The notes beneath the pieces are model-generated. The model saw nothing but the letters and a program-made list of their open reading frames with translations. It searched no databases and was not told where the DNA came from. Source: Magnetococcales bacterium (lineage in GTDB: Bacteria > Pseudomonadota > Magnetococcia > Magnetococcales > JADFYX01). From it: DNA of 42,539 bases. Position 1 is the stretch's first letter; the number at the start of each line of letters is the position of its first letter. The position numbers and the translations under genes were made by a program. Shown here one piece after another: positions 1 to 42,539 of the stretch. Where the stretch lies: positions 1 through 42,539 of the forward strand of contig JADFZU010000023.1 in NCBI GenBank assembly GCA_015232365.1, read 5' to 3'.

Positions 1-309
1 GTTCTTATACCGTTATGGATGGGGGTTCCGGTAGTCACCATGAAGCAGAACTATTCTGGTCATCGATACGGCTCTGCCGTAGTTGAAAATTCTGGGTTTC
101 CAGAGTGGGTTGCCAAGAGCAAGGAGGAGTATCTGCTTATAATTGAGAGGCTGGTCAACAACCCGCAACAGTTGGAGGCGTTGTCAAAGCGCTTGCGTGA
201 TAGTCTGGCAACCTCCAGCATATGTGACGGCAAGAGCCTGGCGTTGAATATTGAGGGAGCATACAGAAAAGTCTGGAAGATGTGGTGCGGCAACAAGACC
301 AATGGCTAA
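1..309 (+). CDS. OGT-like (GT41/SPINDLY-type) glycosyltransferase, C-terminal end only
   Basis: This is the last part of a longer gene; the reading frame is open from the first base, so the start lies outside the window. The translated end contains the run LWMGVPVVTM, then a spaced GxPEWVAKSKEEY segment and a closing ICDG...AYRKVW segment. This is the pattern at the C-terminus of bacterial O-linked N-acetylglucosamine transferase-like proteins (GT41), which usually carry TPR repeats followed by a GT-B catalytic domain. Such enzymes transfer a sugar to protein Ser/Thr; in bacteria some modify flagellins or adhesins. The acceptor cannot be known from this fragment. The stop overlaps a possible ATG of the next gene, so the two may be cotranscribed. 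The family call is fairly secure; substrate is unknown. Confidence 0.75.
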   Translation, partial: VLIPLWMGVPVVTMKQNYSGHRYGSAVVENSGFPEWVAKSKEEYLLIIERLVNNPQQLEALSKRLRDSLATSSICDGKSLALNIEGAYRKVWKMWCGNKTNG

Positions 310-346
310 CTATCAAACAATAAGCGAAGAAAAAAATGCTGGAGCC

Positions 347-1249
347 ATGTTCCAGACTATAACTCTCTTTTTGCTGTTTGGCTTTTTTTTACTCCCAGCC
401 ACTCTTGATGCCGAGACCCTCTATAGCAAAAAAAATGGAATAAACGTTACTGTTGAGCCAAACCCAAAAGCAACACTGCTTACAAAACTGCAAAAGGATG
501 AAGCTGTTGAGTTGATAGAAAGTAAAGGGCGTTATGTAAAAGTGCGTATGGAAGACCAACGAACAGGCTGGGTCTACCGTTTTAAACTTAGCCAAAACGC
601 CCCAAAAAATCCGTTTATAAGCAGTGGAACATCACTCCTCTCCTTAGATGCTGCTAGTAGCTTATCTGTACATAGGCTCCCATCTGTACAGACTGGTGTA
701 AGGGGAATGACTCCAAAGCAGGCCGCATTACTATTAGATAAAGCCTCTGATGCCAATAGTGAAGGCAGGTATTCCCAAGCTGTTAATCTATACACAAAAA
801 TTATCAACCAAAACCAAAAACAGGTGGAGCTGTACTGGCACCGGGGCAACGCACTATACTCCATGGGAAAGTATTCCCAGGCAATTGCCGATTACCAAAA
901 GGCCACAAAACTAGACCCAGGATTTGACAGTGCTTTTGCCAGCCTGGGCTGGACCCTGATGATGGCAGGCCGTTTTGATGAAGCGTTGGCCCCATGCCAG
1001 AAAGCTTACCAGCTAAATAGAGAGAGTATCGTCTCAATTATCAATCTGGGCCACGCTTATCTTTTAACTGGTAGTGCCAAAAACGCCAGAAACTACTACC
1101 GCAAGGCTGTTCAACAGATTAGTAGCATAAAAGAGCTGGAAGATGGGCCGCTGGCAGACCTGAAACTTTTTATCAGTAAAGGCTGGCAGGTCAAAGCTGC
1201 CAATGTGGAGATAGCCTGGATGAAAAAACAACTGAAGAGAGATGGCTGA
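347..1249 (+). CDS. Secreted SH3-domain and TPR-repeat protein
   Basis: From the ATG at 347 the protein starts with a short hydrophobic stretch ending in LLPATLDA, a good Sec signal peptide. Next comes a bacterial SH3-like domain (roughly residues 20 to 75, ending GWVYRFKLSQ), which in this family binds cell wall or acts as a protein interaction module. The second half has about four TPR units with the typical YWHRGNALYSMGKYSQAIADY and LGWTLMMAGRFDEALAP patterns. An in-frame ATG at 302 overlaps the upstream stop and would add 15 polar residues before the signal peptide; I prefer 347 because the signal peptide then begins directly, although neither start has a strong ribosome binding site. The product is probably periplasmic and works as a scaffold; no catalytic motif is visible. 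Confidence 0.7.
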   Translation: MFQTITLFLLFGFFLLPATLDAETLYSKKNGINVTVEPNPKATLLTKLQKDEAVELIESKGRYVKVRMEDQRTGWVYRFKLSQNAPKNPFISSGTSLLSLDAASSLSVHRLPSVQTGVRGMTPKQAALLLDKASDANSEGRYSQAVNLYTKIINQNQKQVELYWHRGNALYSMGKYSQAIADYQKATKLDPGFDSAFASLGWTLMMAGRFDEALAPCQKAYQLNRESIVSIINLGHAYLLTGSAKNARNYYRKAVQQISSIKELEDGPLADLKLFISKGWQVKAANVEIAWMKKQLKRDG

Positions 1250-1269
1250 GGACAACTTATGAATGGGGC

Positions 1270-1293
1270 GGTAGAAAGATCTACCATCTTTTT
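1270..1293 (+). terminator. Putative rho-independent terminator after the SH3/TPR gene
   Basis: A GGTAGA / TCTACC stem with a 4-base AAGA loop (1270 to 1285) is followed by a short T run at 1289 to 1293. It lies 21 bases after the TGA of the SH3/TPR gene. The stem is short, so the call is moderate. It is not mirrored by an A run on the left, so it serves the plus strand only. Confidence 0.5.
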
Positions 1294-1345
1294 ATGCAAG
1301 TGATATCGAACCATATTGCCAGCTCTCCTTGCCAACCATTACTCC

Positions 1346-3307
1346 CTACCAGTACTGCATGATTTTGGTTCCTGGATAATAAAAATCAAGAATTTCCCGG
1401 TAGGTGTGACCAGCTTTAGCCATATACTGTCCACCCCACTGCATATAACCTATTCCATGTCCAAAACCTCGACCGGTAAAAACAAATTTTCCACCTCTAT
1501 TTTTTATTTTAACAATAGTATCCGGCAAGGTTCCGATCCGCCCAGCTAAGCCCAGGGTGACTTTAGGCCGAAAGCGGATGGTTTTGGATTTTCCTCCATC
1601 GTAGAGCAGACGGACGGTGACCACACGGCCAGAAGGGCCGATGTATACCGGCTTGATGGACTCAAGGTTTTTTATCCTGACCTTCCGTTTGGCAAGGTTT
1701 CGCTCCAGCTCTTTTTTTGAGTGGCTATACTCCCAGGTAGCCAACCCGGCCTTTCCTGATTGCAGGCTCCAAGGATCTTCATGGGCTACCAAATAGTGGT
1801 GCGAACTGTCCCAACGAGTGGAGTACTCTTTTTGCGGGTCGGCGGTATGACCACCACTATTTGCAGCAAACATCGCTAGAATAGGCTGTAGTTTACCATT
1901 ACGAACTGCAGTAATAATCTCGCCACGAGTATCTAAAACCGCTTTTGAGGTCCTTTTATGCTCACTATCCAGACCGCCATAGACCTGACTACGGATGCTG
2001 TCATAAACATCAAACTCATCTTTGGCATGTTTCCGCACATCGTTATATGCGTAAGTGCGTGCTGCCAATGCTTGAGATTTAAGAGCGTTATACTTCCATG
2101 ATGGTGGCGATTCCGCCGGAACTACACCAAGCAGATAATCTTCAATCTTGACATGGTTGATTATCCTAACCCTTCCCTTTTTAGCCGCTAGCATAATAAA
2201 ACCACGAACTCTTTTAGATTTTGCCATTTTTTTGCCATAAGATAGCTTGATAGGACCGCTAGCAGTGATCTTAACCTCCCTCCCAAAACCTCTGCCGTTA
2301 TGGCTAACCTGTCCATTTTCAACCTTTAACTCAACACCTGAGCCAAGACTGTACTCCCTGCCATTCGATGTAAAAACCAGCCCCCTCCCTGCAACAAGCA
2401 CTCTGTCGGAACCCTTGGTAAAGAGAACCCTGACTACTGGCTCTGAGGATTTTTTAAAATCGGCAGAGGCCAAACCATAAATTTTTTCTTTGGCTTTGGC
2501 ATCAGCACTATGTAGAGCCTGCTCTTTAGCTTCAGCCTCTCGTCTAGCTCTAGCAGCTTTTTCAGCCTCTGCCCGAGCCTGGGCCTGCATCCGCTCTGCC
2601 TCTTTGGTTCTTGCTATAGCTTGCAGACGAGCGGCCTCTTTTGCTCTGGCTTCTGCCATGGCTTTAAAACGTTTCTCCTCGGCCCTCTTGGCTTTGATAA
2701 ACTCTTTAAACTTGGCATCCTCACGTTTTATTGCTGCCACCTGCTGCCTTGTCGCCTCCTGCCGGGCATACTTTCTCTTATAGGCTGCGGTAGCCATAAC
2801 CTTTTTAGCTTCATCGGCCAAAAGCTCAACCTGAAACTGATAACGACCGTTACCATAACGGAAATTATACACATCAACTTTTTCACGTACCTCCAGATAT
2901 CTCTCGGTCTCAAAAAGCAAGAGAATCTCCTTGTAGAGAGAGTTTTCAGCAAACTTTGGATACTCTTTTTGAATCTGCCGGTAGATTTTCAGGGAGCTGT
3001 CAGGTGAGTCTAAAAAAGAGGTAAAGGTTGTCGCCATATACAGCAACGCTTTTACTTTGGTTTTCTCTAACTTGGAGGTTTCAAATGCATTTTCAAAATA
3101 GGATAGAGCATCCAGATAACGCCGCTCATCCATCGCCAGACTGCCGACGTTGATGTTGAACTGGGCTATACTTTCTGGGTTGTCTTCAAAGTCAGAAGTT
3201 TCGTCTGCTCCGGCACTGTTATAGGCAGATAAAAAAAGTAGAGTGCAAAGAACAAACAAAAAACCTAGTTTGCCAGACCTGCTAAATGGTGACAAAAAGC
3301 CCCGCAT
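1346..3307 (-). CDS. SpoIID/LytB-domain protein with TPR-like and coiled-coil regions
   Basis: The N-terminus has a signal peptide (hydrophobic core GFLFVLCTLLFLSA, cleavage near NSAGA). Helical TPR-like repeats follow to about residue 165, then a long charged Ala/Glu/Arg coiled coil (about 180 to 285). The C-terminal half is a SpoIID/LytB domain: the motifs VKIEDYLLGVVPAE, SQALAARTYA and the closing GRGFGHGIGYMQWG are all present. In Bacillus SpoIID this fold is a lytic transglycosylase that cleaves glycan strands without stem peptides; the Glu of VVPAE corresponds to the catalytic acid. In diderms these proteins are periplasmic or bound to peptidoglycan. The start is supported by GGAGGGAGG just upstream of the ATG. 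The gene stands alone on the minus strand and is divergent from feoB. Domain assignment is secure; the cellular role is inferred. Confidence 0.88.
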   Translation of the reverse strand: MRGFLSPFSRSGKLGFLFVLCTLLFLSAYNSAGADETSDFEDNPESIAQFNINVGSLAMDERRYLDALSYFENAFETSKLEKTKVKALLYMATTFTSFLDSPDSSLKIYRQIQKEYPKFAENSLYKEILLLFETERYLEVREKVDVYNFRYGNGRYQFQVELLADEAKKVMATAAYKRKYARQEATRQQVAAIKREDAKFKEFIKAKRAEEKRFKAMAEARAKEAARLQAIARTKEAERMQAQARAEAEKAARARREAEAKEQALHSADAKAKEKIYGLASADFKKSSEPVVRVLFTKGSDRVLVAGRGLVFTSNGREYSLGSGVELKVENGQVSHNGRGFGREVKITASGPIKLSYGKKMAKSKRVRGFIMLAAKKGRVRIINHVKIEDYLLGVVPAESPPSWKYNALKSQALAARTYAYNDVRKHAKDEFDVYDSIRSQVYGGLDSEHKRTSKAVLDTRGEIITAVRNGKLQPILAMFAANSGGHTADPQKEYSTRWDSSHHYLVAHEDPWSLQSGKAGLATWEYSHSKKELERNLAKRKVRIKNLESIKPVYIGPSGRVVTVRLLYDGGKSKTIRFRPKVTLGLAGRIGTLPDTIVKIKNRGGKFVFTGRGFGHGIGYMQWGGQYMAKAGHTYREILDFYYPGTKIMQYW

Positions 3308-3533
3308 CCTCCCTCCAATAGTTGATTACAACTCTAATTTCACAACAATCATAAAGGGTTATTATGGCACAACAGTTCAGCTATTTCTATAAACATTTAT
3401 CCGTTGCTTGCTAAATACAGTGTACCATCTTTAATTGGCAAAAGAGAACTCCTACCAATTGAATCAATGACAAGCTATTATCTCCAAAATAATCAGTATG
3501 TAGAAGTTTATTGCAAGCAGAGGGAAATAACCT

Positions 3534-5690
3534 ATGAAAGCAGAAACTAAATCTTCACCAAAACCCTCCAAGGTGATCACCGTTGGGCTGGTTGGAAATC
3601 CCAACTGCGGCAAAACATCGCTTTTCAATAAACTCTCCGGCAGTCAGGGTAGTATTGGTAACTATCCAAGAGTGACAGTTGAGATCCAGGAGAGCATTTT
3701 TTTCTATAAAGGCGTTGAGATTCGCCTTATGGATCTACCTGGGATCTACTCTCTAACCTCAACCTCTCCTGAGGAGCGGATAGGCCGTGATTTTCTCCAC
3801 TCAGAAAAGGCCGACGTATTAATCAATGTTCTGGATGCAGGCAACCTTGACCGCTCTCTATTTTTGACCACCCAACTTCTGGAGATGGGTCAAGCCACAG
3901 TCTACACCCTTAACATGATCGACGAAGCAACATCCAAAGGGGTTCGCATCGACACCTTTAATCTTGCCAGTATGCTAGGTGGCCCGGTGGTAGAGACAAA
4001 TGCCAAACTTGCCTTAGGTCTTGATAAGGTCATGGATGCCGTACTAGAACTGGCTGATAAACCCCACGATAAAATTAATCCGGTTATCCTCCCCTACGAC
4101 AGCCATCTTGAGAATGCCATTTCTCAAGTTAAAAATCTTCTTACCAAACTCCACCCTGGAGAGATGGATCAACATCAAAGCCGCTGGCTATCCATCAAAC
4201 TACTTGAGGGGGATGATGAACTTCTCAGACGGGAGGGTGAACACAACCATTTAATAGAGTTGGTACGTCGTGCTCGCTACGACCTTGCCCATAGCCATGA
4301 TGAGTCTTGTGACAGCATGTTTGCCGATGCCCGTTACGGTTTTATCCACGGATTGCTCTTGGAAGTACGCAAAATAGATACGCTTCCGGCACAACGAATG
4401 CAGCTTACCAGACGAATTGATCAACTTTTGCTGCACAGGGTTTTAGGTCTGCCAATCTTTATCGGCTTGATGTGGCTGATGTTTGAGTCCACATTTACAT
4501 TGGGGGCATATCCTGCCCAATGGATCGACCAGGGTGTCCGGTTATTATCGGACGGTGTTGGTAGTTTCATGCCCCACGGCCTGGTTCGTGATCTGGTGAT
4601 GGACGGGATGATCATGGGTATTGGTGCCGTGGTGGTTTTTCTCCCTTATATTTTAATCCTCTTCTTTTTTATCGCCATGTTTAGCGAAACTGGCTATTTA
4701 GCCAGAACCTCCTTTCTGCTTGATAGGATTATGCATATCTTCGGGCTACACGGTAAGGCGTTTATTCCCCTGGTGATGGGCTTTGGCTGTAATGTCCCAG
4801 CAGTAATGGCTACTCGCACTATCGAAAGCCCAAGAGCACGCCTGGTGGCGGTGTTGATCAACCCATTTATGTCCTGTTCCCAGCGGCTACCGGCATTTAT
4901 TCTACTTAGCGGAGCCTTTTTTGCGGAGCATGCTGGGCGGATGATCTTCATCATGTATATGATCAGCATTGCGACAGCTATGGGAGCAGCAGTTTTTTTA
5001 AGCCGGGTAGTTGTTAAAGGCGGCGATGAATCTTTTGTTATGGAACTACCGCCATACCGGTTTCCTACTATAGAGTCAATTCTTACCCACATCGGCTCAA
5101 GAGCATACGATTTTGTGCGAATGGTCGGCGGAGTGATCGTGGTCGGCTCCATAACCATATGGTTTCTCCAGCAGTTTCCCCGAGACATTGAATATAGCGT
5201 TGACTATGAGGCCAGTATTGCCCAGGCCCAGCTAATCCCTGATGCAACCAAACAGAGTATGGCAGTTAAAAAGCTTAAAGACCTTCAAGAGCAAGAGCGG
5301 GTGGAAAAAAGCTATCTGGGCAGGGTCGGTCAATCTATAGCTCCACTGTTTTCCATTCAGGGCTTTGACTGGATTGACTCAGTTGCAATTATCTCTGGGA
5401 TTTTTGCCAAAGAGGTTGTGGTGGCCAGTTATGGAGTATTATATGGTCAGAGTGATGGCGGTGAGTCTGGCTCTGCAGGATTACAGAACGCTATAGCCAA
5501 ATCCATGTCCCCCATCACCGCCTTTGCCCTTATGGTTTTCCTCCTGCTCTACTCGCCATGCCTATCAACTATTGCCGCCATAACACGGGAGGCTGGATGG
5601 CATTGGGCCACATTTTCAATAGTTTTTTCCCTCGCACTAGCCTGGTCACTCTCAGCTTTGATAGTTACCTTTGGAGGTCTGATTTTATAA
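3534..5690 (+). CDS. feoB: FeoB ferrous iron transporter
   Basis: This encodes a 718-residue inner-membrane Fe(II) transporter, close to the usual FeoB length. The cytosolic G domain starts with GNPNCGKT (residues 21 to 28, G1), followed by a switch region, DLPGIYSL (G3) and a helical GDI-like segment. The membrane part has both Gate regions with their conserved cysteines: GCNVPAVMATRTI, SCSQRLPAFILLSG and YSPCLSTIAAITRE. An AGAGGGA ribosome binding site sits 8 bases before the ATG. No feoA or feoC lies next to it. The 226-base divergent region upstream (3308 to 3533) must hold the promoters for this gene and the SpoIID gene; I found no convincing Fur box there, so iron control cannot be claimed from sequence. 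Confidence 0.96.
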   Translation: MKAETKSSPKPSKVITVGLVGNPNCGKTSLFNKLSGSQGSIGNYPRVTVEIQESIFFYKGVEIRLMDLPGIYSLTSTSPEERIGRDFLHSEKADVLINVLDAGNLDRSLFLTTQLLEMGQATVYTLNMIDEATSKGVRIDTFNLASMLGGPVVETNAKLALGLDKVMDAVLELADKPHDKINPVILPYDSHLENAISQVKNLLTKLHPGEMDQHQSRWLSIKLLEGDDELLRREGEHNHLIELVRRARYDLAHSHDESCDSMFADARYGFIHGLLLEVRKIDTLPAQRMQLTRRIDQLLLHRVLGLPIFIGLMWLMFESTFTLGAYPAQWIDQGVRLLSDGVGSFMPHGLVRDLVMDGMIMGIGAVVVFLPYILILFFFIAMFSETGYLARTSFLLDRIMHIFGLHGKAFIPLVMGFGCNVPAVMATRTIESPRARLVAVLINPFMSCSQRLPAFILLSGAFFAEHAGRMIFIMYMISIATAMGAAVFLSRVVVKGGDESFVMELPPYRFPTIESILTHIGSRAYDFVRMVGGVIVVGSITIWFLQQFPRDIEYSVDYEASIAQAQLIPDATKQSMAVKKLKDLQEQERVEKSYLGRVGQSIAPLFSIQGFDWIDSVAIISGIFAKEVVVASYGVLYGQSDGGESGSAGLQNAIAKSMSPITAFALMVFLLLYSPCLSTIAAITREAGWHWATFSIVFSLALAWSLSALIVTFGGLIL

Positions 5691-5738
5691 TCCTGGATTC
5701 TAGCCTGCATAGAAGTGATGGCGTTGAAAAGATAGCTT

Positions 5739-6032
5739 TTAGACAACAGTAAAAATACTATCAAGGTTTGTTGTGGTAATTATTTTATGTACATCTCTGT
5801 TGGTATTTGTTATAGACACGTTGACATCATACCCAAGCTTTTCTTTCAGCAGTATAAGACAACCCAAACCACCACTATCAACAAAAATAGTTTTTGAAAA
5901 ATCAACTTCGCATTCAGTTATTTCAGACCAATCAACTTGAAATTCGTTGATTTTCTGCCATAATTTGTTGGTAAACATACCATCGACAGAAATTGTAAGT
6001 TTTTTATTTTTATAATAAATTTGACAAGACAC
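5739..6032 (-). CDS. Small STAS-domain protein (anti-sigma-factor-antagonist type)
   Basis: A 97-residue protein made of one STAS domain. The segment VDFSKTIFVDSGGLGCLILLKEK matches the loop of SpoIIAA/RsbV in which the Ser after Asp is phosphorylated by a partner kinase; here this is Ser53 of DSGGLG, so the phosphorylation site is kept. Stand-alone STAS proteins act as partner switches, or as the MlaB subunit of lipid transporters. No anti-sigma kinase or phosphatase gene is beside it. It is convergent with feoB, 48 bases away. The mla operon in this window has no mlaB in the usual place, so a role as a distant MlaB is possible but not supported by anything else here. Confidence 0.78.
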   Translation of the reverse strand: MSCQIYYKNKKLTISVDGMFTNKLWQKINEFQVDWSEITECEVDFSKTIFVDSGGLGCLILLKEKLGYDVNVSITNTNRDVHKIITTTNLDSIFTVV

Positions 6033-6171
6033 AACACTATACCACTTTCATTCCATAAAAATTATGGCAATTACTGCCCCCGTGTTAAAAGAACATTATA
6101 CAACAACCATTTAATCCGTACCAGTACAAGCAGACAATATAAATCAAAAGGAAGTCAGAAAAAATGCCTCC

Positions 6172-7353
6172 ATGAAGATTCTGCACATAACACCACACTA
6201 CTGGCCTCCTATGGGTCCAGATGATACAGTTATTCCGCTGCGTGGCCTCTGCCGCAGCCTGGCTGAACGTGGTCATGAAGTTCATGTCTATACTAGCAAC
6301 CGTGATGGTTCAGACCTGCTCAAAGTTCCAACAGGCAAACCCATGGAGCACGATGGGGTTGTCGTAAGCTATTTTTCCTCCCCTAACCTGTTGGGGCAGT
6401 ATTTCCAGTCTCCAGCTATGGCCGAGACAGTAAGGCAGAACATCAAGCAGTTTGATATAGTCCATATCCACACATGCTTTACCTGGCCTGCAATCATGGC
6501 TAGCCGTATTGCAGCAAAGGCTGGAATACCCTACATTTTTTCACCGCAAAACATGTTGGAAAAGTCTCTTTTTTCAGGCAGAAACGCAATAATAAAGTGG
6601 CTATGGTTCTATCTGTTTGGCAAAAAAATATTACGCCAAGCAAGCTATATCCACCTTACCTCCAGACGAGAAGACCGGGAGCTTGCAAAATTTTACCAAA
6701 AAAGTGTAGCCATTAAAATTATCGCCAACGGGGTTTCGCCACCAGATAAAATATCCAACGTAGAACAACTGCTGTTACAACCGTGGCAAAACAAGGACTA
6801 TGTGCTGGCTATGGGAGATATTTGCTGGAAAAATGGTTTGAACCGCCTGATTAGTGCATGGAGCTATAAAATTGATGTGCCTCTGGTAATAGCAGGCACA
6901 GATGATGAGACAACCACCGCCAACATTTTTGCTCAAGCCGATAAAGATGGGGTTGCTGATAGCATTCATTTTATAGGTCCGGCCCATGGACAGAAAAAAT
7001 GGTCCTTGCTCAACAACGCCTCTCTGTTGGTTATACCATCCCATAGTGAAGGCTTTGGCAACTTGGTATTAGAGGCAATGGCGGCAGGTTGCCCGGTTAT
7101 CACCAGAGCAGAAATTGGTGCAGCCTCCATTCTGGAGGAGGCCAAAGCTGGACTGGTAGTTAGCGGAGGTCCAAAGCAGCTTGCCCAGAGCATAAATGAG
7201 ATACTTACCGATCACTCGTGGCGACAAGCAATGGGACGGCGTGGAGTAGAACACGTACAGAGATACTACACATGGCCAACAATTGCCGAATCAATGGAGG
7301 GCCTCTATGTTGAGGCAAAATTGAAACGAAAAACCAGACATGGAAAAAGCTGA
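6172..7353 (+). CDS. GT4-family glycosyltransferase
   Basis: A 393-residue GT-B enzyme. The N-terminus has MKILHITPHYWPPMGP and LAERGHEVHVYTS, typical of the GT4 acceptor domain. The C-terminal nucleotide-sugar domain has HSEGFGNLVLEAMAAGCPV, the EX7E-type motif of retaining GT4 enzymes. It is cytosolic or membrane-associated and probably adds a hexose to a surface glycan precursor; donor and acceptor are unknown. A GGAAG sequence lies rather far (about 17 bases) from the ATG at 6172, so the start is less certain than the family. The gene stands alone, after the divergent STAS gene. Confidence 0.88.
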   Translation: MKILHITPHYWPPMGPDDTVIPLRGLCRSLAERGHEVHVYTSNRDGSDLLKVPTGKPMEHDGVVVSYFSSPNLLGQYFQSPAMAETVRQNIKQFDIVHIHTCFTWPAIMASRIAAKAGIPYIFSPQNMLEKSLFSGRNAIIKWLWFYLFGKKILRQASYIHLTSRREDRELAKFYQKSVAIKIIANGVSPPDKISNVEQLLLQPWQNKDYVLAMGDICWKNGLNRLISAWSYKIDVPLVIAGTDDETTTANIFAQADKDGVADSIHFIGPAHGQKKWSLLNNASLLVIPSHSEGFGNLVLEAMAAGCPVITRAEIGAASILEEAKAGLVVSGGPKQLAQSINEILTDHSWRQAMGRRGVEHVQRYYTWPTIAESMEGLYVEAKLKRKTRHGKS

Positions 7354-7880
7354 AAAATTTTGATTCGTACTGTGGTGCCACATTGTAAACCATTTTTTAA
7401 ATTTCGATTAATTTCTTGGATATTTTATTTGCAAAAATAGCTATCAAGGCTTATGTTACAAGGAATTCATGTGCAACTGCTAAAAATAGTGGACATGGGC
7501 TATCTGGTGTGAAAATACCTGCACATTTAGAACAAATACTCTGCACAATGAAGTTAAATCTGTAAAAAAATCTGGATTGTTCAACAATTTTTTGTATCAA
7601 AACTCAATACTTTCTATTTTATAAATGAATTTACTGGTTTAGACCTAAACAAAAAAGCTGTCTTGACATCAATGACACAACTGCCTCGTCTAGGTTGAGC
7701 ACCACCTGCTTTCCTTAAAATTGGGTTTAATCTGTTCATGGGCCGCCAGAAATGGTTGCTGGCACCCATATACAGTGGAGTTAATAAAAATCTTTTTCTT
7801 TAACATCTATCTGCTAATTCATTGATATAGAGGCTTTGCTTCTGTTTTAGTGGGCCTAATACAAAAAAAGAAGAAATAAA
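7354..7880. other. Intergenic region of 527 bp without a recognisable gene
   Basis: AT-rich sequence with no open frame of note. It must carry the promoter of the DASS transporter. A weak ATTGTT / AACAAT hairpin followed by a T run lies near 7575 to 7593 and might end transcription of the glycosyltransferase gene, but it is far downstream. No RNA gene or repeat copy is seen. Confidence 0.5.
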
Positions 7881-9305
7881 TTGCAAAAATATCTATTACA
7901 AAAAAGGTGGTTTTTTATCGCTCTTATAGTCGGAGCGATAATGTTGAACCTTCCCGTGCCTGAAGGTCTATCTTACAAGGGGTGGGTAGTTCTCACCATG
8001 ACGGTTTCAGCCACCATCTTGTTTGTGACCGAACCGGTCCCTCTGCCTACAGTAGCATTGATGATTGTTCTTGGTCAGATCCTTCTGCTGAAAATAGACT
8101 CAAATACCGTGGCCCGCAGCCTGATGAACGACTCGGTGCTGTTTATCATGGGTTCCCTCATGTTGGCGGTGGGAATTGTTAAACAGAAGCTACATAAACG
8201 TATCGCCCTTTTAATAATCAAATTTACCGGAACAAAAACGGTTCGGGTCGCTTTTGGAATTTCGGTTGTTTCAGGTATTTTGGCCTCTTTTATTGGTGAA
8301 CATACTGTTGCCGCCATGATGTTGCCAGTGGGAGTTACCCTGATTCGCTTAACCTCAGAAGATCCCAAAGATGTGCACAACCTTGCTGCTGTTCTGCTTT
8401 TCTCCATAGCCTATGGCTGCTCTGTTGCCGGAATCGGAACCCCGTCAGGCGGTGCAAGAAATGCTATTATGATCGGTTACTGGAAAGATTTTTTCTACCA
8501 CCCTTCAGACCCTGAATCTGCGGTCTATCTAGTCGACTACCTGCGCTGGATGGCCTATGCCTATCCACTGTTTTTAATCCAACTGCCATTTGTAACTGCC
8601 ATGCTTATGTTTACCTTTAAGCCGGAAGTTGATGATCTGGCCCCTGCCGTGGAAAAATTAAGGGGTCAAGTCGCTGAGCAGGGACCGCTTAAATCCAGCG
8701 ATTTTGTCTCTATTGGTCTGTTTTCCATGGTATTAATAAGCTGGATGACAATTTCTGGTAGCTTGGGTATGGGTACTGTTGCTATTATGGGAGCTGTCTT
8801 CTTCCTGGCTGCAGGTTTAGTGCTGTGGGATGATCTTAATTCTGGTGTTAACTGGGGTGTGGTACTTCTCTATGGTGCAGCCATCTCCCTTGGTGTACAG
8901 ATGAAAGATACTGGAGCTGCCGAATGGGTTGCCGTCAGTTTTCTCTCGCTCTTGACACCTATAGGGGCAGATCAAGGCATCGGGTTGTGGGCAGCGGTAT
9001 CGGTATTGACCACAGGTGTTACCAACACCATGTCCAACGGGGCTGCGGTTGCAGTTCTTGGCCCAATTGTACTTAAAATGGCAACTGCAGCTAATGAAAG
9101 TCCAATTGTTATTGGCTTTATAACAGCAGTATCTTCTGCTTTTGCCTATCTGACTGTTGTCGGGACTCCTGCCTGTACTATTGTTTATGCGTCAGGATAT
9201 TTAAAAACCAGCGACTTTTTGAAAGTTGGCTGGAAAATGATTCTTATATCTACCATGTTGATGATTGCCTGTGCTTATCTTTACTGGCCTATGGTTGGAG
9301 CTTAA
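7881..9305 (+). CDS. DASS (SLC13)-family anion transporter
   Basis: A 474-residue multi-helix inner-membrane protein with the layout of divalent anion:sodium symporters. The C-terminal signature is clear: TNTMSNGAA and then SSAFAYLTVVGTPACTIVY, resembling the second SNT-containing hairpin of VcINDY-type carriers. In the first repeat the place of the SNT motif is taken by GEHTVAAMML. These Ser-Asn-Thr motifs bind carboxylate and lie near sodium in characterised dicarboxylate members, so the substrate may differ (sulfate, dicarboxylate or another anion). The start is a TTG at 7881 with AAGAAG upstream; an ATG at 7941 would cut away the first helix. The UspA-like gene follows after 13 bases, so they form an operon. 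Confidence 0.85.
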   Translation: MQKYLLQKRWFFIALIVGAIMLNLPVPEGLSYKGWVVLTMTVSATILFVTEPVPLPTVALMIVLGQILLLKIDSNTVARSLMNDSVLFIMGSLMLAVGIVKQKLHKRIALLIIKFTGTKTVRVAFGISVVSGILASFIGEHTVAAMMLPVGVTLIRLTSEDPKDVHNLAAVLLFSIAYGCSVAGIGTPSGGARNAIMIGYWKDFFYHPSDPESAVYLVDYLRWMAYAYPLFLIQLPFVTAMLMFTFKPEVDDLAPAVEKLRGQVAEQGPLKSSDFVSIGLFSMVLISWMTISGSLGMGTVAIMGAVFFLAAGLVLWDDLNSGVNWGVVLLYGAAISLGVQMKDTGAAEWVAVSFLSLLTPIGADQGIGLWAAVSVLTTGVTNTMSNGAAVAVLGPIVLKMATAANESPIVIGFITAVSSAFAYLTVVGTPACTIVYASGYLKTSDFLKVGWKMILISTMLMIACAYLYWPMVGA

Positions 9306-9318
9306 TTGGGGAAGTTAA

Positions 9319-10260
9319 ATGGTAGAACTTACTTCACACACATTTCAAATATTGGTTGGTGTTGACGGCTCTGAGGAGTCATACAAAGGGCTATCCTATG
9401 CTTCGAAGTTAGGACTCGGCATACGAGCAGATATTGACCTACTCTATGTTCGTCCGTTGGATCAAGGCATGAATAGCGGCGGTCTGCAAGTGCGAGTCGC
9501 TAGACAGAACATTGTCGAATCCGGGCTGGAACTTCCAGGGGTGACCTTCCTTAAAAAAGGCAGGGATCTACTGGTTGATATCGGCCACATGTCTAAAGAG
9601 TGGGAAGAGTCCTTTACCCACAACGACATTCAAGGCGACCCATTAGGCAATCATATTATCAAATATAGAAGTGCCAAAGGCCGGGGTATTCAACTCACCC
9701 TTAGAGCCGCTGAAAATTCTGAAACTGGAATTCTTGATGAGCAAGAGGCTGAAAACCACGATCTAATCATTATTGGAGCCTCTGCAGAACGCAAAGGCAT
9801 TTCCAAAATATTAGGAGTTGCCTCTTCCGCCTTGAAAGTTGCCGTACATGCTCCATGTTCTGTGATCATTGCCAGAAAACTAGAAGTTGGCAACGGTCAT
9901 CTGGTCTGTCTTGATGGCTCTGCTGAGGCGTTGAGTGCACTAAAAAAAGATGCTTTTTTAGCTAACAACTGCCAATGCCCAATATCACTGATTTCAGTCG
10001 CCAAAGATGAATCTCATCTGGAACATGCCAAAAATGCAATTAAAGCTGGCCTGGAACTTTTGGATAATGCTGGTATTGATGTTACAGACACCTTCACACC
10101 AATTGGCGACCCTGTTGCAGAAATTGTAGAGAGGGGACAACACTACTCACTAATAGCCTTGGCTGAATCGTCCCAAAAGGGGGTCAGAAGGTTTTTTATG
10201 GGCGGAGTCGCTTTCAATGTTCTGGAACACGCCAAAAATTCGGTAATGATTATCCGCTAA
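9319..10260 (+). CDS. Tandem universal stress protein (two Usp domains)
   Basis: A 313-residue cytosolic protein with two UspA-type folds. The first starts with ILVGVDGSEESYKGLSYA and ends with GASAERKGISKILGVASSALKVAVHAPCSVII, the usual nucleotide-loop region. The second starts with HLVCLDGSAEALSAL and ends with RRFFMGGVAFNVLEHAKNSVMIIR. The first keeps the DGS start and the GxS-type loop better than the second, so ATP binding, if any, is more likely there. GGGGA lies 6 bases before the ATG. The gene sits 13 bases after the DASS transporter. Usp domains often accompany or are fused to membrane transporters, so regulation of that carrier is a reasonable inference. Confidence 0.88.
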   Translation: MVELTSHTFQILVGVDGSEESYKGLSYASKLGLGIRADIDLLYVRPLDQGMNSGGLQVRVARQNIVESGLELPGVTFLKKGRDLLVDIGHMSKEWEESFTHNDIQGDPLGNHIIKYRSAKGRGIQLTLRAAENSETGILDEQEAENHDLIIIGASAERKGISKILGVASSALKVAVHAPCSVIIARKLEVGNGHLVCLDGSAEALSALKKDAFLANNCQCPISLISVAKDESHLEHAKNAIKAGLELLDNAGIDVTDTFTPIGDPVAEIVERGQHYSLIALAESSQKGVRRFFMGGVAFNVLEHAKNSVMIIR

Positions 10261-10269
10261 AACCACTTT

Positions 10270-10303
10270 TCTCTGGCAATCTAAACGATTAGATAGCCAG
10301 AGA
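10270..10303 (+). terminator. Long interrupted hairpin after the Usp gene
   Basis: TCTCTGGC (10270 to 10277) pairs with GCCAGAGA (10296 to 10303), and inside it ATCTAA pairs with TTAGAT around an ACGA loop, with one A-A mismatch between the two arms. It begins 9 bases after the stop of the Usp gene. There is no T run, so it may end transcription by another route, protect the 3' end or merely be a stable structure. Confidence 0.45.
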
Positions 10304-10339
10304 TACAAACTGGCAAACCTAAATTTGGCAATTTAGTAT

Positions 10340-10368
10340 TTGACTTTTTTCGCAGAAAAAATCATATT
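10340..10368 (+). promoter_or_regulatory. Candidate sigma-70 promoter for the OmpA-like lipoprotein gene
   Basis: TTGACT (10340 to 10345, five of six matches to the -35 box) is followed after 17 bases by CATATT (10363 to 10368, four of six to the -10 box). It would leave a leader of about 110 bases before the ATG at 10488. The match is suggestive only, because the region is AT-rich. Confidence 0.35.
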
Positions 10369-10487
10369 GCAACTATAGATTTTTTTAGTTGCTTTAATCT
10401 ACAACTATTCCTACAAAACAATTATTAACAAATACTTAATAATTTTATAAGCCAAACCTAATAAACGTTTAATTTGGAGAGACCTGT

Positions 10488-11285
10488 ATGAGAAAATCAA
10501 AACAGACAATCACCTTTATTATTGCCATGCTGGCACTCACATTGAGTGCTTGTGCTACTGACTCAAGCAAAAACAGCGGTTATCATAAAGGCTACTTTCA
10601 AAACCATCCGCAATCCGGGAACAGCGAACTCTCCAGTGTAGGAACTACATGTTATTTCTGTACAGAAGCTGACAAAGCAGCCCCTAAAGACTCCGATAAT
10701 GATGGAGTTATCGATGACCTGGACAAGTGTCCTGGAACTCCGGCAAATGTTGCGGTTGACACCAAAGGCTGCCCACTTGATTCCGATGGCGACGGTGTCT
10801 ATGACTACATGGACAAATGTCCTGGAACTCCAGCAAATGTTAAGGTTGACGCCAAAGGCTGCCCACTTGATTCCGATGGTGACGGCGTCTATGACTACAT
10901 GGATAAATGCCCTGGAACTCCAACCGGCGCAACCGTAAATACCAGTGGATGTTGGGTGTTGAAAAATCTCAACTTCAAGACCGGAAAAGCCGATATTGAG
11001 CCAAGCTCTTTTAAAGCACTAAATGAATTAGCTGCTGTTTTAGAAGCCAACAGCAAACTATCTGTAGAGGTACAAGGCCATACAGATAGTCGTGGCAGCT
11101 ATAAAATGAATAAAAACCTATCCCAGGCAAGGGCAGAAGCTGTTGTTGGTTATTTATTAGATCGTGGTATTAACCCTATGCGTTTGACTGCTAAAGGTTA
11201 TGGACCTGACAAGCCAATAGCTGATAATGCCACTAGAGCAGGACGGGCTGCAAATCGCCGTGTTGAGCTAAAGCCTAAACATTAA
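10488..11285 (+). CDS. OmpA-like peptidoglycan-binding lipoprotein with TSP3 repeats
   Basis: A 265-residue outer-membrane lipoprotein. The signal peptide ends in the lipobox LSAC with Cys22 as the lipidation site. Residues about 68 to 157 are three thrombospondin type-3 repeats of 30 residues, each with DSDGDGVYDYMDKCPGTP-like calcium-binding aspartates and paired cysteines. The C-terminal 105 residues form an OmpA domain: EVQGHTDSRGSYKMN, LSQARAEAVVGYL and the closing NRRVEL are conserved, with the Asp and Arg that hold diaminopimelate. It should anchor the outer membrane to peptidoglycan, with the TSP3 segment as a stiff spacer. GGAGAG lies 7 bases before the ATG. A hairpin repeat of the window's family follows its stop. 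Confidence 0.93.
   Translation: MRKSKQTITFIIAMLALTLSACATDSSKNSGYHKGYFQNHPQSGNSELSSVGTTCYFCTEADKAAPKDSDNDGVIDDLDKCPGTPANVAVDTKGCPLDSDGDGVYDYMDKCPGTPANVKVDAKGCPLDSDGDGVYDYMDKCPGTPTGATVNTSGCWVLKNLNFKTGKADIEPSSFKALNELAAVLEANSKLSVEVQGHTDSRGSYKMNKNLSQARAEAVVGYLLDRGINPMRLTAKGYGPDKPIADNATRAGRAANRRVELKPKH
10689..10958 (+). repeat. Three tandem 90-bp units encoding TSP3 repeats
   Basis: The unit starts at 10689, 10779 and 10869. Units two and three are nearly identical at the DNA level for most of their length, while unit one has diverged more. This points to recent duplication within the coding sequence. Length variation among related strains would be expected. Confidence 0.85.
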
Positions 11286-11296
11286 AATTGGGAACT

Positions 11297-11358
11297 TTGG
11301 GGCACTGCCTCAAACCCCGCTGGGAAGGGGGCATGCCCCCTTCCCAGGCCCACCCCAT
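11297..11358 (+). repeat. Intergenic double-hairpin repeat, copy A
   Basis: GGGGCACTGCC forms the small first arm, then a perfect 28-base palindrome follows at 11320 to 11347 (half-site CTGGGAAGGGGGCA), then a CCCACCCCAT tail. It starts 11 bases after the OmpA-like stop, in the same sense. It could act as a terminator-like 3' structure, although no T run follows. Confidence 0.85.
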
Positions 11359-11783
11359 TAGTTTAAAAACCAAAGCAGTATAAAATAGCGTCCTCCCTTG
11401 CCAATTAATACCAAGATAGTAAAGAGAGCCAGTGGGGTTCTAAATAGCCCAGCTACCAACGTCAATGGATCGCCAATAATTGGAACCCAGGCTAGCAAAA
11501 GTGAAAACCGACCCCATTTAAGGTAGTTATCCTGTGCAGATTGAAGCTGGTCTGGCTTTAGAGGAAACCATTTATGGTCGGCAAAAACCAAACAATAACG
11601 GCCTAAATACCAATTACATATTGACCCACCAACATTACCAGCAGTTGCTGCCCCCCAGAGCAAAACCGGATCATAACCACCCGCAGCAACCAATCCCAAC
11701 AGCACCGCCTCCGATGAAAGAGGCAGTATTGTTGCCGCTAAAAATGCACTCAAAAATAGACCAGCTATCCCATAATCCATCAA
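11358..11783 (-). CDS. YqaA-like (DedA/SNARE-associated family) small membrane protein
   Basis: A 141-residue inner-membrane protein with about four hydrophobic segments. The order LSAFLAATILPLSSEAVLLGL, TAGNVGGSICNWYLGR and FSLLLAWVPIIGDPLTLVAGLFR matches the YqaA branch of the DedA superfamily, which is shorter than DedA proper. The conserved Pro and the re-entrant-like segments suggest a lipid or ion transporter-like fold. DedA-family members affect membrane homeostasis and undecaprenyl-phosphate recycling, but YqaA itself has no settled function. The gene lies between repeat copies A and B and is convergent with the OmpA-like gene. Confidence 0.82.
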   Translation of the reverse strand: MMDYGIAGLFLSAFLAATILPLSSEAVLLGLVAAGGYDPVLLWGAATAGNVGGSICNWYLGRYCLVFADHKWFPLKPDQLQSAQDNYLKWGRFSLLLAWVPIIGDPLTLVAGLFRTPLALFTILVLIGKGGRYFILLWFLN

Positions 11784-11807
11784 TATCTCCCCTAATTATT
11801 TATTTTA

Positions 11808-11871
11808 TGGGATGGGTTTGGGAAGGGGCATGCCCCTTCCCAATGGGGTGAGGGGCAAAGCCCCGCAGTTT
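11808..11871 (-). repeat. Intergenic double-hairpin repeat, copy B
   Basis: In minus orientation the small arm GGGGC-AAA-GCCCC (11852 to 11864) comes first, then a perfect 26-base palindrome at 11818 to 11843 (half-site TTGGGAAGGGGCA). It begins at the stop of lhgO and is in the same sense as that gene. Confidence 0.85.
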
Positions 11872-13068
11872 CTAAAATTTGTTCTCAATTTCATCAAAAA
11901 CATACCGGCAAAAAGCCATAGAGCAGGTAAACCCAGGAGAGACAACATTAAGCAGATGAAAGGATTTTTCATCCCCCTCATGATAAAAATCCATCTCAAG
12001 GCGTCGACTGGGCAAATGAATAAGTTGTGCTCTAATTCCCGGCTCTCCCCAGTGCCAACGGGCTTTTCTAGCTGCTGGAGCCGCCAGTTCTCTAGCTTGG
12101 CCAACCATCTTTTTCCGGCTATATTTTGCAAGCTCTCGAAATGCCAAGCTGCGAAAGCCAAAATCGTTACGAATTAACAAGCCCAACTCCCGACTGCCGA
12201 TATCAACCAGTTCTTTCAGATTAAAACCGGAAAGTCCACCATAGTGCTCACGCCAAAATGCTGGAATTGCCGTCGGCCCAATTTTAACCTCACCACTGGC
12301 TGTCAATGTGTAGTGTACCCCCAAAAAAGGGTTTTCTAAATCTGGAACCGGATAGATATGGGTTTTAAGGGAGCCTTTAGGCTCGTCACTTTTAAGATAC
12401 AGGCCCTTAAACGGTAGGATTTCATGCTCTTTTGAAAAGGCAAAATCCTTGGCAATTTTATCGGCATAAAGACCAGCAGCGTTTATCAAATAACCAGGAA
12501 CCACAACTCCAGCACTGGTTATAACCGCCTCGCCTTTTCGGCCTAAGTATGCTGTATTAAGACGAACTTCAACTTTTTTTTCAATAGCATCCTGGCTTAG
12601 AGAGGCTAAAACCTCACTTGGAGAGACTGTTGCAGTGGTTGGAGAGAACAACGCCCGCTCAAAAGTCCGAACTCTCGGCTCTATCTCCCTGGCATCTTCA
12701 GCAGAAATCTCCTCTAATGGGACTCCGTTTGCCCTGCCCCTGCGCAATAACTCTTTTAATCCTGGTAGATCAGCAATATCTTTTGCTACGACCAACTTGC
12801 CACAACGGTTTAGAGAAAGACCACGCTCCAGACAGTAATCAGTTAATAACCTGTTTCCCTCTACAGAGAATCTTGCCTTTAGACTATCTGCCGTATAGTA
12901 AAATCCTGCATGTAATACCCCACTATTTCGACCACTAGCATGACTACCAGTAACCGACTCTTTTTCTAGCAACATTATTGATGCTTTTGGCTGCCTTCTT
13001 CTGGCCTCCAATGCTAGATTTAGGCCGATAATGCCACCACCTATTATTAGAAAATCAACTTTTTCCAC
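11872..13068 (-). CDS. lhgO: L-2-hydroxyglutarate oxidase-like FAD enzyme (LhgO family)
   Basis: An FAD-dependent oxidoreductase of the DAO fold, about 398 residues. The N-terminal Rossmann motif is DFLIIGGGIIGLNLALEA, followed by LEKE and the HASGRNSGVLHAGFYY signature of LhgO/L2HGDH proteins. The C-terminus has FHLLNVVSPGFTCSMAF, also typical. The family oxidises L-2-hydroxyglutarate to 2-oxoglutarate and passes electrons to the quinone pool at the membrane. I place the start at the GTG at 13068, with AGAG just upstream, because this sits three residues before the FAD strand. A longer frame reaches ATG 13116, but its extra 16 residues are encoded by repeat copy C and match nothing expected of the family. 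Exact substrate is inferred from family. Confidence 0.87.
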   Translation of the reverse strand: MEKVDFLIIGGGIIGLNLALEARRRQPKASIMLLEKESVTGSHASGRNSGVLHAGFYYTADSLKARFSVEGNRLLTDYCLERGLSLNRCGKLVVAKDIADLPGLKELLRRGRANGVPLEEISAEDAREIEPRVRTFERALFSPTTATVSPSEVLASLSQDAIEKKVEVRLNTAYLGRKGEAVITSAGVVVPGYLINAAGLYADKIAKDFAFSKEHEILPFKGLYLKSDEPKGSLKTHIYPVPDLENPFLGVHYTLTASGEVKIGPTAIPAFWREHYGGLSGFNLKELVDIGSRELGLLIRNDFGFRSLAFRELAKYSRKKMVGQARELAAPAARKARWHWGEPGIRAQLIHLPSRRLEMDFYHEGDEKSFHLLNVVSPGFTCSMAFCRYVFDEIENKF

Positions 13069-13078
13069 TCTTACTCTT

Positions 13079-13140
13079 TTGGGACGCTGCCCCAAACCCC
13101 GCTGGAAGGGGCACACCCCCTTCCCATACCGATCCCATGA
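13079..13140 (+). repeat. Intergenic double-hairpin repeat, copy C (imperfect)
   Basis: GACGCTGCCCCAAACCCCGC followed by an imperfect palindrome (TGGAAGGGG and CCCCTTCCCA arms) and a GATCCCAT tail. It lies between the porin terminator and the lhgO start, antisense to both genes, unlike copies A, B, D, F and G. Confidence 0.7.
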
Positions 13141-13150
13141 ATTTCAGACA

Positions 13151-13184
13151 AAAAAAAGAGGGTGGAAAAATCCACCCTCTTTTT
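13151..13184 (-). terminator. Strong rho-independent terminator, porin side; probably bidirectional
   Basis: A 9-bp stem GAGGGTGGA / TCCACCCTC with an AAAA loop (13158 to 13179) is flanked by an A run on the left and a T run on the right. Read on the minus strand it ends with seven or more T and lies about 50 bases after the porin stop. This fits a highly expressed porin gene. Confidence 0.85.
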
Positions 13185-13230
13185 ATACAGCTTTTTTAGA
13201 CTTTTAATCGTCTATTGTACTTTTTACAGC

Positions 13231-14514
13231 TTAGAACTTAACTTTGAACTCAGCTTGCAAAGAGTGCATGTCTTCTACGTCGCCATTAGCGTCTTGGGCA
13301 ACAGCATCGTCGTCACTTGGAGCTACATACTTACCAATAAGTGCGAATGTTGTACCTTCGTCCAGGCTTGTTTTAGCTGAAAGAGTACCACCCCAAGCGG
13401 AAGCGGAATCAGTTGTGTCAGTTCCACCAACACTCTTTTCAACAACAGCAGCGTAATCTACAGATGGGCTGATTGTCCATGCACCAGCTTTAACATCTAC
13501 GCCTGCACCAACAGCCCACATGTTCTGCATAAGAGCTGTAGTTGTTCCTGTGCCAGCACCTTTAGCCCAAGTCTCAAGTAGAGAAACTCCACCAGGACCG
13601 CCTTGACGCCATGTTGGGGAGAAGTCAGGAGTTGTACGTGCTGAAGTGTAGTATGTGCTTTGTGGATGACTGAAGTCTTCACCAGCATATACGCCGTAAG
13701 CTTTCCATCCGCCAAAACCAGTCTTACCATTCAGACGAAGAGCTGCCAAGAAATCGGAACCGTCACGCTGAGTGTCTGCAGTACCACCACTATGACCACC
13801 TTCCCAGATAGCTGTACCGTGGAGGTTGACACCACCAAGATCAGTACCAACGGATAGAGCACCCCAGTTGTTGGTTGAGTCAGCAACAGCAGCATTTGCG
13901 AAGTTGTCGTCAATGTCCAAATGTGCCCAGGTCAACTGATAGTTAACATTGCCAGCTTTACCTACAAGGCTAAGACCGTAGATGTCAGCTTGGTCGGTGT
14001 CAGCATTTCCTGTGGAAGTAAGACCCTCAGATACACGTACGTTAAGACCTACAACAGTCATGTCGCCAAAAGATTTAGCAAGTAGTGTTGTACCGTAGGA
14101 ACCGCCGTCATCTTTGAAAAGGATCTTGTCATTGATGCTAAGAGGCATGTTACCAATTTTAATACCAACGCCATACATCTCAGTTTCCATCCAGACCCGC
14201 TTGATGTCTAGTGAGTCACCAGCATCAGAGTCGTTTGCACCTTGGATGGCGTCTGAGCTACCCATTGGACGCATATGAATGTGAGCAGAAGTTTTGTCGC
14301 TGATTTTAGCGTCAACATCTAGCTGCATGCGCTGGAACCAACCTGACTGGTCATCAGTTGCATCGTTGTTTGTAACTGTGTCTGTCAATGTTGCGTCTGA
14401 ATCTGTATAACGCATCATGTAGTAACCGCCAAGATCAACCTCAGCAGCGTCTGCCTGTGGAACAGCAACCAAAGCAGCCATTGCTGCAGCACCCAAAATT
14501 AGTGACTTTTTCAT
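13231..14514 (-). CDS. Outer-membrane porin-like protein
   Basis: A 427-residue protein with a clear signal peptide (MKKSLILGAAAMAALVAVPQADA) and a mature start AEVDLGGYYMMRY, as in many proteobacterial porins. The rest has alternating polar and hydrophobic residues, many Gly/Asp/Thr turns and the run FKVKF at the end, whose terminal Phe suits recognition by the BAM complex. It should form a transmembrane beta barrel for small solutes; the substrate is not readable. GGAAG lies 6 bases before the ATG, and a strong terminator follows. A long AT-rich leader region upstream holds its promoter. High expression is inferred from these signals. Confidence 0.88.
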   Translation of the reverse strand: MKKSLILGAAAMAALVAVPQADAAEVDLGGYYMMRYTDSDATLTDTVTNNDATDDQSGWFQRMQLDVDAKISDKTSAHIHMRPMGSSDAIQGANDSDAGDSLDIKRVWMETEMYGVGIKIGNMPLSINDKILFKDDGGSYGTTLLAKSFGDMTVVGLNVRVSEGLTSTGNADTDQADIYGLSLVGKAGNVNYQLTWAHLDIDDNFANAAVADSTNNWGALSVGTDLGGVNLHGTAIWEGGHSGGTADTQRDGSDFLAALRLNGKTGFGGWKAYGVYAGEDFSHPQSTYYTSARTTPDFSPTWRQGGPGGVSLLETWAKGAGTGTTTALMQNMWAVGAGVDVKAGAWTISPSVDYAAVVEKSVGGTDTTDSASAWGGTLSAKTSLDEGTTFALIGKYVAPSDDDAVAQDANGDVEDMHSLQAEFKVKF

Positions 14515-15083
14515 CTTTTCTTCCTTTTTTAGAATGGTGTCGAACTGTTTTGGGCCCTTGATGCCCTACACATTCAACAAAAATAAATTAACTCTTTTTA
14601 AACTCTTTTATATATCTACATCAAATCACTTATAACTAGGTCGATATGTGACCTCTTTGCAACTTAATGTGCTCTTTTCTACACGCTATCCAAAACCAAG
14701 TCAAGAAAAAAAATCTTGATTACTGCTTAATACAGTGATTAAAGCGATAAAACAGCCCTGATGATAGTTTAGCAGTGTTTAAATCGTGATTTGTATATAG
14801 CAATGGCTGTGCCATCTTCTAAAATAGCAAGCTCAGCCATTATAATGTATTGTTTTAGCAGTAATTTCTACTTCGTTTGCATGTGTTGTGTTTTTTGCAA
14901 CATAGCGTCACAAAATCACCACACGCAGATTAACGATAGTTTAAACGTCGGTTTTTTGTAGTTTTTAGCCAAATATTATTTTTTTGTTAACTTTTTTTGT
15001 TGTAACAATTAATAAAGAGTGGAGTTGGCTATATTGAAGCAGTAAATATCAGAAAAATTCCTAACATCTAGAAAAAAGTAGGG
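14515..15083. other. Intergenic region of 569 bp: porin upstream region
   Basis: AT-rich and without an open frame of note. Two adjacent copies of AACTCTTTT(T)A at 14590 to 14600 and 14601 to 14610 lie upstream of the porin, a possible operator or UTR element. TCAAGA / TCTTGA flank an A run at 14701 to 14719. ATGGC-TGT-GCCAT at 14803 to 14815 can compete with a longer AATGGCT / AGCCATT pairing (14802 to 14841), which is directly followed by TATAAT. No RNA gene could be identified. Confidence 0.45.
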
Positions 15084-16415
15084 CTAAATTAACGGGCTAT
15101 TCAAGACTACACACTCTGATGCCCTGGTAATTGCAACATAGAGACACTGGAGTGCCTCCTGGCGGTTTGGATTGGCGAGGATGTTCTCTGAATCGACGAA
15201 AACATTGTTAAAGGTAGAGCCTTGGGAGCGATGAACGGTAATAGCGTGGCAGGGCCTCAGGTCTGCAAGGGAGTTTTTCAGATTCCAAAAATCCCACCAC
15301 TGTTTTTTCCCAGCTTTGGCCTCTTGTGCCAAATTACTCAACCGCTCTTTTATCAGCCGTTCTTGAGATGCATCTGGCATATAGAGAATCACATCCCCCT
15401 CACTATCAAAAGGACGGAATATAATCTCCCACACTGGCAACGCATCATCATGCCATGGGTGTGTGGTCTTTACACAGCTAAGCACCTCTCCTTCACTGTC
15501 GGTATTCAGTACCAGTTTGGTCTTGCTTCTAGCCACCCGCTTATGAACCCCATTGGCTGTAATCGCCCGCTCAGTGGGCAGAAACGGCTGGTTGATAGAT
15601 CTATCTACTAGCATGGAGCGAATCTGGTCGTTAAAATAGTTAACCTTTTTATTGGTCCAAGAGACCACTCGAAACGAGTCCCGATCATCTTGATAACGTT
15701 TCTGGGTAAAAGCTCCAGGCAGCCATTTTTCAAATCGTTGTCCCGGCATTAAAAACAGACCAGACTTGCTACCAGCCGCCGAGACGAACCCCCGCACCGG
15801 AACCCTGCCCCCTGTCACCATGATATTTCGAATTGCAGACGATAGCTCAATAATGGGGTTCTCCGCCTCCTGGCGGATAATCTTGGTCAGGTCAGCCCTA
15901 TCTGTTATAGAGAAGGTTGGAGAGCTTGACTCCCCAACTGGAGGTAGCTGTACCGGATCACCAACAAATATTACCTGGGTCGAACTCTGCACCAGGGCGT
16001 TATCAATTGTTGACCATAGCTCTTCGCCAACCATAGAGCACTCGTCAACAATAACCAGGTCATACTTCTCTAGAGTGGCAGCCCGCTTTTTCTTTAAAAC
16101 CTGCTGCTCTTTGTTATAACTCAGAACCAGTCCGAGTAGTGAGTGGATGGTTCCGGTATCAACCTTCAAACCAGCCGCCTCCGCCATCCGGTCCAACACA
16201 CGGACCGCTTTATTGGTAGGTGCAGTCAAAATCACCCGTACATCTTTATCCAAACTTTTGACAAACTCGGTAATGGTGAAGGTTTTCCCAGTTCCTGCAT
16301 AACCAGAGAGCAGAAAAAATTTTTTACCTCCCATAAGAGGCTCAAAAAAATCATGCATCTTCTCTATTGCCACAGCTTGATCAAGGGTGGCTGGTTTTAA
16401 ACTCTCATCACTCAC
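15084..16415 (-). CDS. Dda/RecD-like SF1B DNA helicase
   Basis: A 443-residue superfamily 1B helicase close in size to phage T4 Dda. Motifs in order: GYAGTGKT (Walker A, residues 38 to 45), TAPTNKAVRVL (Ia), VDECSM (II), GDPVQLPPV (III), a motif IV region around VVSWTNKKV, AITVHRSQGSTFNNVFVD (V) and YVAITRA (VI). Proteins of this family move 5' to 3' on single-stranded DNA and help replication restart or remove bound proteins. There is no RecB or RecC nearby and no nuclease domain. The start is a GTG with AGAG upstream. It is divergent from the queC operon and could be of ancient phage origin, but its codon use looks like that of its neighbours. Confidence 0.87.
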   Translation of the reverse strand: MSDESLKPATLDQAVAIEKMHDFFEPLMGGKKFFLLSGYAGTGKTFTITEFVKSLDKDVRVILTAPTNKAVRVLDRMAEAAGLKVDTGTIHSLLGLVLSYNKEQQVLKKKRAATLEKYDLVIVDECSMVGEELWSTIDNALVQSSTQVIFVGDPVQLPPVGESSSPTFSITDRADLTKIIRQEAENPIIELSSAIRNIMVTGGRVPVRGFVSAAGSKSGLFLMPGQRFEKWLPGAFTQKRYQDDRDSFRVVSWTNKKVNYFNDQIRSMLVDRSINQPFLPTERAITANGVHKRVARSKTKLVLNTDSEGEVLSCVKTTHPWHDDALPVWEIIFRPFDSEGDVILYMPDASQERLIKERLSNLAQEAKAGKKQWWDFWNLKNSLADLRPCHAITVHRSQGSTFNNVFVDSENILANPNRQEALQCLYVAITRASECVVLNSPLI

Positions 16416-16520
16416 AATATTCTCTACCGTTATCTAAAAATGTACCGTTTCATGGCATAATCTACCAACTCTGTTTTATACTACAAAAATGACTACATAC
16501 AAAAGTAAGAGAGACCAGAT

Positions 16521-17003
16521 ATGAGCGATGATAAAAACAGCAAAAAAATAGAAGAGGAGCTTAAGAGACAACAGAAGTTCTCCATGGCCTCAGCAATTGG
16601 CCGCTCTGGAGGCGGTGGTATGTTGAAAGGGGCATCACCTATTCCAAAACAGGATCAGGCAGTTAACCAGATCAAAGATTTTGTCAACCAGCACTGCCTT
16701 GATCCCTCTGGAGCTATAAAATCTATATTGAACCGCCGGGCTAAAAACTCTACCGCCCTGATAGAAAAACATCTAGACAATCCAAAAGCTGCTCTTGCTG
16801 AACTGCTGCAATCCATACTTGACAAAGATACTGTTCTCTATGAGTTTGTCCGGCAGGTTGATGTAAAGTGGGGAGAGATGTATCAAGAACGCCCGCTCTT
16901 TCAGCAGCCAGGTGATTCAGCCCATCCTGATGATGAGTATACCCATGAATCTGTCAAAGCCGATTTAATCAGCCTTTTGCAGACTGTGCAAAATAGCTTA
17001 TGA
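16521..17003 (+). CDS. Uncharacterised 160-residue protein coupled to queC
   Basis: I do not recognise this protein. It starts with a charged, lysine-rich segment (KIEEELKRQQKFSMASAIGR), then a Gly-rich stretch and a helical domain (about residues 45 to 120) rich in Leu, Ala and Lys, and ends with an acidic loop (HPDDEYTHE) and a last helix. There are no membrane segments, cysteine clusters or known catalytic motifs, so it is probably cytosolic. AAGAGAGA lies upstream of the ATG. Its stop codon overlaps the queC start (ATGA, 17000 to 17003), which means translational coupling with queuosine genes. The link to queuosine or tRNA modification is inference from position only. Confidence 0.75.
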   Translation: MSDDKNSKKIEEELKRQQKFSMASAIGRSGGGGMLKGASPIPKQDQAVNQIKDFVNQHCLDPSGAIKSILNRRAKNSTALIEKHLDNPKAALAELLQSILDKDTVLYEFVRQVDVKWGEMYQERPLFQQPGDSAHPDDEYTHESVKADLISLLQTVQNSL

Positions 17004-17686
17004 GCGTAGAAAAAAAAGCCCTGGTGGTACTCTCCGGCGGTCAAGATTCAACCACCTGCCTCTATTGGGCGTTGGATTTTTTTGGCAAAAGCCAAGTCGA
17101 AACCATAACCTTTGATTATGGACAGCGACATATAATGGAGATTGCCTCGGCAAAAAAAATTGCTGCTATTGCCAATGTTGCCAACAAGGTGATCCCCATT
17201 GACACCTTCTCAGCTTTGGGGGGCAACTCCTTAACAGAACCAAATATTCCGGTTGAAAACGGTCTTGGCCATAGCAACCAACTACCAAACACCTTTGTAC
17301 CGGGGCGGAATTTGATTTTTTTAACCTATGCTGCCGCTTTTGCCTATCAGAGAGGAATTGACCATTTAGTCACCGGAGTAGCCCAAACCGACTATAGTGG
17401 CTATCCAGACTGTCGCCAGGAGACCATAGCCGCCCTGGAAAAAACTTTGCAGCTAGGGATGGAGAGTAGAATCTCCCTGCACACGCCGTTAATGTTCAAA
17501 TCGAAAAAAGAGACGGTTCTCATGGCGGAAAAACTCGGTGCACTTCCAGCTCTTGGCTTTAGCCACACCTGCTACAACAACAGCTACCCACCTTGTACCA
17601 TCTGTTCTGCCTGTCAACTTAGGGCCAAAGGTTTTGCTGAGGCCGACATCACCGACCCTCTACTAAATAGATATAACCATGGCTGA
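17000..17686 (+). CDS. queC: 7-cyano-7-deazaguanine (preQ0) synthase QueC
   Basis: QueC converts 7-carboxy-7-deazaguanine to preQ0 using ATP and ammonia, in the cytosol, in queuosine synthesis. The 228-residue protein has the PP-loop ATP site VVLSGGQDSTTCL near the N-terminus, the FVPGRNLIFLTYAAAFA motif, and the C-terminal zinc site with four cysteines in HTCYNNSYPPCTICSACQLRAKGF. Length is normal. The start overlaps the upstream stop by four bases and the end overlaps the queD start by eight, so the three genes are translated from one message. No preQ1 riboswitch was seen upstream of the operon. Confidence 0.96.
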   Translation: MSVEKKALVVLSGGQDSTTCLYWALDFFGKSQVETITFDYGQRHIMEIASAKKIAAIANVANKVIPIDTFSALGGNSLTEPNIPVENGLGHSNQLPNTFVPGRNLIFLTYAAAFAYQRGIDHLVTGVAQTDYSGYPDCRQETIAALEKTLQLGMESRISLHTPLMFKSKKETVLMAEKLGALPALGFSHTCYNNSYPPCTICSACQLRAKGFAEADITDPLLNRYNHG

Positions 17687-18773
17687 CTCACTACTATATA
17701 TAGGGGCTGCCCCTTTTGAGGCGGCACTGACTGTGCCCCTGCTGCCAAAAAGCCACCCCAGCCATAATCTCCATGGTCACAGTTATTATGCCCGGATCAG
17801 GGCAAAAACCAGTAAAGACTGGTCGCCATTTATTGGTGGAGAGAGTCAAAGGGTTGCAGAGGCAATAAGCCAAACCGTAGCCCCCCTTGATTATGGGCTG
17901 CTAAACCACCACATGAAAAACCCTACTGACGAAAACCTGGCTCGCTGGTTGTGGCAACGCTTGGAAGTTCCAGGTTTGGAGTCGGTAGGCATCCAGAGCA
18001 CCAGAAACACCGGGGCCGACCTTGGAAAGGAAAACCAAGCCCATATCTGGCGGAAATTTCGTTTTGAAGCTGCCCATCAACTGCCCAACGTTGCCTCAGG
18101 CCACCCATGCGGCCGGATGCATGGCCACGGTTTTGAGGTGATTCTTCATGCCAACCAGCAGCTAGACGGTAAAGATATGGGGGTGGACTTTGACCGCTTG
18201 TCAGAGCTTTGGCTGCCTCTACATAACATACTCCACAACCACTGTTTAAACGACATCCCAGGATTGGAAAACCCCACCAGCGAAATGTTGGCAGCCTGGA
18301 TCTGGCATAAGCTAAAACCAGAGTTGGATGAACTCTCATGGATTACCGTTTATGAGACAGTCACCGCTGGCTGCAACTATAACGGTCAGCAGTTTCGGAT
18401 ATGGAAAGAGCTACGCTTTGAAGGGGCATTAAAGCTACACCATGCCCCACCTGGAGATTCCAGACGTATGCTCCATGGCCATAGTTATCTAACCAGACTT
18501 CACCTATCGGCCCCACTGGATTCAGTTCTGGGCTGGACGGTAGATTATGGTGATGTAAAATCCGCCTTTCAGCCGCTATATAACCAGCTTGACCACCATT
18601 TTCTCAACGGGCTGGAGGCAATTAACGGTGGGGATCTAGCCAGTATATTATTTTGGATAAAAGACAGGATGGTTAGCAGACTACCACAGCTAGACCGCAT
18701 TGATCTTTTTGAAAGCCCCGGCTGCGGGGCTACACTCTGCTGGGGAAATCAAGGGCCGATTTTACCAATTTAG
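17679..18773 (+). CDS. queD: Triple-domain QueD-like 6-carboxytetrahydropterin synthase
   Basis: QueD makes 6-carboxytetrahydropterin from dihydroneopterin triphosphate; the usual protein is about 120 residues, but here 364 residues hold three such folds in one chain. Domain 1 (about 1 to 118) keeps only the HGH pair (His32, His34) and lacks the first zinc His and the Glu. Domain 2 (about 122 to 238) is closest to standard QueD: His133, Cys144, His148, His150 and Glu226 are present, but the catalytic Asp-His of LDHHYLN is replaced (His186, Asn187). Domain 3 (about 240 to 357) has an intact LDHH (Asp305, His306), HGH and Glu345, but no Cys and no first His. It overlaps queC by eight bases. Family is secure; the division of work between domains is inferred. 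Confidence 0.92.
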   Translation: MADSLLYIGAAPFEAALTVPLLPKSHPSHNLHGHSYYARIRAKTSKDWSPFIGGESQRVAEAISQTVAPLDYGLLNHHMKNPTDENLARWLWQRLEVPGLESVGIQSTRNTGADLGKENQAHIWRKFRFEAAHQLPNVASGHPCGRMHGHGFEVILHANQQLDGKDMGVDFDRLSELWLPLHNILHNHCLNDIPGLENPTSEMLAAWIWHKLKPELDELSWITVYETVTAGCNYNGQQFRIWKELRFEGALKLHHAPPGDSRRMLHGHSYLTRLHLSAPLDSVLGWTVDYGDVKSAFQPLYNQLDHHFLNGLEAINGGDLASILFWIKDRMVSRLPQLDRIDLFESPGCGATLCWGNQGPILPI

Positions 18774-18789
18774 TTATTGCGAGTAATTT

Positions 18790-19533
18790 ATGAGCGGAAA
18801 ACTACTAGTTATCGGAACCCCCATAGGCAACATTTCCGACCTTGGCGAACGGGCATTAAAGGCTCTTGGCGAGGTGGATACTATCGCCTGTGAAGATCCC
18901 AAAGAGACCAAAAAGCTCTTTTTTCACTACAAAATCCCATTTGCCAAACGTTATATAAAATGCAATGACGGCAACGAAAAGGCCTCGGCCAACGGTATTT
19001 TAAAACTGTTGCAAAAAGGCGAGATGGTCGGCCTCTGTAGCAGTGCTGGAATGCCAGGCATTAGCGATCCCGGATTTCGGGTTATATCTGCCGCTGTAGA
19101 ACACAACATGGAGATAGATGTAATCCCTGGCCCTTCAGCTATGACTACTGCTCTGGTCGCATCTGGACTACCTAGCAGCTCACACCTGTTTCTCGGATTC
19201 CCACCAAGAAAACCGGTCCGGCAGAAGAAGCTACTAGAGCTGGAGAAAACTACAGCCCACACTTTGATATTTTATATCTCGCCCAGACATTTAAAGGAGT
19301 TTTTGCAGTTAGCCAAAGAGATTGTTGGAGATCGAAACGGAGCAGTAGCCAAAGATTTGACTAAAAAATATCAGAAGTTCTACCGGGGCAAAATTTCAGA
19401 AATTCTCCAAGAGTTAGGAGATGAGGAGTTTCGGGGTGAAGCTGTGGTGCTAATTGCAGGATATAACAAAAGCGAAAATGACTCGGAAGAGGAGCACCCA
19501 TTCAACAGGATGCCACTACCCAGAAGGTCCTAA
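18790..19533 (+). CDS. rsmI: 16S rRNA 2'-O-ribose methyltransferase RsmI
   Basis: RsmI uses S-adenosylmethionine to methylate the 2'-OH of C1402 in 16S rRNA. The 247-residue protein has the tetrapyrrole-methylase fold: LLVIGTPIGNISDLGERAL at the N-terminus, the ACEDPKETKKLFFHY motif, then SSAGMPGISDPGFRV and IPGPSAMTTALVASGLPS. The usual SDAGTP triplet region is SSAGMP here, a small variation. The length is somewhat below the usual 280 or so, so the C-terminal extension seems shortened. It lies 16 bases after queD and is probably cotranscribed, which places two RNA-modification functions in one operon. Confidence 0.94.
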   Translation: MSGKLLVIGTPIGNISDLGERALKALGEVDTIACEDPKETKKLFFHYKIPFAKRYIKCNDGNEKASANGILKLLQKGEMVGLCSSAGMPGISDPGFRVISAAVEHNMEIDVIPGPSAMTTALVASGLPSSSHLFLGFPPRKPVRQKKLLELEKTTAHTLIFYISPRHLKEFLQLAKEIVGDRNGAVAKDLTKKYQKFYRGKISEILQELGDEEFRGEAVVLIAGYNKSENDSEEEHPFNRMPLPRRS

Positions 19534-19783
19534 CCTGTACTACTCAGGTTGAAACCAATTTCCCCGTAGTCTCGTTTATCCCATGCATTATCGGTATCCC
19601 GACATTTTCAGCAGGTATCCACCATGGTTCATATAGTTACTTTCTGCTAACGTAGAGGCTTATTGCGAGTTATCTGGCAACTATAGGTTTGTAGCAAATA
19701 CCTACCAGCAGTTGATTGATTTTAAAAAAATATTTAACCCAGTGTCTGCTGCTAAATTTAATAAATATCAGGAGTTGGTTCCA

Positions 19784-20527
19784 ATGCATCGACAAAAAAA
19801 ATCTTACCTATCTATTATCGTACTCATCTCTATTTTTTCAACAAACAATATTGGACTTGCAGAGGATGAAAAAAAACCTTGGAACAATCAAGCAGAACTA
19901 TCTTTTGTTAGTACCTCTGGCAACAGCGATACAGAAAATCTCTCCATAAAAAATAAATTTGAATTCCAAGCGTCTGAAAAAGTTAAATTAGTATGGAAAG
20001 CAAGTGCACTACGAGGAGAGGCCGACGGGGTATCATCATCTGAAAGTTATGCGACATCATTGCGGGGTGATTATAAATATTCCGACCCTATCTTCATCTT
20101 TCTGAGTACTGGTTGGGAACAAGATAAATTTGCCGGCACAAAGAGCAAGATTAATGTAGGTCCAGGTGTTGGATATAAAATATTGACGGGACCGAAACAC
20201 TCACTGACAACTGAAGCTGGCGGTAATTATGTGACTGAAAAAAATACTGATGGCACAGATAACAGTTACTCGAATGGCCGCCTTTTTTCTGAGTATGGAT
20301 ACCAATTTAACGAAGATTCAAAGTTTACACAAAAATTGGAATACCTTCACGATTTTAACAACTCCAAAAACTATAATGCCAATTCAGAAACATCAGTGAC
20401 TACAGCCTTTACCGATATGTTTTCCCTTAAGATTGGCTACACAGTAAAATATGATAATGAACCACTCTCCTCAGCGTACACAAAAACTGACAAGGTGCTT
20501 AGCACCTCAATATTGGCTGACTTTTAA
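19784..20527 (+). CDS. DUF481 outer-membrane beta-barrel protein
   Basis: A 247-residue protein with a signal peptide (SYLSIIVLISIFSTNNIGLA, then the mature start EDEKKPW). It carries the DUF481 pattern WNNQAELSFVSTSGNSDTENLSIKNKFEF near the N-terminus and strongly alternating strands to the end TDKVLSTSILADF, with a terminal Phe. It should sit as a barrel in the outer membrane; the family (including YdiY-like proteins) has no clear function. The start is fixed by AGGAG 9 bases before the ATG at 19784; an upstream in-frame TTG at 19712 would place 24 polar residues before the signal peptide. The 250-base upstream gap holds only a weak AACCTG / CAGGTT hairpin at the rsmI stop. Confidence 0.85.
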   Translation: MHRQKKSYLSIIVLISIFSTNNIGLAEDEKKPWNNQAELSFVSTSGNSDTENLSIKNKFEFQASEKVKLVWKASALRGEADGVSSSESYATSLRGDYKYSDPIFIFLSTGWEQDKFAGTKSKINVGPGVGYKILTGPKHSLTTEAGGNYVTEKNTDGTDNSYSNGRLFSEYGYQFNEDSKFTQKLEYLHDFNNSKNYNANSETSVTTAFTDMFSLKIGYTVKYDNEPLSSAYTKTDKVLSTSILADF

Positions 20528-20578
20528 TTAAAAAAATTTATAAATAATTCTATATCTAGTCTTTATGGAGTCTTGGTT

Positions 20579-22273
20579 GTGAAAAATAATTTACTTAAAT
20601 TTGCAAAATATATATCTGTCGTACTTCTTCTTGTTTTTCCCCTTGGCTTTAGCGAAGCAGCGGAACAAGCAGTTCCAGAAGAAGAGTCAAGTCAGGTAAA
20701 AATCCTAGAAAAATCAACTGAGACCAAGCTTAATGAAATCCGCTCTGATCTAGTAAAGCGGCACGAAGAGCTGGCAATTGCTACTAAAGCCCTGAAAAAA
20801 ACCAAAACCCCGCAAGAGAAAAAGGAGCTTGAAGAGAATATCGCCTCTCTAAACCAGGTGATTGGAGAACAGAACAAAGCTTTTGCAATGATTGTTTCCG
20901 GTGGAATTGAAAAGGCGTTGGTTGAAGAGAAATCAAATGTAAAATTTGATTGGCAAAAAGATTTGATGGATATTCTTCAGCCAATTTTAAGCGAGCTTAA
21001 ACAGTTAACTGAACATAAAAGAAAATTGGAGAATTTAAAAAACAGTATCAATTTTCATCAAGCTCAGATTAATGCCGCAAATGAGGCGATGATTCGGATC
21101 AACGCCATAGATCCAAAAAAGTTAAAGTATTCCGCATTAAAAAAATATACTGAGATTAAAACCAGTTGGCAAAAAAGGGTTGATGAGCACCGTCATCTAA
21201 TGGAGGTTTCCCAGCTACAGATGGATGAAATGCTCAAACCAGACGAGGTTCATGAGCAAGCTTTGAGTGTAACCATTAAACAGTTTTTCCTCGGTCGGGG
21301 AGCAACTCTCATAATGGCAATTTTTGCGGCACTTCTGGTTTTTGCCGTTATGCGCTCTATCCAGCTATTTTTAAAAAAGATGTTGGTTGGTGACAAGAAT
21401 CACAGTAGAAGAACATCCACCCGATTTTTTGGTATTTTCTATCAGCTAGTAACCGTATTATTCAGTGTAGCTGCTGTATTTATTGTTTTCCACGAACGAG
21501 GAGACAGAGTACTTCAAGCGGTTGCCATAATCATTCTGGTTGTGGTCATTTTAATCTTGAAAAACTCAATTCCTGGTTTAATTGGTGAGTTGCGTTTGTT
21601 GATGAACTTAGGTTTGGTTCGTGAGGGCGAGCGGGTTATATACAATGGGCTTCCGTGGTTGGTAGAGAGTTTGAATGTCTTCACAAAATTAAGCAACCCT
21701 GCAATTGTCGGCGGAACTATCAAGGTTCCCATCCAAATTTTAACCAACCTACACTCCAGAAAAAGCCATGCTGACGAACCATGGTTTCCCTGCCGGATTG
21801 GCAATCGGGTAATTTTAGATGATGGAGTATATGGACTGGTTCAGATGATTACCATGGAAGGAGTTGTCCTCAGGTTGGCTGGTGGAGCGGAAAAAAGCTA
21901 TGGTATAGGAGATTTTTTAGGGGCAAACCCGGTTAACCTTTCCAAAGGTTTTAGCGTAGCATCAGTTTTTGGAATCGATTATAAACACCAGGAGCGCTCT
22001 ACGGTTGAGATTCCTAAACTCTTTGAAGATGGAGTTCGTGCTGGCCTGCAAGCTGAAGAGTTTGGGGAACATTTAACCAAGGTGGTTTGCGAATTTGATT
22101 CTGCAGCAGCATCATCTTTAAACTATAAAATCATGGTTGAGTTTACCGGAGATGCAGCGAATTCATACAATCCGATTAACCGTGCTGTACAACGGCTGGC
22201 AGTTGAAATATGCAACAAAAACAACTTGGATATTCCTTATAATCAGCTTACCGTACACTACAATCAACCTTAG
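20579..22273 (+). CDS. MscS-like mechanosensitive channel-type membrane protein
   Basis: About 564 residues. A signal peptide is followed by a long periplasmic coiled-coil region (residues about 25 to 230, rich in Lys, Glu and Leu), then three hydrophobic helices (LIMAIFAALLVFAVM, FYQLVTVLFSVAAVFIVF, AVAIIILVVVILIL). After these comes KNSIPGLIGELRLLMNLGLVREGERVIYNG, comparable to the pore helix and the beta domain of MscS, and a soluble C-terminal domain of mixed fold. The layout is like that of the larger MscS relatives with periplasmic extensions. The similarity is at the level of pattern, not of exact motif. The start is a GTG at 20579 with GGAG 8 bases upstream; a TTG at 20573 is too close to that site. 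Confidence 0.65.
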   Translation: MKNNLLKFAKYISVVLLLVFPLGFSEAAEQAVPEEESSQVKILEKSTETKLNEIRSDLVKRHEELAIATKALKKTKTPQEKKELEENIASLNQVIGEQNKAFAMIVSGGIEKALVEEKSNVKFDWQKDLMDILQPILSELKQLTEHKRKLENLKNSINFHQAQINAANEAMIRINAIDPKKLKYSALKKYTEIKTSWQKRVDEHRHLMEVSQLQMDEMLKPDEVHEQALSVTIKQFFLGRGATLIMAIFAALLVFAVMRSIQLFLKKMLVGDKNHSRRTSTRFFGIFYQLVTVLFSVAAVFIVFHERGDRVLQAVAIIILVVVILILKNSIPGLIGELRLLMNLGLVREGERVIYNGLPWLVESLNVFTKLSNPAIVGGTIKVPIQILTNLHSRKSHADEPWFPCRIGNRVILDDGVYGLVQMITMEGVVLRLAGGAEKSYGIGDFLGANPVNLSKGFSVASVFGIDYKHQERSTVEIPKLFEDGVRAGLQAEEFGEHLTKVVCEFDSAAASSLNYKIMVEFTGDAANSYNPINRAVQRLAVEICNKNNLDIPYNQLTVHYNQP

Positions 22274-22301
22274 ACCTGCGGTTTAAATTAGTAGACATCT
22301 A

Positions 22302-22363
22302 TTTGGGCGTTGCCCAAAACTCCATTGGGAAGGGGCACGCCCCTTCCCAAACCCACCCCATGA
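22302..22363 (+). repeat. Intergenic double-hairpin repeat, copy D
   Basis: TTTGGGC-GTT-GCCCAAA (22302 to 22318) forms the first hairpin. The second is TTGGGAAGGGGC / GCCCCTTCCCAA at 22325 to 22350. A CCCACCCCATGA tail follows. It begins 28 bases after the stop of the MscS-like gene in the same sense, and a short T run lies just beyond at 22364 to 22369. Confidence 0.85.
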
Positions 22364-22385
22364 TTTTTTGGTAGTTTTGGTGATA

Positions 22386-22619
22386 TTAGAGGGTTTTGCA
22401 CTTAGATTTAACAGTTTCAACAATTTTTTTAAACGATGTCATAAGCTCCATATCTGCGACCTCCAACCTGATAGCAAACTCCTGCTCAACAGCAAAACAG
22501 AGATTAAGGTGGGTCAAAGAGCCCCAGGCATCAATTCGGTCCATTGTGCTAGATTCATTAATTGCTTTAGCATCTATCTCAAAAACATCCGCCATAAGCT
22601 CTTTAATCTTCTCTTCCAT
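22386..22619 (-). CDS. Acyl carrier protein-like protein
   Basis: A 77-residue acidic four-helix protein of the acyl-carrier type. The phosphopantetheine site is AWGSLTHLNL with Ser34; the Asp that usually precedes this Ser (DSL) is Gly here, while the following LTHLNL matches stand-alone carriers found in polysaccharide or secondary pathways. The start at 22619 is chosen because GGAAAGAGAGAA precedes it and the fold begins there; a longer in-frame ATG at 22685 would run through a 16-bp hairpin. It is the last gene of the minus-strand cluster, after the glycosyltransferase and acetyltransferase, so it may carry an acyl group for glycan decoration. Carrier function needs a phosphopantetheinyl transferase, none of which is in the window. 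Confidence 0.8.
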   Translation of the reverse strand: MEEKIKELMADVFEIDAKAINESSTMDRIDAWGSLTHLNLCFAVEQEFAIRLEVADMELMTSFKKIVETVKSKCKTL

Positions 22620-22639
22620 TTCTCTCTTTCCAATCAATG

Positions 22640-22674
22640 AACCTGGATTCGGCAGAAACTGCCGAATCCAGGTT
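22640..22674 (-). promoter_or_regulatory. Perfect 16-bp hairpin just upstream of the ACP gene
   Basis: AACCTGGATTCGGCAG (22640 to 22655) and its exact reverse complement (22659 to 22674) enclose a three-base loop. It lies between the acetyltransferase stop and the ribosome binding site of the ACP gene. There is no T run on either strand within a few bases, so it is more likely an mRNA-stabilising or processing element, or an attenuator, than a simple terminator. Confidence 0.7.
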
Positions 22675-22713
22675 AAATATTGCAATAGTCTGGGGTGGTA
22701 TTGTCACAGTTGC

Positions 22714-23574
22714 TCACTCTTTATAACAAAACTCCCCCCGTTCCGCCATCTCTTCAGCTACTGCCAAAACCTCACGGGCTTTTAGCAGTACCATGACCAG
22801 ATTGCCAACCTTAACCTCTTGCCAACAGCCTGGCCTGGCTTTTAAATGGGGAATCAGCTTGCTAATACTCCGGCGGCTGGACAACTCCTGGTTGAAAAGC
22901 CGGGTATTGGTCTCCACCATCTCTCCATCAGCATTTCTGGACTCTATCTTATACATCTCCGCGGTAAATGGAGAGGTTGGCATTCTCTCTTCCAGTATCT
23001 CTTCAATGCTGTGGTAGATCATCAGAGTCTCAATACCAACCCCTAAAAGCAGAGCGGCACCATCGACAGCAATAATTCGCTGGTAGGGCGAGCCTTCTCC
23101 ACACGGAGTGGTGGCAAGGTGGTGGTTATTGCAGAGCATCTCTGCACCACCACCCTTAGCAGCAACAGCATGGGTAGGGTGCTGGCTTCGCACAACACCA
23201 TGGGAGCGACGAAACAGCTCGGTAATCAGCCCCATTTTTGATGGGGTCATGTAGTTATCAAACAGATTTTTCCCCTCCACCCAATCCAGAGCAGAGCCAC
23301 TAAAAGGCAGGGTGGGCATAACCAGGGTTCCTGCTGGACCGAGAATTTTTGTAAGCTCTGCTATAACCTCAGTAGGGCGACCTGTAAAAGCAGCAAAACT
23401 ATCCATAGAGGAGTGAACAATAATTGTATCTCCATCTTTTAGACCCAACTTTTGCAAAGCAAGATTAAACTCTTTGGGGCCAAAAGCATAACGGTAACGA
23501 AGCCACGCCAAACGCCACTGCTTAATCTGGCCTTTAATCCGTCTTTTTAGAGATTTGGGAAGAGGAATAGCCAT
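22714..23574 (-). CDS. AAC(3)-family (aminoglycoside 3-N-acetyltransferase fold) acetyltransferase
   Basis: A 286-residue acetyl-CoA-dependent N-acetyltransferase of the AAC(3)/YokD fold. Conserved pieces are DTIIVHSSMDSFAAFTG, AELTKILGPAGTLVMPTLPF and the SQHPTHAVAAKG segment. Chromosomal members within glycan clusters are thought to acetylate amino sugars rather than drugs. Here the gene directly abuts the glycosyltransferase upstream (its ATG at 23574 follows that stop) and is followed by an acyl carrier protein, so a role in surface-sugar N-acylation is more likely than antibiotic resistance. The N-terminal 40 basic residues are longer than in the drug enzymes. Confidence 0.87.
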   Translation of the reverse strand: MAIPLPKSLKRRIKGQIKQWRLAWLRYRYAFGPKEFNLALQKLGLKDGDTIIVHSSMDSFAAFTGRPTEVIAELTKILGPAGTLVMPTLPFSGSALDWVEGKNLFDNYMTPSKMGLITELFRRSHGVVRSQHPTHAVAAKGGGAEMLCNNHHLATTPCGEGSPYQRIIAVDGAALLLGVGIETLMIYHSIEEILEERMPTSPFTAEMYKIESRNADGEMVETNTRLFNQELSSRRSISKLIPHLKARPGCWQEVKVGNLVMVLLKAREVLAVAEEMAERGEFCYKE

Positions 23575-24834
23575 TTAACCTTTAGAAGCCTTAACCATAT
23601 CATCAAGCCAGGCAGAGAGTTTATCTACTCTGCTGTCCCAGGTGTTCTCCAAAGCCACCTGCTGCCGGGTAGTTGGCGTTCCTACCCCGCCATTTTCCAG
23701 ACCATCAACTATAGCCCGCTCCCAACTATCGGCATCGTCTGCCAACTGCACCACATGAGAAAAATGGTCAACTATCACCTGCTGTCTACCTGCAACCACA
23801 GGCAGTCCGGTGGCTAAAAACTCATGGAGCTTGGTGGGATAGCCGTGGACCACCCAGCTCTCAGCATCGCCCTGGTCAATATTGGCAATTTTATAACAGA
23901 TGGTTAAAATATCCATGTTATTAACGTAGGCAGGCATTTCCTCCCTGGGTTTGCGACCAAAATAGTGGACGTTACCTCGCTCCACCAGCCTATTCCAGCG
24001 GTCTCTAGCCAATACACTTGCCGGATCTTGACCGTTAAAATAGGTAGGACCTAAAAAGACCCAGTTCCACTCCGGTCTACGCTCAGTCACTACCAGGAGC
24101 ATTTCAAGGTCCATCTTGGCATTAAGAGAGCCGACATAACCAATCCGTGGCCGGGGGACCTTTGCCAAATCTGCTGGAGCCTCAGAACCGACAGCCTTCA
24201 TGAAGGTGACAGAATCGGCACCATTATTAAGAACCCGTCCTTTAACCCTCCCCTGCCCCGGCAGGTTTGCCAGCATACCCTCAGACGAGGTAGTGACAAG
24301 ATCGGCTTGCTCTATTATCGTCTGCTCATAACTACCCAGATCACTATCCCAGTTTTTCATCATATTGTGGGCATCAAAAACATGATAGACCACATGCTTG
24401 GGTTCTAACCACTCAAGCCAGGGCTGAAACATGGGATGAAAGAGAAAAACAATCAGCTCATCACAATCACCATATTTAGAGATAGCCCTCTTTAGAGCAA
24501 GAGCGTGCTGACGGCTGAGCCACCTATCCCAAGCCGGAAACCGGGGCCATAGTGGAGCCAGTCGGCCTGGATAATCCACCAAAACCCCATCCTGCTCCAC
24601 CATTCTCCCCAGCCACGGACACTCATTCCAGGGTTTGGTATGCCGCTCCCAAAAATTAACCGGGCCAAAACTATAAACTATCGGCCAGCCCTGCTCACCT
24701 AAACGGCTCAGAAGTTGCTGCCGACTCAGCCAGTGGTTCCACCAGGCATGGGGAGAGAGAGCTATAATCGGGGGACGTTTTTGGGGAGAAATCATAGGCT
24801 GGGATAATAGCCTGTTTATCAGATAAATGTCCAC
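23575..24834 (-). CDS. GT-B glycosyltransferase downstream of the minor pilin genes
   Basis: About 419 residues with the two-domain GT-B layout. The N-terminal domain has ALSPHAWWNHW and the VVYHVFDAHNMMKNW acceptor region; the C-terminal domain has PRIGYVGSLNAKMDLEML and YPTKLHEFLATGLPVVAG, typical of sugar-nucleotide binding in GT4/GT1-like enzymes. The donor and acceptor are unknown. It begins 19 bases after the last minor pilin gene and directly abuts the acetyltransferase gene. The start is a GTG at 24834; an ATG at 24795 is an alternative and neither has a strong ribosome binding site. Its place in the pilus transcript suggests glycan modification of pilins or of a surface sugar. Confidence 0.82.
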   Translation of the reverse strand: MDIYLINRLLSQPMISPQKRPPIIALSPHAWWNHWLSRQQLLSRLGEQGWPIVYSFGPVNFWERHTKPWNECPWLGRMVEQDGVLVDYPGRLAPLWPRFPAWDRWLSRQHALALKRAISKYGDCDELIVFLFHPMFQPWLEWLEPKHVVYHVFDAHNMMKNWDSDLGSYEQTIIEQADLVTTSSEGMLANLPGQGRVKGRVLNNGADSVTFMKAVGSEAPADLAKVPRPRIGYVGSLNAKMDLEMLLVVTERRPEWNWVFLGPTYFNGQDPASVLARDRWNRLVERGNVHYFGRKPREEMPAYVNNMDILTICYKIANIDQGDAESWVVHGYPTKLHEFLATGLPVVAGRQQVIVDHFSHVVQLADDADSWERAIVDGLENGGVGTPTTRQQVALENTWDSRVDKLSAWLDDMVKASKG

Positions 24835-24853
24835 ATCAACTGCTGTTTCCAGG

Positions 24854-25354
24854 TTAACGCCAATAAGCGATGGTAAACTTCAGCCCCTGCCAATTGCCTA
24901 CAGCACCCGTACAGTTAATATTGCTGTTGATGCCGACTTTAATTTTTTTATCTGTTGTGCCAATGGTGCTGGTTAAAGAGACAACCCAATCAACATTTTT
25001 ATCTGCCACCCCCCAATCTGTTGCATAACAGGCTGCCGCCGCCGGGCAGAATTTGATATCGAGAGAACCAGCATCGGTGACGTTGCGTTTGATTGTGGTC
25101 CGTCCATTTAGTTCTAAAACCGCATCGCTTATATTCTCTGGATTACATGCCGTTGCACGCATCACCCCCATGGCAATATTCAATCCACTCTGGACAAGGT
25201 CGTCCAAAGCGTAACCATTGGCTAGCTCGGCAACAATATCTGCCCGGCTACCCTGAACACGGGCAACACCAGCGGCTAAAACAGCAAGAATTGTCATTAT
25301 AATCAGAGCTGAGATCAACAGTGCTCCCTGCTCTGAATTTGCTCTATTATACAT
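24854..25354 (-). CDS. mshP: MshP-like minor pilin/pilus assembly protein
   Basis: A small membrane-anchored protein with a PilX/MshP-type N-terminus: SEQGALLISALIIMTILAVLAAGVARVQ, one long hydrophobic helix and no GFTLIE leader. The remaining part is extracytoplasmic with cysteines (Cys-Pro, Ala-Cys-Tyr, Asn-Cys-Thr) that may form disulfides, as in MshP and PilX. I use the ATG at 25354 because GGGG sits just upstream; an ATG at 25372 adds six residues. It overlaps the end of the mshO-like gene by eight bases. MshP is thought to help prime the pilus tip. The call rests on the N-terminal helix and on gene order. Confidence 0.72.
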   Translation of the reverse strand: MYNRANSEQGALLISALIIMTILAVLAAGVARVQGSRADIVAELANGYALDDLVQSGLNIAMGVMRATACNPENISDAVLELNGRTTIKRNVTDAGSLDIKFCPAAAACYATDWGVADKNVDWVVSLTSTIGTTDKKIKVGINSNINCTGAVGNWQGLKFTIAYWR

Positions 25355-25907
25355 TTTGCCCCACATAGACATAGAGGCTACTACGCATGGGAAGGGTTAA
25401 AACCTCACCACCATATAGTGTACTTTGGAGTGTCATATTGATTGTTACCAGACAGCCGGTCTCGGTGGTAAAAGGGGAGAGATCAAAGTCTAAACTGCTT
25501 ACACCGGGCAAGACCAGTTTCTCCCCTCCACCATTAACCTCCATGGTGATACTATCCGTCTCGGTGGCACTGAGCTTAAAAATAAGCTGCTCGCCTTGGT
25601 GGCTGGTCAACTGTAGAGAACTGGCTCCGTCTGGCTGGCTAAAGCTGTCGCAAGAGGAGCCTTGCAGCTCAGCCATGATTCTCCTCATGGCAATATGGCC
25701 GCGATCAGCCATTGGAGAGAGAGTTCTTGCCGTTAGATAGGCATCAAACCCACCAGCCATGGCCTTGGCCCCTGCACCAGCCAAAATAGCCAGAAGGGTC
25801 ATAACCAGCACCATCTCTATCAGGGTGAACCCTCTCTGGAAATCATTGTCCAACGCTTGACCAAAGGTGACCCTTCCCCGGCGATTCCCACCTTGATAAT
25901 CACACAT
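25347..25907 (-). CDS. mshO: MshO-like minor pilin (type IV prepilin)
   Basis: A 186-residue prepilin-like protein. After a 26-residue leader comes the RGFTLIEMVLVMTLLAILAGAG motif, cut by prepilin peptidase after the Gly and followed by the long N-terminal helix; Glu5 is present. The C-terminal part is a mixed-strand head with a Cys pair. The ATG at 25907 has GAGG 7 bases upstream, which forces an 88-base overlap with the preceding mshD-like gene in another frame. The leader is longer than usual. MshO-type proteins are minor pilins for pilus initiation. Gene order supports the name more than sequence does. Confidence 0.75.
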   Translation of the reverse strand: MCDYQGGNRRGRVTFGQALDNDFQRGFTLIEMVLVMTLLAILAGAGAKAMAGGFDAYLTARTLSPMADRGHIAMRRIMAELQGSSCDSFSQPDGASSLQLTSHQGEQLIFKLSATETDSITMEVNGGGEKLVLPGVSSLDFDLSPFTTETGCLVTINMTLQSTLYGGEVLTLPMRSSLYVYVGQNV

Positions 25908-26260
25908 TTATAAGCCTCACTGTTATAGGCTGAGCCACTACAGCTAAGAGAGCCATTACCACTATTGAAAACTCCCCCTTGCACCGAAAGCTCCCGGTCA
26001 AACAGAACCGGCCCGCCAAGATCGATGCTCTCATTATCGTCAACAATATTATTAAAACCATCATCTGCCCAGCGTGTTTGCAGCATCTGGCCCATCCTCT
26101 CTTGGGCCAAAAGCTGCCCTTGATGGAGTTCGCTAACCCGGTGTGATGAGGTGATGACTCTGCTGAATACCGGCAGCAAGATCACTACAGAGATCCCCAC
26201 CACGACGATAACAATGATTAGCTCCAACAAGCTAAAACCGGAAGATGATTTAGTGGTCAT
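25820..26260 (-). CDS. mshD: MshD-like minor pilin (type IV prepilin)
   Basis: A 146-residue prepilin with leader MTTKSSSG and mature start FSLLELIIVIVVVGISVVILL; Glu5 is kept. The head has two cysteines (LSCSGSAYNSEAYKCVI) that may form the disulfide seen in MshD. Start at 26260 overlaps the previous gene by four bases (ATGA), so translation is coupled. Its 3' end lies within the next gene by 88 bases. Family from motif and order, not from a specific signature. Confidence 0.75.
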   Translation of the reverse strand: MTTKSSSGFSLLELIIVIVVVGISVVILLPVFSRVITSSHRVSELHQGQLLAQERMGQMLQTRWADDGFNNIVDDNESIDLGGPVLFDRELSVQGGVFNSGNGSLSCSGSAYNSEAYKCVIIKVGIAGEGSPLVKRWTMISREGSP

Positions 26261-26700
26261 AAAACAACCACTACCCCACTATCACCAACAATGCGGAGGG
26301 TAATATTTTTACCATTCAGCCCCAGGTCAATATCCTGGTCCGTCCCACCAGGACTTCCATAACTGTCAAAAACTACCGAGAAACCGTCCATGGTGACACT
26401 ACCAAGATGGTTGTTGTTATAGAGAGTGCTGCCGGAGGAGTCGGTAATGGAGTAGCTGTTGCCAGCCGAGCTTTTAATGGTAACTGACTCCCCCCGGCTA
26501 AGAGCCATGGAGCGGGCAAGGTCAAGATCAGCATTAAGGTGGTCAGCATAACTCTGCAGAGTGATAGATGAACCCGGCCATCTTGCAGAGACAACTACTG
26601 TTAAAATCCCCACCAAAAGCATGACCAATACTAGCTCAATAAGGGTGAAGCCAGAGGAGTTTTTGTTACCATAGAAAATAGTTGTTTTACTGTTTTCCAT
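26257..26700 (-). CDS. mshC: MshC-like minor pilin (GspH type)
   Basis: A 147-residue prepilin. The leader MENSKTTIFYGNKNSSG is followed by FTLIELVLVMLLVGILTVVVSA, with Glu5 kept. The middle, SYADHLNADLDLARSMALSRGESVTI, is the GspH/FimT helix pattern of minor pilins, and the C-terminus ends in strands. In the MSHA system MshC is a minor pilin needed for priming. It follows the major pilin gene by 18 bases and overlaps the mshD-like gene by four. Confidence 0.8.
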   Translation of the reverse strand: MENSKTTIFYGNKNSSGFTLIELVLVMLLVGILTVVVSARWPGSSITLQSYADHLNADLDLARSMALSRGESVTIKSSAGNSYSITDSSGSTLYNNNHLGSVTMDGFSVVFDSYGSPGGTDQDIDLGLNGKNITLRIVGDSGVVVVL

Positions 26701-26718
26701 TATAAACCAGCTAACTAC

Positions 26719-27129
26719 CTACCAAGTAGATGTTAAAGATGCTTTGGCAGATGATGTTTCACTGCTATCTACAGTTATGGTGTAGGTTGTTCCATCCTTG
26801 CCTGTATGGGTAATACCACTACCAGAGGCTACCCAGCCGGATGGAGTACCGTCAAAAGCCCCTAATAGAGTTGCCCCACTGGTTATCATGGTCTGGGTAT
26901 TTCCGGCCCGGTTTGAGGCAAAATTAATTGCTGCAGCAGATTGTGCAGCAGCATAAACCGCATCCGCCGAGGAGCTTTCCGCCTGCTCACTTAAATCGAT
27001 AAATTTTGGTACGGCTACCACTGACAGGATGCCTAGAATAACAATTACCAGAATCAGCTCAATCAAAGTAAAACCAGAGTCCATCTTAGAGGTCGGCTTT
27101 ATGTTGCAACACATAATGCAGGTTTTCAC
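26719..27129 (-). CDS. mshA: MshA-like major pilin (type IVa prepilin)
   Basis: A major pilin precursor of the MSHA type. A leader ending in MDSG is followed by FTLIELILVIVILGILSVVAVPKFIDL; Glu5, the helix break and the following ESSSADAVYAAAQSAAAINFAS region are like MshA. The head domain is short and lacks the usual C-terminal disulfide pair. I place the start at the GTG at 27129 because GGAG lies 7 bases before it, giving an 18-residue leader; ATG 27114, ATG 27084 and ATG 27162 are alternatives. The gene is preceded by a 240-base gap after the mshG-like gene, which probably has its own strong promoter, as expected for a major subunit. No sigma-54 site was seen there. Confidence 0.85.
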   Translation of the reverse strand: MKTCIMCCNIKPTSKMDSGFTLIELILVIVILGILSVVAVPKFIDLSEQAESSSADAVYAAAQSAAAINFASNRAGNTQTMITSGATLLGAFDGTPSGWVASGSGITHTGKDGTTYTITVDSSETSSAKASLTSTW

Positions 27130-27369
27130 TTTTCCACTCCAACCACTTAAAAAGTAGTACATATGATTTTTTTATTATCGACTTTTATCTGTTAATTTGA
27201 GCATCAAATGCAGGCTTATGTCAAGAGTGACAGCACACACAAACTCATGTAATCAAAGGATGTTTACTGTTATCATTTAAAAAGCATGGCGACAGCACAT
27301 TAATAATCTGATATTTGTTTTATATTAGAAAATTAATTAAAATTATTTGCCGCTACAGAAGGCAAGCAA

Positions 27370-28587
27370 CTATTTGGTTATATTTCCACTGCCAAGATCC
27401 CACAGCGGCAGAAAAATTCCCACCGCTAGAATCAGGACAATTCCTGCTAGAAAAAGCAGTAGAATCGGCTCTATTATGGAGGTGAGAGCCTTGATTTTAT
27501 AATCCACCTCCTGTTCATAAAAATCTGCAACTTCATCCATCATCTGCTCAACCTGCCCGGTCTCTTCTCCAACAGCGATCATCTGCAAGACCAACGTGGT
27601 AAAAATTGCACTTCTTTGTGCTGCCTGCACCAGGCTCTCACCCCTCTCCACACCCAAACGGATTGTTACCAACCGCTCGGCGAGAAAACGGTTGTTCACC
27701 GTGGCCTCTACAGCAGAGAGAATCTGCACCATATTCATACCGGAACGGCTTGCCAGAACAAATATCCGTGAGATACGGGCCAGGGCTATACGGTGCATTA
27801 GTGGACCGACCAGGGGAGTTTTCAGACTCACCCTATCCCAGAACAATCTGCCTGAAGGTGTCTGCCAACTTAGCCAGCAGCCTCCAATAAGAGCGGTTAT
27901 AACAGCAAAAATAGCTGGGGCATGGTCGTTGGTAAACTTAGATGTAGCCAGCAAAACCCTGGTTGCTAGTGGTAGTTGGGAGCCAAATTTGGCAAATAGC
28001 TGAACAAATGAGGGGATAACGTAATAATTAACAACTCCAATGGCAACAATAACCGTAATCACTACAAAAATTGGATAACGTACCGCATTGGCAATACGCT
28101 GCCTGGTCTCTTTACCACCCTCCAGATAGCGTAGAACCTGAGCAAAGGCATCATCCAGCCGTCCCATCTCTTCACCTACCCGAATAACCCGAACAAAAAA
28201 TTGATCAAAAATCCGGGGATGTTCAGCAAGAGAGGTGGAGAGATCATGTCCAGCTTGCAGATCAGCAACAACCTGCACCATTGCCTCTTTCAAGCTGCTA
28301 TTGACTGTACTATCAATCAGCCCGGAAAAGGCTCTAACCAACGGCACACCAGAGCGGGTCAAGGCAGCCATCTGTCGGGAGAAGATAATCAGATCATCAA
28401 CCTTTACCCCTCCTAATCTGGGCATAACACCCCATCTAATGGCTCTGCTCTGGTTGATTTCATCTATTGTTATGGGTACAGTGCCCCGGTTTTGTAGTTT
28501 GCTGGCAACATGGTCCGGAGTTTGGCCCTCCATAACCCCTTCAACCAGATCGCCAGCAGCCCGGCCTTTATAGCGAAATTTAGCCAT
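27370..28587 (-). CDS. mshG: MshG/PilC/GspF-type inner-membrane platform protein
   Basis: A 405-residue polytopic protein of the GspF/PilC family, with two homologous cytosolic GspF domains and three helices. The start AKFRYKGRAAGDLVEGVMEG and the repeats SFSRQMAALTRSGVPLVRAFSGL (first) and RISRIFVLASRSGMNMVQILSAV (second) are typical. It anchors the ATPase to the growing pilus. It begins two bases after the end of the mshE-like gene, so the two are tightly coupled. The length is normal. Confidence 0.92.
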   Translation of the reverse strand: MAKFRYKGRAAGDLVEGVMEGQTPDHVASKLQNRGTVPITIDEINQSRAIRWGVMPRLGGVKVDDLIIFSRQMAALTRSGVPLVRAFSGLIDSTVNSSLKEAMVQVVADLQAGHDLSTSLAEHPRIFDQFFVRVIRVGEEMGRLDDAFAQVLRYLEGGKETRQRIANAVRYPIFVVITVIVAIGVVNYYVIPSFVQLFAKFGSQLPLATRVLLATSKFTNDHAPAIFAVITALIGGCWLSWQTPSGRLFWDRVSLKTPLVGPLMHRIALARISRIFVLASRSGMNMVQILSAVEATVNNRFLAERLVTIRLGVERGESLVQAAQRSAIFTTLVLQMIAVGEETGQVEQMMDEVADFYEQEVDYKIKALTSIIEPILLLFLAGIVLILAVGIFLPLWDLGSGNITK

Positions 28588-28589
28588 AA

Positions 28590-30488
28590 TCAGGCTCCAG
28601 GCTCTTCCTGGGCATCAGCCGCCAGCCGAAGTGCATCAGCTAGAGATATAATCCCTTTTACAGCAAAGTTTAGAGCAGAAATATGCAGAGGGACAAACCC
28701 CTTCATCCGGTTTGCCACAATTACAAACCGGGCAAGGTCCTCCTTCCGCAGGGCATCGGCCAGCTCTTGATCCATCTCTAACAGCTCCACCACGGCAATT
28801 CGGCCCCGGTAACCACTGTTATTACAGTGGGAGCAACCACTGCTTTCTTGAAAATTAAGAGGAGTATCAATCTGACCAAGATATGAGAACACCAACTCCT
28901 TCTCCACTATGGTTACGGCTTTTGGTGTGCTGCAGTAATGGCAGATTCGCCTAACCAGACGCTGGGCCAAGACACAACGTAACGCAGAGGCGACAACATA
29001 GCCCTCTATACCCATCTCTATAAGGCGGATTGTTGTACTCACCGCACTGATTGTATGAAGGCTGGAAAAAACCAGATGACCAGTCAAAGCCGCCCGAATG
29101 GCAATACGTGACACCTCCTCGTCACGCATCTCGCCGACCAAGAGAATATCCGGGTCTTGACGGAGAACAGTACGCAAAATTTCAGCATAAGTCAGGCCGA
29201 TTTTTTTGTGTACCTGTACCTGGTTAATACGGGGAAGGCGATACTCAACCGGCTCCTCAACAGTTATAATTTTACTTCTGGCCTGGTTGAGAACATTCAA
29301 CGCTCCATAGATTGTTGTCGTCTTACCGCTTCCGGTTGGACCGGTTACCAAAATCAAACCTTGAGGCCTGCCGATCTGCTTTTTAAACCTGGCCAACAGA
29401 TCCGGCTCCATGCCCACCATCTCCAGTTTGAGACTATCACCAGATTGATCCAAAAGACGCAAAACCACTGACTCTCCATCTTGAATCGGCAAAGTCGACA
29501 GCCGCACATCAACCCGCCGGTTGTTGACGGTAAGTTGAAACCGCCCATCTTGGGGCAGACGTTTTTTTGCAATCTCAATCCCAGCCATCAATTTCAGTTT
29601 TGAAACCAGAGCCGGAGCGATACTTTTCTCCTTGATAATCTGCTCGGTCAGCTCCCCATCCACCCTGAGCCGAACCCTTAGAACCTCCGCATCAGGTTCA
29701 ATATGGATGTCCGATGCGTTGAGGCGGATGGCATCGGCAAATAGAGAGTCGATAATCCTAACTACCGGAGCATCAGAAGATGCCTCATCTGACTCTACAG
29801 AGTCGCTGCTTGCACTATATTCAACTACCTCCTCCTCCAAACGGGCTGCCTGTACGCCAATTTCATCAATCTTCCGGTATGAAAGGTCAAAAATCCGTAA
29901 GATAGAACGTTCAGAAACCAGGGCAGTTTTTAGAGGTGTTTTGAGAAACTTTACCAACTGGTCATAAGCAAAAAGGTCGGTAGGGTCAGTCATGCCTACC
30001 AAAATACCATCACTGCTTGATTTTAGAATAATCGCCCGAAACCGTCGGGCTGTTGCCTCCGGCAGACGCTGCACTGTAGATGGATCAAGAGGATACTTGA
30101 CAAGATCGATAAACTCTAGCTCTAGCTGTTTGGCAAGAAATTGTAAAAAATGGTTCTCTGAAAGAAATCCCAGTCGCTCCAGGCTCTGCCCCAGCCTGGA
30201 GCCGCTCTGTTTCTGTTCTACCAACCCAGCAGTCAACTGGGTCGGTGTTATAATTCCAGCCTCAACCAGCAGTTCACCTATTCTGCTCTGCCGCTGCTGC
30301 CTTTGTAAAAACTCTTCAAGCTGTTTTTTGCTCAAAAAGCCTAGGCGAATCAACCCTTCGCCTAAACGAACCCCGGTCTCATTTTTATAAAGCAGACCTT
30401 TATCGAGCTGATCAGAGGTGATGACCCGATTATTAACCAACATATCGCCTATCAAGGAGTTGGTCTGGTTTTTTCGGGTTTTAACCAT
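28590..30488 (-). CDS. mshE: MshE/GspE-type pilus assembly ATPase with two MshEN modules
   Basis: A 632-residue AAA-like secretion ATPase. The first 125 residues have four MshEN-type units (pattern RLG-xx-L-xxx-G-x6-L-xxx-L-xx-Q): Gly14 to Lys35 (degenerate, the second Gly is Arg21), Arg41 to Gln64, Arg69 to Gln92 and Arg98 to Gln121. In Vibrio MshE one pair of such units binds cyclic di-GMP. A second N-domain follows, then the Asp box (ASDIHIEP, 258 to 265), Walker A (GPTGSGKT, 383 to 390), Walker B (ILVGEMRDEEV), a His box and the four-cysteine zinc site (CHYC...CSHC). It polymerises pilin from the cytosolic face. The gene lies in the pilus operon between the mshN-like and mshG-like genes. 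Confidence 0.93.
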   Translation of the reverse strand: MVKTRKNQTNSLIGDMLVNNRVITSDQLDKGLLYKNETGVRLGEGLIRLGFLSKKQLEEFLQRQQRQSRIGELLVEAGIITPTQLTAGLVEQKQSGSRLGQSLERLGFLSENHFLQFLAKQLELEFIDLVKYPLDPSTVQRLPEATARRFRAIILKSSSDGILVGMTDPTDLFAYDQLVKFLKTPLKTALVSERSILRIFDLSYRKIDEIGVQAARLEEEVVEYSASSDSVESDEASSDAPVVRIIDSLFADAIRLNASDIHIEPDAEVLRVRLRVDGELTEQIIKEKSIAPALVSKLKLMAGIEIAKKRLPQDGRFQLTVNNRRVDVRLSTLPIQDGESVVLRLLDQSGDSLKLEMVGMEPDLLARFKKQIGRPQGLILVTGPTGSGKTTTIYGALNVLNQARSKIITVEEPVEYRLPRINQVQVHKKIGLTYAEILRTVLRQDPDILLVGEMRDEEVSRIAIRAALTGHLVFSSLHTISAVSTTIRLIEMGIEGYVVASALRCVLAQRLVRRICHYCSTPKAVTIVEKELVFSYLGQIDTPLNFQESSGCSHCNNSGYRGRIAVVELLEMDQELADALRKEDLARFVIVANRMKGFVPLHISALNFAVKGIISLADALRLAADAQEEPGA

Positions 30489-30497
30489 ATTTTATAC

Positions 30498-32318
30498 CTA
30501 CTTCAGCTCTTGAATCCGTCTATTTATAAAAGTTCGCAGCTTCCGGCTTAAATCATCACTCTTCAACGCCATTTGATAAGCTCGCATAGCATCACCTGGC
30601 TCACCTACCCTCTCTAAAGAGATAGCTAAACCCATCTGCCACACCCCATTATCAGGATAACGACGCAGTAAGTTCTCATAGAGATCTATAGCCTGCCAAT
30701 GGTCGTCGTCTCGCTGGTATAATGCAGCAAGAAATGCTGCCAGGTTAGGTTCGTCTTTGGTAAGCTGGACTGTACTCCGGCCTGCAACCCCGGCCTGCAA
30801 CAAAGTCAATGCCTTATTAGCCTCCCCAGACTCAACATAGATACGGGCCAATCGCCGTCTGGCCCGGCCATGATCAGAATCTATAGCCAAAATCTGCTCT
30901 AACAGCTCAACAGCCTGCTCCTGCTTGCCTTGGTCACGCAGCTCTCCAGCCTCAACAAACATAGCCTCAACTTCCCGGCTGGAGTGTTTTACTATCATAT
31001 CCGGTTTTGCCGGTATAACCTGCCTATCCTTCCCAAACTTGATCTGCTTATGTTGGGATGCAACTCTTACGGCAGCTTGCTGATCCTTCATCTCTTTTTT
31101 AACATTAGCCACAGTAGGAACTGGCTTTTCAACCACCGGAGAAACCACATGTACTTCTGGCTTTTTCACAGTTTTTTTAGCCGGACTTTTTTTTGCAGCA
31201 ACTATTTTTTTTGCTTCGTGGGGCGGAGCAAATGAGTCCCAGCTTGCCACATAACAGTCCACCTTCTCCCAAGTTTTAAAAGCTTCACTAGCCTCTCTAG
31301 CCCGTGTAGGATCATTAAAATGGCCTATCCGCACACTCTGCCATAAACGGCTGGGATCTTTCACCCCATACAGCTCGAGAATATAGGCATCATAGCCTTT
31401 TTTCTTCCATGACATAGCATAAGCCATGGCACTATCCCGATCTATAAACGCCCCGACTTGGATGGTATATTTATATTTCAACCCATTAGCAGCAGAATGG
31501 TTTTGAACTAAGGATTTAGAGAATTTATTGCCCATACTTTTTAAATATGAGAGTGCCTTAGGTGGTGTGCCAACTGGTGAGGCTATTTTATCAACAGTTT
31601 TTTTCCTCTCCTCAACCGGCTTGGCAACTATTTTTTCAACTCTCTCTACCTTGGCTATTTTTTGTTTGACCACAATCGGCTTGGCTACCTCTCTCTTGAC
31701 AGCTTCCACCTTGGCTATTTTTTGTTTGACCACAATCGGCTTGGCTATCTCTCGCTTAACCATTTCTGGTTTTGCAACCATCGGTTTAGCAACTTTTGTC
31801 TCCTGAACTTTATTTGCAACCGGAGCTTTTGTTACCCCTTTCTGCTCTGGTGAACCGACAGGAAATAGAAACAGGTCCAGCTCTTGAGGATGGCTCTCGC
31901 TTACTTTGACAATAGTCACCACATCATGGTAACCGTTGAGCTTTAATACCAAACGGTGACTGCCAACCATCCAGTTAAATTTAATCGGGGTTACACCGAC
32001 AAATTTTCCATCAATTAAAACCCCTACTCCTACCGGGTTTGAGGTAATTGATATCTTACCTTGTCTATTAACTGCTGCGTTGGCAGACGATAGCTCTAAC
32101 AGCGATGAAGAGGCGTAATCAAAAGGTATAAACTTCTGAGCGGCAACCCCACCGCCAGTCAACAACAGAGCCACCAAACTCCAACCTGCCGCTCGGCCGA
32201 GAACAGTTCTGGTTGCTCTTTGACGATTATGTGGCTGCTCATCTTCTGGCAAGGTTTTAGAACCTGACTTGATCCGGAAGCTCTCCATTTTGTTTAGCAT
32301 ATCAATAATTTTACTCAT
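30498..32318 (-). CDS. MshN-like PEGA/SPOR/TPR membrane protein
   Basis: A 606-residue protein with an unusual domain row. A cytosolic N-terminus (MSKIIDMLNKME, as in MshN) is followed by one membrane helix (about 42 to 60). Next come a PEGA domain (about 87 to 155, ITSNPVGVGVLIDGKFVGVTP), a Lys/Val/Pro-rich linker with repeats (about 160 to 250), a SPOR domain (about 282 to 360, YTIQVGAFIDRDSAMAYA) and a C-terminal TPR region (about 450 to 600). SPOR binds glycan strands stripped of peptides, and PEGA is a small extracytoplasmic domain. The position between the secretin and the ATPase genes matches MshN, but MshN has no PEGA or SPOR that I know of. It may couple the pilus machine to septal or damaged wall. 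Confidence 0.82.
   Translation of the reverse strand: MSKIIDMLNKMESFRIKSGSKTLPEDEQPHNRQRATRTVLGRAAGWSLVALLLTGGGVAAQKFIPFDYASSSLLELSSANAAVNRQGKISITSNPVGVGVLIDGKFVGVTPIKFNWMVGSHRLVLKLNGYHDVVTIVKVSESHPQELDLFLFPVGSPEQKGVTKAPVANKVQETKVAKPMVAKPEMVKREIAKPIVVKQKIAKVEAVKREVAKPIVVKQKIAKVERVEKIVAKPVEERKKTVDKIASPVGTPPKALSYLKSMGNKFSKSLVQNHSAANGLKYKYTIQVGAFIDRDSAMAYAMSWKKKGYDAYILELYGVKDPSRLWQSVRIGHFNDPTRAREASEAFKTWEKVDCYVASWDSFAPPHEAKKIVAAKKSPAKKTVKKPEVHVVSPVVEKPVPTVANVKKEMKDQQAAVRVASQHKQIKFGKDRQVIPAKPDMIVKHSSREVEAMFVEAGELRDQGKQEQAVELLEQILAIDSDHGRARRRLARIYVESGEANKALTLLQAGVAGRSTVQLTKDEPNLAAFLAALYQRDDDHWQAIDLYENLLRRYPDNGVWQMGLAISLERVGEPGDAMRAYQMALKSDDLSRKLRTFINRRIQELK
31648..31747 (-). repeat. Tandem repeat of 60-bp period in the linker of the PEGA/SPOR protein
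   Basis: A 40-base stretch starting at 31648 recurs exactly 60 bases later at 31708. It encodes the KPIVVKQKIAKVE linker unit twice, within a longer series of weaker AKP/VVK repeats. Internal duplication of a disordered periplasmic linker is the simple explanation. Confidence 0.85.
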
Positions 32319-32360
32319 AATGTTACCCTTAACCTACTTAAACTTGGACTGTTTTTCTCT

Positions 32361-32400
32361 TTTGGGCAATAGCCCAACCCCATTGGAAAAAGGTTGGGAG
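32361..32400 (+). repeat. Intergenic hairpin repeat, copy E (degenerate)
   Basis: Only the first hairpin is intact: TTGGGC-AATA-GCCCAA at 32362 to 32377. The following CCCCATTGGAAAAAGG is a decayed remnant of the long palindrome. It lies between the secretin and mshN-like genes and is antisense to both. Confidence 0.6.
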
Positions 32401-32404
32401 ATAG

Positions 32405-34435
32405 CTACCTATAACTACTATTTGATTTATCGCTTGATCTATTTTCCATATCCTGTAATCGTTGGGCCATTTTGACCATATCCGCTGACCATTGCTGGTT
32501 TGCACCGACAATTATGGGCCGAATTAAAATTACCAACTCACTGGTTACCTTTGCTTTAATAACCTGCTTGAACATCCCACCAATGCCGGGAATATCTCCC
32601 AATACCGGTATTTTATCTTCAGTCTCAGTGCTGCTTTTCTTCATCAAACCACCAATTACCGCTACCTGACCATTTTGAATACGTATTATGCTATCGGTCT
32701 CTCTGGTCTGGCTGAGGGCTAGAGGTATTGATTGCACCTGATCATTGATATTAAATGTTTTTGTCTTATCGCTGACTTCGGTAATCAAGGGATGGACATG
32801 TAGGGTGATATAACCATCATCACTAATTTGCGGGGTTACATCCATTGATACCCCGGTAAACATTTTTTCAAAAACCGGAATGGGCATAACCACAGTATTA
32901 CCATCCCCATTGGTAGAGGAGCCGGAGTTGCCCTGTTTCATGCCGGTGATAAACACCTCATCCTGACCAACTTTGATCACCGCTTTCTGGTTGTTCAAGG
33001 TGGCAATCCTGGGGCTGGAGAGAACCTGAACTTTGCCCTGTTTTTTTAGTAGCGAGACAAAGCCGACAAAATCTTTGCTGCGGATAGCCAGCCCAAATGG
33101 GGTTCCAGCACCACCCTTGGAAAAAATCAGACCTTTACCATAGGTGGTAGTTGAGGTGAGAAGTGAGTCATTTGAAGAGTCAAGAAGTGGTGTGGTTATA
33201 CTGTGGGTAAAAGTTGTCCCGCTGCTTGGCTCACTACTCAACGGCGGTGAACTGTTACCGCCAAGACCTCTGTTGATTGCCAACCAGTCAACACCAAGCT
33301 GGGAACCATCACTCAACACAACCTCTAATATTTTCGCCTCTAAAACAACTTGCCGCTGACTACGGCTTCTTAAATGGCTGAGAAACTCTTTTATATCTGT
33401 ATGATCTTTTGGGTAGGCCCGGACTGTAATCAGACCTGACTGCCGGTTGACCATTAAATTTTTGAGCTGCTTTCTAACTCGTCTTGAACCTATTTTCTCA
33501 CCACTTTTTCCATCCTGGCTATCCAACTCCCGATTGAAATCGACTTCTACACCCTTGGCGATATGTTTGCTATAGCTACGGCCACTAGAATGTTTGGTTA
33601 TCTTTTTCTCACTCTCCCTCTCTTCAATCTGGTCTTTTTCAACTGAAACAACCGTATCATACTGACTATCAAACGGCTTTTTCTCAACCTCTCGTTTCTC
33701 CAACCCTTTCTTACCCAAGGTATCTTTAACAGAGGTGGTAATAAGATCCAAATTTAGAATCGAACGTAGTGTAGCCTCTAAACTGGTCCAAAAATCGGCA
33801 TCATACCTGGTACGGATTTCGCTGGTTGATGCTGTACTATTTTCAAACTCTCCATCATTGATCTTGGTGACAGAGAATCCATCGCGAGAAATTGGCAGAA
33901 AATCCACCCGGTAGGTTCTGGTAACCAACTGCCAAGGCATGATTTTATATCCACGCCAATCATCAAGACCGCCACCAAAAGAGCTGCACTCAAAATGGTA
34001 CATCTCACAAGCCACCTCTACCACCTCATCAATGGTGACATCCTTTAACTCCAGAGATATTTTTCCTGCTACCAATGGATGGATAACCATACTTACCGAA
34101 CGGTCATCCTTTACCAGGTTTTGAAAAAATGGTTTGGCCTCCACATCTTTTACCAAAAGATCAAAACGGTCGACAGGAGTCTCTCCCAGAGAGAACTCCC
34201 CAGGAATAAGATCTTTATATATCCCTAATGATATGGATGGATTCTTTCTACTGTTTCTATGGCTGGCGATCAAGGTGTTCATCGCCGCATCATCCAACAG
34301 CTCAGCACGTAGTTTTGCAAACTGCTCTACAGGCTCTTTTGTTTGTCCCTTATCACCACCAGCACAGCCAGCCAACACCATCGGCATAACCGTCAGCAAG
34401 GCAAGGGTGGTAAAATGTAGAAAAGCTCGTTTCAT
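32405..34435 (-). CDS. mshL: MshL/PilQ-type outer-membrane secretin lipoprotein
   Basis: A 676-residue secretin with lipoprotein signal peptide MVLAGC. The N-terminal part has an STN-like domain (LKDVTIDEVVEVACEMYHF), then a charged, probably flexible segment (about 250 to 320) and an N1-type region (RAYPKDHTDIKEFLSHLRSRSQRQVVLEAKILEV). The C-terminal secretin core is marked by VLSSPRIATLNNQKAVIKVGQ and GDIPGIGGMFKQ. It should form the outer-membrane gate for the pilus. It is the first gene of the minus-strand pilus cluster and is divergent from gloA. No clear ribosome binding site precedes the ATG. Confidence 0.92.
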   Translation of the reverse strand: MKRAFLHFTTLALLTVMPMVLAGCAGGDKGQTKEPVEQFAKLRAELLDDAAMNTLIASHRNSRKNPSISLGIYKDLIPGEFSLGETPVDRFDLLVKDVEAKPFFQNLVKDDRSVSMVIHPLVAGKISLELKDVTIDEVVEVACEMYHFECSSFGGGLDDWRGYKIMPWQLVTRTYRVDFLPISRDGFSVTKINDGEFENSTASTSEIRTRYDADFWTSLEATLRSILNLDLITTSVKDTLGKKGLEKREVEKKPFDSQYDTVVSVEKDQIEERESEKKITKHSSGRSYSKHIAKGVEVDFNRELDSQDGKSGEKIGSRRVRKQLKNLMVNRQSGLITVRAYPKDHTDIKEFLSHLRSRSQRQVVLEAKILEVVLSDGSQLGVDWLAINRGLGGNSSPPLSSEPSSGTTFTHSITTPLLDSSNDSLLTSTTTYGKGLIFSKGGAGTPFGLAIRSKDFVGFVSLLKKQGKVQVLSSPRIATLNNQKAVIKVGQDEVFITGMKQGNSGSSTNGDGNTVVMPIPVFEKMFTGVSMDVTPQISDDGYITLHVHPLITEVSDKTKTFNINDQVQSIPLALSQTRETDSIIRIQNGQVAVIGGLMKKSSTETEDKIPVLGDIPGIGGMFKQVIKAKVTSELVILIRPIIVGANQQWSADMVKMAQRLQDMENRSSDKSNSSYR

Positions 34436-34618
34436 ATCAGTATTTCAAGCCAAAACTATGACAATAGCATGGGTTTTTGCTCTGTTTCAGCTAAATTATC
34501 TAGTTACAACAAACAGAAGTTTTGTTAACATATCAAAATGATACCAACAACAAACCTTGGTAGATCCCTCTTAATAGATGCAAGTGTTGATCCAAATAAA
34601 AAAACTGTGAGAAAACTT

Positions 34619-35002
34619 ATGCAAAATCGAATCCTTCACACCATGATCAGAGTTCGTAACCTAGAAAAATCGGTCCATTTTTATAGCAAGGTGCTAGGGA
34701 TGACCGAACTCAGAAGGAAAGAGTATCCTGGGGGAAGATTTACCCTATGTTTTCTTGGCTTTGAGGCTACAGGACATCAAGTAGAGCTTACCTATAACTG
34801 GGATCAGGATGAAGATTATAGCCTTGGTAATGGCTTTGGACATATCGCTATTGGTAGTGAGGATATCTATTCTATGAGTAAAAAAATTCTTGCTGCCGGT
34901 GGGGAGGTTGTGCGTGAGCCTGGACCGATGAAACACGGAACTACACATATCGCTTTTGTTCGAGATCCTGATGGCTATGCTATTGAGTTGATTCAGGAAT
35001 GA
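34619..35002 (+). CDS. gloA: Lactoylglutathione lyase (glyoxalase I)
   Basis: GloA isomerises the hemithioacetal of methylglyoxal and glutathione to S-lactoylglutathione in the cytosol. The 127-residue protein matches the short, nickel-type bacterial class. The metal ligands are His7 (ILHTM), Glu57 (ELTYNW), His75 (GHIA) and Glu123 (IELIQE). I set the start at the ATG 34619, where the fold begins; an upstream in-frame ATG at 34538 adds 27 residues unlike the family. A repeat copy starts two bases after the stop. It stands alone between the secretin gene and polA. Confidence 0.93.
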   Translation: MQNRILHTMIRVRNLEKSVHFYSKVLGMTELRRKEYPGGRFTLCFLGFEATGHQVELTYNWDQDEDYSLGNGFGHIAIGSEDIYSMSKKILAAGGEVVREPGPMKHGTTHIAFVRDPDGYAIELIQE

Positions 35003-35003
35003 A

Positions 35004-35060
35004 TTGGGGCACTGCCCCAAACCCCGCTGAGAAAGGGTAGACCACCTTCCCGACCTCATG
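35004..35060 (+). repeat. Intergenic hairpin repeat, copy F
   Basis: The first hairpin is perfect: TTGGGGC-ACT-GCCCCAA at 35004 to 35020, starting two bases after the gloA stop. The long palindrome is decayed (GAGAAAGGGTAGACC...CTTCCCG). A T run at 35063 to 35069 follows the element, overlapping the end of polA. Confidence 0.8.
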
Positions 35061-35067
35061 ACTTTTT

Positions 35068-37806
35068 TTAATGGGCCTCATCCCAATTTTTACCCACACC
35101 CATGTCAACCTTTAGCGGTACTGTTAGTGACATCGCCCCCTCCATAGCCTCTTTTACCATTTTTTGTACAGGCTCCAACTCTCCTGGGGCAACCTCCAAC
35201 ACCAACTCATCATGGACCTGAAGAATCATCCGGCTTTGACAACCACTGGCAAGCAGACTTTTCTTGAGGCGAATCATGGCAGTTTTAATCAAGTCTGCTG
35301 CTGATCCCTGTAGTGGAGCGTTAATAGCGGTACGTTCGGCAAACTCCCGCAGGTTACGGCTGGAGTGGTCAATATCCCTGATAAGACAGCGTCGCCCTCC
35401 TATGGTCTGTACATAACCGTGGGTCTTGGCAAACTGTACGTTGCCATCCATATAACTTCTAACTCCGTCATAACGTTTAAAATAGAGATCCATGTAATCC
35501 CTGGCCTCAAAGTTGGAGATACCCAACCGCTTGGCTAAACCATACTCACTCATACCATAAACCAGACCAAAGTTGATGGTTTTTGCCATGCGCCGCTGGT
35601 CATCATCAACATCTTGAAGGTCCATATCAAAAAGCTCTGCTGCTGTTGCCGAGTGGATATCCTGATCCAAAGCAAAAGCAGACATCAAACGAGGAACCTG
35701 CCCCATGTGGGCCAACAGGCGTAGCTCTATCTGACTATAATCTGCTGAGAGAAGCTGCCACCCTTCAGGAGCAATAAAAGCCTTACGGATAGCCCGCCCT
35801 TCCGGGGTACGAATTGGAATATTTTGTAAGTTTGGCTCTGAAGATGAGAGCCGCCCGGTAAGAGTAATACCCTGATTATAACTGGTATGAACCCGGTTGG
35901 ATTTGGGGTTGATCAACTCTTGCAGTGCGTCGGTATAAGTGGATTGCAACTTGCTAAGAGTACGGTACTCCAACAGTTTAACCGGCAACTCATGACCTTT
36001 ATCAGCCAATTTTTGCAAAACCGAAGCATCTGTTGAAAATCCGGTTTTAGTCCTTTTTCCACCTTTAAGACCAAGCTTCTCAAAAAGAATATGCCCCAAC
36101 TGCTGAGTTGAGTTGACGTTAAACTCCTCACCTGCCAAACCATAAATCTCTTGGACCAACAGCTCGCGACGTTTGGTAAAGCTGTTCGACATCTCGCCAA
36201 GAACATTTTTATCAACTAAAACTCCTGCTGCCTCCATATCCCCCAACACCGGAATCAGTGGCAACTCCACCTCGTTATAGAGCTGCCAAACTGAATCCAG
36301 AGCTGCTAAACTCTTTCCCAACTTCTCTGCAGCCTGCCAGGTAACTTCAGCATCTTCACAGGCATATGGACCAGCCTTATCCAGAGCAATATCAGAAAAA
36401 CAGATCTGCTTTTTACCAACGCCAGCCACATCCTTAAAGGTGATGGTAGTCCGGTTCAACTCTTCAAGAGCGATGGCATCAAGATTGTGTCGTCGACCAG
36501 AGCCATAGATCAGGTGCGAAAATAGCATTGGGTCACGCTCTATACCTGCTAAGCGAATACCATATTTTAGCAGCACCACATACTCATATTTTATGTTCTG
36601 CCCGGTTTTGGCTATTTTGGAACTCTCCAAAATCGGTTTCAGTGCTGCCAAAACCGTATCCCGGTCCAACTGGCCGTTTGGGGCGGCATCCATGCTGTGA
36701 CCAACAGGAAGATAGGTAGCCTGCCCGGTTTTCCATGAGAAAGAGAGACCCACCAGTTCAGCCTGAACCGGATCGGTTCCGGTAGTCTCGGTATCAAAGC
36801 TAAAACTTTTCTTTCTTGAAAGCTCAGATAGAAAGCCCTGGAATCCCCCGTGTGTAGTTAAAATACGGTAGTCCAGAACCGGAGTAGCCGGACTGCTCTC
36901 CCCGCCAGCACTCTTATCACTAACCACAGGAGTTTGCTCAGCCTCCAATTGGTTGAGCAGTGATGTGAATTCCATCTCAGTATATAGTTTTTTCAGCCGC
37001 TCCTTATCCACTGCAACCCGGCCCAATTTATCCAGGTCGTACTCAATAGGTACTTGGCAGTCGATAGTCACCAATTTAAAAGCCATCCGGGCCTGATCAG
37101 CAAACTCCAGCAAGTTTTTCCGACGCATTGGCTGCTTGATTGATTCGGCATTGTTGAGTAGATTCTCTAAATCGCCATATTCATTGATAAGCTGAGCCGC
37201 AGTTTTCGGGCCGATCTTGGGAACTCCAAGAATATTATCAGAGGCATCCCCAGCCAGAGCCATTACCTGAGAAACTTTTTCCGGTACAACCCCCCATCGC
37301 TCCTCAACCTCTGCAGCCATAAACCATTGATCCTTGCCTGTATCAAGAATTGTCACCCCATTGGTAACCAACTGCATCATATCCTTATCGCCAGAGACAA
37401 TAACCACATCCAGACCAGCCTGTTCACCAGCCATGGCTAACGTACCAATAATGTCATCCGCCTCATAACCGGCGAGCTTAAAGATAGGGATATTAAAGGC
37501 GGCAACTGCTTCATGAATCAGCGGAATTTGCGGTTGAAGCTCTTCAGGCATGGGCTTTCGGTTGGCCTTATAATTTACATCTATATCATTACGAAAGGTC
37601 TTACCCTTCATGTCAAAAACAATAGCCAAGGAGTCCGGTTGATGCTCCTCCACCACCTTTCGCAACATCTTTATAAAGCCAAACACAGCATTAGTCGGAA
37701 AACCATCCCGGCGAGACATATTACGAATCCCGTAAAAAGCCCGGTAGATATAACCAGAACCATCAATTAAAAACAGCTTTTTTCTATTAGAAGTTTCAGC
37801 TTCCAT
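35068..37806 (-). CDS. polA: DNA polymerase I
   Basis: A 912-residue family A polymerase with all three domains. The N-terminal 5' nuclease has LFLIDGSGYIYRAFYGI, GYEADDIIGTLA and GDKDMMQLV. The 3'-5' proofreading domain has SFDTETTGTDP and YACEDAEVT; the place of E. coli Asp424 (KYD) is KYE here. The polymerase domain has DYSQIELRLLAH (motif A), RRMAKTINFGLVYGMS (motif B) and QVHDELVLE (motif C). It fills gaps and replaces RNA primers. It follows the diguanylate cyclase gene after 111 bases that include repeat copy G and is convergent with gloA. Confidence 0.97.
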   Translation of the reverse strand: MEAETSNRKKLFLIDGSGYIYRAFYGIRNMSRRDGFPTNAVFGFIKMLRKVVEEHQPDSLAIVFDMKGKTFRNDIDVNYKANRKPMPEELQPQIPLIHEAVAAFNIPIFKLAGYEADDIIGTLAMAGEQAGLDVVIVSGDKDMMQLVTNGVTILDTGKDQWFMAAEVEERWGVVPEKVSQVMALAGDASDNILGVPKIGPKTAAQLINEYGDLENLLNNAESIKQPMRRKNLLEFADQARMAFKLVTIDCQVPIEYDLDKLGRVAVDKERLKKLYTEMEFTSLLNQLEAEQTPVVSDKSAGGESSPATPVLDYRILTTHGGFQGFLSELSRKKSFSFDTETTGTDPVQAELVGLSFSWKTGQATYLPVGHSMDAAPNGQLDRDTVLAALKPILESSKIAKTGQNIKYEYVVLLKYGIRLAGIERDPMLFSHLIYGSGRRHNLDAIALEELNRTTITFKDVAGVGKKQICFSDIALDKAGPYACEDAEVTWQAAEKLGKSLAALDSVWQLYNEVELPLIPVLGDMEAAGVLVDKNVLGEMSNSFTKRRELLVQEIYGLAGEEFNVNSTQQLGHILFEKLGLKGGKRTKTGFSTDASVLQKLADKGHELPVKLLEYRTLSKLQSTYTDALQELINPKSNRVHTSYNQGITLTGRLSSSEPNLQNIPIRTPEGRAIRKAFIAPEGWQLLSADYSQIELRLLAHMGQVPRLMSAFALDQDIHSATAAELFDMDLQDVDDDQRRMAKTINFGLVYGMSEYGLAKRLGISNFEARDYMDLYFKRYDGVRSYMDGNVQFAKTHGYVQTIGGRRCLIRDIDHSSRNLREFAERTAINAPLQGSAADLIKTAMIRLKKSLLASGCQSRMILQVHDELVLEVAPGELEPVQKMVKEAMEGAMSLTVPLKVDMGVGKNWDEAH

Positions 37807-37838
37807 CTTCTAGCCCCAAAATAGTATTTTAAAAAATT

Positions 37839-37901
37839 AATGGGATGGGTTTGGGAAGAGCCTGCCCCTTCCCAATGGGGTTTGGGACAACGCCCCAAGA
37901 G
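37839..37901 (-). repeat. Intergenic double-hairpin repeat, copy G
   Basis: In minus orientation a TTGGGGC...CCCAA arm (37882 to 37898) comes first, then TTGGGAAG / CTTCCCAA (37851 to 37875) with a mismatched centre, then an ACCCATCCCATTAA tail. It starts 17 bases after the diguanylate cyclase stop, in the same sense. Confidence 0.8.
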
Positions 37902-37917
37902 TAGAGCAAAAATATGG

Positions 37918-39636
37918 TCAGCTAGCAACTTCCGGGGCAAAACAGACCCGGTTACGCCCCTGCTCTTTAGCTTTGTAAAGGGCATTATCAGCCATTTTCA
38001 AGAGCTGTTCAGGGTTTTCAGAGCCAGAGTTGGGATAGATAGCAACTCCAATGCTGATATGAACCTGTAGACCATCAACACGCATATCAGAAATTTTCTC
38101 ACGGAGCCGTTCAGCAACAGTAGCAACGCCATCTATGCCGGTACTAGGCAAAACTGCAACAAACTCTTCACCACCATAACGGCAGGGATGGTCTATATCC
38201 CGAAAATGACCTTTCATCACCTTGCCGATAGCCTCTAAAACCCGGTCGCCCTGATCGTGGCCGTAGGTATCATTAAACTTTTTAAAATGGTCCACATCAA
38301 AGAGCAGCAGCCCCAGTACCAAATTATAACGTTCGGCCCTTTTGTACTCCTCCTTCAAGATTGTATCAAAATATCGCCGGTTGAAAAGATTGGTAAGTGC
38401 GTCAGTAGTAGATAGATACCGCAACTCCTTTTCCAAGGCCTTTTCCTGAGTTACATCTCTAATCAGTGCAGCGGAACCGACAACCTCCTTTTCATTGGAC
38501 AAGATTGTTGTCGCCTGTATTTGCAACATTTTATTATTAAAATAGATAATGTCAGGACTATCACTGATGTCATATTTCAACATTGCACCAAAAAGGTCTT
38601 CATCATCTATAATATTTCTAAAGCCATTCTGCCTTAACTCATCCTCACTCTTGCCCAACAGCTCTCTAGCGGCAGGGTTAACCAGAACGATACATTCATT
38701 ACTGTCAGTAACAACAATACCATCTTTGGCTCCAAGAATGATTGTGGTCAGTTTATCTTTCTCACTTTGCAAACCAGAGTAGGTTTTTGCCAGCTCTTCA
38801 CTCATCTGATTAAAGCAGCTTGCCATAACCATGAACTCACAACACCCCTCTACAGCAGCCTCTTGACGAATATGGCCGTCAATCATGGCTAGCATAGATC
38901 TATTAAGATTCTCTATAGGCTCGACAACATAGCGACGAATTTTCAAGAAAACAGTGGCTAAGACAACAATCAGAACGACAAGTTGGATTAAAACAATCCG
39001 AATTCGCATAGTCCTGATATCTTCATGGGCTTGCTGCATAGAGGTGGTAACCTCAAAAATTCCCCGGATTAAGTGGTCGTCACCATGACAAGTTGTGCAC
39101 TGTTCAGAGTTTTTGATTGGGTAGAATACCGTCATAGTGGCACTCTCCCCTTCCAAAGATCTAATAGTCTGACTTAAACCACTGGCAACAACCTTCTTTA
39201 CCAAGGAAAGCTCTAGTGGTGTGGACAGCTCTCCAGCAATCTCATCCCGTAGAGGAAACTCCTCTCCACCCATGAGCTGGTTGACCTTATTAATAGTTTT
39301 ATTATCTTTGAAGGACTCTGTTCCGTCACTTCTAAGGATGCGTATCTGCCTGAGGTCATTAACCTTTTTGATGTCTTCAATATAGCTCTCGGCAATATCA
39401 GCAGAGCCACTCTGCATTATTGTTTGCAGACCGCTGCCTAAAGTATGGGTAAGAAGGTTAAGTGAACGCTCATGCTGGGAGAGAATCATCTTCTCTTGGA
39501 AGTGAACAAAAAAGAGGGCAATACCAAAGGTGCCGATTAAAAAAGTCGAGCCAATCAACGCCAACATACGGTTGCCAACTCTATCGAGAAAATTACTGTT
39601 GAGAATTATCTCTGACTCTTTTAAATGCTTTAGCAT
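37918..39636 (-). CDS. Membrane diguanylate cyclase with periplasmic heme-c sensor
   Basis: A 572-residue c-di-GMP-producing enzyme. Layout: TM1 (about 24 to 46), a periplasmic sensor (47 to about 208) with the c-heme motif CTTCH (Cys180, Cys183, His184), TM2 (about 212 to 232), a HAMP-like linker, a PAS domain (about 290 to 400) and a GGDEF domain. The active site is GGEEF (488 to 492) and the inhibitory site RDID (479 to 482) is intact, so product feedback is expected. The covalent heme suggests sensing of redox state or a small gas, as in other single-heme periplasmic sensors. The ATG at 39636 is preceded by GGTGGG; TTG 39648 and GTG 39645 are alternatives. It lies 83 bases after mlaC on the same strand. 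Confidence 0.92.
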   Translation of the reverse strand: MLKHLKESEIILNSNFLDRVGNRMLALIGSTFLIGTFGIALFFVHFQEKMILSQHERSLNLLTHTLGSGLQTIMQSGSADIAESYIEDIKKVNDLRQIRILRSDGTESFKDNKTINKVNQLMGGEEFPLRDEIAGELSTPLELSLVKKVVASGLSQTIRSLEGESATMTVFYPIKNSEQCTTCHGDDHLIRGIFEVTTSMQQAHEDIRTMRIRIVLIQLVVLIVVLATVFLKIRRYVVEPIENLNRSMLAMIDGHIRQEAAVEGCCEFMVMASCFNQMSEELAKTYSGLQSEKDKLTTIILGAKDGIVVTDSNECIVLVNPAARELLGKSEDELRQNGFRNIIDDEDLFGAMLKYDISDSPDIIYFNNKMLQIQATTILSNEKEVVGSAALIRDVTQEKALEKELRYLSTTDALTNLFNRRYFDTILKEEYKRAERYNLVLGLLLFDVDHFKKFNDTYGHDQGDRVLEAIGKVMKGHFRDIDHPCRYGGEEFVAVLPSTGIDGVATVAERLREKISDMRVDGLQVHISIGVAIYPNSGSENPEQLLKMADNALYKAKEQGRNRVCFAPEVAS

Positions 39637-39719
39637 CTGTCCCACCAAATCAGATTAAATATAGAAAACGAAAGCTTTAAATAGCCAGCAACTATTAAAT
39701 ATCTGTGGGTAAGTTAAAC

Positions 39720-40346
39720 TCAGTCGAGGGATGAGATCTTTTCCTCTAGTTTTGAAAGCATACCTTCAATATCAGGATTTCTTTTCTGCAAAAGTTGGCG
39801 AAACTGTGCCCTGTAGTTGCTAATAACACTAAACCCCTCGCCGGAAATATTATACACCATCCACTTGTCACCAGATTTTTTCATCATATAGGCAACATCA
39901 TACTTCTGCCCTTTAGAGGTTATAATACTCTCTATCCTAACAATATTTTTTGATTTTTGAATCTCATTGGTAAAGACTACAGAGCCACCCTTCAGCCGCT
40001 CAATCAGTCCAAGAAACTTTAGCTCTAGCAGTTGCTTGAACAGGGTTACAAACCGCTCTTGTTGAGCAGGTGAAAACTTAGACCATTTCCGCCCCACCGA
40101 TTTTTTGGACATTTCAACAAAGTCAAAATTGCCATAAAGAGCTTCACGCAGCTTATCTCTACGAAGATCTGCATTCTCAGGCAGAGACAACTCTTCATTT
40201 TCTATTATTGAAAAAGCTAACTGTACCGACTTTTCCAATTGAGCTATGCGAGAGGTTTCAGCCAAAACCCGGTCTGCATCAATTGATAGCCCAACAAAAA
40301 ATACGGGAAACAGCAATACAGATAGAAAATAGTTAAACCGACGCAT
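39720..40346 (-). CDS. mlaC: MlaC periplasmic phospholipid carrier
   Basis: A 208-residue secreted protein of the MlaC/Ttg2D family. The signal peptide (FNYFLSVLLFPVFFVGLSI, cleavage near VLAETS) is followed by an all-family fold: GNFDFVEMSKKSVGRKWSKFSPAQQERFVTLFKQLLE, then DVAYMMKKSGDKWMVYNISGEGFSVISNYRAQF. MlaC shuttles phospholipids between the outer-membrane complex and MlaFEDB. AGGA lies 8 bases before the ATG. It begins 26 bases after mlaD. The next gene downstream is the diguanylate cyclase, not mlaB. Confidence 0.93.
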   Translation of the reverse strand: MRRFNYFLSVLLFPVFFVGLSIDADRVLAETSRIAQLEKSVQLAFSIIENEELSLPENADLRRDKLREALYGNFDFVEMSKKSVGRKWSKFSPAQQERFVTLFKQLLELKFLGLIERLKGGSVVFTNEIQKSKNIVRIESIITSKGQKYDVAYMMKKSGDKWMVYNISGEGFSVISNYRAQFRQLLQKRNPDIEGMLSKLEEKISSLD

Positions 40347-40372
40347 CTTTTGGTAATCCTTTTTTGGCAGGG

Positions 40373-40822
40373 CTACTGAACACTGCCATTAATAAATTGA
40401 CTAATCAGCTCCTCAAAATTGATAGCTGATTCAGTTTCAACAATAAAGTCGTCATTTTTTAAAATGATTTCAGATCCGCCAGGACTAATAGAAATATACC
40501 TCTCACCAATCAACCCTTTGGTACGGATAGAGGCGATGGCATCCTCTTGAACAGGAACATCAGTATAGATTTTCAGACGAACCAGAGCCTGAAACTCTTT
40601 TTTATCTAATGAGATCGAATCAACCCGGCCAATCTGTACACCGGCAATCTCAACAGGAGCTCCTGGTTTAAGACCGTCAATAGAGGAGAAGGTGGCATAT
40701 AGAGGAACGTTATTACTACCGATCATCTCCATCCTGGCCAGCCTGACAGACAGCCACCCCATAGCCAGCAAGCCCCCTAATACAAATAGTCCCACAGAGA
40801 TTTCTAACTTGACGCTTCTCAT
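40373..40822 (-). CDS. mlaD: MlaD MCE-domain lipid transport protein
   Basis: A 149-residue inner-membrane-anchored MCE protein. One N-terminal helix (EISVGLFVLGGLLAMGWLSV) is followed by the MCE domain, LYATFSSIDGLKPGAPVEIAGVQIGRV, then IRTKGLIGERYISISPGG. Six copies form a ring above MlaE that receives lipid. GAGAGAG lies before the ATG. It lies 28 bases after mlaF. Length is near the usual for MlaD. Confidence 0.95.
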   Translation of the reverse strand: MRSVKLEISVGLFVLGGLLAMGWLSVRLARMEMIGSNNVPLYATFSSIDGLKPGAPVEIAGVQIGRVDSISLDKKEFQALVRLKIYTDVPVQEDAIASIRTKGLIGERYISISPGGSEIILKNDDFIVETESAINFEELISQFINGSVQ

Positions 40823-40850
40823 CAGCTCTCTCTACTCCCCTCTACAGTCA

Positions 40851-41870
40851 CTAAACAAACTTGATAGGTCCATCCAACTCACCTTTAATAAACTGCCTGA
40901 TCACCGGGTCTTTGGAATTTTTAATATCCATAGACGGCCCTGAAGCCCTCACTTTGCCCTGATGAAGCACTATCACATGGTGACACCAATCAAAAATAGC
41001 CGGAACAGCATGGCTGATTATCACCATGGTGTAACGGGTACGCATGAAAGTATCACAAATTAGATAGTGAATCGCCTTCTCGATAATAGGATCAAGCCCT
41101 GCTGTTGGTTCATCCAACAAAATAATATCAGGACGGATAACCAATGCTCTGGCTAAAGCCACCCGTTTCTGCATACCCCCACTCAACTCATCAGGAAATT
41201 TTTTCTCAATACCCGACAAGTTCACATTTCTCAAAGCCTTTGTCACCCTGCTGTGGATCTCTGCTGCATCCAGGTTGGTGGTCTCTTTGAGTGGAAAAGC
41301 GACATTATCATATACGTTAAGAGAGTCAAACAGTGCTCCACCTTGAAATAATAGACTAAACCGCTTGCGAATGGTATTAAGCTGTTTGTCGGATATTTCT
41401 GCCAGATTATTATCATCAACCCACACCTCACCCTTATCCGGCTTAACCAAGCCAACCATGTGTTTCAGGGTTACGCTTTTGCCACCACCGCTAATACCGA
41501 TTACAGCGGTAATTTTATGGGCGGGAATTTCCATCTCCAGGCCATCAAGAACCAGGCGGCCGTCAAAGGATTTCTCAACCCCCTTAAAACGAATTTTCGC
41601 CGGAACGTTGGACTCAAGCTGGTAGGCAACACGCTCCATTGTGAACTGCTGGAAAAGACAGTTTAGAAGCTCCGACTGGGTAATAAGACCTTTTTCTACC
41701 AGGAGATGACCGATAAGATATGCCTCTTGGTCATTTCTCTTACACTCATCAAGAGTCTCGTCAAGCTGGGCCTGGGTAATACAGCCATTCTCAAGAAGTC
41801 TCTGCCCAACCGGAAGTGGAGGCGGCTTCCCTGATAACTGCTCTTCATCTATTTTTTTTGTTTTAGCCAC
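40851..41870 (-). CDS. mlaF: MlaF ATPase fused to an N-terminal MshEN-like module
   Basis: MlaF is the ATPase of the lipid transporter MlaFEDB; the usual protein is about 270 residues, but this one has 339. The extra N-terminus holds two 22-residue units of MshEN pattern: Gly22, Leu25, Gly29, Leu36, Leu40 (to Cys43) and Gly54, Leu57, Gly61, Leu68, Leu72, Gln75. The Arg before the Gly in the known nucleotide-binding motif is Pro20 or Leu52 here. The ATPase part (from about residue 92) has IGISGGGKS (Walker A), LSGGMQKR (signature) and IILLDEPTAGLDP (Walker B). The start is a GTG at 41870, 11 bases after mlaE. The ATPase call is secure; binding of a nucleotide by the N-terminus is not shown. 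Confidence 0.93.
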   Translation of the reverse strand: MAKTKKIDEEQLSGKPPPLPVGQRLLENGCITQAQLDETLDECKRNDQEAYLIGHLLVEKGLITQSELLNCLFQQFTMERVAYQLESNVPAKIRFKGVEKSFDGRLVLDGLEMEIPAHKITAVIGISGGGKSVTLKHMVGLVKPDKGEVWVDDNNLAEISDKQLNTIRKRFSLLFQGGALFDSLNVYDNVAFPLKETTNLDAAEIHSRVTKALRNVNLSGIEKKFPDELSGGMQKRVALARALVIRPDIILLDEPTAGLDPIIEKAIHYLICDTFMRTRYTMVIISHAVPAIFDWCHHVIVLHQGKVRASGPSMDIKNSKDPVIRQFIKGELDGPIKFV

Positions 41871-41881
41871 GAATACTCAAC

Positions 41882-42539
41882 CTACAACATAATTGAGGTG
41901 ATAAAATAGTCACCAACTAAAACCAGAACTGAACTTAGAACCACTGCAGAGGTAGTGGCTTGACTTACCCCCTCTGCTCCACGGGTAGTATAGTAACCTT
42001 TAAAAGTACATACCCAGGTGATAATAAGACCAAAACTGACCGCCTTAATCAACCCCGTATATATATCATGCATCTCAACAGCAGTCTCAATTCCACCAAA
42101 GTAGGTTCCTGCACTCAAACCAAGTAACTGCACAGAGACAAGATAACCACCCATAATTCCTATAACATCAAAAATTACAGTTAAAAGCGGCAGAACAATC
42201 AGCCCAGCCTGAATTCTGGGAGAGATAAGAAATTTCAGAGGCCGGATACCCATAACCTCTAAAGCATCAATCTGCTCACGAATCCGCATGATTCCAAGCT
42301 CTGCTGTTAAAGCTGAGCCTGCTCTGCCTGTTACCATTAATCCTGCCAACACCGGCCCCAACTCCCGAATCATTGAGAGGGCAACCGCCTGACCAAGCAG
42401 GGCTTCCGAGCCAAATTTCGATAGAGTATAATAGCCTTGCAGTGCTAGCACCATTCCAGCAAACACTGCTGTTAAAACAATAACGAAAAGCGAACGAATA
42501 CCGATAAAGTGTATTTGCCTGAGGATATTCTGCCCACGA
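41882..42539 (-). CDS. mlaE: MlaE permease of the lipid transporter (5' end missing)
   Basis: The reading frame runs off the right edge of the window, so the N-terminus is missing by perhaps 40 residues. The visible part shows the MlaE features: a membrane-adjacent RQIHFIGIRSL segment, MVLALQGYYTLSKFG, ELGPVLAGLMVTGRAGSALTAELG, MRIREQIDALEVMGIRPL and five hydrophobic helices. It forms the dimeric inner-membrane core that moves phospholipids with MlaD and MlaF. A GTG at 42466 could be mistaken for a start, but the family sequence clearly continues upstream of it. Confidence 0.95.
   Translation of the reverse strand, partial: RGQNILRQIHFIGIRSLFVIVLTAVFAGMVLALQGYYTLSKFGSEALLGQAVALSMIRELGPVLAGLMVTGRAGSALTAELGIMRIREQIDALEVMGIRPLKFLISPRIQAGLIVLPLLTVIFDVIGIMGGYLVSVQLLGLSAGTYFGGIETAVEMHDIYTGLIKAVSFGLIITWVCTFKGYYTTRGAEGVSQATTSAVVLSSVLVLVGDYFITSIML

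Follow-up and report, generated by a model that had tools for sequence, protein, structure and literature searches.

The closest described relative of the domain reported here is the N-terminal domain of the pilus ATPase MshE from Vibrio cholerae (PDB 5htl). Its N-subdomain is built of four helices and carries two motifs of 24 residues in tandem. One guanine of c-di-GMP sits in each motif, with the Arg at position 1 stacking, the main-chain amides at Gly3 and at residue 4 binding the Hoogsteen edge, Leu2, Leu17 and Leu21 forming hydrophobic clusters, and Gln24 holding ribose and phosphate (PMC5013675). MshE shows no binding of c-di-AMP and only weak binding of cGAMP, and the contact from the MshEN C-terminal subdomain was reported to be dispensable (PMC5013675). 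A construct of the isolated N-subdomain binds c-di-GMP (PMC12002112).

The GSPII domains of the traffic ATPase PilF from Thermus thermophilus are of the same type and include a C-terminal subdomain. GSPII-B has Lys and Leu at position 1 of its motifs, the Leu in motif II as in the MlaF described here, and binds c-di-GMP at 6 nM; therefore, the consensus was extended by its authors to (R/K/L)LG. GSPII-C has Pro at position 1 of one motif, yet binds at about 500 nM. A single Gln-to-Glu change in GSPII-B costs 77- to 158-fold and leaves 0.5-1 uM binding, while the double change abolishes it (PMC11731258). GSPII-A is a degenerate member which keeps the fold and has lost the ligand, and a role as a 'landing pad' has been proposed for it (PMC12002112).

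On the transporter side, the reference is MlaF of the Escherichia coli MlaFEDB complex, an ABC ATPase with the LSGGM signature of the Mla type, encoded with MlaE, MlaD and MlaC. It has no N-terminal module, and both the STAS protein MlaB and the 25-residue C-terminal handshake tail of MlaF are needed in E. coli (PMC7367683). How Mla-type transporters are controlled post-translationally is a question that has been raised for MlaB (PMC7367683). Small ligand- or partner-sensing domains added to the nucleotide-binding subunit are found in ABC importers such as MetN (PMC7367683); there they sit at the C-terminus and have other folds. The word ABC is absent from the main text of a survey of MshEN output domains (PMC5013675).

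The mla operon and the N-terminal module of MlaF

The window, meaning the whole stretch of 42,539 nucleotides from a Magnetococcales bacterium that was analysed, has an mla operon on its minus strand. Its nearest genomic match, at 84% identity, is Magnetococcales isolate ER1bin7. The permease gene mlaE (41882..42538) is cut by the window end and matches Pfam MlaE at 1.6e-83. It is accompanied by mlaF (40851..41870), by mlaD for the MCE protein (40373..40822; TIGR04430 at 159 bits, above the 135-bit cut-off, and Pfam MlaD at 6e-23), and by mlaC for the periplasmic phospholipid carrier (39720..40346; Pfam MlaC at 1.8e-39). The order mlaE-mlaF-mlaD-mlaC is kept in every sampled relative with a long enough contig. 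The mlaF ORF has a GTG start and encodes a 339-residue protein with an ABC_tran match of 6.1e-31. Its best NCBIfam match is the MlaF model at 218 bits, which is below the 441-bit cut-off of that model. As an ABC ATPase encoded together with MlaE, MlaD and MlaC, the protein is an MlaF. The nucleotide-binding domain covers residues 92-339 (40854..41597, minus strand) and ends in DGPIKFV; the 25-residue tail of the E. coli protein is missing. Walker A (GISGGGKS), the LSGGM signature, Walker B and the His switch are all intact, and an alignment of MlaF homologues shows little or no variation in the Walker A, Walker B and LSGGM columns.

A diguanylate cyclase gene (37918..39648) starts 71 bases past mlaC on the same strand. 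Its product has a haem-type CTTCH sensor followed by HAMP, PAS and GGDEF domains, with a GGEEF active site and an RxxD inhibitory site. Since this cyclase is intact, c-di-GMP signalling is present in the window organism. A cyclase gene with 66% identity lies near mlaC in another genome of the same genus. A conserved linkage between mla and the cyclase was considered and rejected, as it is confined to this genus and nothing comparable is kept elsewhere.

The N-terminus of MlaF contains two motifs in tandem. Motif I (41742..41813, minus strand) is formed by residues 20-43, PVGQRLLENGCITQAQLDETLDEC, and aligns with motif I of MshE. It is separated by a linker of 8 residues (41718..41741, minus strand) from motif II (41646..41717, minus strand), which is formed by residues 52-75, LIGHLLVEKGLITQSELLNCLFQQ. 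The linker in MshE has 5 residues (PMC5013675), and the range in the MlaF family is 6-12. A sequence-only reading of the window had described units at 20-43 and 52-75 with the spacing G-x2-L-x3-G-x6-L-x3-L-x2-Q. The positions are correct and the spacing up to the last Leu is present in both units, but the closing Gln is found only in unit II (Gln75), whereas unit I closes with Cys43. The tandem pattern did not appear when residues 1-92 were shuffled 200,000 times, nor in 50,000 shuffles made with the full-length sequence. Motif II is followed by an extension of helix 4 (residues 76-85; 41616..41645, minus strand) in which Glu79 is invariant and Tyr83 is nearly invariant. Two cysteines are conserved in 62-68% of the family; Cys30 lies in the region of the first turn of motif I, and Cys71 belongs to helix 4.

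The same reading had proposed that this N-terminus is MshEN-like, and sequence, profile and structure-model matches all point to MshEN-type domains. Residues 1-92 alone match PilF (E=6e-5) and MshE (E=5e-4) in the PDB, and a profile built from 34 family members matches PilF at 5e-22, MshE at 6e-13 and PilB at 3e-12. All 14 significant matches of the profile are MshEN/GSPII domains; the first unrelated match has an E of 0.17. The AlphaFold model of the module (pLDDT 80) has four helices at residues 21-27, 33-45, 50-59 and 65-85, in line with the four-helix bundle of the MshEN N-subdomain. A Foldseek search with the module model only, since the ABC half of the full-length model is of low confidence (pLDDT 67, 30 sequences), returned N-domains of MshE, PilB and PilF as its top 13 matches, with probabilities of 0.96-1.00 and query TM-scores of 0.52-0.56. 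The E-values of these matches are only about 0.07-0.5 because the domain is short. The model fits the MshE and PilF crystal structures to about 2.0-2.4 A over about 57 residues, and MshE is the best structural match.

Neither Pfam MshEN (PF05157) nor NCBIfam gives an MshEN match in the window MlaF. The alpha/beta C-terminal subdomain MshEN_C is absent, and the ABC domain begins at about residue 92. In the pilus-type ATPase of the window (28590-30488, minus strand), PF05157 matches 29874-30122, downstream of the profile-matched motif pair at 30213-30377. Therefore, PF05157 seems to describe mainly the C-terminal subdomain, and the absence of that subdomain is probably the reason why Pfam misses the MlaF module. 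A weak DUF4388 match on MlaF (E=0.019) fails the cut-off and was set aside. Residues 18-85 are thus almost certainly a four-helix module of the MshEN_N type (GSPII N-subdomain), consisting of the N-subdomain only. This arrangement differs from both MshE and PilF, where the domain belongs to a pilus or traffic ATPase; in MlaF the N-subdomain stands alone before an ABC ATPase domain.

Two other MshEN-like arrangements were observed in passing. The N-terminus of the window pilus/secretion-type ATPase has two overlapping MshEN_N profile matches and apparently four successive motif-like units before the Pfam MshEN region. Another locus (L189) has a 491-residue frame on the minus strand which, by eye, seems to combine MshEN-like motifs, a cNMP-binding-like region and a PilZ-like C-terminus.

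Distribution and history of the module

An MlaF of this type is present in 39 of the 48 Magnetococcales genomes and the gene is complete in 38. The module is found in 35 of these 38 genomes and is truncated in the other three (G040, G046 and G017). The truncated proteins fall in two separate lineages of the order, both of which retain the transporter. Five MlaF sequences (L058, L059, L112, L114 and L119) are without motif I and most of motif II but retain the end of helix 4, including the Glu and the Tyr. An exception in the order is family f13, whose three genomes give no match to MlaE; one of these is a single-contig genome of 4.7 Mb.

The search for other MlaF proteins with this extension shows that it is common in Magnetococcales and absent from every other lineage sampled, where the sampling was not exhaustive and most sequences come from metagenome bins. 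In a random draw of the phylum, the alignment with MlaF from outside the order begins only at about residue 74-94. The MlaF proteins of Nitrospirota, Geobacteraceae, Binatota, Methylomirabilota and of the other groups checked begin at the ABC domain or close to it. Among the matches listed for 249 Pseudomonadota genomes, frames of 330-420 residues carry the module only in MlaF of Magnetococcales. In 148 genomes around Geobacter, the frames examined at E<=1e-12 are pilus ATPases and other proteins, with no ABC fusion. Candidate MlaF fusions outside the order were rejected, as the short frames read among the matches listed for both sets are pilus ATPases or other proteins. Two MlaF sequences from bins labelled Deltaproteobacteria (L113 and L118) have another short addition at the N-terminus, CEPCALxPYTGG, in which two cysteines are conserved.

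When a tree was built from the ABC halves, every MlaF of Magnetococcales grouped in a single clade (support 100/99). Three label changes are needed for the module on this tree, which fits one gain followed by two truncations. The module is ancient in the order; MlaF probably gained it a single time, in the common ancestor of the Magnetococcales sampled, and it was later lost twice.

Contact residues and candidate roles of the module

The c-di-GMP contact positions were compared in 37 module-bearing MlaF sequences. Gly3 is present in all 37 sequences in motif I and in 36 of 37 in motif II, and positions 17 and 21 are almost always Leu, Val or Ile. At position 1, motif II has Leu in 35/37 and motif I has Pro or Ser in 28/37. 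In the pilus-type domains of Magnetococcales, which were compared in motif I only, this position is Arg or Lys in 27/29. Gln24 is found in 76% of the sequences in motif I and in 65% in motif II. Both Gln occur together in 16/37, and which one is lost varies by lineage. The motif positions which are neither contact nor core have a mean conservation of 43-45%. By this comparison, the contact set of the family is conserved above background, though not strictly.

Scored against the extended receptor consensus of (R/K/L)hG..L..L..Q type (R/K/L at 1, Gly at 3, Leu-type at 17 and 21, Gln at 24), the window MlaF fits at 6/6 contact positions in motif II and at 4/6 in motif I. The full consensus fails at Pro20 and Cys43, and this protein is among the weaker members of the family. 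One sequence (L026) fits all 12 contact positions and is the sole member to do so. The earlier argument that binding could be lost because the Arg is replaced by Pro20 and Leu52 is right about the residues and weak as a case against binding, since GSPII-B binds with Lys/Leu and GSPII-C with Pro; these two changes are not disqualifying. The replacement of the conserved Gln by Cys43 is more worrying. Because this Gln contacts the phosphate in motif I, any binding by the window MlaF should be weaker.

The best explanation, given a probability of roughly 0.4, is that a module gained once is c-di-GMP-responsive in the members with intact sites and regulates Mla through helix 4. The estimates for the competing readings are not strictly exclusive of each other. 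The lengthened fourth helix joins the module to the ABC domain; the end of this helix may be needed by the ABC domain or its partners, with the bundle before it serving in regulation or docking. Members with intact sites would bind one c-di-GMP between their two motifs. A ligand-driven shift of helices 1-4 could then pass through helix 4 to the nucleotide-binding domain, with an effect on assembly or on ATPase activity. For the window MlaF, where motif II is intact and motif I is without its Gln, binding would be weaker, if it occurs. The case for this ligand rests on the retained contact Gly, Leu and Gln, on the compatibility of Leu or Pro at position 1 with binding, on the dispensable C-terminal contact, on the ability of an isolated N-subdomain to bind and on the intact diguanylate cyclase gene of the window. 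Against it count the incomplete Gln pairs, the Pro or Ser at motif I position 1, the longer linker, the two lineages that lost most of the module and kept the transporter, and the lack of conservation of the neighbouring cyclase outside the genus. If the module has a ligand, c-di-GMP is the likeliest one. Its binding in much of the family is possible, at somewhat less than even odds, and in the window MlaF it is doubtful. Control of Mla by c-di-GMP is therefore plausible for part of the family and weaker for the window protein.

A comparably possible explanation, also short of an even chance, is that the MshEN fold was kept while nucleotide binding was lost, leaving a rigid surface for docking or dimerisation, through which MlaF is stabilised or a partner is held. 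The best-kept positions are the scaffold Gly and Leu, and the polar contacts drift between lineages. Glu79 and Tyr83 lie outside the binding motifs and outlast the loss of the four-helix part. PilF GSPII-A, with its proposed 'landing pad' role, provides a precedent (PMC12002112). However, Gly3 hardly varies in either motif, although in MshE its main role is with the ligand, and the first-position Leu of motif II and the two Gln sites are better conserved than the other motif positions.

The sequence-only reading had also suggested that the module acts in place of MlaB. In this explanation, which is unlikely, the module would substitute structurally for MlaB or for the handshake tail at the C-terminus of E. 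coli MlaF. No STAS gene lies beside the checked Magnetococcales mla operons, and the full-length MlaE homologues, at about 256 residues, have no room for an added STAS domain. The MlaF tail is also missing, and in E. coli both the tail and MlaB are needed (PMC7367683). However, the MlaF proteins of Geobacteraceae, Binatota and others, which have no module, are also without the MlaB-contacting tail; therefore, tail loss does not track module gain and gives no specific support to a replacement. Stand-alone STAS proteins are present elsewhere in the Magnetococcales genomes, and the truncated MlaF proteins lost the module and gained no tail.

Binding of another ligand, such as a different cyclic dinucleotide, a lipid or a metabolite, is quite improbable. 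Departures from the MshEN consensus or from the pilus-type MshEN domains of Magnetococcales are seen at position 1 of motif I (Pro/Ser), at position 4 and at the conserved Cys30 and Cys71, which would suit a changed specificity; but MshE itself discriminates against c-di-AMP and cGAMP (PMC5013675). To our knowledge, no MshEN domain has another physiological ligand. A chance or convergent resemblance between helical repeats, to which the missing PF05157 match and the modest Foldseek E-values might point, is negligible and for practical purposes refuted by the profile E-values (6e-13 to 5e-22, to MshEN domains only), the Foldseek probabilities and the shuffles, with PF05157 describing the very subdomain that MlaF is without.

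Meaning for Mla transport in Magnetococcales

The module most likely acts in the cytoplasm as a regulatory domain of the Mla phospholipid transporter, and a regulatory role of some kind is probable. The parts are known; the combination of MshEN_N with a lipid-transporter ABC ATPase, fixed in a single order, is apparently undescribed, as no description of it was found in the open-access literature judged by titles, abstracts and term counts. The earlier statement that no c-di-GMP-responsive Mla transporter has been described agrees with the open-access titles and abstracts, where none was found. With MlaF, an ABC transporter joins the list of output domains linked to MshEN.

The module also gives a direct handle on the post-translational regulation of Mla-type transporters. 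It is one small soluble domain with about 37 natural variants that show a graded loss of binding residues, and two lineages are without it. That the Mla system of Magnetococcales is gated by c-di-GMP, with the messenger binding directly to the ATPase subunit, is a tentative proposal that may well prove wrong. If true, outer-membrane lipid homeostasis would be tied to the switch between motile and sessile life, and MlaF would be the first ABC ATPase under the control of a fused MshEN domain.
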